From assembly GCF_004006235.1 (NCBI RefSeq), contig NZ_CP034753.1:2418001-2482000 (forward strand): a stretch of DNA of 64,000 nucleotides. Direction: 5' to 3'. Shown here one piece after another: positions 1-64,000 of this stretch. The position numbers and the translations under genes are program-made. Under the pieces are notes generated by a model that saw only the letters and a program-made list of their open reading frames with translations, searched no databases and was not told the DNA's origin. Each line of letters opens with the position of its first letter. Positions within the stretch are counted from its first letter, which is position 1. This DNA comes from Agromyces sp. LHK192 (GTDB lineage: Bacteria > Actinomycetota > Actinomycetes > Actinomycetales > Microbacteriaceae).

Positions 1-578
1 CCGGTGTCGAGGGCGGGATCGAGCGCGATCACCCTCGGGGTGACGACGAGCTCGTGGCTCGTGCCGGCGTCGCGCGTGACGACGGCGAGCCCGAACGGGT
101 CGGTGGTGGTCACGCCCATCGGGCCGATGTCGAACACGCCGCGCTGCGTGGTGCGCAGCGGGTACTCGAGCCGCGCCGTGTCGTCGCCGCGCGGGAGGGC
201 CCGTTCATGCGGCCCGAGCGCCGGCAGCACCCCCGGAACCGGACGTGTCAGCCCGGCCGGCGCGGCATCGTGCCAGGTCGCGCCGTCGAGCGCGCGCGTC
301 GCGAGGTTGCGGACGGTGAGGACGACCCGAGTGACGCCGCCCGCACCCACGACCGGCGGGGTGAAGGTGCGCTGCACCTCGAGGCGCGGAACCCCGATCG
401 CGAGGAACCCCATCGAGACGAGCGGCAGGACGATGCCGACGAACGCGAGCAGCATGACGTCGCGGAAGTCGTACCAGAGGGCGACGGCGAGCAGGACGAC
501 CCCGGTCGCGACGAGTGCCGTCCCGCGCCGCGTGAGCCGCGGGAGTGCGGTGTTCCGTCGGGCCCGTGGGCGGGGCAT
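1..578 (-). CDS. DUF58 domain protein, 3' end cut by window edge
   Basis: This is the N-terminal 192 codons of a DUF58 protein; the C-terminus lies beyond base 1. The ATG at 578-576 sits 4 bp after the stop of the MoxR ATPase gene. The protein starts with a basic segment (MPRPRARR), then two hydrophobic helices at about residues 20-60, then a beta-rich region, which is the usual DUF58 membrane-anchored layout. DUF58 proteins are typically encoded next to MoxR AAA ATPases and are thought to be their membrane partners; the substrate is unknown. A second MoxR/DUF58 pair occurs at 17.6-19.9 kb. The conserved DUF58 core motif is not in the window, so the call rests on this N-terminal layout and the neighbouring moxR. 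Confidence 0.8.
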   Translation of the reverse strand, partial: MPRPRARRNTALPRLTRRGTALVATGVVLLAVALWYDFRDVMLLAFVGIVLPLVSMGFLAIGVPRLEVQRTFTPPVVGAGGVTRVVLTVRNLATRALDGATWHDAAPAGLTRPVPGVLPALGPHERALPRGDDTARLEYPLRTTQRGVFDIGPMGVTTTDPFGLAVVTRDAGTSHELVVTPRVIALDPALDT

Positions 579-582
579 CCGT

Positions 583-1598
<1,016 letters not shown>

Positions 1599-1602
<4 letters not shown>

Positions 1603-2090
1603 GCCGTGCGCACCCCCGCGAGGTATTCGGCGACGACGCCGGGTACGTAGGGTGCCACGTCGCCGCCCAGGGCGGAGACCTGGCGCACGAGCGAACTCGA
1701 CACGTACGCGTTCGCGGGGTCGGGAAGGAGGAACACCGTCTCGACGCCGGCGAGGTCGCGGTTGACGATGGCCATCGGCGTCTCGTAGGCGACGTCGACC
1801 TGCGAGCGGATGCCCTTCACGAGGACGCTCGCTCCGACGTCGGTGCAGTAGTCGACCAGCAGGCCCATGCTCCAGGAGGCGACGACCACGTTGCCGGCGA
1901 CGCCGGCGTCGGCGACCGCCTGCTCGATGAGCGACACGCGCTGCGCGATCGGCAGCAGGGCGTTCTTGTCGGGGTTGTGGACGACGACGACATGGAGTTC
2001 GTCGTACAGCCCGGCGGCGCGCTCGATCACATCGAGATGGCCCTTGGTGACGGGGTCGAACGAGCCGGGGACGACGGCGATCCGCTGCAT
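1599..2090 (-). CDS. coaD: Phosphopantetheine adenylyltransferase (CoaD)
   Basis: A 163-residue protein of normal CoaD length. It transfers AMP from ATP to 4'-phosphopantetheine, the penultimate step of coenzyme A synthesis. The nucleotidyltransferase signature [15 protein letters not shown] at residues 8-22 carries the T-x-G-H motif, and [13 protein letters not shown] near residue 91 is the conserved substrate-binding segment. The ATG at 2090 gives a standard N-terminus ([13 protein letters not shown]); longer in-frame extensions upstream lie in recG-antisense sequence and look artificial. It is the first gene of the coaD-moxR-DUF58 run. Confidence 0.96.
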
Positions 2091-2140
2091 GCGTCCAGCG
2101 TAATGCCGACCGGGCACGACGAAAGGGGTACGGCCGACTC

Positions 2141-4324
2141 TCAGCCCTTGCTCAGGTACCCGCTGGCCTCGTCGTCGAGGCGACGGCGCACGGCCGCGTC
2201 GAGCGCCGGATGCGCGGCCAGGGTCGGATCGTCGTCGACCACAGCGCTCGCGTACCCCCGAGCCTCGGTGATGAGGTCGCCGTCGCGTGCGACCCGGAGG
2301 AGCCGGAGCGAACTGCGTCCGCCGGACTGCGTCGCGCCGAGCACGTCCCCCTCCCGGCGCAACTCGAGATCGACGCGAGCGAGCTCGAACCCGTCGAGCG
2401 TCGCCGCGACCGCCTCGACGCGTTCGAGGGCGACCGAACCGGGCTCCGCGTGCGTCACGAGCAGGCAGAGGCCGGGCACGCCGCCACGACCGACGCGGCC
2501 GCGCAGCTGGTGGAGCTGCGAGACGCCGAACCGATCGGCGTCGACGACGACCATCACGCTCGCGTTCGGCACGTCGACGCCGACCTCGATCACCGTCGTC
2601 GCGACGAGCACGTCGATCTCGCCGGCCGCGAACGCGCGCATCACGCGGTCCTTCTCGTCGGCCGCCATGCGGCCGTGCAGGAGCTCGACGCTGCGCCCGT
2701 CGAACCGCGGGTGCGCGACGAGCTCGGCGTGGACCTCGACCACGGATGCGCCGGGCCTCGGCTGCTCGTCGTCGACGTCGTCGGGCATGGTCTCGCCGTC
2801 GTCCTCGAGCGCCTTCGGGTCGATCGCCGGACAGACCACGAAGCCCTGGCGACCGAGGTCGAGCTCCTCCGCGAGCCGGTCCCACACGCGCGGCCGCCAT
2901 CCCGGTCGGAGTGCGAGGGGCACGACGTGCGTCTCGATGCCCGCGCGGCCGGCGGGGAGCTCCGTGATGGTCGAGATGTCGAGGTCGCCGAAGACGGTCA
3001 TCGCGACGGTCCGCGGAATCGGGGTGGCCGTGAGCACGAGCACGTGCGGCTGTTCGCCCTTGGCGCGAAGCGCCTCCCGCTGCTCGACGCCGAACCGGTG
3101 CTGCTCGTCGACGACCACGAGTCCGAGATCGGCGAACGAGACCTTCTCGCCGATCAACGCGTGCGTGCCGACCACGATGCGCGCCTGTCCGGCGGCGACC
3201 CGCAGCATCGCCCTGCGGCGGTCCTGCGCGCCGAGCTGGCCGGTCACGAGGGTGGGCACGAGCTGTGCGGCCAGGTCGGGGCCGAGCATCTTCGCGATGG
3301 AGCGCAGGTGCTGGCCGGCGAGCACCTCCGTGGGCGCCAGCAGGGCGGCCTGGCCGCCCGCGTCGACGACCGCGAGCATCGCCCGCAGCGCGACGAGCGT
3401 CTTGCCGGAGCCGACCTCGCCCTGCACCAGCCGGTTCATCGGGTGCGCCTGCGCCAGGTCGGCGGTGATCTCGGCGCCGACGGCGACCTGGTCGCCGGTC
3501 AGCGCGAACGGCAGGGCTGCGTCGAACCGGGCCAGCGTCCCGTCGTCGGTCGCGCGTCGGGGCATCGCCGGCCTCGTGCGCATCTGCGCGCGGCGTTGGA
3601 GCAGCGCCGTCTGCAGCACGTACGCCTCCATGAACCGCAGCGTCCGCCGTGCCCGCTTCCAGTCCGACTCGCGCTCTGGGCGGTGCACGAGGCGCAGCGC
3701 CTCGCGGAATCCCGCGAGCGACGACTCGGCGCGCACGTCGACCGGCACCGGGTCGTCCAGCTCGCCCAGACCGTCGAGCAGGAGCTCGATCGACTTCGCG
3801 AGCTGCCAGCTCGCGAGCGTCGACGTCGCCGGATAGATCGCGATCGGCGACTCCGCCCATCGCTTCGCGGCGGCATCCGTCTGCGGCCCCTGGTCTTCGA
3901 AGAGCTCGTAGTCGGGATGCGCGAGCTGGCGGTTGCCGCGGTAGTCGCCGACCTTGCCGGCGAAGATCCCGCGCCGACCGGGTCGCAGGTCGTTCTCGCG
4001 CCACTTCTGGTTGAAGAACGTCAGCGTGAGGATGCCGGTTCCGTCGGAGATCTTCGCCTCGAGGATCGACCCGCGGCGCTGGCGCATCTCGCGCACCCGC
4101 ACCTCGAGCACGTCCGCGACGATCGTGACGTTCTCCCCGAGGGGCAGCTCCGCGAGCGCGGTCAGCTCGCCGCGCAGTGCATACCGGCGGGGATAGTGCG
4201 CCAGCAGGTCTCCGACGGTGCGGTACCCGAACGCCCGCTCGATCGCCTGCGCGGTGCGCCCGCCGAGCGCGCCGGTCAGCCGGGTGTCGAGCGTGAACGA
4301 CCCGGATGCCTCGGCCTCAGCCAT
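2141..4324 (-). CDS. recG: ATP-dependent DNA helicase RecG
   Basis: A 727-residue RecG helicase, which remodels stalled replication forks and Holliday junctions. An N-terminal wedge/OB region is followed by a superfamily 2 helicase core. Motif I is [16 protein letters not shown], motif II is [12 protein letters not shown] (the DEQH typical of RecG), motif III is [13 protein letters not shown], and motifs V-VI run from [13 protein letters not shown] to [10 protein letters not shown]. The ATG at 4324 overlaps the upstream TPR gene's stop by 8 bp (ATGGCTGA), suggesting coupled translation. An in-frame start 18 codons upstream would lie inside the TPR gene and gives a low-complexity Pro/Ser leader, so it was not used. 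Confidence 0.96.
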
Positions 4325-5204
4325 CGGCCTCGGCGCGGGCGGCGGTGAGCGCGTCGATCTCGCCGGCGACCCAGGCATCGTCGGGGGCGGCCCGTGCGAG
4401 CTCGCGCTGCAGGTCGAGCGCCTCGTCGACCCGGCCGAGCGTGCGCAGCGCCCGGCCCACCGCCCACCGGGTCACGTGCTGCTGCTTCGCCGTGCCGTAG
4501 CGGTCGGCGAACTCGACGGCGAGCTCGAACTGCTCGAGTCCGGCCGCGGCGTCGCCGCCGTCGTGCAGCGTCCAGCCCAGGTTGTTGTGCAGCGCCACGC
4601 CCCAGCGGCGGACCCGGGGGTCGCGGTCCGCCGCGATCACCGCGAAGCCCTGTTCGGCCCATTCGCGCTCATGGCCGGTGTCGGCCAGCGCGAGCACGTG
4701 CAGGGCGTCGAGCGCGAGGAACGCACTTCCGGCGTGCACGGCCTCGCGGACCGCCCGGGTCAGCTCCGGCAGTGCGTCGTCGAGGCGCTGGGCGGCGGCG
4801 AGGATGCGACCGCGCTCCAGTGCGATCCGGGCGCGCACCTCGGACCGCTCCGCGTCCGCGGCGTCGTCGCCGGCGTCATCCGCTTCGCCCTGCGACTGCG
4901 ACCTGACCCCGCCGGCGTGGTCCTCGTGCCGCGTCGCGGCGCCCTCGTCGAGCTCGGTCTCGACGGCGTCGAGCACCGCGAGGCCCTCGTCGTGGCGGCC
5001 CTGGAGGCCGACCGCCCGGGCGAGCTGCGTCGCGAGCGCCTGGCGCACGTGCGACGACCACTCGTCGTCGTCGGCGGCCTCGCGGAACCGCTCCTCGCTG
5101 CCCGCGGGATCGGAGAAGTCCCACAGGCGGTCGATGACGTGCTGCTCCCCCTCGTGTTCGTGACGGGACGGATCGGCGTACAGGGCGTCGGTCGAGGCAT
5201 CCAC
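4317..5204 (-). CDS. Tetratricopeptide-repeat protein
   Basis: A 295-residue, very acidic soluble protein with helical TPR-like repeats. Three recognisable helix pairs are ARAVGLQGRHDEGLAVLDAV (about 63-82), the RGRILAAAQRLDDALPELTRA segment (about 130-150) and RALRTLGRVDEALDLQRELA near the C-terminus. An Asp/Glu/Ala-rich insertion lies at about 95-120. The start is GTG at 5204, with GGAGGA immediately before it. That spacing is unusually short, but no better in-frame start exists. The gene overlaps recG by 8 bp. Function unknown; TPR proteins usually act as protein-interaction scaffolds. Confidence 0.75.
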   Translation of the reverse strand: MDASTDALYADPSRHEHEGEQHVIDRLWDFSDPAGSEERFREAADDDEWSSHVRQALATQLARAVGLQGRHDEGLAVLDAVETELDEGAATRHEDHAGGVRSQSQGEADDAGDDAADAERSEVRARIALERGRILAAAQRLDDALPELTRAVREAVHAGSAFLALDALHVLALADTGHEREWAEQGFAVIAADRDPRVRRWGVALHNNLGWTLHDGGDAAAGLEQFELAVEFADRYGTAKQQHVTRWAVGRALRTLGRVDEALDLQRELARAAPDDAWVAGEIDALTAARAEADG

Positions 5205-5256
5205 TCCTCCATCATGGCAGCGCCGCCCGACACGGATGCCTTAGGCTTCCGACGTC

Positions 5257-5856
5257 ATGACCCGCATCATCGCCGGAGCCGCAGGCTCGCTCACCCTGCA
5301 GGTGCCCCGCGCCGGCACCCGGCCGACGAGCGATCGGGTCCGCGAGGCGGTCTTCTCGGCGCTCGACGCGCGCGACGTCGTCGACGGCGCATCGGTGCTC
5401 GACCTCTTCGCCGGCTCCGGAGCGCTCGGCCTGGAGTCCGCGAGCCGCGGGGCATCCGACGTCGTGCTCGTCGAGCGCGCGAAGCAGGCCGCGGCGATCT
5501 GCCGGCGCAACGCCGACGCCGTCGAGCGCGCGATCGCCCGCGACGGCGGCGCGCGGGCGCGTGTCCGGGTCGTCGCCCAGTCGGTCGCGTCGTACCTCGA
5601 GCACGCCGCCGGGCCGTTCGACGTCGTGTTCATCGATCCGCCCTACGACCTCGATGAAGCCGAGCTCACACGCGCGCTGACGCTGCTCGCGCCGCTCCTG
5701 CGCGACGACGCGACGGTCGTCGTCGAGCGCGGATCGCGCTCGCCCGAGCCCGCCTGGCCCGACGGCATCGTGCTCGACCGGCGGCGGGCGTACGGCGAGA
5801 CCGTCCTGTGGTGGGCGAGGGCCGATCAGCCCGCGCGACCGTCCCAGCCCGAATAG
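5257..5856 (+). CDS. rsmD: 16S rRNA m2G966 methyltransferase RsmD
   Basis: A 199-residue SAM-dependent methyltransferase of the RsmD family, which methylates G966 of 16S rRNA in 30S assembly. It begins MTRIIAGAAGSLTLQVP, typical of the family. The SAM motif I is VLDLFAGSGALGLES near residue 48 and the catalytic DPPY-type motif is VVFIDPPYDLDEAEL near 126. It is transcribed divergently from the TPR gene, and its last 31 bp overlap the convergent 3' end of thiL. In many actinobacteria rsmD lies close to recG and coaD, as here. Confidence 0.94.
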   Translation: MTRIIAGAAGSLTLQVPRAGTRPTSDRVREAVFSALDARDVVDGASVLDLFAGSGALGLESASRGASDVVLVERAKQAAAICRRNADAVERAIARDGGARARVRVVAQSVASYLEHAAGPFDVVFIDPPYDLDEAELTRALTLLAPLLRDDATVVVERGSRSPEPAWPDGIVLDRRRAYGETVLWWARADQPARPSQPE

Positions 5857-6815
5857 GGGTCCCAGCCCAGCGCGTCGGCGGGGACGCCGTCGACGAGCAC
5901 GCGGCCGCTACCCGCGACGACCCGACCGACCTCCTCGAACGGCTCGGGCAGTGTCGCGTCCGACGGGAACGCGGCGAGCAGGCCGTGGTCCTCGCCGCCG
6001 GCGAGCGCGACCCGCGCGTCCGGGCCGAGCCGGTCCGAATCGAAGTCGAGGTCGACGCCGCTCGCGCGTGCGATGCGCAGCGCATCCCTGGCCAGGCCGT
6101 CCGAGACGTCGAGCATGGCCGTCGCCCGGGCATCCGCGGCCGCCGTCCCGGCACGCACCGGCGGCCTCGGCGCCAGCTGCGCGGCCACGAGCTCGGGATG
6201 CTCGGCGCGCACGCGCGCGGCAGCGGCGGCATCCGGCTCGCCCGAGGCATCCGTCGCGTGCTCGAACAGCAGTGCCAGGCCTCGCGCCGCGTCGCCGCGG
6301 ACGCCGGCGTGCGCGAGCACGTCGCCGGGCCGTGCGCCCGACCTGAGGACGGGCGTGCGCCCCTCGAGGTCGCCGAACGCGGTCACGGCGATCGTCAGCA
6401 CCGCCGACGCCGACAGGTCGCCGCCGACCACCCCGGCGCCCGGGGCGAGGGTCGCGAGCGCCTCGCGCAGCCCGTCGGCGAACCCCTCGAGCAGCGCGAC
6501 GGACGTCGACGGCGGCGCGGCGATCGCGACGACGAGCGCCGTCGGCCGCGCCCCCATCGCGGCGACGTCGGTCAGGTTCGTCGCGGCGGCCTTCCAGCCG
6601 AGGTCGAACGGCGTCGACCACGCGAGCCGGAAGTCGGGCCCGTGCACCATCAGGTCGGTCGTCACCACGAACCGGCCGTCGGCCGCGGCAAGGACGGCGG
6701 CGTCGTCGCCCGGGCCGACCAGCGCCGCGTCCCCCGACCGCAGACGCGGCAGGATGCGGTCGAGCACCGCGATCTCACCCAGTTCGCCCACCGTCTCGTG
6801 CACAGCCTGCTCCAT
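5826..6815 (-). CDS. thiL: Thiamine-monophosphate kinase (ThiL)
   Basis: A 329-residue AIR synthase-like kinase that phosphorylates thiamine monophosphate to the diphosphate cofactor. Family motifs are GELGEIAVLDRILPRL at the N-terminus, VGPGDDAAVL (metal/ATP-binding acidic cluster) near residue 34, GWKAAATNLTDVAAMGARP near 73, VVGGDLSASAVLTIAVTAFG near 130 and MLDVSDGLARDA near 235. The ATG at 6815 (MEQAVHETVGE) is preferred; a GTG three codons upstream is possible. It is divergent from the DUF3515 lipoprotein gene 24 bp away, and its 3' end overlaps rsmD on the other strand. Confidence 0.94.
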   Translation of the reverse strand: MEQAVHETVGELGEIAVLDRILPRLRSGDAALVGPGDDAAVLAAADGRFVVTTDLMVHGPDFRLAWSTPFDLGWKAAATNLTDVAAMGARPTALVVAIAAPPSTSVALLEGFADGLREALATLAPGAGVVGGDLSASAVLTIAVTAFGDLEGRTPVLRSGARPGDVLAHAGVRGDAARGLALLFEHATDASGEPDAAAAARVRAEHPELVAAQLAPRPPVRAGTAAADARATAMLDVSDGLARDALRIARASGVDLDFDSDRLGPDARVALAGGEDHGLLAAFPSDATLPEPFEEVGRVVAGSGRVLVDGVPADALGWDPYSGWDGRAG

Positions 6816-6839
6816 GCCACTCACGGTAGCCTGATCCGG

Positions 6840-7355
6840 ATGCCTCCCCGCCCCCGCACCTCCCGCCGTACCCGGCGCTCCGCCCGCGCGTACGCGATCC
6901 TGCTGCCGGCGGTGGCGGCGACCGTCGCCCTCGCGGGCTGCGCGTCGACGGTGTCGCTCGAGCACGCCGAGGATGCCGCCGCCGTCGAGTGCGCCGACGT
7001 CGTCGTGCGCCTGCCCGACGTCGTCGCCGAGCAGGCGGAACGCCAGACCGACGCACAGGGCACCGGAGCGTGGGGCGACCCCGCCGCCGTGCTCCTGCGC
7101 TGCGGCGTGCCGACCCCCGGGCCGACCGAGGACCGCTGCGTCACCGTCGACGGCGTCGACTGGGTCATCGACGAATCGGATGCCCCGCGTTACCGGTTCA
7201 CGACCTACGGGCGCACCCCCGCGGTCGAGGTCGTCGTCGACAACGAGATCGTGTCGGGCACGACCGCGATCACCGACCTCGCCAACGCGGTGTCCGTGAT
7301 CCCGGCGGACGGCGCGTGCACGACCGTGACCGATCCGGCCGACGTCACGCCCTGA
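6840..7355 (+). CDS. DUF3515 family lipoprotein
   Basis: A 171-residue predicted lipoprotein. The N-terminus has Arg-rich residues (MPPRPRTSRRTRR), a hydrophobic helix and the lipobox VALAGCAS, with Cys near residue 36 as the lipidation site. The mature part contains four further cysteines (in VECADVV, LLRCGVP, EDRCVTV and GACTTV) and conserved GVDWVIDE and RFTTYGRTPAVEV segments that match DUF3515, an actinobacterial family of unknown function commonly encoded beside thiL and ddl. Its stop overlaps the convergent hypothetical gene by 11 bp. Confidence 0.85.
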   Translation: MPPRPRTSRRTRRSARAYAILLPAVAATVALAGCASTVSLEHAEDAAAVECADVVVRLPDVVAEQAERQTDAQGTGAWGDPAAVLLRCGVPTPGPTEDRCVTVDGVDWVIDESDAPRYRFTTYGRTPAVEVVVDNEIVSGTTAITDLANAVSVIPADGACTTVTDPADVTP

Positions 7356-8085
7356 CGGCGGCCGGGCGTTCGCGGCCCCGGGCCTCGTCCTCGAGCGCAC
7401 GCGCGAGGTCGTCCACGAGCGACAGCAGTCGGATCCAGGTCTCGGGTGCGGCGAGGTCGAACGGCATCCATCGATAGACGAACAGCCGGTCGTCGACGAC
7501 CTCGAGGCCGAGCGGCTCCTCGGCTTCGAGCCTCGCGAGCATCGCCGGCTCGAACACCGCGCGCTCCACGATCGATCGGGCGGTCGCCGTCGTGCCGATG
7601 CGCGCCGAGACCGTGTATCGGCGGTCGAACCCGGGATCGAGCTGCGGTGAACCGAGTGCCACCTCGATCGGATGCGGCAGGCTTCGCCACGCGCGGCCGC
7701 GGACCCGCTTCGGGTCGACGAACAGCGCCGGCACCGGTGCGTGCAGCACGGTGGTCGCGTATCCCCATACGAACGGCTCGGAGTCCAGGTACCCGGAGCT
7801 GTACCGGTGCGTGCCGACCTCGATCGGGCGATCTCCGCCGAAGGAGACGATGTCGCTGGATCGCTGCAGGATGCCGACGCCGAAGATCCGTCCGGAGCGC
7901 ACCGGCTCGCGTGCCTCGGCCGCGAACGTGGCACCGTTGACCTCGGCGAATCGTTCGAGCCGGTACTGCGCGATCGCCTCCGCCCGCGCGCGGCGACGCC
8001 GCGGGAGCGGCATCCGCGTCGCGAACTCGGCGTCGTCGGCCGCCTCGGTCAGCGGCCCGAACTGCAATGCCGCCGCGAGGCTCAC
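7345..8085 (-). CDS. Hypothetical protein, last gene of the leu-mur-ddl run
   Basis: A 246-residue protein I do not recognise. It starts with GTG overlapping the ddl stop by 4 bp (GTGA), so it is probably translated with ddl. There is no signal peptide or clear membrane segment. A basic helix (PRRRRARAEAIAQYRLERFAEVNG) spans about residues 28-51, followed by a mixed alpha/beta domain with segments such as FGVGILQRSSDIVSFGGDRP and FVYRWMPFDLAAPETW. An Arg/Ala-rich C-terminal tail ends the protein. Its position behind ddl hints at the cell envelope, but nothing in the sequence proves it. Confidence 0.7.
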   Translation of the reverse strand: MSLAAALQFGPLTEAADDAEFATRMPLPRRRRARAEAIAQYRLERFAEVNGATFAAEAREPVRSGRIFGVGILQRSSDIVSFGGDRPIEVGTHRYSSGYLDSEPFVWGYATTVLHAPVPALFVDPKRVRGRAWRSLPHPIEVALGSPQLDPGFDRRYTVSARIGTTATARSIVERAVFEPAMLARLEAEEPLGLEVVDDRLFVYRWMPFDLAAPETWIRLLSLVDDLARALEDEARGRERPAAVRA

Positions 8086-9173
8086 CGCGACCCGCGCGCG
8101 ACGCCCGACTCGATGAGCTCTGTGATCAGCTCGGGGTAGCTCAGGCCCGTGTTCAGCCAGCAGGTCGGGAACATCGAGATCGGCGTGAACCCGGGCATCG
8201 TGTTCACCTCGTTCACGACGAATCCCTCGTCGGTGAGGAACACGTCGACGCGCGCGAGTCCCTCGCCGCCGATCGCGGCGAAGGCACGCGTGGCGACACG
8301 CTCGAGTTCGAACGTCTCGCCGTCGCCGAGGTCGGCCGGACAGACCAGTTCGACGCCGGGCGCATCGAGGTACTTCGCCTCGAAGTCGTAGAAGTCACGG
8401 CCGGTCACGACGACCTCGCCCGCGACACTCACGCGCGCGGGCTCCCCCGGCCTGCCCTCGAGCACCGCGACCTCGATCTCACGGCCCGTCATCGCACCTT
8501 CGACGAGCACGGTGCGGTCCTCCGCGAAGGCGATGTCGAGGGCCGCGTCGAGCTCGGACCAGTCCGCGACCCGCGTGACGCCGACCGAGGACCCGGCGCG
8601 GGCCGGCTTCACGAACACCGGCAGCCCGAGCGCGTGGACGCGGCGCTCCCAGAGCTCGCGGTCGGCGTCGAGCGCCGCCCGGGTCAGCGTGACCCACGGG
8701 GCGACCTGGAGGCCGGCCCCCTCGAGCACGGTCTTGGTGACGTGCTTGTCCATGCCGATCGCCGATGCGAGCACGCCGTTTCCGACGTACGGGAGGCCCG
8801 CGAGCTCGAGCAGGCCCTGGATCGTGCCGTCCTCGCCGAAGCGGCCGTGCAGGATCGGGAACACCACGTCCACGTCGCCGAGCGACCGCTCGCCCGATGC
8901 ATCCGTCACGGTCAGCTCGCGCGACGACGCCGACGACGGCCAGCGCACGCGCGAACCGTTGTCCACGACCTCCGGAAGGCGCTCGGGGTCGAGGCCGAAT
9001 CGGGACGGGTCGTCCGACTCGAGCACGAACGCGCCGTCGCGCGTGATCCCGACCGGGATCACCTCGAACCGATCACGGTCGATCGCGCCGAGCACTCCCC
9101 CCGCTGTTGCGCAGCTGATCGAATGCTCGCTGGAACGCCCTCCGAACAGCAGAGCCACCCTGAGCTTGTCCAT
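8082..9173 (-). CDS. ddl: D-alanine--D-alanine ligase
   Basis: A 363-residue ATP-grasp ligase that joins two D-alanines for peptidoglycan precursors. The N-terminus (KLRVALLFGGRSSEHSISC) is the classic Ddl opening. YVGNGVLASAIGMDKHVTK lies near residue 130, KPARAGSSVGVTRV near 190, and the metal-binding end EVNTMPGFTPISMFP near 320. The ATG at 9173 has a good ribosome binding site (AAAGGACGA, 4 bp upstream of ATG). The gpsA gene upstream does not stop until base 9073, so the first 101 bp of ddl are read in two frames. The downstream hypothetical gene overlaps by 4 bp. Confidence 0.96.
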   Translation of the reverse strand: MDKLRVALLFGGRSSEHSISCATAGGVLGAIDRDRFEVIPVGITRDGAFVLESDDPSRFGLDPERLPEVVDNGSRVRWPSSASSRELTVTDASGERSLGDVDVVFPILHGRFGEDGTIQGLLELAGLPYVGNGVLASAIGMDKHVTKTVLEGAGLQVAPWVTLTRAALDADRELWERRVHALGLPVFVKPARAGSSVGVTRVADWSELDAALDIAFAEDRTVLVEGAMTGREIEVAVLEGRPGEPARVSVAGEVVVTGRDFYDFEAKYLDAPGVELVCPADLGDGETFELERVATRAFAAIGGEGLARVDVFLTDEGFVVNEVNTMPGFTPISMFPTCWLNTGLSYPELITELIESGVARGSR

Positions 9174-10200
9174 GCTTCGTCCTTTCGCCCTGGGGCTCGT
9201 CGTCGGTCGTGAGGTGCGGCGCGATGTCGCGCGGGTCGAGCGTGCCGGCGAGCACCTGGCGCACCTGCTCGACGATGGGCATCGCGACGCCCTTCGCGCG
9301 GGCGAGTTCGAGGATCGGCCCCACGGACGCCAGCCCCTCGGTGGTCTGCTGCATCTGCTTCGTCACGTCGTTCAGGCGGTAGCCCTGGCCGAGCAGCCGG
9401 CCCGCGGTGTTGTTGCGCGACAGCGGCGACTGGCTGGTCGCGATCAGGTCGCCCAGGCCCGCGAGGCCCGACAGCGTCTCAGGGTGCGCGCCGTGCGCGA
9501 CCGCGAAGTCGGTCATCTCCACGAGGCCGCGCGTGATGATCGACGCCTTCGTGTTCTCGCCGTATCCGGCGCCGTCGACGATGCCGATCGCCACGGCGAT
9601 GAGGTTCTTCAGCACGCCCCCGAACTCCGTGCCGATCACGTCGGTGTTCACGAACGAGTGGAAGTACGCGTTCCGCGAGACGGATGCCACCGCCTGCGCG
9701 GTCTCGAGACTCGTCGACGAGACGACCGCGGCCGTTGGCTGCTCCTTCGCGATCTCGAGCGCGAGGTTCGGCCCGGAGATCACCGCGATCTGCTCCTCGT
9801 CGATGCGCAGCACCTCGTGGATGACCTCGCTCATGCGAAGCCCCGACGACTTCTCGACGCCCTTCATGAGCGACACCACCGTCGCCTGAGCGCCGAGGTG
9901 CGGTACGACGAGCTTCAGGTTGTCGCGCAGCGACTGGCTCGGCACCGAGACGTACACCTGCTCGGCGCCGGCGAGCGCCAGGTCGAGGCGGCTCGTCGCA
10001 CGCAATGAGATGGGCAGGTTGATCCCGGCGAGGTAGTCGCTGTTGCGCTTGGCCTCCTGGATCTCACGGGCGAGCTCGGGCCGCCGCGCCCAGATCACGA
10101 CGTCGGCGCCGCCGTCGGCGAGGATCTTCGCGAACGTGGTGCCCCAGCTGCCGGCGCCGAGCACGGCCACACGGCGACCGTGGCGCTGCTGCTTCCTCAC
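9073..10200 (-). CDS. gpsA: Glycerol-3-phosphate dehydrogenase [NAD(P)+]
   Basis: A 375-residue GpsA, which reduces dihydroxyacetone phosphate to sn-glycerol-3-phosphate for phospholipid synthesis. The NAD(P) motif VLGAGSWGTTFAKILADGG is near residue 12, SLMKGVEKSSGLRMSEV near 105, the catalytic-lysine region NTDVIGTEFGGVLKNLIAVAIGI near 185, and ETLSGLAGLGDLIATSQSPLSRN near 240. The GTG at 10200 overlaps the plsC stop by 4 bp. The usual length is about 330-345 residues. Here the reading frame runs about 30 residues past the family core (after TTDDEPQGE) into ddl, giving a tail not typical of the family. This could be stop-codon loss or a small frameshift. Confidence 0.95.
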   Translation of the reverse strand: MRKQQRHGRRVAVLGAGSWGTTFAKILADGGADVVIWARRPELAREIQEAKRNSDYLAGINLPISLRATSRLDLALAGAEQVYVSVPSQSLRDNLKLVVPHLGAQATVVSLMKGVEKSSGLRMSEVIHEVLRIDEEQIAVISGPNLALEIAKEQPTAAVVSSTSLETAQAVASVSRNAYFHSFVNTDVIGTEFGGVLKNLIAVAIGIVDGAGYGENTKASIITRGLVEMTDFAVAHGAHPETLSGLAGLGDLIATSQSPLSRNNTAGRLLGQGYRLNDVTKQMQQTTEGLASVGPILELARAKGVAMPIVEQVRQVLAGTLDPRDIAPHLTTDDEPQGERTKHGQAQGGSAVRRAFQRAFDQLRNSGGSARRDRP

Positions 10201-11045
10201 CGCGCGCTCCCCGCATCGCCGGTCGCCCGGTCGGGGGCCTGATCGGCGGCCTTGCCGGCCGCGTCGTCCATGCGGCCGGTCTCCTTCTGGCCGTGGACCA
10301 CCGGGTCCCAGCGCTCGGCCGGCGGCTCCTCGCCGCGCAGCTCGCCGACGAGCGCGGCGATCGCATTCATCACGTCGGCCGTCGCGGCCGTGAGCAGCGC
10401 CGGATCGAGCGGCTTGCCGCGGTACGCCGAGAGATCGACCGGGTCGCCGATGATGACGTCGATCGTCTTGCGCGGGAACGGGTGGATCTTCTTGCCGTAG
10501 CGCGGCATCAGCTCCTGCGTGCCCCAGTGCGCGGCGGGGATGACCGGGATGCCCCGCTCCAGGGCGATGCGCACCGCACCGGTCTTGCCGCGCATCGGCC
10601 ACAGGTCGGGGTCGCGGGTGAGCGAGCCCTCCGGGTAGACGACGACCATGCGCTGCTTCTCGACGAGCTCCTCCGCGGCGCGGAGCGCCTGGTGGCCGTT
10701 GCTGCCCGCGCGTTCGACCGGGATCTGCCCCGACGTCCGCAGGAACCACCCGACCACCGGGATCTTGAACAGCGACGCCTTGGCGAGGAATCGCGGCAGG
10801 CGCTTGAGCTTCCAGGACGCCACGCCCATGACCAGCGGATCGATCTCGCTGTAGTGGTTCGGGGCGAGCACGAACGCACCCGTGCTCGGCAGCGGCCGGC
10901 CGTGGAACCGGAACTTCACCATGACCGTGAACGGCGGGATGATCAGGCCGGCGAGCACCCAGAAGAAGCTCGGACGGCCGGTCTCGGTGCGGACCTTGCC
11001 CGTCGGAATCGGGGCGGGTTGGTCGGGTGAGACCTCGCCGGTCAT
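10197..11045 (-). CDS. plsC: 1-acyl-sn-glycerol-3-phosphate acyltransferase (PlsC-like)
   Basis: A 282-residue membrane-associated acyltransferase that makes phosphatidic acid from lysophosphatidic acid. The HX4D catalytic motif is seen in LAPNHYSEIDPLVMG near residue 62. The acceptor-binding block GQIPVERAGSN lies near 103 and the YPEGSLTRDP motif near 137. A hydrophobic helix (FFWVLAGLIIPPFTVMVKF) lies at about 27-45. The C-terminal 40 residues are charged and variable. It overlaps murA and gpsA by 4 bp on each side, placing it in an envelope-lipid and peptidoglycan operon. Confidence 0.9.
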   Translation of the reverse strand: MTGEVSPDQPAPIPTGKVRTETGRPSFFWVLAGLIIPPFTVMVKFRFHGRPLPSTGAFVLAPNHYSEIDPLVMGVASWKLKRLPRFLAKASLFKIPVVGWFLRTSGQIPVERAGSNGHQALRAAEELVEKQRMVVVYPEGSLTRDPDLWPMRGKTGAVRIALERGIPVIPAAHWGTQELMPRYGKKIHPFPRKTIDVIIGDPVDLSAYRGKPLDPALLTAATADVMNAIAALVGELRGEEPPAERWDPVVHGQKETGRMDDAAGKAADQAPDRATGDAGSAR

Positions 11046-12412
11046 GCTTCGAGCTCGAAGTCGGCCCCGAGGAGCTCGAGCTTCGTGATGAAGTTCTCGT
11101 ATCCGCGGGCGATGATGCCGACGTTCGACACGGTGGAGCGGCCCTCGGCCGTCAGCGCGGCGATGAGGTGGCTGAACCCGCCGCGCAGGTCGGGAACCTC
11201 GATGTCGGCGCCCCGAAGCTGCGTCGAGCCGCCCGAGATCACCGCGGAGTGCTGGAAGTTGCGCTGGCCGAACCGGCAGGCGTGACCGCCGAGGCACTCC
11301 TTGTGCACGTCGATCGACGCACCCATCTCGACGAGCGCGTCGACGAAGCCGAACCGCTGCTCGTAGACGGTCTCGTGCACGATCGACACGCCCTTGGCCT
11401 TCGTCAGCGCGATCACCAGCGGCTGCTGCCAGTCGGTCATGAAGCCCGGGTGCACGTCGGTCTCGATGATGACGGGCTTGAGCTCTCCACCGGGGTGGAA
11501 GAAGCGGATGCCGTCCTCCTCGATCTCGAACGCCCCGCCGACCTTGCGGAAGACGTTGAGGAACGTGAGCATCTCGGGCTGGCGCGCGCCGCCGACGAAG
11601 ATGTCGCCCTCGGTCGCGAGCGCCGCGGCCGCCCAGCTCGCCGCCTCGTTGCGATCGAAGAGCGCGCGGTGCGTGTACCCCTGCAACTGGTCGACGCCCT
11701 CGATGCGGATCACCCGATCGGTCGCGACGGTGATGATCGCGCCCATCTTCTGGAGGATGTTGATGAGATCCATGATCTCGGGCTCGATCGCCGCGCCCGA
11801 CAGCTCGGTGATGCCCTCGGCGAGGACGGCGGTGAGCAGGACCTGCTCGGTCGCCCCGACGCTCGGGTACGGCAGCGCCACCTTGGCGCCCTTCAGGCCG
11901 GTCGGCGCCGACATCCGGATGCCGCTCGGCAGCTTCTCGACGATCGCGCCGAAGTTGCGCAGCACCTCGAGGTGGTAGTCGATCGGACGGTCGCCGATGC
12001 GGCAACCGCCGAGGTCGGGGATGAACGCCTCGCCGAGGCGGTGCAGCAACGGCCCGCAGAACAGGATCGGGATGCGGCTGGATCCGGCGTGCGCGTCGAT
12101 GTCGGCCATGTGGGCCTGCTCGACCGCGGCAGGGTCGAGGATGAGCTCTCCGTCGGCGCCCTCGGTCACGCGGACGCCGTGCACCTCGAGGAGCCCGCGA
12201 ACGATGCGGACGTCGCTGATGTTCGGAACGTCCTTGAGCACGCTGGGGCTGTCCCCGAGGATCGCCGCGACCATCGCCTTGGTGACGAGGTTCTTGGCGC
12301 CCTTGAGTTCGATCCGACCGCGGAGCGGCTTCCCTCCGTTGATCGTGATCCGGTCGACCGGGAGGCCGACCGCCGATCCGTGCTGCTTGGCGTCGTCCAC
12401 GAGTGTGTTCAC
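11042..12412 (-). CDS. murA: UDP-N-acetylglucosamine 1-carboxyvinyltransferase
   Basis: A 456-residue MurA, which transfers enolpyruvate from PEP to UDP-GlcNAc in the first committed step of peptidoglycan synthesis. The N-terminal RITINGGKPLRGRIELKGAK carries the conserved substrate lysine. The loop LGGCRIGDRPIDYHLEVL near residue 135 keeps the catalytic cysteine that is the fosfomycin target, so this is not a Cys-to-Asp resistant form. AALATEGDIFVGGAR and HPGFMTDWQQPLV are further family blocks. The start is GTG at 12412, with AGGAGG about 15 bp and AGGGAG about 5 bp upstream. It follows leuD by 20 bp. Confidence 0.95.
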   Translation of the reverse strand: MNTLVDDAKQHGSAVGLPVDRITINGGKPLRGRIELKGAKNLVTKAMVAAILGDSPSVLKDVPNISDVRIVRGLLEVHGVRVTEGADGELILDPAAVEQAHMADIDAHAGSSRIPILFCGPLLHRLGEAFIPDLGGCRIGDRPIDYHLEVLRNFGAIVEKLPSGIRMSAPTGLKGAKVALPYPSVGATEQVLLTAVLAEGITELSGAAIEPEIMDLINILQKMGAIITVATDRVIRIEGVDQLQGYTHRALFDRNEAASWAAAALATEGDIFVGGARQPEMLTFLNVFRKVGGAFEIEEDGIRFFHPGGELKPVIIETDVHPGFMTDWQQPLVIALTKAKGVSIVHETVYEQRFGFVDALVEMGASIDVHKECLGGHACRFGQRNFQHSAVISGGSTQLRGADIEVPDLRGGFSHLIAALTAEGRSTVSNVGIIARGYENFITKLELLGADFELEA

Positions 12413-12432
12413 AGGCTCCCTGGTTCCTCCTG

Positions 12433-13032
12433 CTACCGGCGGACCGGGAGCGTCTTGGGCCGCCAGGCCTCACGATGGGTTTCGAATTCGGCGATGGCGT
12501 CGGCATCTCGGAGCGTCAGGCCGATGTCGTCAAGACCCTCCAACAGCCGCCACCGAGTGTAGTCGTCGATGTCGAATTCCACCGTCAGCGACCCGGCGCT
12601 CACCGTCCGTGCAACGAGGTCGACCGTCACCGGTATTCCCGGATCGGCCTCGATCACGGCCCACAGCCGTTCGATGTCCTCGTACGCGACCTGCGCCGCG
12701 AGCAGGCCCTGCTTGCCCGAGTTCCCGCGGAAGATGTCGCCGAACCGCGACGAGATCACGACCTGGAAGCCGTAGTCGCGCAGCGCCCACACGGCGTGCT
12801 CGCGGCTGGACCCGGTCCCGAAGTCCGGGCCGGCGATGAGCACCTTCGCGCCGGCGTACGCCGGGTCGTTCAGGATGAACTCCGGGTCCTGGCGCCAGCC
12901 GTGGAAGAGCGCATCGTCGAAGCCGGTCTTCGTGACCCGCTTGAGGAACACGGCGGGGATGATCTGGTCGGTGTCGACGTTCGAGCGGCGCAGCGGCACC
13001 GCGACGCCGGTGACGGTCGTCAGCTTCTCCAT
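12433..13032 (-). CDS. leuD: 3-isopropylmalate dehydratase small subunit
   Basis: A 199-residue LeuD, the swivel-domain subunit that with LeuC isomerises 2-isopropylmalate to 3-isopropylmalate in leucine synthesis. Conserved blocks are [19 protein letters not shown] near residue 15, [18 protein letters not shown] near 67, and [16 protein letters not shown] near 95. The ATG at 13032 follows the leuC stop by 2 bp, so the two subunits are translated together in equal amounts. It continues into murA after a 20-bp gap. Confidence 0.95.
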
Positions 13033-13034
13033 GG

Positions 13035-14516
13035 TCAGTTCCCCTCCGCGATCGCGCCGACGGTCTCTCGGGACTGTTCGAGGTCCCACGGGCTCGACAG
13101 CGTGCCGCGGATCGCAGTCGCCGCGGCGACGAGCGGCGACACCAGGTGCGTGCGTCCGCCCTTGCCCTGCCGGCCCTCGAAGTTGCGGTTCGAGGTCGAC
13201 GCGCATCGTTCGCCGGGCGCGAGCTGGTCGGGGTTCATGCCCAGGCACATCGAGCAGCCCGCGAAGCGCCATTCCGCGCCGAACTCCTCGAACACCTTGT
13301 CGAGCCCCTCCGCCTCGGCCTCGAGTCGGACGCGGGCCGATCCGGGCACGACCATGACGCGCACGCCCTCGGCCTTCTGCTGTCCCTTGACGATGGACGC
13401 GAACGCCCGCAGGTCCTCGATGCGGCTGTTCGTGCACGAACCCATGAAGACCGCGTCGACCGGGATCTCCTTGAGCGGCGTGCCGGGAGCCAGGTCCATG
13501 TAGTCGAGCGCGCGTTCGGCCGCGGCGCGCTCGTGCGGGTCGGCGATCGACGCCGGGTCGGGCACGGCCTCGCTCAGCGAGACGCCCTGGCCCGGGTTCG
13601 TGCCCCAGGTGACGAACGGTTCGAGCGCATCCGCGTCGATGTCGACGTGGGCGTCGAACACGGCGCCCTTGTCGGTCGCGAGCGTGCGCCAGTACGCGAC
13701 CGCGTCGTCCCAGTCGGCGCCCTCGGGTGCGTGCGCGCGTCCGCGCAGGTACTCGAACGTCGTCTCGTCGGGCGCCACCATCCCGGCGCGGGCACCCGCC
13801 TCGATGGACATGTTGCAGATCGTCATGCGACCGTCCATCGACAGGGCGCGGATCGCGCTGCCGCGGTACTCGAGCACGTAGCCCTGACCGCCGCCGGTCC
13901 CGATCTTCGCGATGACCGCGAGGATGATGTCCTTCGCGGTCACGCCCGGGCGCAGCGTGCCCTCCACGTTGATCGCCATCGTCTTGAACGGCTTGAGCGG
14001 CAGGGTCTGCGTGGCGAGGACGTGCTCGACCTCGCTCGTGCCGATGCCGAACGCCATCGCGCCGAAGGCGCCGTGCGTCGACGTGTGCGAGTCGCCGCAC
14101 ACGACGGTGATGCCGGGCATGGTGAGGCCGAGCTGCGGCCCGACCACGTGGACGATGCCCTGCTCGGCGTCGCCGAGCGAGTGCAGGCGGATGCCGAACT
14201 CGGCCGCGTTGCGGCGGAGCGTCTCGATCTGGGTGCGACTGGTCAGGTCGGCGATCGGCTTGTCGATGTCGATGGTCGGCGTGTTGTGGTCCTCGGTCGC
14301 GATCGTCAGGTCGGGCCGGCGGACCGGGCGGCCGGCCATGCGCAGGCCGTCGAAGGCCTGCGGGCTCGTGACCTCGTGCACGAGGTGCAGGTCGATGTAG
14401 ATGAGGTCGGGCGTGCCGTCCTCGCCCTTCTTCACGAGATGGTCGTCCCAGACCTTCTCGGCCAGCGTCCGGGGACGGGCGGGCTGGGCGGGACGTGATG
14501 CATCAGCGGCGTTCAT
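13035..14516 (-). CDS. leuC: 3-isopropylmalate dehydratase large subunit
   Basis: A 493-residue LeuC of the aconitase superfamily. The 4Fe-4S ligands are seen in [14 protein letters not shown] near residue 350 and in the pair [19 protein letters not shown] near 415. Other family blocks are [18 protein letters not shown] near 45 and [19 protein letters not shown] near 140. The ATG at 14516 has AGGAAG 8 bp upstream. The 120-bp leader contains a probable leucine attenuator (14564-14642), so expression of this operon is likely to respond to leucyl-tRNA charging. Confidence 0.95.
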
Positions 14517-14563
14517 GCGGATTTCTTCCTCGGGGTCAAGTCAGGTTCAGCCGTCGACGGACT

Positions 14564-14601
14564 CCGCGGCGGGGAAGGCCTAGGACGAGGCCCCGCCGCG
14601 G
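14564..14601 (-). terminator. Attenuator hairpin in the leuC leader
   Basis: A perfect 11-bp GC-only inverted repeat (arms CCGCGGCGGGG and CCCCGCCGCGG) with a 16-nt loop. It starts inside the 3' half of the leader peptide ORF and ends about 48 bp upstream of leuC. There is no T-run after it, as is common for actinobacterial terminators. Ribosome stalling at the Leu codons would leave this region free for other pairings, while completing the peptide would cover one arm. The exact switch was not modelled. Confidence 0.6.
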
Positions 14602-14630
14602 CACCGAAGGAGAAGTCGACGCGCGCGCAT
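14580..14630 (-). CDS. Putative leucine leader peptide (16 aa)
   Basis: The short ORF ATG at 14630 to TAG at 14580 encodes MRARRLLLRCRGGASS. Three consecutive leucine codons (CTT CTC CTT) include CTT, which is rare in this GC-rich genome. It lies between the FHA gene and leuC, overlaps the GC hairpin, and has no Shine-Dalgarno but a TAGCCT -10-like box 6 bp before the ATG, as in leaderless actinobacterial attenuation peptides. Calling it a leuC regulatory peptide is an inference from this arrangement. Confidence 0.6.
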   Translation of the reverse strand: MRARRLLLRCRGGASS

Positions 14631-14636
14631 TGGTAC

Positions 14637-14642
14637 AGGCTA
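14637..14642 (-). promoter_or_regulatory. Candidate -10 box of a leaderless leu leader transcript
   Basis: TAGCCT fits the actinobacterial TANNNT -10 consensus and lies 6 bp upstream of the leader peptide ATG, which places the transcription start at or next to the A of ATG. It overlaps the TAG stop of the FHA gene. No convincing -35 hexamer was seen. Confidence 0.45.
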
Positions 14643-15287
14643 CACCGTCGCGCGGGGCGTCCCCGTCACGAGCAGCGCGAACTCCCCGAGCAGGAGGATG
14701 TCGTTCGGCGCGACGAGCGCGGCGCCCCCCGGTGGCAGGTCGACGACGCGGCCGTCGGCGTATTCGACCCGGACGCCGTTCGTCGACCGCAGATCGGTGA
14801 CGAGCAGCGCGCGGCCGTCGGGTTCGACGAGGGCGTGGGTCTTCGACACGGTGCGGGCCGGGTCGTCGACGACGACCGCCGCCACGGCACCCGATGCGCG
14901 ACGTACGTCGGGCGTCCGACCGAGCACCGTTCGCGATGAGATCTCGATGCCGTGTCCGGTGCGATCGACGAGCCGCCAGCCGATCACCGGGACGGGGCCC
15001 GTGGGCGGCGCGGGTCGGCCCTGCGCCGGAGCGGACGATGTGGGCGCGGACGGCGTGGGCGCGGCCGGCGGCGGCGCAGCCGGCGTCGCGGCGGGCGGAG
15101 GACCGGGTCGGGGGGCCGCGGGCAGCGTGTTGGGCGGCATCGCGTGCGGCGGCGGCGTGAACGTGGGCAGCGCGCGCTCGACGCGCCGCGGTGCCTGCCT
15201 GACCGTCTCGGCCGGTTGCTCCGCCGGAGCGGCCGGGATGAGGCCGGGCGGCGGCTCGATGAAGTCGGACCCGTTCACGACCGTCAC
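14640..15287 (-). CDS. FHA-domain protein, last gene of the PFNA-like cluster
   Basis: A 215-residue protein with a Pro/Ala-rich N-terminal half (about residues 15-105) and a C-terminal forkhead-associated domain, which binds phosphothreonine. FHA signatures are RTVLGRTPDVRR near residue 120, TVSKTHALVEPDGRALLV (the SxxH motif) near 147 and TDLRSTNGVRVEY near 167. The GTG at 15287 starts 1 bp after the transglutaminase-like gene's TAG; a longer reading into that gene is unlikely. In PFNA-type clusters the FHA protein is expected to read phosphorylation by the cluster kinase, here 26186-27835. It is the last gene before the leuC leader. Confidence 0.88.
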   Translation of the reverse strand: MTVVNGSDFIEPPPGLIPAAPAEQPAETVRQAPRRVERALPTFTPPPHAMPPNTLPAAPRPGPPPAATPAAPPPAAPTPSAPTSSAPAQGRPAPPTGPVPVIGWRLVDRTGHGIEISSRTVLGRTPDVRRASGAVAAVVVDDPARTVSKTHALVEPDGRALLVTDLRSTNGVRVEYADGRVVDLPPGGAALVAPNDILLLGEFALLVTGTPRATV

Positions 15288-15288
15288 T

Positions 15289-17643
15289 CTACCGAGAGTC
15301 GCGCCGATCCGTCCGGCGGTCGCCCGACCCGGGCCCTTCCGACCGACGCCGTGCCTTCCGTGCCGCCCGCGCACGCTTCGAGATGCGGTACCGACTCACG
15401 AAGCGCCGGAACCTGCCGGTGGCCGCGGCGATCGCGGCGGCCGCGGCATCCGCTTCGCTCCACCGCTGCCTGACGGTCTCGTCGGCGACGTCGCGCCCGG
15501 AGAAGACGTCGTCGTCCACGGCGATCGCGAGCGGCGTGAGGGTCCGAGCCTGCTCGCCGAGGCCCTGCTCCCCCGCCTGGCGCTCGAGCACTCCGGCGAT
15601 CTGGCGACGGCTGCCCCGCGCAGGAGGTTCGAAGCCGAGCTCGGCGTAGCGGTCGACGATCTCCTCCCACGCGCCGGCCGCGCTGCGGTCGCCGCCTGCC
15701 CCGAACCTCCGCCGGCGACGGCCGCGCTTGGCGAGGGCGACGAACAGCATCGGCAGGAAGATGATCGCCAACGGGATGCCGACGCTGCCGGCCGTGACCC
15801 ACACCCAACCCGGGATCTGGAACGGGCGATCCGGGTCGTCCTCGTCGGTCTCGTCGATCTCGACGGTCGACAGCAGGTCGTCCTCGACGGCCTCGTTGCG
15901 CGGCGGCTGGCGCACCTGCGGTTGCGGCTCGCTCTTCGGGCGCGGCGTCTGCTCCTGCGGCACGTCGACCTGCTCGGGGGTCGGCACGAACGGGATCCAC
16001 CCGACGCCCTCGAACGGCACCTCGACCCACGCGGTGACGTCGCCGCCGAGCACCTCGACCTCGTCGGCGCCCTCGGAGACCTCGGGTGCGAAGCCCATCA
16101 CGACGCGGGCGGGGTAACCGAGGCTCCGGACCATGAGGGCCATCGCGGTCGCGTACTGCTCCTCGTCGCCGACCATCTCCGACCGGGTGAAGAGCTCGAT
16201 GAGCCGATCTGCGCCGTGCCCGGCGCGCGACGGCACCGAGTCGGACGCCAGGCCGTGGCTGAGGAATCCGTTGGTCTTCAGCCCCTGCTCGATCGCCCGG
16301 ATCTGCTCGATCGCGCTGGGCTGATCGGCGGCATACTCCTCGGCCTTCGCGGTCACCACGTCGGGGACGTCCTCAGCAGCGGGCAACTCGACCAGGGCGA
16401 CCGGCGTGTCGATCAGCTCCTCGTCGTCGGGCACCCGCTGCATCTTCGCGGTGAACTCGTACCGGGCCCCCTCACCGAACCCGCTGGTGAGCACCGCGGT
16501 GCCGGTGTCGGCGCTGTATCGCAGGTCGCCCGACTGCTCGGCGGTGCCGGCGTCGACGAGGCGCATCCGGTCGCCGTAGCCGACCATGGGCATCCAGACA
16601 TCGTCGTAGCCGAGCACCTCGACGTCGATCGCCCGCCCGGAACCCAGGTCGGCGAGGGCCGGTTGTGGCAGCGTCTCGCCGACGATCGCGTAGCCGCCGT
16701 CGACCGCGTCCTCGGGCCCGGCGACGGTGTACAGCCGCCCGGTGTACGCGTCCATCGAGGCGAGGCGGATCCGGTCGCCCGGCTCCAGCCCCGTGATGGA
16801 GAACACCGGCTCCTCGACGAGGTCCTTCGTGTAGTGGCGGAAGCCCGCGAGCGGGCTGGGGAACTCTCGCGCGTCGAACGGCGGCACGACCTCCTCGCGG
16901 AGGACGAACCGGTCGGATGCCGCGGGTGCCCACGCGAGCCCCGCCACGGCGCCGATCACGACCGCGCCGCCGACGACCGCGGTCGCCCCGCCGACACGCC
17001 GCACGACGAGACGCCGGTCGCCCTGGCCCTCGGTCGCGATGTTCCCGCCGCGGCGGGAAGCGAGCCACAGGAGCGCGATCACCGCGAAGGCGATGCCGCG
17101 AACTGCAGCGAGGAACGCCTCATCGGTGCCGAGCAGGATGCCGGAGACGTAGAGCACGATCGGGCCGACCAGCAGCACCGCGGCCCGGAGGACCGACCGC
17201 CGCTTCGGGAGCCAGCGCAAGACGAGCATGCCGCCGACGAGCGACACCACCCACGTCGCGACGTACGGCACGGCGGCCACGTAGTACGGCGCCTCCACCG
17301 GCGTGCCGATCGTGACGATGTCGGCCCAACCGTAGACCGCGCCGAGCGCGAGCCCCGACAGCGAAGCCAGGCTCGGCAGGACGAACACGATGCCCTCGGC
17401 GGGCATGGTGAACGGCGTGCCGAGGAGGAAGTACGCCGCGAGTCCGACGAGCACGGTGTTGAGCACGCTCAGGCGGAAGAGGCTGCCCGCGACGGCCGCG
17501 GCAGTGCCGACGAGCAGCCCGCCGACGGCTGCGAGCAGGAAGTCGGCGTCACCGAAGCTCGTCTCGTAGCCCAACACGGCGAGCAGCGACAGCGCGGAGA
17601 GCACGCCGAGGTCGGCGTAACTGCGTCCCGGGATGCGGTTCAC
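15289..17643 (-). CDS. Transglutaminase-like membrane protein without catalytic triad
   Basis: A 784-residue TgpA-type protein: an N-terminal multi-helix membrane region (about 1-230), an extracytoplasmic transglutaminase-like domain (about 370-540), a linker, a further helix (GWVWVTAGSVGIPLAIIFLPM, about 600) and a cytoplasmic C-terminal domain. The active-site segments are recognisable but altered. The Cys expected before EQ(F/Y)A is Glu (GDEEQYATAMALMVRSLGYP), the His expected in the (D)AHAWVE block is Thr (GDVTAWVEVPF), and the Asp expected in F-D-PTP is Val (WIPFVPTP). Catalysis is therefore unlikely; a structural or binding role is inferred. GTG at 17643 overlaps the DUF58 stop by 4 bp. 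Confidence 0.9.
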   Translation of the reverse strand: MNRIPGRSYADLGVLSALSLLAVLGYETSFGDADFLLAAVGGLLVGTAAAVAGSLFRLSVLNTVLVGLAAYFLLGTPFTMPAEGIVFVLPSLASLSGLALGAVYGWADIVTIGTPVEAPYYVAAVPYVATWVVSLVGGMLVLRWLPKRRSVLRAAVLLVGPIVLYVSGILLGTDEAFLAAVRGIAFAVIALLWLASRRGGNIATEGQGDRRLVVRRVGGATAVVGGAVVIGAVAGLAWAPAASDRFVLREEVVPPFDAREFPSPLAGFRHYTKDLVEEPVFSITGLEPGDRIRLASMDAYTGRLYTVAGPEDAVDGGYAIVGETLPQPALADLGSGRAIDVEVLGYDDVWMPMVGYGDRMRLVDAGTAEQSGDLRYSADTGTAVLTSGFGEGARYEFTAKMQRVPDDEELIDTPVALVELPAAEDVPDVVTAKAEEYAADQPSAIEQIRAIEQGLKTNGFLSHGLASDSVPSRAGHGADRLIELFTRSEMVGDEEQYATAMALMVRSLGYPARVVMGFAPEVSEGADEVEVLGGDVTAWVEVPFEGVGWIPFVPTPEQVDVPQEQTPRPKSEPQPQVRQPPRNEAVEDDLLSTVEIDETDEDDPDRPFQIPGWVWVTAGSVGIPLAIIFLPMLFVALAKRGRRRRRFGAGGDRSAAGAWEEIVDRYAELGFEPPARGSRRQIAGVLERQAGEQGLGEQARTLTPLAIAVDDDVFSGRDVADETVRQRWSEADAAAAAIAAATGRFRRFVSRYRISKRARAARKARRRSEGPGSGDRRTDRRDSR

Positions 17644-18941
17644 GGCTTCACCCGCCTCACGACGGCCGGGAGTTCGCCCAGTTCGCCGATCGTCGCGACC
17701 GGAGCATTGCCGGTCCGACCGATCCGCGCATCGGCGCCGCGGTCGGCGCGGAACACGAACAGCTGGGCATCCGAGGGCAGCACGGTCTCGACCGCGCGGA
17801 TCTCCGCGAGCGGCACCGCCGAACCGACGACGAGCATGACGACGCTCGCCGCGGGGGTCCGGCGCAGGACCTCGCGCGCGAACGTCCGCACGACGGTCGA
17901 CGACTTCGACGGCTCGATCCGGCACGAGTCGTCAAGCAGCGAGATCGCCGTGTTCGTGCGCAGGTTGAACTGCTCCGTCGCGGCAGTGGCGGTCGTGCCG
18001 TCGCGCACGATCTGCACGCCGAGCGACGCGAAGATCGACACCGCCAGCTCGAACTCGTCGTCGTCGACATAGTGCTCGGCCGAGGTCACCTGCAGCAGCA
18101 CGAGCTCGGAGCGCCGGGTCTCCTCATATTGGCGCACCATGAGCCGGCCCGTTCGCGCGGAACTGCGCCAGTGCACGTTCCGCAGCGGGTCGCCCGGCTC
18201 GTACGCGCGCAGCGCGTGGAACGAGATGTCGTGGTCGGTGATCGTGCGGGTGACCTCGCCCTCGAGGTCCTTCACGAGTCCGGCTGCGGACGGCTTCAGC
18301 CGCGCGGTGCGGGGGTGCACGAAGAGCTCGACCGGCTCGCTCCACCGAACCGTGCGCCGGAGCAGCCCGAGCTGATCGCCGCGCACCGAGATCGCGGGCC
18401 CGGCGACGATCACCGCCCGGTGCTCGGTCGGCACGGCGAAGAGCTCCTCGTGCTCGGCCGCCGGCGGGATCGCAGGCAACTGGAAGACGGCGAGGCCGTC
18501 GCCGACGGGCAGTTCCATGCGCGACGGCAGCGAGGGACTCGTCGCGTCGTTGACGACCGTCAGCCGCCCGAGCGCGCGCTCCCCGGCGACGACGCGCCGC
18601 GGCTGGAGCTCGACGCCGACGCGGTACCGCATCCGACCGAAGACGAACGGCACGGCGATCAGCACGGCGCCCAGCAGCGTCGCGGCGAGGAAGGCGAACT
18701 CGACCCAGTCGAGCACGACGGCGAGGATCGCCGCGCCGAGCGCGGCCGCGAGCACGAGCCATCCGATCACCGAGACGACGCCGGTGACGGGTTCGGTGAA
18801 CGCCGCGACCCGGCGGCCGACGCTCGCGACGGCGCCGCCCGCGGATCGCAGGGCGTCGGAGGCCGAACGGCCCACGGTTCGGAGCGCGATCCGCCCCTGC
18901 GAGACCGGTGCCGGGGTGGGGCGCTCGTCGGTCGCCGTCAT
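17640..18941 (-). CDS. DUF58 domain protein of the PFNA-like cluster
   Basis: A 433-residue DUF58 protein. After a cytoplasmic N-terminus (about 1-50) come two hydrophobic helices at about 50-95, then a beta-rich region and the conserved DUF58 core RAYEPGDPLRNVHWRSSART near residue 250, followed by GRLMVRQYEETRR. The C-terminal half resembles a von Willebrand-like fold. It sits between moxR and the transglutaminase-like gene with 4-bp overlaps on both sides, the standard MoxR-DUF58-transglutaminase order. The likely role is as membrane partner of the MoxR ATPase; the substrate is unknown. Confidence 0.92.
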   Translation of the reverse strand: MTATDERPTPAPVSQGRIALRTVGRSASDALRSAGGAVASVGRRVAAFTEPVTGVVSVIGWLVLAAALGAAILAVVLDWVEFAFLAATLLGAVLIAVPFVFGRMRYRVGVELQPRRVVAGERALGRLTVVNDATSPSLPSRMELPVGDGLAVFQLPAIPPAAEHEELFAVPTEHRAVIVAGPAISVRGDQLGLLRRTVRWSEPVELFVHPRTARLKPSAAGLVKDLEGEVTRTITDHDISFHALRAYEPGDPLRNVHWRSSARTGRLMVRQYEETRRSELVLLQVTSAEHYVDDDEFELAVSIFASLGVQIVRDGTTATAATEQFNLRTNTAISLLDDSCRIEPSKSSTVVRTFAREVLRRTPAASVVMLVVGSAVPLAEIRAVETVLPSDAQLFVFRADRGADARIGRTGNAPVATIGELGELPAVVRRVKP

Positions 18942-19906
18942 GCCGCCCGGTACGCGGGCGGAGCGACCTGTTCGATCGCGCGCGACACGATGTCGGCCGC
19001 GGTCGTCCCGGTGAACTCTGCCTCGGGGTCGACGATGACGCGGTGCGAGAGCACCGGCAGCGCGAGCTCGCGCACGTCGTCAGGGGTGACGTACGTGCGG
19101 CCGTGGGCGATCGCCCAGGTCTTCACCGCGCGCGCGAGCGCCAGCGCGCCGCGCATGCTGACGCCGAGCGCGGCGTCGGGATGCTCGCGCGTCGCCGCGA
19201 CGAGGTCGTTCAGGTACTCGACGACGGCCTGGTCGACGTACACCTCGCTCGCGAGCTGCGACATCGTCGAGATCGAGCTCGCCGCGATGATGGGCGTGAT
19301 GCCGGCGGCGCGCGATCGGTTGGCCGAGTCGAGCAGCACCGCGACGGACGTCTGCCGGTCGGGATATCCGAGCGAGGTCTTGATGAGGAACCGGTCGAGC
19401 TGCGCCTCGGGCAGCGAGTACGTGCCGGCCTGCTCGATCGGGTTCTGGGTCGCGATGACCATGAACGGCTGGTCGACGTCGTAGCCGACGCCGTCGACCG
19501 TGACGCGCCCCTCCTCCATGACCTCGAGCAGCGCCGACTGGGTCTTCGGGCTCGCACGGTTGATCTCGTCGGCGAGCACGATCGACGCGAAGATCGGGCC
19601 GCGGTGGAACTCGAACCGGCCCTGCGACTGGTCGTAGATCGTGACGCCGGTGACGTCGGACGGCAGCAGGTCGGGCGTGAACTGCACGCGCGAATTCGTG
19701 CCGTCGATCGTGTTGGCGAGCGCCTTGGCGAGCACGGTCTTGCCGGTGCCGGGCACATCCTCGAGCAGCACGTGGCCGCCCGACAGCAGTGCCGTGAGCA
19801 CGAGCGAGATCACGTCGCGCTTGCCGAGGATCGCCTGGTCGATGTTGTCGACGAGCTTGCCGAAGGCGTCCTGGAACCAGGCCGCCTGCTCCTGGGTCAC
19901 TGCCAT
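18938..19906 (-). CDS. MoxR-family AAA+ ATPase of the PFNA-like cluster
   Basis: A 322-residue MoxR ATPase, the aaa-atp member of the cluster. Walker A is EDVPGTGKTVLAKALANT near residue 50, Walker B ASIVLADEINRASPKTQ near 108, and MVIATQNPIEQAGTYSLPEA near 150. It is clearly paralogous to the MoxR at 583-1602 but encoded with different partners. The ATG at 19906 is preceded by AAGGAGCAGAC, a good ribosome binding site, and the gene lies 64 bp after the Fn3 gene. Confidence 0.93.
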   Translation of the reverse strand: MAVTQEQAAWFQDAFGKLVDNIDQAILGKRDVISLVLTALLSGGHVLLEDVPGTGKTVLAKALANTIDGTNSRVQFTPDLLPSDVTGVTIYDQSQGRFEFHRGPIFASIVLADEINRASPKTQSALLEVMEEGRVTVDGVGYDVDQPFMVIATQNPIEQAGTYSLPEAQLDRFLIKTSLGYPDRQTSVAVLLDSANRSRAAGITPIIAASSISTMSQLASEVYVDQAVVEYLNDLVAATREHPDAALGVSMRGALALARAVKTWAIAHGRTYVTPDDVRELALPVLSHRVIVDPEAEFTGTTAADIVSRAIEQVAPPAYRAA

Positions 19907-19970
19907 GTCTGCTCCTTGGTCGTTGGGGTGTCGGGCTGGTCGTCGGCGTTCGTACGGTCGGACGCGTGCG

Positions 19971-22900
19971 TCACCAGGTGTTGTAGGGGATGGCGTTCCA
20001 CTGGGCGCCGCTGATCTCGCCGAGGGTGCGCGAGGTGCCGCCGCTGACGGCGTCGAACCGCACCGCGATGTTCTGGTTTCGGATGCCCAGGTGGTTCAGG
20101 AGCTGCAGCTGGCCGCTGGCACCGATCGTCACGGTCTGGCGATAGCCGCAGCACGCCGAACCGCCCGCGAGCGCATAGACCTGGTAGGTACCGGGGTCCA
20201 TGTTCTGCCAGGTGATGCGGACCTCGGCGCACCCGCCGCCGCCCGAGTCGCAGGACCGGCTCGGCCCCTTGCCGATGCGGCCCGAGGGCACGGGCGGGGG
20301 CGGGTTCTGCACGTTGATCGAGGCAGACGTCGTCGAGCTGTCGTTGCCACCGCCGTTCCGGGCGAACACCTGGACGGTGTGGTTGCCGGCACCGATGCCG
20401 CTCCACGACTTCGCGGTGCCGGTCACCCAATCGCAGGAGCCGCCGTCGATGCAGACCCGGTACTGGAGGCTGCCGCCGCCGTCTTGGGACGGTGCGGTCC
20501 AGTCGGCGCGGATCGTGGTCGGGGCGTCGCCGCCCTTGCTGAGACTCAGGCTGCGCGGCGGGCTCGGGGTGCCCCATGGCGTGACGGTATTGGAGGCCTG
20601 CGAGACCGCACTCCACCCGATCTGGTTCTTCGCGCGGACCGTGAAGGAATAGGCGGTGCCGTTCCGAAGTCCCTCGATAGTCTGCGCGGTACCGGCCGCG
20701 GACGCGCCGAATGGCTTCGAGCCGCCGCTCCAGACGACCTCGTAGTCGGTGATCGGCGAGTTGTTGTTGGCGGGGGGATCCCAGCGGACGCTCGCCGAGC
20801 CGTCGCCGGGTGTCGCAGACGGACGGGTGGGCGTGTCCGGAGCGTCGCGCACGACCACGTCGATCCGCCCCTGCGCCTGCCGTGCCGGATCCTTCGTGCC
20901 GTCCTCGATGCGGTAGATCACGCTGAGGTTGCCCGTGAACGCCGAGCCCGTGCGCACCGTCACGTTGGTCGCGGTGAAACTCACCGTCGCGTTCGCGCCG
21001 ACGCTCGCCTGATCGATCTCGGCGCCGATGACGCGCAGCGGCACGCCGTCCTGCTCGAACGGGTTGAAGTCGTTGTCGAGTACGGGCACGACCTCCGAGT
21101 CGCCCCGCGTCATCTCGATCCGCCCCGTGTTCGGGTCGTCCACGGCCCGTGCCTTCGCACGTGTCGAGGAGACGACCTTGACGTCGACGTAGCCGGGCAC
21201 CGTGAACTCGTTGAACTGCAGGTCGAACGTGATCCGGGTCGACGCTCCCGGCTGCACCCCGAGCGGCGCGGAGACCTCGAGCGTGGCGCCGTCGACGATC
21301 GACGCCTCGATCTCCGCGGTGGTTCCCGCGAGGTTCGTGTAGGTCACCTTCTGGATGTTGTCGGGGTTCGGCTGGTCGGTCATCTGCCGCAGGTCGAGCT
21401 GGAGCGGCGCCTCGCCGGCCTCGATGGTCTCGCTTCGGGGCGTGAACGTCGGCGCGACGTCGTCGAATTCGGGGTCGCCGACGGTGATCGGCACCGTGAG
21501 GATCGCCTTGCGCCCGACGGGGTCGTCGGCGCCGTTGCCGTCGGTCACCTCGAACGTGAGGGTCGCCGGCCCCCGGTAGTCGGTCTCGGGCTGGTACCGC
21601 AACTGCGTCGCGCTGATGAACGGGTCGGATCGGCTGTTCGACGCCGACGCCGAGAGCACGGTGGCCGGCTTACCCGAGGGCACCTCGACGAGCTCGTCGA
21701 CCGACCACTCGATGCTGCCGTTCATCGGCACGATGATCTCGGCGAGGTCCTTCAGGTGCGGAGCCGGGAACTTCGCGCGTTCCTCCGCCTGGAGCTCCTC
21801 CTGCGTCTTCGGACGCTGGGTCTCCTCGGTGACCGAGTCGTCCTCGCCGTCGGGTACCGGCGGCACGATGATGAACGCCATCGCCGACAGGTCGTCGAGC
21901 TCGTTCGTCAGCCGGAAGGCGACCGCGTAGCGCTTGCGGCCCGGCTCCACCGAGATCGTGCCGTCGGCCGCGACGTCGGCACGCCCGGCGTTGGGCCCCT
22001 CGACCGACACCGCGAGGTCCTCGACGAGACCGCCCGGGTTCGTCGCGTCCTTCAGCGGGTCGATCACGATCGCCTCGCCCGACGCGACCTGCTCGGGCTC
22101 GATGACCTGGTCCTCGGCCGTCGGCGGCTGGATCACCGCGTCCTCGCTCACCGCGATCTGCACGAACGCCGAGTCGGTGCCGCCGTGCCCGTTCGTGATG
22201 TCGTACCGGAGCGTGTAGGCGCCCTCGCCCTCGGGCGCCGTCACCACCACGCGTCGCTTCGACCTGATCTCGGCCTCGATGCCGTCGTCGACCTCGGGCA
22301 GGTCGGCGACGCTCAACGGGTAGCCGTTGGGGTCGGTGTCGTTGAGCAGCACCTCGACGCCCACCGTGCGGCCGGGCTTCATCTCGATGACGTCGTCGAC
22401 GGCCTTCGGCGGCAGCTGGGTGGCCGGACGCGGAACGACGCCGATGCGGATCGTGCCGACGGCCGTCGCGCCCTCGGCATCCTCGAGTTCGTACGCGAAG
22501 GTGTCGGTGCCGGTCGAGCCCTCGAAGGCCTGATAGGTGAACGACGTGCTGGTGCGCTCGACGATGCGTCCGTAGGACGGCGCGCTCACGATGTCGCGAA
22601 GTCGCACCGAGTCGCCGTCGGGGTCGAGTCCGTCGAGCGGGACGTCGATCTTGACGGCGGATCCCTCGAAGGTCCGCGACGTGAGCGGGATCGGCTGCGG
22701 CGCCTGGTTCTCGCCCTCGGCGCCGAGCACGGTGATCGTCAGCGTCGCCCGCGCGATCTGCTCGAAGTCGTCGGTGATCGTGTAGACGAGGGTCTGGTTG
22801 CCCGGCGTCTCGGGGGCCTGGAAGCGGATCGTCTCGCCGTCGGAGAAGCCGAGTCCGCCCTGCACGCCGGTCTGGTCGAGGTCCGCGGAGAGGTACAGCT

Positions 22901-25325
22901 TCGAGGCATCCGGGTGGTAGTCGTTGTCGAGCACCGGGACGGTGACGATGTCGCCGGCCCGCACGATGGCCGTGTCGTCGAGCGCGACCGGCGGTTGGTG
23001 CTTGACCAGCGGCGGCACCGGAACGACCGTCACCGTGGCCGTCGACGTGGCCGCGCCGTCCGAGATCGTGTACTCGAACTGCAACTGGCGGTCGATGGCC
23101 TCGGACGCGCTCACCCGGGCGACCGTGTTCGTGATGAGCTCGACCGAGACGAGTCCCTCGGTGGCGGTGTCGTCGAGCGACTGCACGCCGATGACCCTGC
23201 CCGACGGCGAGACGTCGTTGGCCAGGAGCGGCACCGACACCGGTTCACCGGGGCGGAGGTACGCGGTGTCGCCCACGGCGATGGGCGGCGGCGCCTCGGC
23301 CGGCGGATCGACGACCTGCACGCGGATGAGCCCGACGCTCACCTTGTCTCCAGCGCCGAGGTCGTAGAGGAAGACGTACTCCCCCGCCGTGTCGGTCGAG
23401 AACGTGACCGTGCCGCGCTCCGTGTTCGTCGTGACGTTCGCGTCCGCCGGCGCATCCTGCAGGCCGAGGAGTTGGAGCGGCGCCCCCGACGGACTCAGGT
23501 CGTTGTCGAGCGGCTCGATGACGACCGGCGTCGCGCGGAACGTCTGGACGTAGTCGGGCGTGCCGACGGGGTTCAGGGAGCCTGCGGTCTGCACGTCGAC
23601 CGTGAACGTGCCGGTCGCGCTCGCGGTGCCGTCGGAGACCGTGTAGACGATCTCCTTGAGGCCCAGCTCGGCGGACTTGTGCTCGAAGGTGATGTAGCCA
23701 TCGGGGCTCGCGCGCACGACGTCGCCGCCCGTCGGCGAGGCGTCGACGAGGTAGACGTCGTCGCCGTCGGGGTCGTTCCAGTCGGCGAGGAGGTTGTAGC
23801 CGACGTGCTGGCCCTGCTCGACCGCGACGGCGCTCTCGCGCAGCAGCACGGGGGCCGCGTTCTCGGTCGGCGGCACGATGCGCAGGTTCACGGATGCCTC
23901 GGCGACGCCGCCGCGACCGTCGTCGACGGAGTACCGGAACGATGTCGTGCCCGCGGCGCCGTCGACCGGGGTGAACTGCAGCGCACGACCGCCGTCGATC
24001 AGGTCGAGGCGCCCGGCGGCCTCGGGGATGCCGGTCGTCGAAGCGATGGTCAGCACGTCGCCGTCGGGGTCGGTGTCGTTCTCGAGGACCTCGACCACGG
24101 TGCTGCGACCGGGGCGCACCCCGTACTCGTCGTCGTTCGCCGTCGGCGGGCGGTTCTGGTCGGTGCGCTCGGCGAGCGTGTCCTCGAAGGTCTGGCGCGA
24201 GCTCTTCTCGTCGCCCTCGAGCTCGTCGCTCTCCTCGGGCGGGGTGACCTCGTCCCAGTTGTCGACCAGGCGCAGGTCGGAGTCGACGAGCCAGGCGTCG
24301 CCGTTCGCGAGGTTGTTCAGGGCGATGACGTCTCGATTGACGCGGAACTCGAGCCGCCCGCCGCTGGTCGACTGCTCGAGGTCGACGCCGCGCGGCTCCT
24401 CGCCGTCGCACACGGCGAGGTAACGGCCGACATCGGCCCATGCGCCGTGCGCGCAGTCGCCGAGTCGCACCGGGGCTGCCGGTCCGCCCTCGCCGGAGCC
24501 CGTGCCCTCGTGCGGGATCTCGGTGATCTCGCCGCCGAAGCCCACCTCGAGCAGGCCCGACTGCGTGGCCACGAGGGCGTCGTCGCGCTCGGGACCGGAC
24601 TGCTGGAGGCGCAGCCCCTCCTCCGGCAACTCGATCGGCTTGCCGTCGACGACGAGCGCGTTCGCCTCCTCGTCCAGCACGACCGCGCGCTCGCCCACGG
24701 CGGCCAACTGGTGGTCTTCGAGCGCACCGCCGAGCGAGCTGAGCGTCACCTCGTCGGACCCGCGGTCGAGTCGGACGAGCACGCCGTCCTCGGCGTTCGC
24801 CGCGAAGACGGTGCCCTCGGAGCTCACGGCGACCTCGCCGCCCTCGCCGACCTCGACGTCGGGGTCGGTACCGCGCCAGTCGAACGCGAGGTCGCCCTGC
24901 GTCGACACGCGCCACAGTTCGCCGTCGGGCGAGAGCACCGCCAGCACATCGCCGCCGTAGGCGATCTGCGAGGCGGGCGGCACGTCGATGCGTTCGACGA
25001 GCGTCGTGAACGACGGGTCGACCCGCTCGACGAAGCCGCCGGCCGGGTCGTGGATGAAGACGTCGTCGCCGTGCTGGAACACGTTCGACTCGCTCGAGCT
25101 GGTCGCGACGGCCGCGTCGAGCTCCTCGATCTGGCGGTTCAGGCGACCCGAGAGCAGGTCCTGCGAGTTCGTGACCCATACGTCGCGCACGCGCAGGTCG
25201 GGATCGGTGACCGGGAAGCCCTGGTGCAGGATCGCGATGCCGATGGGCACTCCGGCGAGCACGGCGATCGCCGTCGCGGAGGCGATGGTCTTGCGTGCCG
25301 GAAGGCGAGACGTGAAGAATCCCAT
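19971..25325 (-). CDS. Giant Ig/cadherin-like repeat and fibronectin type III surface protein
   Basis: A 1784-residue protein and the largest gene here. It has an N-terminal signal-anchor helix (IASATAIAVLAGVPIGIAIL, about 13-32), then a region of short beta repeats resembling a propeller (about 60-350). About eight or nine cadherin/VCBS-like modules of about 90-110 residues follow (about 390-1490), marked by VLENDTDPDGDVL, LLANDVSPSG, VLDNDYHPDAS, VLLNDTDPNGYPL and VPVLDNDFNPF. A canonical Fn3 domain (about 1495-1590, from SVRWDPPANNNSPITDYEV to TAYSFTVRAKNQIGWS), a second Fn3-like module with paired cysteines and a small Cys-containing C-terminal module complete it. It is probably an extracellular, membrane-tethered adhesin or sensor, the fn3 gene of PFNA-like clusters. 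The long open frame on the opposite strand is a GC-skew shadow. Confidence 0.93.
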   Translation of the reverse strand: MGFFTSRLPARKTIASATAIAVLAGVPIGIAILHQGFPVTDPDLRVRDVWVTNSQDLLSGRLNRQIEELDAAVATSSSESNVFQHGDDVFIHDPAGGFVERVDPSFTTLVERIDVPPASQIAYGGDVLAVLSPDGELWRVSTQGDLAFDWRGTDPDVEVGEGGEVAVSSEGTVFAANAEDGVLVRLDRGSDEVTLSSLGGALEDHQLAAVGERAVVLDEEANALVVDGKPIELPEEGLRLQQSGPERDDALVATQSGLLEVGFGGEITEIPHEGTGSGEGGPAAPVRLGDCAHGAWADVGRYLAVCDGEEPRGVDLEQSTSGGRLEFRVNRDVIALNNLANGDAWLVDSDLRLVDNWDEVTPPEESDELEGDEKSSRQTFEDTLAERTDQNRPPTANDDEYGVRPGRSTVVEVLENDTDPDGDVLTIASTTGIPEAAGRLDLIDGGRALQFTPVDGAAGTTSFRYSVDDGRGGVAEASVNLRIVPPTENAAPVLLRESAVAVEQGQHVGYNLLADWNDPDGDDVYLVDASPTGGDVVRASPDGYITFEHKSAELGLKEIVYTVSDGTASATGTFTVDVQTAGSLNPVGTPDYVQTFRATPVVIEPLDNDLSPSGAPLQLLGLQDAPADANVTTNTERGTVTFSTDTAGEYVFLYDLGAGDKVSVGLIRVQVVDPPAEAPPPIAVGDTAYLRPGEPVSVPLLANDVSPSGRVIGVQSLDDTATEGLVSVELITNTVARVSASEAIDRQLQFEYTISDGAATSTATVTVVPVPPLVKHQPPVALDDTAIVRAGDIVTVPVLDNDYHPDASKLYLSADLDQTGVQGGLGFSDGETIRFQAPETPGNQTLVYTITDDFEQIARATLTITVLGAEGENQAPQPIPLTSRTFEGSAVKIDVPLDGLDPDGDSVRLRDIVSAPSYGRIVERTSTSFTYQAFEGSTGTDTFAYELEDAEGATAVGTIRIGVVPRPATQLPPKAVDDVIEMKPGRTVGVEVLLNDTDPNGYPLSVADLPEVDDGIEAEIRSKRRVVVTAPEGEGAYTLRYDITNGHGGTDSAFVQIAVSEDAVIQPPTAEDQVIEPEQVASGEAIVIDPLKDATNPGGLVEDLAVSVEGPNAGRADVAADGTISVEPGRKRYAVAFRLTNELDDLSAMAFIIVPPVPDGEDDSVTEETQRPKTQEELQAEERAKFPAPHLKDLAEIIVPMNGSIEWSVDELVEVPSGKPATVLSASASNSRSDPFISATQLRYQPETDYRGPATLTFEVTDGNGADDPVGRKAILTVPITVGDPEFDDVAPTFTPRSETIEAGEAPLQLDLRQMTDQPNPDNIQKVTYTNLAGTTAEIEASIVDGATLEVSAPLGVQPGASTRITFDLQFNEFTVPGYVDVKVVSSTRAKARAVDDPNTGRIEMTRGDSEVVPVLDNDFNPFEQDGVPLRVIGAEIDQASVGANATVSFTATNVTVRTGSAFTGNLSVIYRIEDGTKDPARQAQGRIDVVVRDAPDTPTRPSATPGDGSASVRWDPPANNNSPITDYEVVWSGGSKPFGASAAGTAQTIEGLRNGTAYSFTVRAKNQIGWSAVSQASNTVTPWGTPSPPRSLSLSKGGDAPTTIRADWTAPSQDGGGSLQYRVCIDGGSCDWVTGTAKSWSGIGAGNHTVQVFARNGGGNDSSTTSASINVQNPPPPVPSGRIGKGPSRSCDSGGGGCAEVRITWQNMDPGTYQVYALAGGSACCGYRQTVTIGASGQLQLLNHLGIRNQNIAVRFDAVSGGTSRTLGEISGAQWNAIPYNTW

Positions 25326-25415
25326 CCGTCTCCCCAGTTCACCAGCGCGTTCGAGTCACGGTCGGGTCGGGCCGACCGGCCATCAACCTAACACGCTGGG
25401 AAGCCGCCGAGAAAC

Positions 25416-25474
25416 GGGGAGCACTCCCCATGTCGACGCATGGATCCGTCCCCCGTTCGAGGGCCGCACTCCCC
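25416..25474. promoter_or_regulatory. Palindrome and repeated half-site upstream of the Fn3 gene
   Basis: The 156-bp gap between the FHA-like/HTH gene and the Fn3 gene holds a perfect palindrome (GGGGAG-CA-CTCCCC, 25416-25429). A second copy of its 9-base half GCACTCCCC lies at 25466-25474, 45 bp away. Paired, phased half-sites suggest an operator, perhaps for the HTH protein encoded next door. The -10-like TAGGTT between them and the gene is only a weak candidate. Confidence 0.4.
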
Positions 25475-25481
25475 GGACCCG

Positions 25482-26189
25482 TCAGGCCGGGTCGCCCGCC
25501 GATTCCGGCGCATCCAGCATCGGCAGGTCGTCCACGCTCACGAGCCGTGTCGCGACCGCGTACTCGACCAGCCGCGCCCGTCGATTGGTCGCGAGCTTGC
25601 CCCGGCCGCCACGCAGTCCCTGGACGCCGATGCGGTCGAGCTTCTCGCAGACGTTGTCGAGCTTGCGGTTGAACGTCGTCATGCTCCAGCCGAGCCGGCG
25701 TGCCGCGTCCGCCGACGACGGGACGGTGGCGCGACCGGCGGCGTGCTGCAGGAGGATCGGTTCGGCGAGTGCGAGCACGAGCAGCCGCTGACCGGTCGTC
25801 AGCGCGACCGGCATGATCGTCGTCCCCGCGTCGGAGGTCGACGAGGTCAGTGAGGTCGCGTAGAAATCGGCCTCGGCATGGATCGTGAAGTCGTAGGTCG
25901 TCGAACCGGCGCTGAACATCACGTGCATCTGCTCGAAGACGATCGGCAACCGCGCTCCCGGCGCGAGCCAGGCCTGCACGCCGCCGGTCGCATCCGCGAC
26001 GGTGGCGGAGAGCAGCTGGCCGACATTGTGCAGCCACCACAACCCGTGCTCGGCGGTCAGCGTGAGGAAGGTGCGGTGCAGGTACGGGTTGTCGTCGATG
26101 ACGAGGTCGCCCTCGCGGCCGATCCCGAAGGGGCTCGCGGGATCGACGTCGTACCATTCGCCGCAGAACTCGACCCGGAGCGGCTTCAC
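25482..26189 (-). CDS. FHA-like protein with C-terminal helix-turn-helix
   Basis: A 235-residue cytoplasmic protein. The N-terminal half looks FHA-like (SPFGIGREGDLVIDDNPYLHRTF near 15-40), but the phosphothreonine-binding Arg-Ser-His pattern is weak. The C-terminal half (about 125-225) contains a winged-helix-like segment (SADAARRLGWSMTTFNRKLD, then CEKLDRIGVQGLRG). I chose GTG at 26189 because it gives the 4-bp GTGA overlap with the kinase stop seen throughout this cluster; a GTG three codons upstream is possible. It is probably a regulator that responds to kinase signalling, an inference from domains and neighbours. Confidence 0.8.
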   Translation of the reverse strand: MKPLRVEFCGEWYDVDPASPFGIGREGDLVIDDNPYLHRTFLTLTAEHGLWWLHNVGQLLSATVADATGGVQAWLAPGARLPIVFEQMHVMFSAGSTTYDFTIHAEADFYATSLTSSTSDAGTTIMPVALTTGQRLLVLALAEPILLQHAAGRATVPSSADAARRLGWSMTTFNRKLDNVCEKLDRIGVQGLRGGRGKLATNRRARLVEYAVATRLVSVDDLPMLDAPESAGDPA

Positions 26190-27835
26190 GGCGTGCACCC
26201 CCGCTCGGGCTCCGAGGTCTTGCTCCCGCGCTGCACCTGGACGTCGATGCAGATGGTCTGGCCCGGCGCGAGACCCGTCACCACGATCTCCGGGCGATCG
26301 GACACCTGCGTGCCGCCGACGCCGTCGGCCCGCACCCAGCGGTAGCGGTCCCCCTCCTCGGCCGGCTCGTGCGCCACCGCGAACGTCGCCGACGAGCCGT
26401 CCGCCGAGACCACGCCCGGCGCCACCGTGGGGGCGGGAACCGTCGCGGCGACGACGGCGTCCTCGGACGACACCACCTCGTCGTCGGGATCGGCCTGCGG
26501 CGTGTTCATGCCGACGACGACCGCGATCCCCACGACGACCGCGATCACCGCAGCGGCCGCGATCCCGACCACCAACCCGACCTTCGAACGCCGTGCGGGT
26601 GCCTGGGGTGCGGCCTGGGTCGGATCCGGCTTCGTCCGGACCACCGTCTCGTCGGTGATGCCGTGATGCTCCGCAACCGCCGTGGGACGCCCGACGCCGA
26701 CCACCGTCCGCTCGTCCGCGACGGCGGGCCCCGACTGCGCGACGACCTGCTGGGGCGTCCGGTGGCGGGTCGCGTCGGCCGGATCGGGATGCGGAGCGAC
26801 GCGCGGCGCCTGCGCGGCGACCGACTGCACCGAACGGGCCCGTGTCTCCTGCGCGTCCGACCCGCCGGAAGCGCCCGGCGCATCCCGGTCGTCCGCCGCC
26901 GGATGCGTCTCCTCCGCGAGCCGAGGCACCTCGATCGTGGTCGGCGTGTATCCGAGTTCGAGTTCGACGCGCTGGAGCGCCCGGGCGAACTCGACGGCAC
27001 TCGCGTAGCGGTCGTCCGGCCGCACCGCCATTCCGGCGCGGAGCACCCCGACGAGGCTCGGCGGCAGGTCGGAGCGCGACATCGGCGTGATCGCCCCGCG
27101 CTCGATGCGGCCCATCAGGTCGAGCGTGCCGTTGGGCTTACCCGGGATCTCGAACGGCGACCGCCCCGCGAGCAACGTATGCACGGTCGCGGCGAGCGAG
27201 TAGACGTCGCTGCGCACGTCGGCGCGGCCCTCGTCGTCGAACAGCTCCGGCGGCGACCACGGGACGCTCATGCCCACCGCGGTCTGCCCGCCGGTCGAGC
27301 CCGACCCGCCGCGGGTGAAGGTCATGGTGTGGGCCGGCGTCTCCCCCTCGAGGTTGCTGGAGATGCCGAAGTCGCTGAGCGCGGGCCATCCGTACGCGTT
27401 CGTGAGGACGTTGGCCGGCTTGATGTCCCGGTGCAGGATGCCTGCGGCGTGGGCGGTCGCGATCGCCCCGGACAGGCGGATGCCGGTCTTGAGTGCCTGC
27501 TCGACGCCGAACGGCGCCTGCTTGAGCTGGGCCGAGAGGCTCGGTCCGGGGCAGTACTCCATGACGAAGTAGGGGCGTCCGTCGGCGGCGACGTCGGCGT
27601 GGAAGATCGTGACGATGTACGGGTGCGCCGAGAGCTGCGCCATGAGGTTCGCCTCGGCGACGAACTGCGCTCGCGTGTCCCGCGAGAGGTCGTCGGCGAG
27701 CAGCACCTTCACGGCGACCTGGCGTCGCGGCAGGCGCTGTTCGTACAGGAACACGTCGGCGAAGCCGCCGGACCCGAGCATGCCGACGTGTCGGTAGCCG
27801 GGCAGCTCGGGCGCCGGTGATGGAGCGCGACGCAT
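26186..27835 (-). CDS. Membrane Ser/Thr protein kinase (Pkb2-like)
   Basis: A 549-residue Hanks-type kinase. The kinase domain spans about 14-290, with the glycine loop GMLGSGGFADVF (18-29), Lys43 in VAVKVLL, the catalytic loop HRDIKPANVL near 135 and LSDFGISSN near 153. A Pro/Ala/Thr-rich juxtamembrane linker (about 300-415) precedes one transmembrane helix (VGLVVGIAAAAVIAVVVGIA, about 418-440). The extracellular domain of about 100 residues ends in a Fn3-like strand pattern (RYRWVRADGVGGTQVSDRPE) rather than PASTA repeats. It overlaps the FHA gene by 1 bp and the FHA-like/HTH gene by 4 bp. Likely targets are the FHA proteins and MoxR/DUF58 complex of this cluster. Confidence 0.93.
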   Translation of the reverse strand: MRRAPSPAPELPGYRHVGMLGSGGFADVFLYEQRLPRRQVAVKVLLADDLSRDTRAQFVAEANLMAQLSAHPYIVTIFHADVAADGRPYFVMEYCPGPSLSAQLKQAPFGVEQALKTGIRLSGAIATAHAAGILHRDIKPANVLTNAYGWPALSDFGISSNLEGETPAHTMTFTRGGSGSTGGQTAVGMSVPWSPPELFDDEGRADVRSDVYSLAATVHTLLAGRSPFEIPGKPNGTLDLMGRIERGAITPMSRSDLPPSLVGVLRAGMAVRPDDRYASAVEFARALQRVELELGYTPTTIEVPRLAEETHPAADDRDAPGASGGSDAQETRARSVQSVAAQAPRVAPHPDPADATRHRTPQQVVAQSGPAVADERTVVGVGRPTAVAEHHGITDETVVRTKPDPTQAAPQAPARRSKVGLVVGIAAAAVIAVVVGIAVVVGMNTPQADPDDEVVSSEDAVVAATVPAPTVAPGVVSADGSSATFAVAHEPAEEGDRYRWVRADGVGGTQVSDRPEIVVTGLAPGQTICIDVQVQRGSKTSEPERGCTP

Positions 27836-28956
27836 CAGTCGCCCTCGACCTTCACGGTCCAGCCGCCGCCGAGGTCGATGAGGGTGCCGACGAGCACGGG
27901 CGTGTCCTCCCCGGCGCGCAGCCGAACCGGCGGCCGACCCGGCTGGATGATGACGGTGCCGTTGCGGGAGTCGAGGTCGGTCACCACGATCGTGCCGCCC
28001 TGCAGGCCCACCTTCACGTGGCTGCGGGAGATGTCGGGGTCACCGGCTCCGATCGTGACCAGTCGCGGCAACCGACCGCCTGCCGCGCGGTTGACGCCGG
28101 GCGACCTCCCGAGCACGATCTCCCCCGTGAGCGGCTCGCGGACGCTGCCGGGCAGCGTCAGGTGCACCCCTGGATCGGATGCCGGAGCCGGGGGCCTCGC
28201 CGCCGCCTGCGTCTTGCGCTGCTCACGGAGCCGGAGGATCGCGGGCAGCGCGATCGTGCCGTCCTCCTCGTCGTCGGCGGCGGTCGGAGGACGGCTCGCG
28301 GCATCGCGGACCACGACGATCGTGCGGTCCTCGACCTCGTCGTCGGCCTCGGCTACCGGCGATGCGGCATCCGCGGCGGCATCCGCATCGACATCCGCGG
28401 CGGCATCCGCGTCGGCGTCGCCATCGGCATCGGCTGCGGGCAGCAGCGTCTGCTCGGGCACGATCGTCGCGGCCGGCGCCTCGGCCTCGGTGCCGGACGG
28501 CGCGGCATCCGCCGTCGACCCGATCGCGACGGGGTCGCCCACGCGAACGGTGCCGGCGTGCACGACCGCTTCGACGAGCGGCCATGCCGCTCCCGTCCGT
28601 CGAGTGAAGGGGGCCGCGATCTCGAACGCCCCGTCGACCGTGTCGAGCACGTGCTCCGACCACGTCGAGACCCGCGTCCCCGTCACCGGGTCGCCCGCGG
28701 CCTGCACCCGGAAACCGCCTCGCACGATCACCTGGATCTCGCCGCCGGACGGGACCACCAGCGCGAACGGCGGGACGTCCTGGATGCCGCCGCGGGTGAT
28801 CAGGCCGAGGACCGCGGCGAGCGGCTCCGCGGATCCGAGGGCCTCCCAGTAGCCGTCGGCGACATCCGTCGCCGTCGACGTCGCCGTCATCAGCACGCGT
28901 CCGCGGCGGACGAGGGCGACCCACTTCGCACTGGGATCTGGAACGTACTCGGTCAC
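27835..28956 (-). CDS. FHA-domain protein with Ala-Asp repeat linker
   Basis: A 373-residue protein. The N-terminal domain (about 1-155) is unrecognised and contains a ready-made strand pattern (KWVALVRRGRVLMTATST). A linker of about 45 residues is built of Ala-Asp repeats (ADADGDADADAAADVDAD). The C-terminal FHA domain (about 265-373) has GEIVLGRSPGVN, DISRSHVKVGLQGGTIVV (SRSH motif) and TDLDSRNGTVII. GTG at 28956 overlaps the phosphatase stop by 4 bp, and its stop overlaps the kinase start by 1 bp. Sitting between phosphatase and kinase, it is a likely phospho-switch partner of both. Confidence 0.88.
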   Translation of the reverse strand: MTEYVPDPSAKWVALVRRGRVLMTATSTATDVADGYWEALGSAEPLAAVLGLITRGGIQDVPPFALVVPSGGEIQVIVRGGFRVQAAGDPVTGTRVSTWSEHVLDTVDGAFEIAAPFTRRTGAAWPLVEAVVHAGTVRVGDPVAIGSTADAAPSGTEAEAPAATIVPEQTLLPAADADGDADADAAADVDADAAADAASPVAEADDEVEDRTIVVVRDAASRPPTAADDEEDGTIALPAILRLREQRKTQAAARPPAPASDPGVHLTLPGSVREPLTGEIVLGRSPGVNRAAGGRLPRLVTIGAGDPDISRSHVKVGLQGGTIVVTDLDSRNGTVIIQPGRPPVRLRAGEDTPVLVGTLIDLGGGWTVKVEGD

Positions 28957-29810
28957 CTGGCTCCTCCATCACGGGGCGCCGTCTCCTCCGGCACCCGCTC
29001 CTGCCGATCGCGGGTCGCCCCATCGTCGTCGTCGCCCGCGCTCACCTCCGCCTCGACCACCACGACCGTCACGTTGTCCCGCCCCCCGGCCTGCAGCGCC
29101 TCCGCCACGAGTTCGTCCGCCCGCCCGCCCGCGGCGAGGATCCGCGCGATCGATTCGTCGTCGACCTCCTTCGAGAGCCCGTCCGAACACACCACGAACG
29201 CGTGCCGGGAGGCCGCTGGGAAGATCCAGACGTCCGGTTCGACGAACTCCTCCGCGCCGAGCGCTCGGGTGATCACGTTGCGCTCCGGATGCCGCTCCGC
29301 CTCGTCGGGCGCGATGAGCCCCGCGTCGACCAGCTCCTGGACGGCCGAGTGGTCGACGCTCACCTGCTCGAGCCTGCGCCCGTCCCACGCGTAGATGCGC
29401 GAGTCGCCGACGTTGAAGGCCATCCACTGGAGCCCGGGGCCAGTGCCGGCGTCGATGAGCGCGACGCCCGACAGGGTCGTGCCGGCGACGGCGACGCCCT
29501 CGTCGCCGTCGGTGCTCAGCGCGCGCACCGCCTCGTTCGAGGAGTGGATGGCGTCGAGCACCTGCTCGGGCGTCGGGACCTCGTGCGCGCGCAGGTGCCG
29601 CCGGAACGTCTCGACGACGGCGCGGCTCGCGGCATCCCCCCGCGCGTGTCCGCCCATGCCGTCGGCGACGAGGAAGACCGGGGAGTCGGCGAGGTACGAG
29701 TCCTCGTTCACCTGCCGGACCCGACCGACGTCGGACGCCGCGCTGTGCACCACGATCACGGTTCCACCGTCATCGGCGAGCCCGAGCGTCTCCCTGCCGT
29801 CGTCCGACAC
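28953..29810 (-). CDS. PP2C-family Ser/Thr protein phosphatase (PrpC-like)
   Basis: A 285-residue PPM phosphatase that would reverse the cluster kinase. The metal-binding motifs are RQVNEDSYLADSP near residue 33, VFLVADGMGGHARGDAASR near 45, VGDSRIYAWDGRRL near 130, VVCSDGLSKEVDD near 210 and GRDNVTVVVVEAEV near 250. The GTG at 29810 follows GAGGTGACGC. It is the first gene of the leftward PFNA-like cluster; an 88-bp gap separates it from terC, with a weak promoter-like pair (TGAACC-17-TAGCGT) inside. Confidence 0.93.
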   Translation of the reverse strand: MSDDGRETLGLADDGGTVIVVHSAASDVGRVRQVNEDSYLADSPVFLVADGMGGHARGDAASRAVVETFRRHLRAHEVPTPEQVLDAIHSSNEAVRALSTDGDEGVAVAGTTLSGVALIDAGTGPGLQWMAFNVGDSRIYAWDGRRLEQVSVDHSAVQELVDAGLIAPDEAERHPERNVITRALGAEEFVEPDVWIFPAASRHAFVVCSDGLSKEVDDESIARILAAGGRADELVAEALQAGGRDNVTVVVVEAEVSAGDDDDGATRDRQERVPEETAPRDGGAR

Positions 29811-29898
29811 GCGTCACCTCGTTGCATCCGTCCTCGGGCCCGTGCCCGGATCCCGTGCCGGGACCGGGTTCCAACGCTAGCAAGACGAGACGGTCGGT

Positions 29899-30954
29899 TC
29901 AGCCCTCGTGCGACGACGACTTCTCGTGCGTCGGGATGTCGGAGGTGAAGTGGGGCACCTCGTCCATGAGCTTGTGCCCGCGCGACTTCGCGTCGGCGCG
30001 CGCCTTGATCAGGCTCGCGACCGTCGCGACCACCATCGCCGCGACGATGACGCCCAGCGACATCCAGGTGTTGATCTCGGGAACCCACTCGATGTGCTCG
30101 CCCCCGTTGATGAAGGGCAGTTCGTTCTCGTGCATCGCGTGGAAGACGAGCTTCACGCCGATGAACGCCAGGATGAACGCGATGCCGTACTTGAGGTACT
30201 CGAGCCGCTCGAGCAGGCCGCCGAGGAGGAAGTAGAGCTGGCGCAGGCCCATCAGTGCGAACACGTTGGCGGTGAACACGATGAACGGACTCTGGGTGAT
30301 GCCGAAGATCGCGGGAATCGAGTCGAGCGCGAACAGCAGGTCGGTCGTGCCGATCGCAACGAACACGATGAGCATCGGCGTGAAGAACTTCTTGCCGTCG
30401 ATCACCGTGCGCAGCTTCACCCCGTCGTATTCGTCGGTGAGCCGCACGCGCTTGCGGAGGATCCGGACGATGAAGGTGTCCTTGTCGTCGTCCTCGTGGT
30501 CGCCGCGCACCTGCTGGATCGCCGTCCAGACCAGCCACGCGCCGAAGATGTAGAACACCCAGCTGAAGTTCTCGATCAGCGAGGCGCCGAGCAGGATGAA
30601 GATGCCGCGCAGCACCAGCGCGATGATGATGCCCACCATCAGCACCTCCTGCTGCAGCTTCCTGGGCACCGCGAACTTCGCCATGATGATGACGAAGACG
30701 AAGAGGTTGTCGATCGACAGGCTGTACTCGGTGAGCCAGCCGGCGAGGAACTGCCCGCCGTGCTCGGCGTCGCCGAGCCAGAACATCATCCCCGCGAAGA
30801 TCAGCGCGAGCGCGACGTAGAACACCACCCACAGCGTCGACTCCCGGAACGACGGCACGTGCGGCCGCTTGATGACCAGGAGCAGGTCGCCGACGAGGAT
30901 CAGCGTGAGGACGATCAGGGATCCGATTTCGAACCAGGCGGGGAGCTGGAGCAC
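29899..30954 (-). CDS. TerC-family membrane protein (probable metal exporter)
   Basis: A 351-residue, multi-helix TerC/Alx-family integral membrane protein. Family motifs are TEYSLSIDNLFVFVIIMAKF near residue 75 and IGTTDLLFALDSIPAIFGI near 205, with membrane acidic residues proposed to bind metal. A charged cytoplasmic loop (DHEDDDKDTF) lies in the middle and the C-terminus is His-rich. TerC/Alx/YkoY proteins with a yybP-ykoY riboswitch export manganese, and such an element lies just upstream (31016-31130). The start chosen is GTG at 30954 (VLQLPAWFEIGS); longer readings would run into the riboswitch and tRNA. Confidence 0.92.
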   Translation of the reverse strand: MLQLPAWFEIGSLIVLTLILVGDLLLVIKRPHVPSFRESTLWVVFYVALALIFAGMMFWLGDAEHGGQFLAGWLTEYSLSIDNLFVFVIIMAKFAVPRKLQQEVLMVGIIIALVLRGIFILLGASLIENFSWVFYIFGAWLVWTAIQQVRGDHEDDDKDTFIVRILRKRVRLTDEYDGVKLRTVIDGKKFFTPMLIVFVAIGTTDLLFALDSIPAIFGITQSPFIVFTANVFALMGLRQLYFLLGGLLERLEYLKYGIAFILAFIGVKLVFHAMHENELPFINGGEHIEWVPEINTWMSLGVIVAAMVVATVASLIKARADAKSRGHKLMDEVPHFTSDIPTHEKSSSHEG

Positions 30955-31015
30955 GCGCGGCCTTCCGGGAGGTATGAGAGCACGACAGGACTCGAAAGTC
31001 TCTCCCAGTGCACGT

Positions 31016-31130
31016 GGTGCGGCACTGCCACGCCCGGAGCGTCGACGCTGGCGCTCGTATTGACGATCGTGGCCGGAGCACCTGGCCCCGCGGGATACTC
31101 CCCTTCGCTTCGAGGAGTCTACCCGCACCG
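31016..31130 (-). promoter_or_regulatory. yybP-ykoY manganese riboswitch
   Basis: The leader of terC carries both conserved sequence blocks of this RNA, in order: GGGGAGUA at 31103-31096 and CGUCAAUACG at 31065-31056. The expected stems pair: P1 GGUGCGG (31129-31123) with CCGCACC (31022-31016), CCACG (31072-31068) with CGUGG (31032-31028), and GAGCG (31056-31052) with CGCUC (31041-31037). The 60 nt between the aptamer and the GTG contain GGGAGAG and CUCUC segments and a ribosome-site-like GGAAGG, suggesting translational control. This family binds Mn2+ and turns on exporters of the TerC/Alx type. Confidence 0.87.
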
Positions 31131-31208
31131 GAACGTCGGCTGGACGCCCCTGCAGTAGGAGCCGGCGCGCTTCGGATGCACCGACGGCACCGGCTTCCGC
31201 GGAAACGA

Positions 31209-31238
31209 CGAACGCCCCTGCATTCGCAGGGGCGTTCG
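31209..31238 (-). terminator. Strong hairpin terminator downstream of tRNA-Glu
   Basis: A perfect 13-bp inverted repeat (CGAACGCCCCTGC and its complement) with a 4-nt ATTC loop, 13 bp after the tRNA 3' end. There is no long T-run, but the stem is very stable. It separates tRNA transcription from the terC riboswitch. Confidence 0.8.
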
Positions 31239-31251
31239 CCTGTTGCCTTCG

Positions 31252-31324
31252 TGACCCCAGCGGGATTTGAACCCGCGCTACCGCCGTGAGAGGGCGGCGT
31301 CCTAGGCCGCTAAACGATGGGGCC
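31252..31324 (-). tRNA. tRNA-Glu (anticodon CTC)
   Basis: A 73-nt cloverleaf. The acceptor stem GGCCCCA pairs with UGGGGUC and is followed by discriminator A. The D-arm region is UCGUUUAGCGGCCUAGGAC, the anticodon stem CCGCC/GGCGG encloses loop CUCUCAC (anticodon CUC at positions 34-36), and the T-arm is GCGGGUUCAAAUCCCGC. The CCA end is not encoded, as usual in actinobacteria. It has its own promoter (31364-31392) and terminator (31209-31238). Confidence 0.96.
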
Positions 31325-31363
31325 TTGTCTTCGGAATCTCGTTCCGTTTTCGGCAACTTGAAG

Positions 31364-31392
31364 AGTATGACACACGATCCGACGCGTTCCAA
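31364..31392 (-). promoter_or_regulatory. Promoter of tRNA-Glu
   Basis: TTGGAA (31392-31387) and CATACT (31369-31364) are separated by 17 bp, close to the housekeeping sigma consensus, and lie about 40 bp upstream of the tRNA 5' end in an AT-richer gap between the kinase-like gene and the tRNA. Confidence 0.65.
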
Positions 31393-31420
31393 ATCGGGCG
31401 GAACGACCCCGCCGGCACCC

Positions 31421-32323
31421 TCAGACGTACACCGCGACGGCCCCCGGAACCACCTCGACGTCGACCGGGAGCGGGCCGATCCGCTCCCCGTCGGCGTACG
31501 CGACCACGTCGGATGCCTCGACGCCGACGGACCTCGCGCGGACGAACTCGACCGCGGGATGGGAGGTGTGCTCGCCGGCGAAGACCTTCGGGAACACCCG
31601 GATGAGCCCCAGGCGGCTCAGCGGATGCACGATGAAGACGTCGAGCGCACCGTCTGCGAGATCGGCGTGCGGGACGATGCGCATCCCACCGCCGATGGAC
31701 GAGTTGTTCGCCACCGACACGAGCATCGCCCGCTGTTCGCGCCGGACGCCGTCGATCGTCAGCACGTACGCGCGCGGTCGGAACGTCAGCAACTCGCGCA
31801 CGAGCGCGATCGTGTACCGGCTCGGGCCGCGCGGACGCACCATCCGATTCGCGCGCTCGTTGACGACCGCGTCGAAGCCCGCCGACAGGACGCCGGCGAA
31901 CCACGTCGTGAGGCCGCCGTGCTGCACCCGGGCCGCGTCGATGCGTCGCGGCTCGCGCCCGAGGGCGGCGACCAGCGCGTCGACGGCGGCGTCCGGGTCG
32001 TCGAACGGCAGCCCGAGCCCACGGGCGAGGTCGTTGCCCGTGCCGGTCGCGACGATGCCCAGCGGGACCGGCGTGCCGGCGACGAGGTTGAGCCCCAGCG
32101 AGACCATGCCGTCGCCGCCCACGACGATGAGGCCGTCGGCGCCCGCAGCGAGCGCACGCTCGGTCTCGCGGCGGAGCAGTTCGACGTTCGGCTCACGCAG
32201 CATCACCACGTCGTGGCCCTCGCGCTGGAGGCGCTCGACGACGGCGTGGCCGACCGATCGGTTCCTGCCGAACGACGCCGCGGGGTTCACGGCGACCAGG
32301 AGCCGTTCGGGAGTTCGATGCAC
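31421..32323 (-). CDS. Diacylglycerol kinase / YegS-like lipid kinase
   Basis: A 300-residue protein of the DAGK catalytic family, which phosphorylates diacylglycerol or related lipids using ATP. The N-terminus LLVAVNPAASFGRNR and the nucleotide motifs VVGGDGMVSLGLNLVAG near residue 68 and GIVATGTGNDLARGLGLP near 90 are diagnostic. A second conserved block, SVANNSSIGGGMRIVPHADLADG, lies near 205. The ATG at 32323 is well placed. The gene is divergent from the metallo-hydrolase and its 3' end abuts the tRNA promoter region. The exact lipid cannot be told from sequence. Confidence 0.9.
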   Translation of the reverse strand: MHRTPERLLVAVNPAASFGRNRSVGHAVVERLQREGHDVVMLREPNVELLRRETERALAAGADGLIVVGGDGMVSLGLNLVAGTPVPLGIVATGTGNDLARGLGLPFDDPDAAVDALVAALGREPRRIDAARVQHGGLTTWFAGVLSAGFDAVVNERANRMVRPRGPSRYTIALVRELLTFRPRAYVLTIDGVRREQRAMLVSVANNSSIGGGMRIVPHADLADGALDVFIVHPLSRLGLIRVFPKVFAGEHTSHPAVEFVRARSVGVEASDVVAYADGERIGPLPVDVEVVPGAVAVYV

Positions 32324-32448
32324 CCTGCGATCATCGCAGCACGATCGGATGCCCCGGTGCCGACGAGGCCTCCATGGCGATTCGTGTCGTCCGTCGTCGC
32401 GATGCGCGGCGCCTTGCGCCGCCCTCGCCGCTCGTGTTGGCTCGGTCC

Positions 32449-33093
32449 ATGCGACTGACGAAGCTCGAACACGCCACGCTGGTCCTGGAGAAGCCGGGCG
32501 GCGCCGTCGTCATCGACCCGGGCAAGTTCACCGGGGAGTTCGATGCCCCCGACGAGCTCGTGGCGATCGTGATCACCCATGAGCACGACGATCACTGGAC
32601 GCCCGGACACCTCGCCCGGCTCGCCGACGCCGCGCCCGACGCACGCGTCCTCGGGCCCGAGGGCGTGGTGCGGGCAGCGGCGGCGCAGGGCCTCGTCGTC
32701 GAGGCCGTCGCTCCCGGCGACGAGATCGACGCAGGCCCGTTCCGGCTCCGGTTCTTCGGGGGCGGGCACGCGGTGATCCATGCGTCGATCCCCGTGATCG
32801 ACAACCTCGGGGTCGTCGTCGACGAGACGTTCGTCTATGCCGGCGATTCGTTCAGCGTCCCCGACGTCGAGGACGTGGCCGTGCTCGCCGTTCCCGCCAA
32901 CGCACCGTGGATGAAGATCGCGGAGTCGATCGACTTCGTGCTCGAGGTGTCGCCGCGCCGGGCGTTCGGCACGCACGACGCGCTGCTGTCGCAGCCGGGC
33001 AAGGACCTCGCCCACTCCCGTCTCGGCTGGGCGACCGAGCAGGGCGGCGGAACCTACCTGCCGCTCGCCGCAGGCGACTCCATCGAGCTCTGA
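32449..33093 (+). CDS. Metallo-beta-lactamase-fold hydrolase
   Basis: A 214-residue protein of the UlaG-like branch of the metallo-beta-lactamase fold. Strand KLEHATLVLEKPGGAVVIDPG is followed by the metal-binding motif VITHEHDDHWTPGHLARL near residue 43, then a glycine-rich FFGGGHAVIHASIPV, the third ligand block FVYAGDSFSVPD near 128, and FGTHDALLSQPG near 180. The ATG at 32449 is chosen because homologues begin near MRLTKLEHATL; an upstream ATG at 32374 would add an Arg-rich non-family extension. Substrate unknown. Confidence 0.88.
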   Translation: MRLTKLEHATLVLEKPGGAVVIDPGKFTGEFDAPDELVAIVITHEHDDHWTPGHLARLADAAPDARVLGPEGVVRAAAAQGLVVEAVAPGDEIDAGPFRLRFFGGGHAVIHASIPVIDNLGVVVDETFVYAGDSFSVPDVEDVAVLAVPANAPWMKIAESIDFVLEVSPRRAFGTHDALLSQPGKDLAHSRLGWATEQGGGTYLPLAAGDSIEL

Positions 33094-33113
33094 CCGCCCG
33101 CGCACCGGGATCC

Positions 33114-33132
33114 GCCGCTATGTGAAAGCGGC
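33114..33132. terminator. Small hairpin between convergent genes
   Basis: GCCGCT and AGCGGC flank a 7-nt loop in the 66-bp gap between the convergent metallo-hydrolase and penicillin-binding protein genes. It could terminate both transcripts. The stem is short and no T-run is present. Confidence 0.35.
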
Positions 33133-33159
33133 TCGCCGGGCGCACCGGTCCGACGGCGA

Positions 33160-35706
33160 TCAGCCTCCGCGGCCGCCGCCACCGCCGTTCCCGTCGCCGC
33201 CGCGACCGCCGTTCCCGTCACCGCCGCCGTTGCCACCACCGCCGCCCCAGCCGGAGTCGCCGTCGCCACCGTCACCCCAGCCGGAGTCGCCACCGTCGCC
33301 CCAACCGGAGTCGCCACCGTCGCCCCAACCGGAGTCGCCGCCGCCCCAGCCGGAGTCGTCATCGCCGCCGCCGACCTCCGCCGGCTGCGGATCGGCGGTC
33401 TCGGTGTCGACGGGTGGCGCGCTCGGAGCTCCCTGCCTCGGAGCGACAGGGCCCGGGCCGAGCTCCCGGATCGGATCGCCGCCGTACTTCGCCGAGGCGG
33501 CCGACATGACGATCGGCCACATCCGGTGCCGGGCGGTCGCCGCCGAACCGCTGTCGAACGAGATGGCCCGTTGGTTCGCGTCGCCGGTGACGCTCACGAC
33601 TCCGGCCGCGGTGGCGACCTTGCTGCTCGCGCCGACCATCCAGGTATCCTTCGCCCCGTCGGTCGTTCCGGTCTTCCCGATCAGCGGAACCGACGGCTCG
33701 GTGTTCCCGTTCGACACCGATCCCGTGCCTCCCGTCATCACCCGCCGCATGCCGTACGCCATGCCGGCGGCGACATCGGGCGAGACCGCCTGCGTGCAGG
33801 TGGACTTGGGGACCTCGATCTCCTGGCCGTCGCCGCCGACGATCCGGTCGATCGCGACCGGGGAGCACGACAGACCGCCGTTCGCGATGCCGGCGAATGC
33901 GACCGCGAGGCTCAGCGGCGCGACCTCGTTGATGCCGAGGACCGCCGAGGGGAACTGCACGAGCGGATTCCCGTCGGCGCGGTGCACCCCGAACGCCTGG
34001 GCCTTGTTCGCGATGCCGCACTGGTCGAGCAGCTTGGCCATGCCGAGGAAGCCGGTGTTGATCGACCCGACCGTCGACTCCAGCGCGCTGTAGTTGGCAC
34101 CCGCCTCGTTGGCGTCGTTCCTCGGGTTCCACCCCGGGTCGGCGTACTGCGTGCCGAGGCAGCTGTCGCGGAACGCCCCCCAGTTCGCCTTGCGCCGCGA
34201 ATCGACGCGTTCGCTCATGGAGTGCCCTTCCGCGAGCCACTCGGCGAGCGTGAAGACCTTGTAGGACGATCCCGGCTGGAACCCGCTCGATCCGCCGTAG
34301 TCGTAGTCGGTGTTGTAGTTGATCCCCGTGAAGTCCGGACGACCGGCGACGACCGCAGGGTCCTGGCTGTAGTTCTTGTTCTGGGCCATCGCCAGCACCC
34401 GGCCGGTGCCGACCTGCACACTGGAGATCACCGCGCCGACATCCCAGCCGGGGTAGGTCTGCGGGACGTTCTCGGCGATCGCCCGCTCGGCGGCCGCCTG
34501 CAGGTCCAGGTCGAGCGTCGTGTAGATCTGGTATCCGCCCCGGCGGAAGTTGAGCATGCGCTCTTCGGCGTCCTCGCCGAAGAGCGGGTCGTTCTGCAGG
34601 ATGTGGATGACGTAGTCGCAGAAGTAGGCCGAACCGCCGGCCGTCTGGCATCCGGTGCTCGGTTCGGTGATGGCGGGTTGCACCGGCGTCGCGACGGCCT
34701 CGTCGTACTGGACCTGGGTGATCTTCTTGAAGTTCAGCATCCGGTCGAGGATGTAGTCGCGACGCGCGTGGTTCGCGGCGTACCCGTTCGCCGCACCGTT
34801 CGTCTCGCTCTCGGGCTTGTCCAGCTGGAACTTGACGGGGTTGTTGACGATGGCGATCAACGACGCGGCCTGCGCGAGCGTGAGGTTCGCCGCCGTCGTC
34901 GAGTAGTAGTAGTTCGCGGCGGCCTCGATGCCGTACACCGTTCCGCCGAACCCGGCGATGTTCAGGTATCCGAGCAGGATGTCGTCCTTCGCGTACCGCT
35001 TGTCCACGCCGATCGCGAGTCGCATCTCCTTGAGCTTGCGGTCGATCGTGGTCTCGGTCGCCGTGTCGTAGCATCCCAGCCGCTCGTCCTCGATGAGGGC
35101 GAACCGCTCGTCGGGCGTGAGGGCCGTCTGCTCGTCGACGGTCAGGCGGCCGAGCGCGACGTCGGCAGCCTCGCGCTCGCACTCCTGCACGCGGACGTTC
35201 TTGACGTACTGCTGCGCGATCGAGGATCCGCCCTGCGTCTCACCGCCGGCCGCGGTGGTGAGCGCCGCGCGGATGGTGCCCTGGAGGTCGATGCCGCCGT
35301 GGTCGTAGTAGCGCGGGTCCTCCCCCGCGACGGCCGCGTCCTTGACGTACTGGCTGACCTGGTCCCAGCCGACGGTGATCCGGTTCTGGTCGTAGAACGA
35401 GGCGAGGTGCTGCACCGAGCCGTCGCTGCGGGTGGCGTAGATGTCGCTCTTCTCGCTGAGGTCGCCGATCTCGAGGTACCCGGGGAGGTTCTCGAACAGG
35501 CCGATCGTGTTGGACGCGGTGACGCCGACGAGCGAGAGCGCCGGCGTGGCCGCGGTGACGACGAGCGCGCCGGCGGCGACGCTCGCCACGACGAGCCCGA
35601 CGAGACCGCCCAGCACGCCGCCGATGGTCCGCGTCTCCTGGAAGTCGCGTGCCCGCTTGTGCCGGTACGGGCGTGCGTCCACCGCTCCGTCGCGTCCGTC
35701 GTCCAT
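33160..35706 (-). CDS. Class A penicillin-binding protein with Gly/Asp/Trp repeat tail
   Basis: An 848-residue bifunctional peptidoglycan synthase. A cytoplasmic Arg/His-rich start is followed by a membrane helix (about 28-55), then a GT51 glycosyltransferase (AGEDPRYYDHGGIDLQGTIR near 127 and GGSSIAQQYVKN near 160). The transpeptidase domain has the SxxK serine in FQPGSSYKVFTLAEWL near 480, SxN in TVGSINTGFLG near 553 and the KTG motif LIGKTGTTDGAKDT near 675. The last about 70 residues are low complexity: five GDSGWG-type units followed by Gly/Asn/Asp. The ATG at 35706 (MDDGRDGAVD) is preferred over an 80-codon extension. It is convergent with the metallo-hydrolase. Confidence 0.93.
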   Translation of the reverse strand: MDDGRDGAVDARPYRHKRARDFQETRTIGGVLGGLVGLVVASVAAGALVVTAATPALSLVGVTASNTIGLFENLPGYLEIGDLSEKSDIYATRSDGSVQHLASFYDQNRITVGWDQVSQYVKDAAVAGEDPRYYDHGGIDLQGTIRAALTTAAGGETQGGSSIAQQYVKNVRVQECEREAADVALGRLTVDEQTALTPDERFALIEDERLGCYDTATETTIDRKLKEMRLAIGVDKRYAKDDILLGYLNIAGFGGTVYGIEAAANYYYSTTAANLTLAQAASLIAIVNNPVKFQLDKPESETNGAANGYAANHARRDYILDRMLNFKKITQVQYDEAVATPVQPAITEPSTGCQTAGGSAYFCDYVIHILQNDPLFGEDAEERMLNFRRGGYQIYTTLDLDLQAAAERAIAENVPQTYPGWDVGAVISSVQVGTGRVLAMAQNKNYSQDPAVVAGRPDFTGINYNTDYDYGGSSGFQPGSSYKVFTLAEWLAEGHSMSERVDSRRKANWGAFRDSCLGTQYADPGWNPRNDANEAGANYSALESTVGSINTGFLGMAKLLDQCGIANKAQAFGVHRADGNPLVQFPSAVLGINEVAPLSLAVAFAGIANGGLSCSPVAIDRIVGGDGQEIEVPKSTCTQAVSPDVAAGMAYGMRRVMTGGTGSVSNGNTEPSVPLIGKTGTTDGAKDTWMVGASSKVATAAGVVSVTGDANQRAISFDSGSAATARHRMWPIVMSAASAKYGGDPIRELGPGPVAPRQGAPSAPPVDTETADPQPAEVGGGDDDSGWGGGDSGWGDGGDSGWGDGGDSGWGDGGDGDSGWGGGGGNGGGDGNGGRGGDGNGGGGGRGG
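33243..33358 (-). repeat. Tandem repeats encoding GDSGWG units
   Basis: The core CCGGAGTCG recurs at 33251, 33281, 33305, 33329 and 33350, giving spacings of 30, 24, 24 and 21 bp, all multiples of three. In the coding frame each unit reads (D)SGWG with Gly/Asp spacers. The in-frame array lies in the C-terminal tail of the penicillin-binding protein and could change length by slippage. Confidence 0.85.
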
Positions 35707-35837
35707 CCCCGCAACCCCCGTTTCGAGTCGACTTCCATCGAACCTCAGGGTGCTCGGGAAGTCCAGCATGCGAGGCCCCGGCGCGCCCTGAGCACGATTC
35801 AGTTTCGTGCGCCCTCGGTCGTGCGAGGTGCGCTCGC

Positions 35838-36848
35838 TCAGCGGCGCGCCGCCGGTTGGGGGGCGGGCGCGGGCTGCGGCATCCGTCGCACCTGGCCGAA
35901 TCGTTCCGCGAGCGGCGCCAGCAGCAGCGGCCGCGCGACGACCCACGCGCCGACCAGCGCGACGAGGGAGCCCGCGAACACCGCGAAGCCGATCCAGTCG
36001 TCGGAGTCACGCGAGGCGTACAGGTGGTTGAGGTTCCGCAGCGCTCCGGTCGTGAGCACGAGCACGACGTGCACGAACGTGAACAGCAGGAAGAAGAGCA
36101 TGGTCGGGAAGTGCAGCGCCCGGGCGACGCGCTCGCTGGGCAGCTTCGCGAGGCGACCCTGCATCGGCCAGGCCGGCGACATCCGAAGTCCGGTGATGAT
36201 CGCGATCGGCGACGCGATGAACACGACCGCGAAGTACGACAGCACCTGCGCGTCGTTGTACGAGACCCACGAATTCTCGACCGGCCACTCGAGCGAGAGG
36301 TACTGGAGCACGACCGAGAGCGAGTTGGGCACGACCGACCAGTCGGTGGGCACGATGCGCACCCACTGCCCGGTCGCGAAGAGCAGCACGACGTAGACGA
36401 CGCCGTTGAGCACCCAGAACGCGTCGACGACCAGGTGCAGCCAGACCGAGATGCCGAGCCGGCGCGGCGTGCCCTTGGTGCGCGGGAACCTCGAGTTGTC
36501 GCGGGTCCAGAACGCGGGCGGGCGCTGCTTCGACCGGATGATCAGGCCGGTGCGGACGATCATCACCAAGAAGAACACGTTGAAGAAGTGCTGCCAGCCC
36601 AGCCACGCGGGGATGCCGACCGGCGCCCCGTCGGGCAGGCCGCTGTGACCGGGGTACTGCTCGATGAACGCCTGGACGGCGGGCAGCGAGCGCAGCCCGC
36701 GCGCGGCGAGCACCGCGACGGCGAGCAGCACGAGAGCACCGACGAGGTACCAGGCGAGCCGCTTCCACGAGATCTGCTTCCACGAGATCCTGGAGCGCAG
36801 CGAGGGCGAGGACGACGGCACGTCCCTCAGCGTGACAAACGGCGACAT
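35838..36848 (-). CDS. Cytochrome b561-like di-haem membrane protein
   Basis: A 336-residue polytopic membrane protein. After an N-terminal helix (LVGALVLLAVAVLAARGL, about 33-50), further helices carry histidines placed as haem ligands: WLGWQHFFNVFFLVMIV near 85, SVWLHLVVDAFWVL near 133, and the pair ALHFPTMLFFLLFTFVHVVL near 245-263. This suggests a bacterial cytochrome b561-type electron carrier; the donor and acceptor are unknown. ATG at 36848 has GGGAAG 9 bp upstream and is preferred over the TTG three codons earlier. A Pro/Ala-rich tail ends the protein. It is divergent from the flavin amine oxidase 91 bp away. Confidence 0.75.
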   Translation of the reverse strand: MSPFVTLRDVPSSSPSLRSRISWKQISWKRLAWYLVGALVLLAVAVLAARGLRSLPAVQAFIEQYPGHSGLPDGAPVGIPAWLGWQHFFNVFFLVMIVRTGLIIRSKQRPPAFWTRDNSRFPRTKGTPRRLGISVWLHLVVDAFWVLNGVVYVVLLFATGQWVRIVPTDWSVVPNSLSVVLQYLSLEWPVENSWVSYNDAQVLSYFAVVFIASPIAIITGLRMSPAWPMQGRLAKLPSERVARALHFPTMLFFLLFTFVHVVLVLTTGALRNLNHLYASRDSDDWIGFAVFAGSLVALVGAWVVARPLLLAPLAERFGQVRRMPQPAPAPQPAARR

Positions 36849-36939
36849 CGGATGCAACTTCCCGGATGCCTCGAAGACGCGAGGTTACCGGCGTAGGGTC
36901 GGGAACGCGGATGCCCGGTCCGCGCGCGAGGGGGCGGCG

Positions 36940-38313
36940 ATGGACGACGAAGGTACGACGACCGGCGACCCCGCGCGGTTCGACACCGTCGTGGTCGGCG
37001 CCGGAGTCTCCGGCCTCACCGCGGCACGACTGCTCGCCGACGCCGGCCACCGGGTCGTCGTGCTCGAAGCCCGGGATCGCGTCGGAGGGCGGGTGTGGAC
37101 GGACCGCACCGGCGGGGAGGCGACCGATCTCGGGGCGTCCTGGATCCACGGGGTGACCGACAGCCCCGTCGCGGCCGCGGCCGCGGCGTTCGGCATGCGC
37201 ACCGTCGAGTTCACGGTCGGCGGCTACCAGCCCGACAGCAGGCCCATCGCGTACTACGGACCCGACGGCGTGCGACTGCCGGATGCCGACGCGGCGCGGT
37301 TCGCCGCCGACATCCACGCGGTGGACGCGGCGCTCGCCACCGTCGTCGCGCGATCCGCGCCGGATGCCTCCTACCGCGACGTCACCGAGGAGGCGCTGGC
37401 CGTGCAGGGCTGGGACGACGAGCGGACGCTGCGGGTGCGCGAGTACCTCGAGCACCGCTCCGAGGAGCAGTACGGCGCGTGGATCGAGGACCTGGCCGCG
37501 CACGGCCTCGACGACGACTCGATCGACGGCGACGAGGTGGTCTTCCCGGACGGATACGACCGGCTGGCCGAACGACTGGCCGAGGGGCTCGAGGTCCGGC
37601 TGGGTCGGGTGGTGCGCCTGGTGCGGTGGTCGGCGGAGGGCGTGACGGTCACGTTCGACGGCGCCGGGGTCGGCACTGAACGGGTCATCGCGGATCACGC
37701 CGTGGTGACCGTGCCGGTCGGCGTGCTGCAGTCCGACGCGTTCGCCATCGAGCCCGAACTGCCCGAGCCCGTCGCCGGCGCGCTGTCGCGGCTGCGGATG
37801 AACGCGTTCGAGAAGGTGTTCCTGCGCTTCGAGGACCGGTTCTGGGACGACGGCGTCTACGCGATCCGCCAGCAGGGGCCCGAGGGCCGGTGGTGGCATT
37901 CCTGGTACGACCTGACCGGGCTGCACGGCACGCCGACCCTGCTGACGTTCGCCGCCGGCCCGGCTGCGATCGAGACGCGCGACTGGGAGGAGCCGCGGCT
38001 GGTCGAGTCGATCCTGACGCAGCTCCGGCGGCTCTACGGCGACGTCGTCGCGGAGCCCGTCGGCGTGCACCGCACCCGGTGGCAGGACGACCCGTTCTCG
38101 CACGGGTCGTACGCGTACATGACGGTCGGGTCGACGACCGACGACCACGACCTCCTCGCGACGCCCGTGGGTGGGGTGCTCCACCTCGCCGGCGAGGCGA
38201 CGTGGACCGACGACCCCGCGACCGTGCCGGCGGCGATGCTGTCGGGGCATCGTGCGGCGACGAACGTGCTCGGCCGGGACATCCCGATCGATCACCTCTG
38301 GGCCGGCGCGTGA
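36940..38313 (+). CDS. Flavin-containing amine oxidase (monoamine oxidase-like)
   Basis: A 457-residue FAD oxidoreductase. The dinucleotide motif VVVGAGVSGLTAARLLADAG near residue 15 is followed by VLEARDRVGGRVWTDRTGG, and the C-terminal FAD block is HLAGEATWTDDPATVPAAM near 425, where a tryptophan and threonine replace the usual aromatic cage pair. Polyamine or monoamine oxidases share this layout. ATG at 36940 follows GAGGGGGCGGCG; the reading frame upstream is only the shadow of the cytochrome gene. No signal peptide, so cytoplasmic. The substrate cannot be fixed from sequence. Confidence 0.88.
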   Translation: MDDEGTTTGDPARFDTVVVGAGVSGLTAARLLADAGHRVVVLEARDRVGGRVWTDRTGGEATDLGASWIHGVTDSPVAAAAAAFGMRTVEFTVGGYQPDSRPIAYYGPDGVRLPDADAARFAADIHAVDAALATVVARSAPDASYRDVTEEALAVQGWDDERTLRVREYLEHRSEEQYGAWIEDLAAHGLDDDSIDGDEVVFPDGYDRLAERLAEGLEVRLGRVVRLVRWSAEGVTVTFDGAGVGTERVIADHAVVTVPVGVLQSDAFAIEPELPEPVAGALSRLRMNAFEKVFLRFEDRFWDDGVYAIRQQGPEGRWWHSWYDLTGLHGTPTLLTFAAGPAAIETRDWEEPRLVESILTQLRRLYGDVVAEPVGVHRTRWQDDPFSHGSYAYMTVGSTTDDHDLLATPVGGVLHLAGEATWTDDPATVPAAMLSGHRAATNVLGRDIPIDHLWAGA

Positions 38314-38335
38314 TCCGTCGCGTCGGTCGGCGGGC

Positions 38336-38632
38336 TCAGACCGCCGCGGTGCGGATGCGGACCTCGCGCTCCATGCGCTTCTCGTGACGCTGACGGCCCT
38401 TGACCGCCTCGAGCTCGCGGTTCTTCGGCGGCGCGTTGGTCACGAGCCCGTCGAGCAGACGCCTCGTCGCGATCGCGATCTCATCGATCGCGCGATCGAA
38501 GGCCTCGGTGTTCGCCCGTGACGGATGCGTCGAACCGCTGACCTTGCGGACGAACTGGAGGGCGGCCTCGCGCACCTCGTCGTCGGTCGTCGGCGGCTCG
38601 AAGTTGTGGAGGACGCGGATGTTCCGGCACAT
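38336..38632 (-). CDS. DUF2277 family protein
   Basis: A 98-residue protein beginning MCRNIRVLHNFEPPTTDDEV, continuing AALQFVRKVSGSTHPSRA and DEIAIATRRLLDGLVTNAPP. This is the full pattern of DUF2277, a small conserved family of unknown function whose invariant opening is MCRNI. The C-terminus is basic. It is convergent with the amine oxidase (22-bp gap) and lies 62 bp after the GH3 gene, separated by a strong hairpin, so it is probably its own transcript. Confidence 0.9.
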   Translation of the reverse strand: MCRNIRVLHNFEPPTTDDEVREAALQFVRKVSGSTHPSRANTEAFDRAIDEIAIATRRLLDGLVTNAPPKNRELEAVKGRQRHEKRMEREVRIRTAAV

Positions 38633-38653
38633 GCGAGCGAGGATACCCGCGGT

Positions 38654-38689
38654 CGTCGTGGGCGGCCACAGCGGCGGCCGCCCACGACG
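38654..38689 (-). terminator. Hairpin terminator after the GH3 glycosidase gene
   Basis: A 14-bp inverted repeat (CGTCGTGGGCGGCC and its complement) with an 8-nt loop starts 6 bp after the GH3 stop codon at 38695. It is GC-rich and lacks a T-run, as is usual here. It would separate the GH3 transcript from DUF2277. Confidence 0.75.
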
Positions 38690-38694
38690 ACGGG

Positions 38695-41445
38695 TCACTC
38701 GAACAGGTCGGTCTGCAGCACGGCGTAGAGGGTCGCGTGCACGCGGTCGCGCAGGCCCTCGCCCACGCCGACCGGGTCGGCCGCGAGCGCGTCCTTCGTC
38801 GCGGATGCCGCGGAGCTCGGCAGCATCGCGAGCATCAGGTCGTTGCCGTACCGCACCGCGAGCGCCGGATCCATGAACCCGCCGAGCACGGCATCGGTCG
38901 ACACCACGCCCTCGAAGCCCCACTCGCCGCGGAGCACCTCCTGGAGCAGCTGCTCGTTGCCGCCGGCCCAGCGGCCGCCGATGTTGATGAACGAGCTCAT
39001 CGCACCCGACGCGTCGCCCTCCTTGACCGTGATCTCGAACGGTCGCAGGTACAGCTCGCGCAGCGCCTGCTCGTCGACGAACACGTTCACGCCCGGTGCC
39101 CGCGCGTTGATCTCCTGCTCGTTGAGCGCGAAGTGCTTCATGAACGTGAGCACGCCACGGCTCTGGGCTCCCTGGACCATCGCCGCGCTCAGCTTGCCCG
39201 AGAGCAGCGGGTCCTCCGAGAGGTACTCGAAGTTGCGGCCGCCCATCGGGGTGCGGTCGAGGTTCATGCCCGGGGCGTACCAGCCCTGCACGCCGAATGC
39301 GTTCGCCTCGGCGCCGACCGCCTCGCCGAGCGCGGAGGCGAGCTCGGGGTTCCAGGTCGCCCCGACGACGGCCTCCGCGGCGAACGACGAGGCATCCAGT
39401 TCGCCGAAGAGGAAGTTCAGGCCCGCCGGTCCGTCGAGCAGGACCGCAGACGGGATGCCCAGCCGCTCGACGCCGTCGGTCTGGTAGGCGCCCTTCGCGA
39501 ACAGGTCCACCTGCTCGTCCACCGTGAGCTGGTCGAGGAACTCCTCCCACTTCGGGTCGTCGTAGTCCAGGCCCTTCAGGTCCTCGAGCATCAGGCCGTT
39601 GTCGGCGCCGTAGGCCGGCGCGTCCCCAGCGGCAGGCGGGATCTCGGGGTCCATCCGATCGAGCAGCTCGTCGGACGCGGTGAGGTCCATGTCGGCGCTG
39701 TCGGGCCAGGTGCCCTCCCAATCGTTCCGCGACAGGGAGGTGAGGTCGCCGGAGGCGTAGCCGAACCGGTTCTCGAGCGTCTCGCCGGTCACCTCGTCGG
39801 TGTCGTAGACGACGGTCTCGGCGATGTCGATCGGGAAGTTCGCGACGGGGGTGTGCACGTCCGTGCCGACGGAGACGAAGTAGGTGCCGGCCTCGAGCAC
39901 GTACGCCTGGCGGTCTCCCTGGTCCCAGGAGGCCAGGTCGCGCACGGCGAACGACACGCTCACGGTCTCGCTCGCACCGGGCTGGAGCAGCGACGTCTTC
40001 GAGAAGCCGGCGAGTTCGATCGCCGACTTCTCGATGCCGCCGGGGGTGTACGGCGCGGCGGAGTAGACCTCGACGACGTCCTTGCCGGCGACGTCGCCCG
40101 TGTTCGTCACGGTCACGTCGATCGACACCGTGTCGTCGTCGACGACGGGCTGCGACGCCTGGCGGTCGAAGGTCGTGTAGCTCAGGCCGTAGCCGAACGG
40201 GTACTGCACGGCCCCGGCGTAGGCCGCCTCGTCGTCGGCGTACCGGGTCTCGTAGTACCGGTATCCGACGTAGATGCCCTCCTCGTACTCGAGCACGCCG
40301 CGGTTGACGTTCTCGTAGCGGAAGTCGCCGAGGTTCTCGGTCGACGGCGCGCTCGTCACGTCGTAGGCGTACGTGTCCGTCAGGCGGCCCGAGGGGTTGA
40401 CCTCTCCCGCGAGCACCTTCGCGAGCGACACGGCGCCGCGCGGTCCGGGGTTGCCGATCCAGACGGCGCCCGTGATCTGCGGGTACTCCTCGAGGAACCC
40501 GAGCTCCATCTGGTTGCCGGAGTTGACGACGACGATCACGTCGTCGAAGTTCGCCGTGACGACGTCGAGCAGTTCGCGCTGCTCGTCGGTGAGGCGCAGG
40601 CTCTCGACCGATAGGTCGGCGGCTTCCGAAGCTCCCGAGCCGATCACGAGCATCGCCGTGTCGGAGAAGTCGCGGGCCTGCGCCAGGACCTCTTCGGTGA
40701 GGTAGTCGGGCGCGGGTTCGCCGGCGTCATCGCCGCCGAGCAGCATCGACGCGATGCCCACCAGCCCGTTCTGCGAGCCCGACTCGGTCTTGGCGCCCGC
40801 CTCCTGCATCGCGGCACGGAGCTCGGGGTTGACCGAGATGCCCTGCTGCTCCAGTGCGTCGTAGAGGCCGACCGCGCTGCCCTGGTTCGCACCGCCCGAA
40901 CCCGCGCCGCCGAAACGGAGGTTGAACGATGCGAAGCTGAACACGTTGACCGTGTCGTCGGCGAGCGGCAGCACGCCGCCCTCGTTCTCGAGCAGGACGA
41001 TGCCCTCGTCGGAGATCGCCTCGGTGACCTCGGCGCTGTGCGCCCGCGCCTGGTCGACGGCCGCGGTCCCGCCGCCGAGCGGGATCGAGACGAGGCGGCT
41101 GATGTCGCGCACGATCGGTGCGAGCAGCACCGCGACGACCGCGACGATCGCGACGACCACGCCCCAGGTGATGAGGCGGCGCGGACGGTGCTTCAGGCGT
41201 CGGTAGGCGCGCTCGCGACGCTTCGCCTCGCGGCGCTCGGCTCGCGTCATCGAGGCGCGCGCAGCCTTGCGCTCCTGCTTCGCGACGCGCTTCGCCGCAC
41301 GCGCCGCTGCGCGGTCGGCGGCCTTCGCCTGCCTGCGGGCCTCGGGCGACATCGCCTTCAGCTCGGCGCGGCGGGCGCGCTTCGCGGCCCGCTCCTCCGC
41401 GAGCCTCGTGCGGGCCTCGTCTCGGAGTTCTCTGCGTGTAGACAT
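38695..41445 (-). CDS. Membrane-anchored GH3 glycosidase with swapped domain order
   Basis: A 916-residue GH3 enzyme. The first about 90 residues are extremely basic (Arg/Lys/Ala coiled segment such as AARAAKRVAKQERKAARAS), then a membrane helix (LITWGVVVAIVAVVAVLLAP, about 93-112), so the catalytic part should be outside. The domain order is C-terminal-type GH3 domain first (EGIVLLENEGGVLPL near 147), then Fn3-like (VTNTGDVAGKDVVEVYS near 450), then the TIM-barrel catalytic domain with LDGPAGLNF, FMKHFALNEQE and the nucleophile Asp in GFEGVVSTDAVLGGF near 850. Swapped GH3 enzymes of this type are known beta-glucosidases. The neighbour at 41580 has the normal order. Confidence 0.9.
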   Translation of the reverse strand: MSTRRELRDEARTRLAEERAAKRARRAELKAMSPEARRQAKAADRAAARAAKRVAKQERKAARASMTRAERREAKRRERAYRRLKHRPRRLITWGVVVAIVAVVAVLLAPIVRDISRLVSIPLGGGTAAVDQARAHSAEVTEAISDEGIVLLENEGGVLPLADDTVNVFSFASFNLRFGGAGSGGANQGSAVGLYDALEQQGISVNPELRAAMQEAGAKTESGSQNGLVGIASMLLGGDDAGEPAPDYLTEEVLAQARDFSDTAMLVIGSGASEAADLSVESLRLTDEQRELLDVVTANFDDVIVVVNSGNQMELGFLEEYPQITGAVWIGNPGPRGAVSLAKVLAGEVNPSGRLTDTYAYDVTSAPSTENLGDFRYENVNRGVLEYEEGIYVGYRYYETRYADDEAAYAGAVQYPFGYGLSYTTFDRQASQPVVDDDTVSIDVTVTNTGDVAGKDVVEVYSAAPYTPGGIEKSAIELAGFSKTSLLQPGASETVSVSFAVRDLASWDQGDRQAYVLEAGTYFVSVGTDVHTPVANFPIDIAETVVYDTDEVTGETLENRFGYASGDLTSLSRNDWEGTWPDSADMDLTASDELLDRMDPEIPPAAGDAPAYGADNGLMLEDLKGLDYDDPKWEEFLDQLTVDEQVDLFAKGAYQTDGVERLGIPSAVLLDGPAGLNFLFGELDASSFAAEAVVGATWNPELASALGEAVGAEANAFGVQGWYAPGMNLDRTPMGGRNFEYLSEDPLLSGKLSAAMVQGAQSRGVLTFMKHFALNEQEINARAPGVNVFVDEQALRELYLRPFEITVKEGDASGAMSSFINIGGRWAGGNEQLLQEVLRGEWGFEGVVSTDAVLGGFMDPALAVRYGNDLMLAMLPSSAASATKDALAADPVGVGEGLRDRVHATLYAVLQTDLFE

Positions 41446-41579
41446 GGTGCTCTCAGTTCGGGTTTCGGATCGGATCGGGGGTGGTCTGAGGTGCGGCGGG
41501 GCGCATGCCGCTGCAGGCGCCGTGCGCCCGGTCGAGCCGGGGTCGTCGGTCGCGCCGGGCGCCGGTCGCGCCGAGCGCC

Positions 41580-44042
41580 TCAGTCGTGCCGGGCGCTCGC
41601 TGCCCGTCGGGCCCTGCGGTGCGCGCGCCAGGCCGTCGCCGCGCGGCGGACGCCGTGCCAGAACCGGCCGTTCACCATCAGGAGCAGGCCGTCGAGCATC
41701 GCGCCGTCGACCGCGCCGTTCGACATCCGCGCGACGGAGCGGAACGGCATGTCGAGCACGAACCGCACGTTGTTCGCCGCGTGCGGGCGTCCGAGCAACA
41801 TCAGCGTGCGGCTCACCGTGACGATGAGCGCGTGCAGCGCGCTCGCGAAGCCGCCGCGGCCCTTCGCCTGGGCGATGATGTCGTCGCGGGTGAGCGGCCT
41901 GCCGGTCGGCCAGGTCGAGCCGGGCAGCGGGCGCCCGAGCAGGGCCTCGAACTCGGCCGCGCCGACGCGGTCGACCGTGCCGTCGAGGTAGTGCGACAGG
42001 TCGGCGCGACCGAGGTCGAGCGGGTCGCCGTCGATCGCGTCGCCGTCGATCGCGACCTCGACCCGCGCGCGGATGTCGCGCGACGACGCCGCGGCCAGCA
42101 CCGAGTACGTTCCGGGCACGGTCCGCCACTCGCCGCGGTCGGGGTCGAACACCTGGAAGGCGTGCTCGCGCAGGGCGACCTCGACGGTCGCGGACTCCCC
42201 CGGCTCGAGGGCGACCTTGGCGAAGCCGCCGAGCTCGCGGACCGCGCGGAACTGCCCGGCCGCGGCATCCGGTGCCTCGACGTAGACCTGCACGACCTCC
42301 TCGCCGGCGCGGTCGCCCGTGTTGGTCACGGTCACGGTCGCCGCCCGCGCGTCGGCGCGCAGCGCCGAGTAGGCGAAGGTCGTGTAGCTCAGGCCGTGGC
42401 CGAAGGGGTAGCGGACGGGCGCGTCGACCTTGTCGTAGTAGCGGTATCCGAGGTAGATGCTGTCGCGGTGCTCGCTCGTCGCCTCGGTGCGGCCGAAGGT
42501 CGAGGCGCTCGGGACATCCGAGTACCGGATCGGGTACGTCTCGGCGAGCTTGCCGCTCGGGTTGACGCGGCCGGTGACGACGTCCGCGATCGCCGGGCCG
42601 ACGCCCTGGCCGCCGAGGTATCCGAGCACGATCGCGTCGACCTCGTCGGCGAACGGCAGTTCGACCGGGGCGCCGCCGGCGAGGACGACGACGATCGGCA
42701 CGCCGAGGTCGATGAGCTCGCGCGTCAGGTCGAGCTGGTTCTGCGCCAGCCGCAGGTGGGTGCGGTCGACGGCCTCGGCCTCGGCCGACTCGTCGAGCCC
42801 CAGGTGCAGCAGCACCACGTCGGCTCGGCGCGCCAGTCGGAGCGCGCGCCGTCGCAGGCCGACGGACGGGATGTCGCGGCGGTGGAAGCCGCGCTCGTGG
42901 CCGACGATGTCGAGCCCGGAGGCGCGGAGCGCCTCGAGCGGATCGTCGAGGCGGGTCGGGTTGACGAGCGAGCTGCCGGCCCCCTGGTAGCGCGGGACGT
43001 CGGCGAATGCGCCGATGACGGCGACGCGACCGGACTCGGGGCCGAGCGGGAGGAGTCCGGCCTCGTTCGCGGCGAGCACGATCGAACGGCTCGCGGCCTC
43101 GATGGCGAGGTCGTGGTGGAGGTCGTGATCGACCTCGGACGTGCCGGCCGGGCGGCGCGCACCCGGGCGCGTCCGAGCGATGAGCGTGAGCACCTCGTCG
43201 ACCCGCGCGTCGAGCACGGCCTCATCGAGCGAGCCGTTCTCCACGGCACGCACGATCTCGAGGTCGGTCACGCCGTCGGTCGAGGGCATCTCGAGCGCGC
43301 TGCCGGCTTCGATGGCGGCGACTCGGTCGTTGTTGCCGCCCCAGTCGGAGACGACGAGTCCGTCGAAGCCCCAGCGCTCCCGGAGGATGTCATGGAGCAG
43401 CTCGCGGTGCTCGTTCGCGTAGGTGCCGTTGACCTTGTTGTACGAGCTCATCACGGTCCACGCGTCGCCCTGGGTGATCGCGATGCGGAAGCCCTCGAGG
43501 TAGAGCTCGTGCAGGGCGCGCTCGTCGACGATCTCGTCGATCGACATGCGGTGCGTCTCCTGGCTGTTGACCGCGAAGTGCTTCGCGCTGGCGGCCACGC
43601 CGCGTGACTGGATGCCGCGGATGAGGGCCGCGGCCATCAGGCCCGACAGCAGCGGGTCTTCGGAGAAGTACTCGAAGTTGCGGCCCGCAAGCGGGTTCCG
43701 CTTGATGTTCAGTCCGGGGCCGAGGAGCACGCTGACCTGCTCGGCCGCGGCTTCGGCGCCGAGCAGTTCGCCGACGCGGCCGAGGAGGTCGACGTCCCAG
43801 CTGTTCGCCAGCGTCGCGGCCGTCGGGAACCCGGTGGCCGGGATGCTCGCATTGAGCCCCAGGTGGTCGGCGGCGCCGCCCTGCTTGCGGAGTCCGTGCG
43901 GTCCGTCGGTGAGCATGATCGAGGGGACGCCGAGCCGTTCGACCGGCTTCGTGTTCCAGAAATTCGCGCCCGACATGAGTGACGCCTTCTCTGCGAGCGT
44001 CATCGCATGCCGGGTCCGCTTGACATCATCGAGTGAACCCAC
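41580..44042 (-). CDS. GH3 beta-glucosidase-like enzyme, normal domain order
   Basis: An 820-residue cytoplasmic GH3 glycosidase. The TIM barrel opens with MTLAEKASLMSGANFW and MLTDGPHGLRKQ, KHFAVNSQETHR lies near 153 and the nucleophile Asp is in WGFDGLVVSDWGGNN near 231. The C-terminal GH3 domain (SRSIVLAANEAGLLPLG near 325) and an Fn3-like domain (TVTNTGDRAGEEVVQVYV near 580) follow. About 170 extra residues end in a His/Arg-rich tail. GTG at 44042 is chosen; it has no Shine-Dalgarno but a TACAGT -10-like box close upstream, suggesting a leaderless message, and MTLAEK 13 codons later is the alternative. It is divergent from, and probably controlled by, the TetR regulator. Confidence 0.88.
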   Translation of the reverse strand: MGSLDDVKRTRHAMTLAEKASLMSGANFWNTKPVERLGVPSIMLTDGPHGLRKQGGAADHLGLNASIPATGFPTAATLANSWDVDLLGRVGELLGAEAAAEQVSVLLGPGLNIKRNPLAGRNFEYFSEDPLLSGLMAAALIRGIQSRGVAASAKHFAVNSQETHRMSIDEIVDERALHELYLEGFRIAITQGDAWTVMSSYNKVNGTYANEHRELLHDILRERWGFDGLVVSDWGGNNDRVAAIEAGSALEMPSTDGVTDLEIVRAVENGSLDEAVLDARVDEVLTLIARTRPGARRPAGTSEVDHDLHHDLAIEAASRSIVLAANEAGLLPLGPESGRVAVIGAFADVPRYQGAGSSLVNPTRLDDPLEALRASGLDIVGHERGFHRRDIPSVGLRRRALRLARRADVVLLHLGLDESAEAEAVDRTHLRLAQNQLDLTRELIDLGVPIVVVLAGGAPVELPFADEVDAIVLGYLGGQGVGPAIADVVTGRVNPSGKLAETYPIRYSDVPSASTFGRTEATSEHRDSIYLGYRYYDKVDAPVRYPFGHGLSYTTFAYSALRADARAATVTVTNTGDRAGEEVVQVYVEAPDAAAGQFRAVRELGGFAKVALEPGESATVEVALREHAFQVFDPDRGEWRTVPGTYSVLAAASSRDIRARVEVAIDGDAIDGDPLDLGRADLSHYLDGTVDRVGAAEFEALLGRPLPGSTWPTGRPLTRDDIIAQAKGRGGFASALHALIVTVSRTLMLLGRPHAANNVRFVLDMPFRSVARMSNGAVDGAMLDGLLLMVNGRFWHGVRRAATAWRAHRRARRAASARHD

Positions 44043-44063
44043 GTCGTACACTGTAAACGAACT

Positions 44064-44079
44064 TCCACCACTTGGTGGA
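44064..44079. promoter_or_regulatory. TetR-type operator palindrome
   Basis: TCCACCA-CT-TGGTGGA is a perfect 16-bp palindrome in the 53-bp gap between the divergent GH3 and TetR genes. It lies next to the -10-like TACAGT of the GH3 gene and just before the TetR ribosome binding site. Binding here would block both genes. The assignment to the adjacent TetR regulator is inferred from position. Confidence 0.65.
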
Positions 44080-44095
44080 CATACGAGGAGCATCC

Positions 44096-44728
44096 GTGCC
44101 GCAGCGCAGCACCGCATCATCCCGATCCGACGGATACGCCACCGGCCGCGCCACCAAGAAGGCGATCGTCGCCAGCGCCGCCGAGGCCTTCGCGCAGAAG
44201 GGCTTCTACGGCGCCTCGCTGCGGAGCATCGCCGTCGGGGCCGGGGTCGACCACTCGACCCTGCTCCACCACTTCGGCAACAAGACGGCGCTGCTGCTCG
44301 CCGTCATTGACTGGCACGACCAGCAGCAACTGCGCGCCGAACTGCCCACGAGCCTCAGCGCCGAGGCGCTCGTCGACGGGTTCGTGCGCACCGCCCGGAG
44401 CAACCGCGACTCCCCCGGTCTCGTGCAGTTGCTCTCGATGATGACCGCGGAGGCCGGCGCCGAGGACCACCCCGCCCGCCCCGCGCTGCAACGCCGGCAC
44501 CAGCGTCTCATCAAGATCTTCACCTGGGTGATCAAGCGCCAGCGCGCCCGCCTCGACCTCCCGGACGACGGACTCACGCCGGCCCAGCGCGCGGCCCTCA
44601 TCATCGCGACGTGGGACGGCCTGCAGGTGTTCGACGCCCTGAACCCGGGTGTGCTCGACATCCCGGCCCTGCTCGAACGCGACCTCCGCGACGCCTTCGG
44701 CCTCGACGCGGCCGAAAGCGCTCGCTGA
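44096..44728 (+). CDS. TetR-family transcriptional regulator
   Basis: A 210-residue TetR regulator. The DNA-binding domain is GRATKKAIVASAAEAFAQKGF then GASLRSIAVGAGVDHSTLLHHFGNKTALLLAVIDW (about 20-70). The remaining helices form a ligand-binding domain with a hydrophobic pocket (FVRTARSNRDSPGLVQLLSM). GTG at 44096 has GAGGAG 6 bp upstream and gives the expected short N-terminus; a TTG at 44072 would overlap the operator. It probably represses the divergent GH3 gene and itself, releasing on a sugar or aglycone signal. Confidence 0.9.
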   Translation: MPQRSTASSRSDGYATGRATKKAIVASAAEAFAQKGFYGASLRSIAVGAGVDHSTLLHHFGNKTALLLAVIDWHDQQQLRAELPTSLSAEALVDGFVRTARSNRDSPGLVQLLSMMTAEAGAEDHPARPALQRRHQRLIKIFTWVIKRQRARLDLPDDGLTPAQRAALIIATWDGLQVFDALNPGVLDIPALLERDLRDAFGLDAAESAR

Positions 44729-44783
44729 GGTGACGGAGAACTCCCGGTACGCCGCCGCTCGACCGGGAAGATCCCATCACCTC
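44727..44783. terminator. Bidirectional terminator between TetR and aldehyde dehydrogenase genes
   Basis: Two nested inverted repeats fill the convergent gap: outer GAGGTGA (44727-44733) with TCACCTC (44777-44783), and inner TCCCGGT with ACCGGGA. Together they form one long hairpin. Convergent position supports a shared terminator. Confidence 0.55.
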
Positions 44784-44827
44784 GGCTGATTGCCGCGGCC
44801 GGGGTGGACGGGGTCTGGCGCCCCGAG

Positions 44828-46312
44828 TCAGAGCTCGGCGATGACCGTCTTCAGCTCGGTGTAGTCCTCGAGCCCGAACGAGCCGAGCTCCCGACCCCAG
44901 CCCGACTCCTTGTATCCGCCGCGAGGCAGCGTGACGTCGTCGGCGTGCCACGAGTTGAGCCACACGGTCCCGGCCCGCAGGCGTCCGCCGACCCGGTGCG
45001 CGGTGCCGATGTCGCGCGACCAGACGCCGGCGGCCAGGCCGTACCGGGTGTTGTTCGCGAGCGCGACGGCCTCCTCCTCGGTGTCGAACGGGACCGCGGT
45101 GACCACCGGGCCGAAGATCTCGTCCTGCTGGATCGACATCTGCTCGCTCACGTCGGTGAAGACCGTCGGCCGCACGAAGTAGCCGCGGTCGCCGACGCGG
45201 GCACCGCCCTCGACGACGGTCGCGCCGTCGGCGACGCCGGCCTCGAGGTATCCGGTGACCTTCGCGAACTGTTCGTCGGAGATGAGCGGGCCCATGTCGG
45301 TGCGCTCATCGAGGGCGCTGCCGACGCGGATGCCCCTGGCGATCTCGGCGATGCCGGCGACGACCTCGTCGAACACCCCCCGCTGCACGTAGAGCCTGGA
45401 GCCGTTCACGCAGCACTGCCCCTGGTTGAAGAAGGCGGCGTGCGCCGAACCGGGAATCGCCTTGGCGAGGTCCGCGTCGTCGAAGACGAGGTTCGGGGCC
45501 TTGCCGCCGAGTTCGAGCGACACCTTCTTGAGGTTCCCGGCCGCGGCGGCGGCGATCTTCTTGCCCACCTCGGTCGACCCGGTGAACGCCACCTTGTCGA
45601 CGTCGCGGTGGGCGACGAGGGCCGCGCCGGTGTCGCCGAAGCCGGGGAGCACGTTGACGACGCCCGCAGGCAGGCCGGCCTCGAGCAGCAGCTCGCCGAG
45701 GCGCAGGGCGCTCAGCGGCGTCTGCTCGGCGGGCTTGAGCACCACCGTGTTGCCGGCCGTGATCGCGGGGACGATCTTGAAGGCGGCCATGGTCAGCGGG
45801 AAGTTCCACGGCACGATCCCCGCGACGACGCCGATCGGTTCGCGCACCGTGTACGCGTGGAACTGCGCGGTGCGGCTGGAGAGCTGGATCGTCGTCCCCT
45901 CCATCTTGTTCGCCCAGCCGGCGAAGTAGCGGAAGAGCTCGGCAGCCGTCGCGACGTCGCCGTCGCGGGCTCCGACGAACGGCTTGCCGCCATCGAGCGC
46001 CTCGAGCTGGGCGAGTTCGTCGGCGTTCTCCTCGAGCAGGTCGGCGACCCTCCAGAGCAGGCGACCCCGCTCCCGCGGCGTGAACCGGCTCCATGCCGAT
46101 CCGTGCTCGAACGCCCGCCGCGCGGCGGCGACGGCCCGGTCCACGTCCTCCGTCCCGGCCCGCGCGACGTGGGCGAGCACGTCCTCGGTGGCCGGGTCGA
46201 CGGTCTCGAAGGTGCGGCCGTCGGCGGCGTCCCGCAGTTCGCCGTCGATGAGCAGGCGCCTCGGCGACGAGAGGAAGTCGGTGACGGTTCCGAGGATGGC
46301 CGTGTCGGTCAT
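44828..46312 (-). CDS. NAD(P)+-dependent aldehyde dehydrogenase
   Basis: A 494-residue aldehyde dehydrogenase of the betaine-aldehyde/phenylacetaldehyde type. Motifs are VPWNFPLTMAAFKIVPAI near 158, FTGSTEVGKKIAAAAA near 235, the general base Glu in SLELGGKAPN near 260 and the catalytic Cys in FFNQGQCCVNGSRLYV near 293. PRGGYKESGWGRELG closes the fold. ATG at 46312 has AAAGGA 6 bp upstream. It is the last gene of the kdu/ABC run, 71 bp after the permease, so it may oxidise an aldehyde from sugar acid breakdown. The substrate is not evident. Confidence 0.92.
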   Translation of the reverse strand: MTDTAILGTVTDFLSSPRRLLIDGELRDAADGRTFETVDPATEDVLAHVARAGTEDVDRAVAAARRAFEHGSAWSRFTPRERGRLLWRVADLLEENADELAQLEALDGGKPFVGARDGDVATAAELFRYFAGWANKMEGTTIQLSSRTAQFHAYTVREPIGVVAGIVPWNFPLTMAAFKIVPAITAGNTVVLKPAEQTPLSALRLGELLLEAGLPAGVVNVLPGFGDTGAALVAHRDVDKVAFTGSTEVGKKIAAAAAGNLKKVSLELGGKAPNLVFDDADLAKAIPGSAHAAFFNQGQCCVNGSRLYVQRGVFDEVVAGIAEIARGIRVGSALDERTDMGPLISDEQFAKVTGYLEAGVADGATVVEGGARVGDRGYFVRPTVFTDVSEQMSIQQDEIFGPVVTAVPFDTEEEAVALANNTRYGLAAGVWSRDIGTAHRVGGRLRAGTVWLNSWHADDVTLPRGGYKESGWGRELGSFGLEDYTELKTVIAEL

Positions 46313-46383
46313 GGTGGTCCTTTCAGGTGACGGGGGTCCGTCGGCGGTGATGGCCAGGGTCGGTGGGTGCGGTCGGGTGCCGG

Positions 46384-47385
46384 TCATTTCACGAACGGCA
46401 GCTTCGAGCGATCGATGGTCAGGGCCACGGCGGCGATCACGAGCACACCATAGAAGATCTGCTCGTACGACGGGTCGACGCCCGCGACCGACAGTCCGAC
46501 GCGCAGCACCGTGATGATGAGCACGCCGATGACCGTGCGGCCGATGCCGCCGAACCCGCCGGTGATCGCCGTTCCACCCACCACGATCGCGGCGACCACC
46601 GGCAGCAGGAGGGAGTCCGCGAGGCTCGGCGCCCCGCTGAACGTCCGGCCGACGAGCATGACGCCGGCGAACCCGGCGCACGCCCCCGACACGGTGAACG
46701 CCGCGATCTTCACCTGTGCGACGGGCGCGCCGGCGAGGAGGGCGGCGGGCTCGGAGCTGCCGATCGCGATCAGCCAGCGCCGGGCCGGGGTCAGGTGCAG
46801 CACGAGCGCGAACAGCGCGACGACGACGACCGCGATCACGACCGCGCTCGGGATGCGCGCGTCGGTCAGCCGCGTGAACGTCCAGTCGAGCGTCGTCCCG
46901 CTGACGCCGATCGTCGAGGCGCCGGATGCCACGAGCGCGATGCCCGACCACACGGCGAGCCCGCCGAGGGTGACGAGGAACGAGGGCACCTGGGCGACGA
47001 CGTGCACGGCACCCTGCAGCAACCCGGCCGCCGCGCCGACGAGCACGACCGCCGGCACCGCCCACCCGTCGAGGATGGGGATCCAGAGCGCCACGAGTAC
47101 CGACGACAGCGAGGCGAGCGCCGCGATCGAGAGGTCGATCCCGCCGCACAGGATCACGAGCATCGCCCCAGCGGCGAGGATCATGATCGGCACGGCGGAG
47201 TCGAGCGCGGTCCAGATGCTCGACGGCCGCAGGAAGTTCGGGTTCGCCACGCCGATCGCGACGACGAGCACCACGAGCACGACGATCGGCATGATCGTGA
47301 GCAGCATCCGTCGCCGCGACGCGCTGATGCGGCGCGGGACGTCGGCGACGACGGCCCAGGAGCCGGTCTTCTCGGATACGGACAT
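46384..47385 (-). CDS. Ribose-type ABC sugar permease (second permease)
   Basis: A 333-residue inner-membrane permease of the RbsC/XylH family (BPD_transp_2), with about ten hydrophobic helices. The family signatures include GAMLVILCGGIDLSIAALAS near 95 and the cytoplasmic coupling-helix region RRWLIAIGSSEPAALLAG near 205. A second block VVAAIVVGGTAITGGFGG lies near 270. The ATG overlaps the ATPase stop by 1 bp. With the permease at 48920-49942 it forms the channel served by one double ATPase. Confidence 0.92.
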   Translation of the reverse strand: MSVSEKTGSWAVVADVPRRISASRRRMLLTIMPIVVLVVLVVAIGVANPNFLRPSSIWTALDSAVPIMILAAGAMLVILCGGIDLSIAALASLSSVLVALWIPILDGWAVPAVVLVGAAAGLLQGAVHVVAQVPSFLVTLGGLAVWSGIALVASGASTIGVSGTTLDWTFTRLTDARIPSAVVIAVVVVALFALVLHLTPARRWLIAIGSSEPAALLAGAPVAQVKIAAFTVSGACAGFAGVMLVGRTFSGAPSLADSLLLPVVAAIVVGGTAITGGFGGIGRTVIGVLIITVLRVGLSVAGVDPSYEQIFYGVLVIAAVALTIDRSKLPFVK

Positions 47386-48923
47386 CAGATCATCTGCTCC
47401 AGGACGTCGACGGGTGCGGGCTTGCGCTCGGGCGGTGCGTCGAGCATGGCGCTCACGCGGCCGTCGCGCATGACGAGCACGCGGTGGCTCATCGCGATGA
47501 GCTCCTCGAGGCTGTCGGCCATCAGGATGACGGCGACGCCCGAGGCCGTCAGTTCGTGGATGAGCCGGTACACCTCGCTCTTCGCGCCGACGTCGAGCCC
47601 GCGGGTGGGGTGGTCGAGGATCAGCAGCCGCAGCGAGTCCGACACCATCCATCGGGCGAGGACCGCCTTCTGCTGGTTGCCGCCGGAGAGCGATCCGATC
47701 GGGGCGGATGCCCCGGGCGTCCGGATGTGCAGTCGCTCGATCCATTCCTCGGCGAGCGCCCGCTCCCTGCCGCGGCGGAGCACGGGCCCCGCGCAGACCT
47801 CGTCGAGGTGGGGCAGCGTGATGTTCTCGGCCACCGACATGGACGCGACCATGCCCTCGCGACGCCGTTCGGCCGGGACGAACCCGACGTCGGCGGCGAT
47901 CGCGGCGCGCGGCGATCGCAGGCGGGCGCGACGGCCGGACAGGGTGACCCGGCCGCTGCGGGCGGCGAGCGCCCCGAACAGCGCGCGGCACAGCTCCTCG
48001 CGGCCGGAGCCCTGCACGCCCGCGATGCCGAGCACCTCGCCGGCGTGGACGTCGAAGCCGACGTGGTCGCAGACGCCCTTGACGGTCAGGTCGTCGACGT
48101 GGAGCAGCACCTCCTCGCGCGGCGGGCGCTGGAACTCCTCGCCGTAGTGGCTGCCCTCGAGGTCGCGGCCGATCATGAGCCGGCGCAGCGTCTCCTCGTC
48201 GACCTCGCCGGGCGTGCATTCGGCGACCGTCTGCCCGTTGCGCAGGACGTAGACGCGGTCGGAGACGCGGAGCACCTCGTCGAGCCGGTGCGAGACGAAC
48301 ACGACGGATGCCCGGGCGCGGAGCCGCTCGATCTGCGCGAACAGCACCTCGGTCTCGTCGCGGTCGAGGACCGACGTCGGCTCGTCGAGCAGTACGACGG
48401 GTTCGTCGTTGGTGCGCTCCTCGGTCGCGAGGACCTTGGCGACCTCGACCATCTGCCGGTCGGCGAAGCTCAGCTCCTCGGTGATCGCCCTGGGCGAGAT
48501 CTTCGAGCCGATCTTGTCGAGCTGCGCCTGGGCGCGCCGGTTGAGCTCGCCCCAGCGGTACAGGCCGCCGACGACGGCGGGGCCCTCGGCGGCGAGCAGG
48601 ATGTTCTCGGCGACGGTGAGGTTCGGGATCAACGACTGCTCCTGGAACACCATGCCGATGCCGGCGGCGCCGGCCTGGGCGATGCCCCGCATGCGCACCG
48701 GCACGCCGCGCACCTCGATGGTGCCCTCGTCGGGCTGCACGAGGCCGATGAGGGTCTTCAGCAGGGTCGACTTGCCGGCGCCGTTCTCGCCGATGAGGCC
48801 GACGACCTCGTGCGGTCGCACCTCGAAGGTGACGCCGTCGAGCGCCGTCGTCTCGCCGAACGTCTTGCGCAGGTTGCGCACGGCGAGCGCGGGCGGGGCG
48901 GTGGGGTCCGTGGTCCCGGTCAT
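47385..48923 (-). CDS. Ribose-type ABC transporter double ATPase (RbsA-like)
   Basis: A 512-residue sugar ABC ATPase with two nucleotide-binding domains. Domain 1: Walker A GENGAGKSTLLKTLIG near 40, a signature reading ELSFADRQMVEVAK near 150, Walker B VVLLDEPTSVLD. Domain 2: a degenerate P-loop (GVQGSGREELCRALFG) near 305, signature LSGGNQQKAVLARWM near 415, and LLILDHPTRGLDVGAK in place of the usual DEPTRGID, so the catalytic Glu is His. The first domain is expected to hydrolyse ATP, and the second is degenerate as in RbsA. ATG overlaps the upstream permease stop by 4 bp. Confidence 0.93.
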   Translation of the reverse strand: MTGTTDPTAPPALAVRNLRKTFGETTALDGVTFEVRPHEVVGLIGENGAGKSTLLKTLIGLVQPDEGTIEVRGVPVRMRGIAQAGAAGIGMVFQEQSLIPNLTVAENILLAAEGPAVVGGLYRWGELNRRAQAQLDKIGSKISPRAITEELSFADRQMVEVAKVLATEERTNDEPVVLLDEPTSVLDRDETEVLFAQIERLRARASVVFVSHRLDEVLRVSDRVYVLRNGQTVAECTPGEVDEETLRRLMIGRDLEGSHYGEEFQRPPREEVLLHVDDLTVKGVCDHVGFDVHAGEVLGIAGVQGSGREELCRALFGALAARSGRVTLSGRRARLRSPRAAIAADVGFVPAERRREGMVASMSVAENITLPHLDEVCAGPVLRRGRERALAEEWIERLHIRTPGASAPIGSLSGGNQQKAVLARWMVSDSLRLLILDHPTRGLDVGAKSEVYRLIHELTASGVAVILMADSLEELIAMSHRVLVMRDGRVSAMLDAPPERKPAPVDVLEQMI

Positions 48924-49942
48924 TTCACCACCCGCAGTCGTTCGCGCAGCGGCCAGGCGGTGATGACCACCGCGACGACCACGATGAGGCCCTGCACGGC
49001 ACGCTGCACGTAGGGGCTCACGCCGATGAGGACGAGGCCGTTGGCGAGGACGGTCACGATGAGCACGCCGACCACGGACTGCAGCACGCCGCCGCGGCCG
49101 CCCGAGAGCAGGGTTCCGCCGACGACGGCCGCGGTGATCGCGGCGAAGTTCTGCCCGACGCCGGCCTGGACGATGCCGGATCCGAGCTGCACGGTCACCA
49201 TGACGCCGGCGAGTCCGTACGCCGCGCCGGCGAAGGTGAACGCGAGCGTCTTGTACCGGCGCACCGGCAGGCCCGACAGCACGGCGATCTCCTCCGCGCC
49301 GCCGATCGCTCGGGCATACCGGCCGAGCCGCGTGTAGCGCTGGATCAGGACGCCGACGACGACCACGGCGACCGCGACGAAGGTCAGCCGGGTGAGGCCG
49401 AGCCACTGGCCCGACGCCCATTCGGCGAGCTCCGGCGAGCGCAGCGTCGGTTGGACGCCGGCGAACAGCACGGTCGCGATGCCGATGCCGATCGCCGAGA
49501 CGCCGAGCGTCGTCATGAACGACGGGATCTTCAGGCCCGTCGAGAGCATGCCGCTCGCGAGGCCGAAGCAGGCCCCGAGTGCGACCGCGGCCACGACGCC
49601 GAGGAATCCGAGGTCGATGTCGTTCCGGTTGTTCGCGACGAGGAGCGCGACGCTCAGCGCCGCAGTGGCCATCACGCCCTCGATCGACAGGTCGATCGCG
49701 CCCATGAGGAGCACGAACGTGAGGCCGACCGCGATCACGGCGAACACCGCGGCGGAGTCGAGGACGTTGCGCAGGTTGCCCCAGGTGAGGAACTGCGGGC
49801 TGAGCACCGCGAACACGGCGCACAGCAGCACGAGTGCCCCGAGGGGACCGAAGTCGGCCAGGAGCGTGGCGCGACGGTGCGCGCGGGAGGCGGCCCGCCC
49901 GGTCTCAGGCGGCGCGTGCTCGAGCCGGGCGGGCGCCGACAT
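48920..49942 (-). CDS. Ribose-type ABC sugar permease (first permease)
   Basis: A 340-residue BPD_transp_2 permease. After a hydrophilic N-terminus (about 1-30) come helices beginning LGALVLLCAVFAVLSPQFLT, the family block VGLTFVLLMGAIDLSIEGVM near 75, and the coupling loop RYARAIGGAEEIAVLSGLPV near 215. ATG at 49942 overlaps the binding-protein stop by 1 bp; a start 14 codons upstream would lie in that gene. The order permease-ATPase-permease differs from the usual ATPase-permease-permease or ATPase-permease order. Confidence 0.92.
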   Translation of the reverse strand: MSAPARLEHAPPETGRAASRAHRRATLLADFGPLGALVLLCAVFAVLSPQFLTWGNLRNVLDSAAVFAVIAVGLTFVLLMGAIDLSIEGVMATAALSVALLVANNRNDIDLGFLGVVAAVALGACFGLASGMLSTGLKIPSFMTTLGVSAIGIGIATVLFAGVQPTLRSPELAEWASGQWLGLTRLTFVAVAVVVVGVLIQRYTRLGRYARAIGGAEEIAVLSGLPVRRYKTLAFTFAGAAYGLAGVMVTVQLGSGIVQAGVGQNFAAITAAVVGGTLLSGGRGGVLQSVVGVLIVTVLANGLVLIGVSPYVQRAVQGLIVVVAVVITAWPLRERLRVVK

Positions 49943-51039
49943 CAGTTGATCGGCCCGTCGACGCGGTCGAACAGGTTGCCGCACTCGAAGTCCTCGAGGT
50001 TCACCGAGGGCTCGAGGTTCTCCTCCGCGTTGTCGGCGGTGATGAGGGTCTGCTTCGCGTAGAAGGCGCGGTCCTCATCGCTGAGGTCGCCGACGGCGAG
50101 CTCGCCTGTGAGGGCGCAGTACCCCATGGCGAGGCCGATGCCGCCCTGCCAGGGTCCGTCGCTCGAGACCGTGGCGGTCATGTCGCCCGCGGCGATGGCC
50201 TCGACGGCCTCGGGCACGGCGTCGATGCCGACGACCTTGACCGTGCCCGCCTTGCCCGCCGCTTCGAGGGCCTGCAGCGCGCCGAGCGCCATGTCGTCGT
50301 TCGCCGCCCACACGCCGCCGATCGCGTCGCCGTGCTTGGTGAGCAGCGTCTTCGTGACGTTGAACGCCGTGGTGCGGTCGAAGTCGGCGGCCTGCTCGTC
50401 GAGCAGGGTGATGCCGGGGTTCTCGGCCAGCGCCTCCTCGAGCCCGGCGAACCGGTCCTTCGCAGCGCTCGTGTCGAGGATGCCCTGGAGGGCGATGATG
50501 CCGCCCTCGCCGCCCATCGCCTCGAACATGGTCTCGGCGATCTGCCGGCCCGAGTCGACGCCGTTGAACGTGATGTGCGAGATCCACGTGTCGTAGCCGT
50601 CCCACGGGTTCAGGTCGGCGGGCTTGTTCCAGTGGGTGACGAGGTAGGCGCCCGCGGCGTCGGCCTCCTTCACGATCGGCGTCGTGTCCGAGTCGCCGTT
50701 CGGGAGCACGTTCAGCACCATGCACTCGGCGTTGCCGGTGCTGAGCGCCTGGCGCAGCTGATCCTGCTGCTTCGGAGACTCGCCGTCGTAGGTGAGTCGC
50801 GTCTGCTCGAGGCCGACGGACTCGGCGAAGGCGTCGCCGCCGTCGAGCCACGCCTTCTCGTACGGGTTGGTCTCGTTGCGGACCTGCCCGATGAGCGTGA
50901 TGTCCTCGGGCGCGCACGCCCCGGCTGCGGCGTCGCCGCCGCCGGTGCCTTCGCTCGCGCAACCGGCGAGCGCGAGCACCGCGAGGCCGGCCGTCGCGAA
51001 CGCGACGATGCGCCCGCGATTCCTGGCTGTGGTGATCAT
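49942..51039 (-). CDS. Sugar-binding lipoprotein of the ABC transporter
   Basis: A 365-residue periplasmic-binding-protein family 4 (ribose/xylose-type) lipoprotein. The signal peptide ends in the lipobox LAVLALAGCAS, with lipidated Cys near residue 27. The mature domain opens with DITLIGQVRNETNPYEKAWL and contains GIIALQGILDTSAAKDRFAG near 180 and GVWAANDDMALGALQALEAAG near 245, the classic hinge and effector blocks. ATG at 51039 has AGGAG 6 bp upstream. It captures the sugar for the two downstream permeases. Coupling to kduI/kduD suggests a uronate-derived or oligosaccharide ligand, which is an inference. Confidence 0.92.
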   Translation of the reverse strand: MITTARNRGRIVAFATAGLAVLALAGCASEGTGGGDAAAGACAPEDITLIGQVRNETNPYEKAWLDGGDAFAESVGLEQTRLTYDGESPKQQDQLRQALSTGNAECMVLNVLPNGDSDTTPIVKEADAAGAYLVTHWNKPADLNPWDGYDTWISHITFNGVDSGRQIAETMFEAMGGEGGIIALQGILDTSAAKDRFAGLEEALAENPGITLLDEQAADFDRTTAFNVTKTLLTKHGDAIGGVWAANDDMALGALQALEAAGKAGTVKVVGIDAVPEAVEAIAAGDMTATVSSDGPWQGGIGLAMGYCALTGELAVGDLSDEDRAFYAKQTLITADNAEENLEPSVNLEDFECGNLFDRVDGPIN

Positions 51040-51124
51040 GTGATGCTCCTGTTCAGGTGTCAGGTGTGGTGGTGCATGAGGTGGTGGTGGTGCGTGGTGC
51101 GTGGTGGTGCAGTGGGTGGCCTGG

Positions 51125-51889
51125 TCAGCGGGACATCCACCCGCCGTCGACGACGAGCGTGTGTCCGGTGACGTAGTCGGATGCCGGTGCCGCGAGGAAG
51201 ACCGCCGCCCCGACGATGTCGGGCGGTCGGCCCCATCGGCCGGTGGGGATGCGCGCGAGGATCTCGGCCTCGCGGGCCGGGTCACTGCGGAGCGCCGCGG
51301 TGTTGTCGGTGGCGATGTAGCCGGGGGCGATCGCGTTGACCTGCACGCCGCGCGGGGCCCATTCGTTCGCGAGGGCGCGGGTGAGGCCGACGATGGCGTG
51401 CTTGCTGGCGGTGTAGCTCGCGACGTCCTTGCCGCCCTGGAACGAGAGGAGGCTGGCGATGTTGATGATCTTGCCGCGACCCCGGTCGAGCATGCCCGCG
51501 GCGACCCAGCGGCTGAGCAGCCTCGGCGCGTCGAGGTTGACGGTCATCACCTCGTCCCAGTCGGCGTCGGCGGCGTCGAGGAACGCGGCGCGCCGGATCA
51601 CGCCCGCGCAGTTGACGAGCACGTCGACGTCGGTCCGTTCGGCGAACTCGTCGATCGTGGTGCGGAGGCCGGCGAGATCCCCGAGGTCGGCGTCGACGAC
51701 GTCCACAGGGCGCCCGGCCGCGGCGATCTCGTCGGCCGTCGCCGCCGTCGAGCCGTTGCGGCCGAGGAGCACGAGGCCGGCTCCCGCGTCGGCGAGGCCG
51801 AGCGCAATGGCCCGGCCGATGCCGCGACCCGCGCCGGTGACGAGCGCCGTCCGGCCCTCGAGCGAGAACAGCGTGGCCGTCGCGGTCAC
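51125..51889 (-). CDS. kduD: KduD-like short-chain dehydrogenase
   Basis: A 254-residue SDR. It has the NAD(P) motif ALVTGAGRGIGRAIALGLA near residue 14, LVNCAGVIRRAAFLDA near 90, and catalytic Ser in NIASLLSFQGGKDVASYTASKHA near 140, where YTASK supplies Tyr and Lys. NWAPRGVQ-type and NAIAPGYIATDNTAALRSD segments match 2-dehydro-3-deoxy-D-gluconate 5-dehydrogenase (KduD) of pectin and glycosaminoglycan breakdown. GTG at 51889 overlaps kduI by 4 bp, and this pairing strengthens the call. Confidence 0.87.
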   Translation of the reverse strand: MTATATLFSLEGRTALVTGAGRGIGRAIALGLADAGAGLVLLGRNGSTAATADEIAAAGRPVDVVDADLGDLAGLRTTIDEFAERTDVDVLVNCAGVIRRAAFLDAADADWDEVMTVNLDAPRLLSRWVAAGMLDRGRGKIINIASLLSFQGGKDVASYTASKHAIVGLTRALANEWAPRGVQVNAIAPGYIATDNTAALRSDPAREAEILARIPTGRWGRPPDIVGAAVFLAAPASDYVTGHTLVVDGGWMSR

Positions 51890-52719
51890 CGGAGGTCCTC
51901 GACGGGCACGGGCGCGAGGTCGCCGTAGTCGCGGTTGTCGCCGGCCATCGCCCAGACGAAGGCGTAAGCCCCGGTGCCGACGCCGGTGTGGATCGACCAG
52001 CGCGGCGCGATGACGCCCTCCTCGTTGCGGACGACGAGGTGGCGGGTGTGTGCGGGCTCGCCCATCAGGTGGACGACGCGGGCGTCGTCGGCCAGGTCGA
52101 AGTAGAGGTAGATCTCGGTCCGGCGTTCGTGGAGGTGCGGCGGGTAGGTGTTCCACACCGATCCGGGGTGGATCACGGTGACGCCGAACTGCAGGACGCT
52201 CGAGGCGACGGGCCCTCCGCCCCAGACGTACCGGTGCAGGGCGCGGCGCCCCGCGCCGTCCTCAGAGCCGAGCTCGACGGGCTCGCTGTCGGCGAACGGG
52301 ATCCGGACCGTGGGGTGGGCGACCTCGGCGACGGCCGAGACGAGGGAGAAGCGGGCGCCGTCGCCGCGGAAGGCGAGAGCCGCTCCGCGCCCGGCGTACA
52401 GGCCGTCTCGATGCTCGAGGCGGTGCACGGCGCCGTCGACCAGGACCTCGCCGGCTTCGCCGAGGTTCACGATGCCGAACTCCCGGCGGGCGAGGCCGCC
52501 CTCGCCGAGTGCGGGGATCTCGCCGAGTCCGAGCTCGACGTCGCCGGTCGGCACGATGCCGGCGACGAGCATGCGATCCTCCGCGGTGTGCAGGGTTCGA
52601 ACTTCTCCCGAAGCGAACAGGTCGTCGATCAGGTAGGCGTCGCGCAGTTCCTGCGTCGTCGCGGCACGAGCCCCGGCCGGGCTCGTGCTGTGGCGGTCTC
52701 GGTTCACCGAAGGCTCCAT
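51886..52719 (-). CDS. kduI: 5-dehydro-4-deoxy-D-glucuronate isomerase (KduI)
   Basis: A 277-residue double-cupin enzyme that isomerises 4-deoxy-L-threo-5-hexosulose-uronate, released from unsaturated uronic acids, to the KduD substrate. Family blocks are LRDAYLIDDLFASGEVRTLH near 25, GIVNLGEAGEVLVDG near 83, and the metal-binding cupin FGVTVIHPGSVWNTYPPHLHERRTEIYLYF near 180. ATG at 52719 has AAGGATGAGG just upstream and is preferred over an ATG two codons earlier. It is the first gene of the operon, with a promoter at 52758-52786, and is divergent from the IclR regulator. Confidence 0.92.
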   Translation of the reverse strand: MEPSVNRDRHSTSPAGARAATTQELRDAYLIDDLFASGEVRTLHTAEDRMLVAGIVPTGDVELGLGEIPALGEGGLARREFGIVNLGEAGEVLVDGAVHRLEHRDGLYAGRGAALAFRGDGARFSLVSAVAEVAHPTVRIPFADSEPVELGSEDGAGRRALHRYVWGGGPVASSVLQFGVTVIHPGSVWNTYPPHLHERRTEIYLYFDLADDARVVHLMGEPAHTRHLVVRNEEGVIAPRWSIHTGVGTGAYAFVWAMAGDNRDYGDLAPVPVEDLR

Positions 52720-52757
52720 CCTCATCCTTGAACGATGTTCGCTAGCTTGTACGCCAG

Positions 52758-52786
52758 ACGGTAGGCTATGGTGAACGTCGAGTCAA
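52758..52786 (-). promoter_or_regulatory. Promoter of the kduI-kduD-ABC operon
   Basis: TTGACT (52786-52781) and TACCGT (52763-52758) are spaced 17 bp, a good match to the housekeeping consensus, about 40 bp upstream of the kduI ATG. Confidence 0.6.
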
Positions 52787-52793
52787 GTATGAG

Positions 52794-52809
52794 AATGCCG
52801 TTCGGCATT
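52794..52809. promoter_or_regulatory. Candidate IclR operator
   Basis: AATGCC-GTTC-GGCATT is an inverted repeat 8 bp upstream of the kduI -35 box and 18 bp before the IclR start codon. IclR regulators bind such palindromes between divergent genes. The assignment is from position only. Confidence 0.5.
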
Positions 52810-52827
52810 TCGAACAGGGAGTCAGCG

Positions 52828-53622
52828 ATGACCGAACCGATCTCCGCCGCAGACGAGCCCGACTTCGTGCCCGTGAAGTCGGCTGATCGAACCCTCGAGA
52901 TCCTCGAGAGCCTCGCGAGCGGCGCGGCGGGGCTGGGCGAGCTCGCGTCGCGGCTGCGCATCCCGAAGTCGAGCCTGCACAGCATCCTGCGCACGCTCGA
53001 GCACCGCGGCTGGGTCGAGGCCGACGCCTCGCGATCGACCTACCGCCTCGGCATGAGCGCGCTGCTCATCGGCTCCTCGTACGTCGACCAGGACCCGACG
53101 GTGCTGCGCACCTCCGAGGTGATGGACGCACTCGCCGCCGACACGGGCGAGACCGTGCACCTGGCCCGTCTCGAGTTCCCCGACGTCGTCTACATGGCCA
53201 AGCGCGAGTCGGTGCATCCGCTGCGCATGTTCTCCGCGATCGGCCGGCGCCTGCCCGCGCACGCGACCGCCCTCGGCAAGGTGACGCTTGCCGAACTGCC
53301 CGACGCCGCCGTGCGCAAGCTGGTGCCCGAGACCCTTCCGGCGTCGACCGCGCACACCATCACCTCGCGCGACGCACTCATCGACCACCTCGCACACGTG
53401 CGCGAGGTCGGCTACGCCGTCGACGCCGAGGAGGCCGGCATCGGCATGCGCTGCTTCGCCGTCGCGCTGCCGTTCCAGCATCCGTCGAAGGACGCCATCA
53501 GCTGCTCCGTGCCGCTCGCCCGCCTCGACGACGAGAAGGAACGCGCGATCATCGACCTGCTCTTCGAAGCCAGGGACCGACTCAGCCGCCAGTTCGGCGG
53601 CCGCCGCCTCACCGCGAGCTGA
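52828..53622 (+). CDS. IclR-family transcriptional regulator
   Basis: A 264-residue IclR regulator. The winged helix lies at about 15-75 (KSADRTLEILESLASGAAGLG, then RLRIPKSSLHSILRTLEHRGW). The effector-binding domain follows, with GETVHLARLEFPDVVYMAKRE near 110 and AEEAGIGMRCFAVALPFQHP near 200. ATG at 52828 is preceded by GGGAG; an in-frame start 20 codons upstream would overlap the palindrome. It is divergent from kduI and is the likely controller of the uronate operon (compare KdgR). Confidence 0.9.
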   Translation: MTEPISAADEPDFVPVKSADRTLEILESLASGAAGLGELASRLRIPKSSLHSILRTLEHRGWVEADASRSTYRLGMSALLIGSSYVDQDPTVLRTSEVMDALAADTGETVHLARLEFPDVVYMAKRESVHPLRMFSAIGRRLPAHATALGKVTLAELPDAAVRKLVPETLPASTAHTITSRDALIDHLAHVREVGYAVDAEEAGIGMRCFAVALPFQHPSKDAISCSVPLARLDDEKERAIIDLLFEARDRLSRQFGGRRLTAS

Positions 53623-53651
53623 GTCTTCGCACCGATACGAGAGGAACCCCC

Positions 53652-53882
53652 ATGCCCAACATCCGCGTCGAACTCCTGCCCGGCCGCACCGTCGACCAGC
53701 GCCGCGACTTCGCCGAGCAGGTGACGCAGGCCGCCGTCAGCGCGCTCGGCGCCCGGCAACAGGACGTGCGCATCATGTTCGAGGAGGTCAAGGCCGACTT
53801 CGTCGCGAACGGCGGCGTGCTCGCGAGCGAGGACGACTCGCGCGCCGGCGTCGTGTCGCGGTTCGGGGGCGCGGCGCAGTAG
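53652..53882 (+). CDS. 4-oxalocrotonate tautomerase-family protein
   Basis: A 76-residue tautomerase-superfamily protein. Pro2 after the start Met (MPNIRVELLPGRTVDQRRDF) is the catalytic N-terminal proline once Met is removed. The pattern VTQAAVSALGARQQDVRIMFEEVKADF matches the family core. AGAGGAACCCCC precedes the ATG. It follows the IclR gene by 29 bp and may be co-transcribed. The length is slightly more than the 62-residue minimal enzyme. The substrate is unknown. Confidence 0.85.
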   Translation: MPNIRVELLPGRTVDQRRDFAEQVTQAAVSALGARQQDVRIMFEEVKADFVANGGVLASEDDSRAGVVSRFGGAAQ

Positions 53883-54043
53883 GGGCGGCCTCCGGCTATC
53901 CGATGCGCGGCATGCGCCTCGCGAGCGGTTCGTGGGCGGCGGAGCGCGTTCGGGCCGGATGTCAACGGTCACCCGGATCGTCGCCGACCGTGTCAGGGTG
54001 CACGAACGGTGCGCACCGCATCGTCGGACGAAGGGACCCGGAC

Positions 54044-54898
54044 ATGAGCGCGACCACCTCGAACCCCGCAGGCGCCCGATCGATCGACGGACGCGACGTG
54101 TTCCGTCAGGTCGGCGTGCTCGTCAGCTCGGTGCTCGCCATCGTGGCGGCGTTCATCGGGTCGGGGGTGATCGTCGGGACACCGATCCAGGATGCCGCGG
54201 GCGGTTCGCTCGACGCCGACTCGACGCTGATCGCGCCGGGCACCGGCGCGTTCCGCATCTGGAGCGTGATCTACGTCGGCATGCTCGCCTACGCGATCTG
54301 GCAGGCCCTGCCCGCCCAGCGCGCCGACGAACGCCAACGGCGCATCGGGTGGTGGGTCGTGGCCTCGCTCGTGCTCAACGCGTTGTGGATCGCCGTCGTG
54401 CAACTCGACCTGCTCGCACTGAGCCTGCCGGTGATCGCGGTGCTGCTCGCCGTGCTCTGCCGGCTCTTCGTGCTGCTTCGCCGGTCGGCGGCCAAGGACC
54501 GCGTCGAGACCGTCGTCGCCGACGGCTCGATCGGCCTGTACCTCGGATGGGTGATCATCGCGACGGTGGCGAATACCACCGCCGTGCTCGTCGCAGCCGG
54601 ATTCGACGGCTTCGGGCTCGCCCCGGAGATCTGGGCCGGCGCAGTACTCGCCGTCGCCGGTGCGATCGGGATCGCGCTCGCCGTCTGGGGCGGCGGCCGG
54701 ATCGCACCGACCCTCTCGCTGTGCTGGGGCATCTGCTGGGTCGCGATCGCCAGGATCACCGACGAGCCGTACTCGGTGGCGACCGGCGTCGCCGCACTCG
54801 TCGCCGCGGCACTCGTGATCGCCGCGACCGTGTACGCACGGGTGCGGCATGATCGGGCGGAGCGCGGTGGGAGCGTCGAGCGCGCATCGGCAGCGTGA
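54044..54898 (+). CDS. Tryptophan-rich TspO-like membrane protein
   Basis: A 284-residue integral membrane protein with about seven to eight hydrophobic helices and many tryptophans (FRIWSVIYVGMLAYAIWQAL near 68, WWVVASLVLNALWIAVVQLD near 103, LYLGWVIIATVANTTAVLVAAGF near 160, APTLSLCWGICWVAIARI near 220). The FxIWxxIY and W-x(n)-ATVAN features resemble the TspO/MBR tryptophan-rich sensory family and its actinobacterial relatives. ATG at 54044 has AAGGGA 8 bp upstream. The 161 bp before it hold no other gene that I can support. TspO proteins bind porphyrins or other hydrophobic ligands, but the role here is unknown. Confidence 0.72.
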   Translation: MSATTSNPAGARSIDGRDVFRQVGVLVSSVLAIVAAFIGSGVIVGTPIQDAAGGSLDADSTLIAPGTGAFRIWSVIYVGMLAYAIWQALPAQRADERQRRIGWWVVASLVLNALWIAVVQLDLLALSLPVIAVLLAVLCRLFVLLRRSAAKDRVETVVADGSIGLYLGWVIIATVANTTAVLVAAGFDGFGLAPEIWAGAVLAVAGAIGIALAVWGGGRIAPTLSLCWGICWVAIARITDEPYSVATGVAALVAAALVIAATVYARVRHDRAERGGSVERASAA

Positions 54899-54950
54899 GC
54901 GTCCACCGACGAACCATCGGGTTAGCTCTGCGCAGCGTCATCCGGCCGGG

Positions 54951-55331
54951 TCACCCGGCTGACACCGATGCACCCGGAACCTCGTCGAGGGAGTGGTACA
55001 CCGGGATGCCCCGCTCACGTGCGATCGCGACGTCCTGATCCGCGCCGCGCGAGTCGCCCGGCAGGCGCAGCACGGCGTCGCAGTGCTGGAGCAGGCGTTC
55101 GGCGGTCGGGTACATCACCTCGGCCGCGAGCGGATCGGCAGACCCGCTCGCCCCCGCGCTGGCGAGGACCGGCAACGCCACCCACTCGCCGATCATCGGC
55201 ACGTGGCCGGCTCGGAAGATGGGCCAGGCCGCTTCCTCCAGGCGCCTCAGGTTCCGTGCCATCAGCTCGGGGTCGCCATCGGTGCCGGATGCGTAGGGAC
55301 CGGCGATCAGGATCAACATGGGCTTGCTCAT
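54951..55331 (-). CDS. Nucleoside 2-deoxyribosyltransferase-like protein (DUF4406-type)
   Basis: A 126-residue single-domain protein. LILIAGPYASGTDGDP at the N-terminus and DAVLRLPGDSRGADQDVAIARERGIPVYHSLDEV at the C-terminus match the deoxyribosyltransferase-like fold that binds nucleosides. The usual acidic residue after GAD is Gln-Asp here, so activity is uncertain. ATG at 55331 starts inside the short divergent gap with the DeoR regulator gene, which has an AT-rich core (TACAATA). A nucleoside or sugar-phosphate scavenging role under DeoR control is inferred. Confidence 0.75.
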   Translation of the reverse strand: MSKPMLILIAGPYASGTDGDPELMARNLRRLEEAAWPIFRAGHVPMIGEWVALPVLASAGASGSADPLAAEVMYPTAERLLQHCDAVLRLPGDSRGADQDVAIARERGIPVYHSLDEVPGASVSAG

Positions 55332-55378
55332 TGTCGGTACAATACAGCAAGAACGTGCAAGATCAGGAAGGAACACGG

Positions 55379-56134
55379 ATGCTCGCTGCGGCCCGCAAAG
55401 ACCTGCTCCTCGAGCGACTGCGCATCGACGGGCGCATCGTCGCCAAGGAGATCGCCGCGGAGCTGGGCCTGTCGGAAGACAGCATCCGCCGGGATCTGCG
55501 CGAGCTCGACTCGCTCGGCCTGGCCGTGCGCGTCTACGGCGGCGCACTCCCCGCCTCCCCCGCCGTGGCCGACTACGCCTCGCGCGTCACGGTGGCACCC
55601 GAAAGCAAGCGGCGCGTGGCTGCCGCCGCCGCCGCACTGATCGAGCCGGGAGCGACCGTCATCCTCGACGGAGGAACCACGACCCTGGCGATGGTCGACG
55701 CGCTGCCCAGGGCATTCCACGGCACCGTCATCACGCACAGTCCGACGATCGCCGCCGCCCTGATCGACCACGAGGCCGACGTGTTCCTCATCGGCGGCCG
55801 GCTGTTCAAGCACTCCGCCGTCGCCTGCGGGGCCGCGGCGATCGAGGCCGCGAACCGGATCAGCGCCGACCTCTTGTTCCTCGGCGTCACGGGCATCCAC
55901 CCCACCGCGGGGCTCACCACCGGCGATGCCGATGAAGCCGCGATGAAGCGCGCCCTCGCATCCCGTGCCGCCGATACGTACGTGCTCGGCAGCGAGGAGA
56001 AGTTCGGCACCGCCTCCCGCTACGGCGTCCTGTCGTTCGACCAGGTCGCCGGCGTCATCACCGACACGCCGGCGAACGACCCGACGGCACGCGAACTCAC
56101 CGAAGCCGGCGTGAACGTCATCCACGCAGGCTGA
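55379..56134 (+). CDS. DeoR-family transcriptional regulator
   Basis: A 251-residue DeoR/GlpR regulator. The helix-turn-helix AKEIAAELGLSEDSIRRDLRELDSLGLAVRVYGGAL spans about 22-58. The sugar-phosphate-binding domain contains VILDGGTTTLAMVDAL near 97, HSPTIAAALIDHEADVFLIGG near 122 and DLLFLGVTGIHPTAGLTTGDADEAAMKRALA near 165. ATG at 55379 has AGGAAGGA 7 bp upstream. The 47-bp gap to the divergent gene contains a direct repeat of GCAAGA, a possible operator half-site. Confidence 0.92.
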   Translation: MLAAARKDLLLERLRIDGRIVAKEIAAELGLSEDSIRRDLRELDSLGLAVRVYGGALPASPAVADYASRVTVAPESKRRVAAAAAALIEPGATVILDGGTTTLAMVDALPRAFHGTVITHSPTIAAALIDHEADVFLIGGRLFKHSAVACGAAAIEAANRISADLLFLGVTGIHPTAGLTTGDADEAAMKRALASRAADTYVLGSEEKFGTASRYGVLSFDQVAGVITDTPANDPTARELTEAGVNVIHAG

Positions 56135-56249
56135 GCCATGCCGCGGTTCGGGGCGCGGCGCAGGAGCCGTCGAATGCCGCCTCAGCGAGCTCGTCGCCGA
56201 ACATCGGGGCCGGGCGCGACACCGGGCGTCGGAGTCGGCGCCCGGCGGG

Positions 56250-56822
56250 TCAGCCCTCGATCCGGGAGTGCGCACCGAGACGGTGCCACGTGCGGTTGTG
56301 GTAGACCAGTGCGTCGCCGGGCCCGCCGGCGTGGGCGTCGCGCTCGATGTGGGACTGGAGCGCGTGCGCGGCGATGACCGTGGAGGTCCCGGCATCCATG
56401 CGGTCGATGACCGCGCAGCGCACCCAGGCGCGCACATCGCGGTACACCGGCTCCCCGGTCACCAGCCGCGACCAGCGGTGCGTGTCGGCGAAACGATCGA
56501 TCCCGCGCGCTGCGCCGAGCTTCGCCAACTCGACGTCGTTCGCGTCCAGGAAGTGCACGACGACCGTCTCGGCGCGGGAGAGCACGTCGGATGCCGACGA
56601 CAGCGCCGAGATCGAGAAGATCAACAACGGCGGCTCGGCGCTCACCGAGGAGACCGACGACGCGGTCAGCGCGACGGGACCGTCGCCCGCGTCGGCCGTG
56701 ATGACGGCGACTCCACCGGGATGCCCGCGGAAGACCGCCTTGAAGTCTTCCGCGGACAGCGAGGACGTGAAGCCGGGTTTCGGCGTCGCGGTCCAGGCGT
56801 CGGTCGGGTACGCGTGGAACAC
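56250..56822 (-). CDS. Flavin reductase-domain protein of the methionine synthase operon
   Basis: A 190-residue flavin reductase (FMN-binding split barrel). DFKAVFRGHPGGVAVITADAGDGPVALTASSVSSVSAEPPLLIFSI spans about 25-70 and HFLDANDVELAKLGA lies near 90. It reduces flavin with NAD(P)H for an oxygen-using partner. GTG at 56822 lies 1 bp after the core-MetE stop, so it is the third gene of DUF1852-MetE-reductase. A longer reading would start inside the MetE gene. Reduced flavin could support the oxygen-dependent reaction proposed for MesD/MesX. Confidence 0.88.
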   Translation of the reverse strand: MFHAYPTDAWTATPKPGFTSSLSAEDFKAVFRGHPGGVAVITADAGDGPVALTASSVSSVSAEPPLLIFSISALSSASDVLSRAETVVVHFLDANDVELAKLGAARGIDRFADTHRWSRLVTGEPVYRDVRAWVRCAVIDRMDAGTSTVIAAHALQSHIERDAHAGGPGDALVYHNRTWHRLGAHSRIEG

Positions 56823-56823
56823 G

Positions 56824-57900
56824 TCACGACACCAGCGCGGACGAGGGGACGCGTGCGAGTTCGTCCCGGACGATCCGAGCACCCGCGCTGAGCGCGCTCA
56901 GCTTGCCCAGCGCGACATCCCGCGGGAACGGCGCCATGCCGCAGTTCGTGCTGGGGATGAGCTTGTCGACATCGACGAACGCGAGGGCCTTCCGGAGGGT
57001 GTCGGCGACCTCTTCCGGCGACTCGACCTCCTCGCTCGCGACGTCGATCGCGCCGAGCATGACCTTCTTGCCGCGGATGAGCTCGACGAGGTCCATCGGC
57101 ACGTGCGAGTGGTGCGACTCGAGCGAGACCGTGTCGATCGACGACTCCCGCAGCAGCGGGAACGACTCCTCGTACTGCCGCCACTGCGACCCGAGGGTCG
57201 CCTTCCAGTCCGTGTTGGCCTTGATCCCGTAGCCGTAGCAGATGTGCACGACCGTCTCCGCACGCAGTCCTTCGGCTGCCCGCTCGAGCGCAGCGACCCC
57301 CCAGTCCTTGAGGTCGTCGAAGAAGACGTTGAACGCCGGCTCGTCGAACTGGATGATGTCTACGCCCGCCGCCTCCAGCTCCCGCGCCTCCTGGTTGAGG
57401 ATCGTCGCGAACTCCCAGGCCAGCTTCTCGCGACTGCCGTAGTGGGCGTCGTAGAGCGTGTCGATCATCGTCATGGGTCCGGGGAGCGCCCACTTGATCG
57501 GAAGGTCGGTGAGCGTGCGGAGGAACCGCGCGTCCTCGACGAACACGGGTCGCTCGCGCCGGACTGCGCCGGTGACGGTCGGCACGCTCGCGTCGTAGCG
57601 ATCGCGGATGCGCACGGTCCTGCGGTTCTCGAAGTCGACGCCGCTGAGATGCTCGATGAACGTCGTGACGAAGTGCTGTCGGGTCTGCTCGCCGTCGCTG
57701 ATGATGTCGATGCCCCGGCGCGTCTGCTCCTGGACGGCGATGCGCAGCGCGTCCTGCTTGCCTTCGACGAGGGCATCGCCCTCGAGCTTCCACGGCGACC
57801 AGAGGACCTCGGGCTGTGCGAGCCACGACGGCTTGGGCAGGCTGCCGACGATCGAGGTGGGGAGGTACGTGTCCATGTCCGAGGATGCTCCGCCGGTCAT
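56824..57900 (-). CDS. mesD: Core-MetE folate-independent methionine synthase (MesD-like)
   Basis: A 358-residue protein equivalent to only the C-terminal catalytic half of cobalamin-independent methionine synthase. Blocks are YLPTSIVGSLPKPSWL near 12, GIDIISDGEQTRQHFV near 65, LPGPMTMIDTLYDAHYG near 140, and the zinc-site segments VHICYGYGIKANTDW near 222 and STNCGMAPFPRDVALGK near 322. Lacking the N-terminal folate domain, it belongs to the core-MetE group. Next to DUF1852 it fits the MesD family, which methylates homocysteine without folate and needs oxygen. ATG at 57900 overlaps the DUF1852 stop by 4 bp. Confidence 0.88.
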   Translation of the reverse strand: MTGGASSDMDTYLPTSIVGSLPKPSWLAQPEVLWSPWKLEGDALVEGKQDALRIAVQEQTRRGIDIISDGEQTRQHFVTTFIEHLSGVDFENRRTVRIRDRYDASVPTVTGAVRRERPVFVEDARFLRTLTDLPIKWALPGPMTMIDTLYDAHYGSREKLAWEFATILNQEARELEAAGVDIIQFDEPAFNVFFDDLKDWGVAALERAAEGLRAETVVHICYGYGIKANTDWKATLGSQWRQYEESFPLLRESSIDTVSLESHHSHVPMDLVELIRGKKVMLGAIDVASEEVESPEEVADTLRKALAFVDVDKLIPSTNCGMAPFPRDVALGKLSALSAGARIVRDELARVPSSALVS

Positions 57901-58889
57901 CCGACGGGAAGGGGGCGGTTGCCGGCCCACTGCTCGAGCACGTCGCGGTGCGGCGTGATGAAGTGCTCGTCGGTGAACGCACCCTGCGTCACGGCCAGCT
58001 GACTGCGCTCGACGCGGTCGTACGCGATGTCGGTCCGCGAGTAGTCCTGCGCCTCGAGGCTCGGCCGGTAGACCGGCGGGGCGGCGGCGTTGGCGTTGTA
58101 GACCTCGGGGCGGTAGATCTTCTGGAACGTCTCCATCGTGCTGATCGTGCCGATCAGCTGCAGGTCGGAGTAGTCGTTGAGCAGGTCGCCGCGGTGGTAG
58201 AACGCGAGCGGCGCCACGGCGCCGCACGGCATGAAGTACCGGACCTTCAGCCCCATCTTCGCGAAGTACTGGTCGGTGAGCGAGAACTCCTCCTGCTGGT
58301 ACTCGACGCCGAGCACCGGGTGCTCGTTCGCGGTGCGGTGGTACGTCTTGCTCGTGGACACGCTGATGCAGATCACGGGCGACTGCGTGAAGCGCTCCTG
58401 GTAGGCCTCGGAGTCGAGGAAATGCTGGAACAGCTTGCCGTGGAGGTCCCCGAAGTCGTCGGGGATGGTGGGTTTCGTCGTGTCGGCGTTCACCGCCGGA
58501 AGGCGCACGCTGAAGTCGTAGTCACGGACGTACGACGAGAAGTTGTTCCCCACGATCCCGTGGCGACGGACGCCCGTGCGACGGTCGACGATCTGCACGT
58601 CGAGCACCTCGAGCAGCGGGAACTGCTGGTCGGCGCCTTCCGCGGCGAACCGCAGTTCCACGGAGACGATGTCGAGCTGCACCGTGTAGCGGTCGCCGTT
58701 CGGATTGTCCCAGTGCGCGAGGTCGTTGAACCGGCGATCGATCATGGTCAGCGTGTTCCGGAGGTTCTGCTGACGATGCTCACCTCGCGCCAGGTTCGCG
58801 AAGTTCGTGGTGGCCCGGGAACTCTCCGACGGGGTGTAGCCCTCGTCGAAGCGGGTGGTGGTGATGCCGTACGTGAACTCGTCTGCCAT
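57897..58889 (-). CDS. mesX: DUF1852 protein (MesX-like)
   Basis: A 330-residue DUF1852 protein. Family features are ITTTRFDEGYTPSESSRATTNFANLARGEHRQQNLRNTL at residues 9-47, then VQLDIVSVELRFAAEG, HGIVGNNFSSYVRDYDFSVRLP near 110 and PVICISVSTSKTYHRTANEHPV near 165. DUF1852/MesX is encoded with MesD core-MetE enzymes and is required for their activity. ATG at 58889 matches homologue starts; an in-frame ATG 20 codons upstream has no ribosome site. It is the first gene of the operon and is divergent from a LysR regulator. Confidence 0.9.
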   Translation of the reverse strand: MADEFTYGITTTRFDEGYTPSESSRATTNFANLARGEHRQQNLRNTLTMIDRRFNDLAHWDNPNGDRYTVQLDIVSVELRFAAEGADQQFPLLEVLDVQIVDRRTGVRRHGIVGNNFSSYVRDYDFSVRLPAVNADTTKPTIPDDFGDLHGKLFQHFLDSEAYQERFTQSPVICISVSTSKTYHRTANEHPVLGVEYQQEEFSLTDQYFAKMGLKVRYFMPCGAVAPLAFYHRGDLLNDYSDLQLIGTISTMETFQKIYRPEVYNANAAAPPVYRPSLEAQDYSRTDIAYDRVERSQLAVTQGAFTDEHFITPHRDVLEQWAGNRPLPVG

Positions 58890-58988
58890 GCGTGGCCAAT
58901 CCGTGGGTGTCGATCGGCCGGGCTCGGCCTGCAGAAGCGCTGCAGCCATCGTGCAGGCATCGGACGGATATCGGGTAACTCGGCGCGA

Positions 58989-59003
58989 CTATGCATGCAT
59001 ATA
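58989..59003. promoter_or_regulatory. Candidate LysR box between mesX and lysR
   Basis: The AT-rich segment CTATGCATGCATATA contains the perfect palindrome ATGCATGCAT (58991-59000), and a near-inverted repeat GCATATAGG/CCTATGC follows it. LysR regulators bind such T-rich dyads in divergent promoters. This is the most AT-rich stretch of the 124-bp gap and probably also holds promoter elements of both genes. Confidence 0.5.
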
Positions 59004-59013
59004 GGGTTTGCCT

Positions 59014-59955
59014 ATGCCCCGGGACACGAACGGCGTGACGCTGCAACAGCTCCACTACTTCATCGAGGTGGCGGCGGAGGGGTCGATCTCCGCGGCGGCC
59101 GACGTGCTCTACGTCGCACAGCCGACGATGTCCGCCGCGATGAAGGACCTCGAGACCCGGGTGGGCCGCGCGCTCCTCACCCGCTCGGCCCGCGGCGTCA
59201 GCCTCACCCCCGACGGCGCGGAGTTCCTCGGGTACGCGAGACAGGTCGTCGAGCAGGTGGCGCTGCTCGAACAGCGCTACCTCGGTCGACCGCCGTCGCG
59301 ACGCCTGCTCGGGGTGTCGGCCCAGCACTACTCGTTCGTGGTCGATGCGTTCGTCCGGATGGTCAAGCGCACCGGGGCGGCCGAGTACGAGTTCTCGCTG
59401 CGTGAGACCCGCACCTGGGACATCATCGAGGACGTCCGGACCCTGCGCAGCGAGCTCGGCATCCTCTACCGCAACGACTTCAACCGCAAGGTCATCGACA
59501 AGCTGCTGCGGGACTCCGGGCTCGTCTTCCACCCGCTCTTCCTCGCCGAGCCGCACATCTTCATCTCGCGGAACAACCCGCTCGCCGCTCGGGACCGTGC
59601 GACCCTCGCCGATCTCGCCGACCTGCCGCGGCTCACGTTCGACCAGGGGGCGAACAACTCCTTCTACTTCGCCGAGGAGATCCTCTCGACCCTGTCGAGC
59701 GCGCAGGAGATCCGGGTGTCCGACCGGGCGACGATCTTCAACCTGATGATCGGGCTCGACGGCTACACGATCTCGACGGGAATCATCAGCGACGAACTCG
59801 ACCCCGAGATCGTGGCCATCCCGCTCGAGGTCGACGAGCGCATCGAGATCGGCTGGATCGGCCACGCCGCGATTCCGCTCACCGACCAGGCGCAGCGCTA
59901 CCTCTCGGAGGTGCGGGCTGTCGTCGCCGGGTTCGGCGTCGAGGTGCTCGGGTAA
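59014..59955 (+). CDS. LysR-family transcriptional regulator
   Basis: A 313-residue LysR regulator. The N-terminal helix-turn-helix is TLQQLHYFIEVAAEGSISAAADVLYVAQPTMSAAMKDLE (about 8-48), followed by a linker helix and a periplasmic-binding-protein-like effector domain (LGVSAQHYSFVVDAFVRMVK near 95). ATG at 59014 is used; TTG two codons upstream is possible. It is divergent from mesX and the likely regulator of the methionine synthase operon, with methionine, homocysteine or a flavin-linked signal as possible effector. Confidence 0.92.
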   Translation: MPRDTNGVTLQQLHYFIEVAAEGSISAAADVLYVAQPTMSAAMKDLETRVGRALLTRSARGVSLTPDGAEFLGYARQVVEQVALLEQRYLGRPPSRRLLGVSAQHYSFVVDAFVRMVKRTGAAEYEFSLRETRTWDIIEDVRTLRSELGILYRNDFNRKVIDKLLRDSGLVFHPLFLAEPHIFISRNNPLAARDRATLADLADLPRLTFDQGANNSFYFAEEILSTLSSAQEIRVSDRATIFNLMIGLDGYTISTGIISDELDPEIVAIPLEVDERIEIGWIGHAAIPLTDQAQRYLSEVRAVVAGFGVEVLG

Positions 59956-60040
59956 CGTCGAGCGGCGCGACCGCGACGCATCGCTCCGTCGAGCCATGCC
60001 GCGGTCCGCCGGCTGGACAACCGGTTCGTGCGCGTGCCTG

Positions 60041-60065
60041 TGAAGCGCTCTGGGTCTTTTGGAGG
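60041..60065 (+). repeat. IS3 left terminal inverted repeat
   Basis: TGAAGCGCTCTGGGTCTTTT followed by GGAGG. The first 17 bases are identical to the complement of the right end. Confidence 0.88.
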
Positions 60066-60094
60066 CTCTTGACCTTGGAAACGAGGATGGGGTT

Positions 60095-60438
60095 ATGCCG
60101 AGAGAACAGGCGCCTGGGAGCCGACGACGCGTCGCTACTCGATCGAGGAGAAGGCCGCAGCGGTGCGGATGGTCAGGACGCTGCGGGCTGAGCTCGGCGT
60201 CACGCAGGGCACGGTGCAGCGAGTCGCGTCGCAGCTCGGCTATGGCGTCGAGTCGGTGCGGACCTGGGTCAAGCAGGCCGATATCGACGAGGGCGTCGCA
60301 CCCGGGGTGAGTACGGCTGAGGCGGCTCGGGTGCGCGAGCTGGAGCAGGAGGTCCGCGAGTTGCGTCGGGCGAACGAGGTGCTCAAGCGGGCGGCGTCTT
60401 TCTTCGGGGCGGAGCTCGACCGCCACTACCGGAAGTAG
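60095..60438 (+). pseudogene. IS3 OrfA, frame broken near its start
   Basis: The transposase DNA-binding subunit. The conserved frame reads RYSIEEKAAAVRMVRTLRAE, then GTVQRVASQLGYGVESVRTWVKQADID and a coiled coil RELEQEVRELRRANEVLKRAASFF, and ends at TAG 60438. The only plausible ATG (60095, MPREQAPG) is in another frame; a one-base shift between about 60118 and 60133 would join them. Translation could start at an internal GTG (60163) and give 91 residues. OrfB continues in the -1 frame, as in IS3 fusion frameshifting. Confidence 0.75.
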
Positions 60439-60470
60439 TCGCGTTCATCGACCAGAACAAGGACGACCTG

Positions 60471-61357
60471 GTGGGCGGTCGCCGGCTCGGGGTCGAGCTC
60501 ATCTGCAGGTTGCTGCGGGTGGCTCCGAGCAGCTACTACGCCGTGAAGACCCGGGTCCCGTCGGCACGTGCGGTACGGGACGAGGAGCTGATCCCGCGGC
60601 TGGTCGCCCTGTGGGAGTCGAACTACCGCGTGTACGGGGTCCGCAAGCTATGGAAGGCCGCCCGCCGCGCTGGGGTCATGATCGGCCGGGACCAGAACGC
60701 CGGCTGATGCGGGCGGCGGGGATCGAGGGCGCCAGACGGTCCAAGCGAGTGAAGACGACGAAGCCGGATCCAACCTCGGCCAGGCATCCGGATCTGGTGC
60801 AGCGCCAGTTCACCGCGACCGTCCCGAACCGGCTCTGGGTGACGGACCTGACGTTCGTGCCAACCTGGACCGGCGTGGCGTACGTGTGCTTCATCATCGA
60901 CGCGTACTCGCGGATGATCGTGGGGTGGCGGGTCGCGTCGCACATGCGCACCGAGATGGTGCTCGACGCGATCGAGATGGCCCGCTGGTCCCGCGGTCGA
61001 CATCACGCCGACCTGCGGTGTCACAGCGATGCGGGCAGTCAATTCACCTCCATCCGCTACGGCGAGCGGCTGGCCGAGATCGGCGCCACGCCCTCGATCG
61101 GGACCGTCGGTGACTCGTACGACAACGCCCTCGCCGAAACCGTGAACGGGTACTACAAGGCCGAACTTGTCCGCGGGCCCGCCCGATCGGGGCCGTGGAA
61201 GACGGTCGAGGACCTCGCGCTCGCGACGCTCGGCTGGGTGCACTGGCACAACATCGAGCGCCTGCATGGCTACCTCGGCGACGTGCCGCCGGTCGAGTTC
61301 GAGACGGCGTTCTATGCTGTCCAAGCCGACCGCGACGAGCCGGTCGGAATCAAATAG
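60471..61357 (+). pseudogene. IS3 OrfB integrase, frameshifted near 60702
   Basis: The catalytic subunit in two frames. The first part (GGRRLGVELICRLLRVAPSS to AGVMIGRDQNAG) stops at 60707. The rest continues in the next frame from RLMRAAGIEGARRSKRV to the end. Losing one C in the GCCCGG context at about 60702 explains the break. The DDE residues are all present: Asp in RLWVTDLTFVPTW, Asp in CHSDAGSQFTS and Glu in NALAETVNGYYKAELV. Reading frame GTG at 60471 is nominal; real translation would come by frameshift from OrfA. Confidence 0.8.
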
Positions 61358-61363
61358 CGCGAG

Positions 61364-61388
61364 TCTCCATCAGACCCAGAGCGCTTCA
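61364..61388 (-). repeat. IS3 right terminal inverted repeat
   Basis: On the minus strand it reads TGAAGCGCTCTGGGTCTGAT followed by GGAGA, pairing with the left end over 22 of 25 positions. Confidence 0.88.
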
Positions 61389-61542
61389 GTGCGCCACGTG
61401 CGCCAACCGACGGTGAGAGATCTCCTAAACCGACTCTGAACTGATGGGCCGCTGTCCACGAATCGAGGGGTTCACCGGTGTCGGAGGGCCCTGCGAAACT
61501 GTCGCGGGGCCGGGTAGGCCAACTCTGGCCGGAGAGGATCGA

Positions 61543-63021
61543 ATGAGCGTCGTTGCTGAGTATGCCCGTGTGATGGCGGCGTTCGCCGCGCCAACCATGT
61601 CGCTGTTGCGCGGTTCGCTGTCGCCGGTGAGCGTGGCAGTGTTCCGCGAGGCGTTCCCTCGCGACGCAAAGACGAAGCCCGTCGGTCTCCTCCACGAGCT
61701 CGTGGACTCGCTACTGCAGGAGCTTCGCGCCCGCGGCGTCTCCAACGTTCCCGAGGGTGACGGCCGCGAAGTGTGCACGGGTTGGGTGCGCCGGAAATGG
61801 CTGACCCGCGACGTGGACGGCACGACCTACACGCTCACGTCGTACGCCATGCAGGCGCTCGGGCTCGTCCAGAGCCTCACTCGCGATCGGGTGAACCTCA
61901 GCGAGCACCGAATCAAGAACATCGTCGACACTGCCCGGCGCATCAGCTCCGAGTCGAACCCCGACCGCGAGGCCCGCACGCAGATGCTGCGGTCCCAGAT
62001 CGCTCAGCAGCAGGAAGAGCTCGCTTACCTCGAGGCGGGCGGTGAGATGAAGGAGGTCTCGGCCGGATTCATCCTCGAGGGCCTCCTCGAACTGCAGGAT
62101 CTCGTCTCGGGGTTGCCGGTCGAGTTCGCGCGCGTCGGCGAGGTCGTCGAGGAGATGCAGGAGAGACTCCGGGCCGACTTCCGGGCCGACCGCCGCTCTC
62201 CCGGCGAGATCGTCTCCGACTACCTCGACCGGGCCAGCCAACTGACGACTTCCACCCCCGAGGGTCGCGCGTTCGAGGGTGCATTCAACCTGCTGGACGA
62301 CGACGCACTCCTCGACCAGTTGCGTTCGGACATCATCACCCTCGTCGAGCACCCCGGTGTAGCGGAGGAACTGACCGTCGATCAGAAGAAGGCCCTGCTC
62401 GGCATCGTGCGTCTCGTCCGCGACGGCGCCCGGTTGACGATGGGGAAGATCGTGGACACCGTCGAAACCCTCAACGTGTTCATCCGGACCCGCAACGTCG
62501 CGGAGGACCGGGAGCTCGACCGAGTGCTCATCGACCTCGAATCTGCGATGGAGTCCTGGCTGCAGACTGCAGGTCCGCGTGCGACGGTGCAGGTCGACCT
62601 ACTCCCAGAGGTGCTCGAGATCGAGTACATCCGGGAGAACTTCTACGACCACACCAAGGACATCCCGTTCGACCCCCTCGAGGACGAAGTTGGTGGCGAC
62701 CGACCGCCGGCGGTGTCGGCTGCTGAGCTTCGACGGCAGGGAGGGCCGCGCCTGGTCGAGCTTCGCGCAGCGCTGGACACGGCGACCAGTGTCGGCGCCG
62801 CGGGGTGGACGGTCGGGGCGAACGTGTTCCCGCGCTTGCCCGACGAAGCGCGTCGTCCCGTTGACGTCCTCGGCATCATGCAGTTGGTGACCGACCGCGA
62901 CGATCTCGGTCGCGCCCACGGGTTTGAGGAGTACGCGACGAGGCGGCCGGACGGTTCAGAGATGGTGCTTCGGGCACCCGTCCTCGCGCCGATGGCGGAG
63001 AGGGTGGAGATCGATGACTGA
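61543..63021 (+). CDS. jetA: Wadjet component JetA (DUF3375)
   Basis: A 492-residue DUF3375 protein, the kleisin-like JetA subunit of type I Wadjet, an SMC-type complex that recognises and cleaves closed circular plasmid DNA. It begins MSVVAEYARVMAAFAAPTMS with ALRG-type SLLRGSLSPVSVAVFREAF. A winged-helix-like segment (GWVRRKWLTRDVDGTTYTLT) lies near 90, a long helical region spans about 140-400 (QMLRSQIAQQQEELAYLEAGG, RVGEVVEEMQERLRADFRADR), and the C-terminal domain ends LGIMQLVTDRDDLGRAHGF. ATG at 61543 follows GGAGAGGATCGA. The 154 bp before it, after the IS end, show no clear promoter. Confidence 0.9.
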   Translation: MSVVAEYARVMAAFAAPTMSLLRGSLSPVSVAVFREAFPRDAKTKPVGLLHELVDSLLQELRARGVSNVPEGDGREVCTGWVRRKWLTRDVDGTTYTLTSYAMQALGLVQSLTRDRVNLSEHRIKNIVDTARRISSESNPDREARTQMLRSQIAQQQEELAYLEAGGEMKEVSAGFILEGLLELQDLVSGLPVEFARVGEVVEEMQERLRADFRADRRSPGEIVSDYLDRASQLTTSTPEGRAFEGAFNLLDDDALLDQLRSDIITLVEHPGVAEELTVDQKKALLGIVRLVRDGARLTMGKIVDTVETLNVFIRTRNVAEDRELDRVLIDLESAMESWLQTAGPRATVQVDLLPEVLEIEYIRENFYDHTKDIPFDPLEDEVGGDRPPAVSAAELRRQGGPRLVELRAALDTATSVGAAGWTVGANVFPRLPDEARRPVDVLGIMQLVTDRDDLGRAHGFEEYATRRPDGSEMVLRAPVLAPMAERVEIDD

Positions 63022-63730
63022 CCTAAGCGAAACCGAGGATCTCATTGATGGGTTCGCCGAGGACGGGACGGGCGAGACCGAACCGGACTTCGGTTACACC
63101 GACGACTTCGACGACGACGTCGTCACCCTCACGCACGCCGCTTTCGACGGCGACAAGGGCAACCTCGGGGTCGACGTCCGCCATGCGATCGTCGCGATCA
63201 TGCGGGACCAGTTCATCACTCGCGACACCCACAAGCGCGAGTGGAAGGCACTGATCACCAACCGGGACGACGTGAAGACCCACCTGAATAACATGTACCT
63301 CGACCTCGAACTCGACGAGGTCAACGGTGTCGCCTACAAGTTCCAGGTCCGCAACCAGGACAGCACGCGCGGATTCCCCACGCTGCTGCGTGCGTTGCAG
63401 TGGAACCGAGAGCAGACGACCTTGCTGGTGCACCTGCGGATCGTTCAGCGTCACCAGATCGGCGGCGGCGCCGCTCGCGCGATCGTGAACGCGACGGACT
63501 TACAGGACCACTTCGCGTCCATCCGCCCGAAGACGGCCACCAACCACCTCGGCGACGCGACCCGCCTGAAGAACGCGATCGAGTTCGTGCGGAAGTCGGG
63601 TCTTCTGATCGAGACGAAGCAGGCCGGCGTGTACGTCGTTTCCTCCGTCCTCGAGCGTCTCCTGCCGTTGCCGAAACTGCAGGAGCTGACGGTGTTCTTC
63701 TCGAACGAGACCGGAGAGTCCGATGACTGA
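63014..63730 (+). CDS. jetB: Wadjet component JetB (DUF4194)
   Basis: A 238-residue DUF4194 protein, the KITE-like JetB subunit that bridges JetA and the JetC ATPase. An acidic N-terminus (about 1-40) is followed by ALITNRDDVKTHLNNMYLDLELDE near 75, RGFPTLLRALQWNREQTTLLVHLR near 115 and NAIEFVRKSGLLIETKQAGVYVVSSVLERLLP near 185, the two-winged-helix pattern of the family. ATG at 63014 overlaps jetA by 8 bp (ATGACTGA); the same 8 bases form the junction to jetC. Confidence 0.9.
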   Translation: MTDLSETEDLIDGFAEDGTGETEPDFGYTDDFDDDVVTLTHAAFDGDKGNLGVDVRHAIVAIMRDQFITRDTHKREWKALITNRDDVKTHLNNMYLDLELDEVNGVAYKFQVRNQDSTRGFPTLLRALQWNREQTTLLVHLRIVQRHQIGGGAARAIVNATDLQDHFASIRPKTATNHLGDATRLKNAIEFVRKSGLLIETKQAGVYVVSSVLERLLPLPKLQELTVFFSNETGESDD

Positions 63731-64000
63731 CGAACTGACGAAGATGACGCTGGGCTCGGTGGGTCTCTTCCCCGAGTCGCATTGGCGCATCGAGACGATC
63801 GAGGTCGTGAACTGGGGTGGGTTCCATCGCCAGCCGGCGACATTCTCCTTTCACTCTGGGGCGTCGATCGTCACCGGCTTCTCCGGTGTGGGCAAGTCGA
63901 CGGTCCTGGACGCCTACCTCGCGTTGATGATGCCATCGAGCGTGCGCTTCAACGGCGCATCGAACGCAGCCACGTCTGGTAAGGCTCGCTCGGCTGAGCA
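63723..64000 (+). CDS. jetC: Wadjet component JetC (SMC-like ATPase), 3' end beyond window
   Basis: The first 92 codons of the JetC ATPase. After MTDELTKMTLGSVGLFPESH comes IEVVNWGGFHRQPATFSFHSG and the Walker A P-loop IVTGFSGVGKSTVLDAYLALMM near residue 52, as in SMC, MukB and SbcC heads. The full protein is expected to exceed 1000 residues with a long coiled coil, followed by JetD, the toprim-type nuclease subunit. ATG at 63723 overlaps jetB by 8 bp. The rest cannot be seen here. Confidence 0.9.
   Translation, partial: MTDELTKMTLGSVGLFPESHWRIETIEVVNWGGFHRQPATFSFHSGASIVTGFSGVGKSTVLDAYLALMMPSSVRFNGASNAATSGKARSAE

Follow-up and report, generated by a model that had tools for sequence, protein, structure and literature searches.

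Agromyces sp. LHK192 in all likelihood carries a complete and intact type I Wadjet operon (JetABCD, also known as MksFEBG), a reading to which we assign a probability of about 0.94 and which includes, by analogy with characterized systems, a proposed action as a DNA motor joined to the JetD nuclease. The operon is an ordinary member of an established family, in agreement with the initial annotation, which had proposed a type I Wadjet in the order jetA-jetB-jetC and had described the system as known rather than new. The window, that is, the whole 64-kb stretch of DNA analyzed (bases 2418001-2482000 of the 4.09 Mb single-contig genome), ends within jetC; the contig runs past this edge, and positions beyond it are given here in window numbering.

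The four genes lie on a single strand (+) in the order jetA-jetB-jetC-jetD. The kleisin subunit JetA (492 aa) is encoded at 61543..63021, the KITE subunit JetB (238 aa) at 63014..63730, and JetC (1138 aa) at 63723..67139, with the first 92 codons of jetC (63723..64000) inside the window. The contig sequence beyond the edge thus supplies both the long JetC and the downstream JetD (396 aa; 67136..68326, with a GTG start) that the initial annotation had proposed to look for there. All four frames are intact, with neither a stop nor a frame break. For jetA, a longer alternative with a start at 61444 is possible; the ATG at 61543 is favored because the protein that it yields is covered by the best PADLOC model from residue 2 onward and because a sequence resembling a ribosome-binding site, GGAGAGG, precedes this start by a few bases. 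Consecutive genes overlap by 8, 8 and 4 bp, the last overlap being GTGA, and the jet genes are probably co-transcribed; a consensus scan, which covers only some promoter types, detected no sigma-70-like promoter upstream of the operon. The host genome contains a single DUF3375 gene.

The family assignments are strong for all four proteins. The profile searches identified JetA as DUF3375 (PF11855, E=1.4e-75; 255.4 bits, cut-off 28.6) and JetB as DUF4194 (PF13835, E=6.6e-30; 104.4 bits, cut-off 32.7), as the initial annotation had predicted. The four Jet proteins gave no NCBIfam match above the model cut-offs. The part of jetC inside the window matches Pfam AAA_29 (E=2.1e-19), and JetC also contains the SbcC_Walker_B domain; JetD combines DUF3322 (PF11795, E=7.2e-27) with the Toprim-type C-terminal domain JetD_C (PF09983, E=1.3e-32). 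The best PADLOC matches were the type I models throughout, namely JetA1 (E=1.3e-130), JetB1 (E=4.7e-52), JetC1 (E=0 over residues 19-1129) and JetD1 (E=9.5e-84). Among solved structures, JetA matches 8dk1 (E=1.7e-17), JetC matches 8as8 (E=7.3e-40), and the best match of JetD is MksG (8b7f, E=6.6e-17); JetB had no match to PDB sequences at E 0.001. The ATPase motifs of JetC are intact, with the Walker A motif from residue 52, the signature from residue 1029 and Walker B from residue 1061. In JetD, E243 faces the residue that is mutated in PDB 8q72 (JetD E248A), as counted by hand on the alignment, and the motif GDMDADG starts at residue 286; E243 and the acids of this motif are invariant in an alignment of five JetD sequences. 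The sequence features that define a type I Wadjet, from the DUF3375 and DUF4194 subunits and the long JetC to a JetD with its catalytic acids and the gene order, are accordingly all present.

In other type I systems, JetABC forms a dimer of dimers that extrudes loops, and JetD cuts fully extruded circles (PMC10586767, PMC12647877). By analogy, the SMC ATPase JetC, together with JetA and JetB, would assemble into a dimer-of-dimers motor for DNA extrusion; with a small circle as substrate, extrusion would run to completion, the Toprim nuclease of JetD would be switched on, and the circle would be cut. Loop extrusion, cleavage and plasmid exclusion are thus the activities that this operon would be predicted to provide in Agromyces sp. 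LHK192, and it could make the organism a poor plasmid recipient. The operon shares the four protein families and a similar JetC length with the structurally characterized JetABCD of E. coli GF4-3 and P. aeruginosa PA14 (PMC10586767), with sequence matches to PDB entries for JetC, JetA and JetD, although the sequences are distant, as the E-value of JetC against 8as8 and the unmatched JetB indicate. The MksFEBG system of C. glutamicum (PMC10123090) is likewise an actinobacterial type I system with the same gene order, and its MksG is the solved protein closest to the LHK192 JetD; however, MksFEBG adjoins adhA, whereas the LHK192 operon lies in a variable island next to tRNA-Gln/gltX. The Wadjet family is already common in Actinobacteria, with a reported presence in 42% of genomes (PMC10482375), and the present operon is one more intact anti-plasmid system of this kind.

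Many relatives of the operon have no jetD. Among 396 genomes of the order searched, 47, including LHK192, encode a JetC at E 1e-100 or better; the JetD_C family was found anywhere in 10 of these genomes and beside JetC in 7, which leaves 40 without an adjacent jetD (one of them, G195, on a contig that ends just after jetC). Because JetD_C was detected in 13 of 14 further JetC-bearing genomes (13 with weaker JetC matches and one, G027, with a strong match), the absence of jetD is concentrated among the JetC nearest to that of LHK192 rather than general. The 26 longer loci include 24 in which jetA-jetB-jetC is present and jetD is not; among these, L085 stops 138 bp past jetC. The open frames that follow jetC differ among the 24 loci. 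Some recur in a few closely related loci, but none was seen in all of them. Masking does not account for the missing jetD: in the 26 loci, the 2 kb that follow jetC (in L085, the 138 bp up to the end of the locus) contain no runs of N.

The comparison was extended to a second, selected set. It consists of 80 named loci, the best 80 of 544 relatives from an alignment-based contig search with patterns modelled on the ATPase motifs that this branch shows, and covers other orders, including that of Nocardioides. A search of the + strand frames found a jetD match in 13 of these loci and none in 67; with the six jetD-less loci that have less than 760 bp left past jetC set aside, 61 of 74 lack jetD. 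Within the best 80 of 544, the loci without jetD include every Curtobacterium and Cryobacterium locus with sufficient room and most of the Nocardioides loci. These JetABC operons resemble that of LHK192 in the order jetA-jetB-jetC, in their tight junctions and in JetC, which is 40-43% identical over the best segment, and differ from it in that no jetD was found.

A tree of 47 JetC sequences labelled by JetD status shows 7 changes of that status, of which at least 6 are forced by well-supported branches; this was a quick tree with long branches, that of the LHK192 JetC among them. All 28 of the JetD-less JetC on the tree retain the Walker A, SGG and DE motifs. In one locus that has jetD (L042), the N-terminus of JetB resembles those of near relatives without jetD. 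Two Kineosporia genomes allow a direct comparison, their jetABC regions being approximately 93% identical in DNA: G084 contains a jetD of approximately 1.2 kb, and the corresponding place in G127 (L084 8058-9879) is occupied by 1.8 kb of other DNA. This DNA contains a convergent open frame that, judging by its HKD-type motifs, presumably encodes a phospholipase D-like protein. Taken together, the changes on the tree and the Kineosporia pair suggest repeated loss or gain of jetD. We therefore put forward, with somewhat less than even confidence, the possibility that in this actinobacterial branch JetD behaves as a detachable module, with a minority of operons carrying it. Since most of these JetABC operons have no adjacent nuclease and keep intact ATPase motifs, they would probably perform another, condensin-like job. 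Literature searches brought up only the general statement that MksBEF probably arose through loss of JetD (PMC10586767), which does not make the actinobacterial case unpublished. Closely similar JetABC operons, some with the nuclease and some lacking it, form a natural pair in which to ask whether the SMC motor does anything besides plasmid cutting.

The same distribution gives some substance to a different view of the LHK192 operon itself, namely that its JetABC is an MksBEF-like condensin concerned chiefly with chromosome organization, JetD being present but secondary. Its nearest JetABC relatives mostly have no adjacent jetD, and the MksBEF of P. aeruginosa, which acts on the chromosome, is considered in a review to be a likely product of JetD loss (PMC10586767). 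However, the LHK192 jetD directly overlaps jetC and has kept its catalytic residues, and the site of the operon is not a conserved one but a variable island, so we consider this alternative highly improbable and retain the reading of a complete anti-plasmid Wadjet.

The initial annotation had further noted an identical 8-bp overlap, ATGACTGA, at both jetA/jetB and jetB/jetC. The sequence itself and a pattern search confirm it on the + strand at 63014..63021 and 63723..63730, and on both strands of the 64-kb window these are the only two copies. Shuffling the window 100 times yielded a mean of 0.75 copies, with two or more in 14 shuffles; hence, it is the placement of the octamer, and not its count, that calls for attention. 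We measured the junctions in two sets of relatives, taking the start codon nearest to the upstream stop, a procedure that favors short overlaps. The first set, in which genes were placed by profile searches, comprised 48 JetC loci, all from the order and including LHK192, after seven longer duplicate stretches of the same loci had been taken out by hand. At jetA/jetB, 44 of these unique loci were measurable, with a 4-bp overlap in 19, an 8-bp overlap in 18 (ATGACTGA in 14) and other arrangements in 7. At jetB/jetC, 46 were measurable: 20 overlapped by 4 bp, another 20 had a 2-nt gap, only 2, one of them LHK192, overlapped by 8 bp, and 4 were arranged otherwise. The second set was that of the named loci (best 80 of 544), of which 79 were measured and at least three are also contigs of the first set. 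Here, the jetA/jetB overlap was 4 bp in 49 loci and 8 bp in 16 (ATGACTGA in 11), with 14 others; for jetB/jetC, the counts were 56 with a 4-bp overlap, 15 with a 2-nt gap, 2 with an 8-bp overlap and 6 others. Tight spacing of the jet genes, which the method favors, is thus the rule; the paired octamer is not.

These measurements bear on the suggestion, made in the initial annotation, that the overlaps could hold subunit amounts equal, and on the wider proposal that the identical octamers are a conserved coupling device to this end. The identity of the two junctions in LHK192, the lack of further copies in 64 kb and the commonness of the 8-bp overlap at jetA/jetB speak for such a device, but the 8-bp overlap is rare at jetB/jetC, no second operon among those measured in the two sets has ATGACTGA at both junctions, and the type I complex is (JetC2JetB2JetA1)2, or A:B:C 1:2:2 (PMC12647877), so that equal synthesis is not an expected need and the proposal is barely credible. 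The short overlaps most likely provide the translational coupling that is usual in multi-subunit operons, with no fixed 1:1:1 ratio.

The operon site is a variable island of approximately 34 kb (36870 to 71060), bounded by a conserved block on one side and by tRNA-Gln/gltX on the other. In the congener G023, the match extends to 36.86 kb and is followed by approximately 160 bp and then by a tRNA-Gln that matches 71.06 kb; the approximately 34 kb in between are therefore extra in Agromyces sp. LHK192. Among 20 congeners compared on the gltX side, the extent of matching to the island interval varies. Of the 60 genomes of the genus, LHK192 included, 59 have a strong gltX match; the exception, G027, is assembled in 810 contigs. 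The four jet genes have a G+C content of 62-70%, compared to mostly 69-75% in the flanks (2-kb steps). For the LysR gene to the left of the operon (59008-59955), only one of the 59 other genomes of the genus (G022) gave a match at E 1e-40, and that genome has no JetC match. Of 36 congeners searched, 8 have a JetC that matches at E 0.001 or better, the best full-length one being 35% identical; the nearest relatives among the best 80 of 544 belong to other genera, with 48% identity over the best segment in Mycetocola miduiensis. These observations fit a putative horizontal acquisition of the operon.

The initial annotation had taken the neighboring insertion sequence as the mark of an acquired segment. 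The segment is indeed variable; the insertion sequences, of which there are two, do not reveal the route by which it arrived. The left element (60041..61388, +) has 28-nt terminal inverted repeats (89% complementary), an HTH_Tnp_1 orfA and an rve orfB that is apparently split over two frames; the right element, beyond the window edge (about 68749-70081), has a transposase gene that is likewise apparently split over two frames. The left element matches its own genome at full length only at itself, and so does the right one, which has one further partial match of 63 bp elsewhere; the two do not match each other, and no target duplication was seen in the flanks of either. Being unlike, single-copy, apparently interrupted and without target duplication, the pair is not the evident vehicle of the operon, and a composite transposon, with two like copies and a target duplication, is not what is seen here. 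A repeat search likewise gives no support to an integration at tRNA-Gln that duplicated the attachment site: pieces of the tRNA of 16, 18, 20 and 22 nt, with at most one mismatch, did not recur in the same orientation within 20000-71000.

Apart from the jet genes, no further defense genes were recognized among the portion of the island proteins that was scanned, some of them against PADLOC. An amine oxidase with a weak PADLOC match to a desaturase model was rejected as a defense candidate, the match being read as a shared general domain. Besides Wadjet, the island cargo includes two GH3 enzymes, an ABC transporter with a sugar-type binding protein, an aldehyde dehydrogenase, and MesX with a methionine-synthase-like gene. 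A GH3-family protein at 38695-41445 (-) has permuted domains, with Glyco_hydro_3_C first, followed by the Fn3-like domain and the N-terminal domain last. A 264-aa protein encoded at 52828-53622 (+) shows weak PADLOC matches to the C-terminal part of CARF/Csa3 models, which probably reflect a shared general domain.
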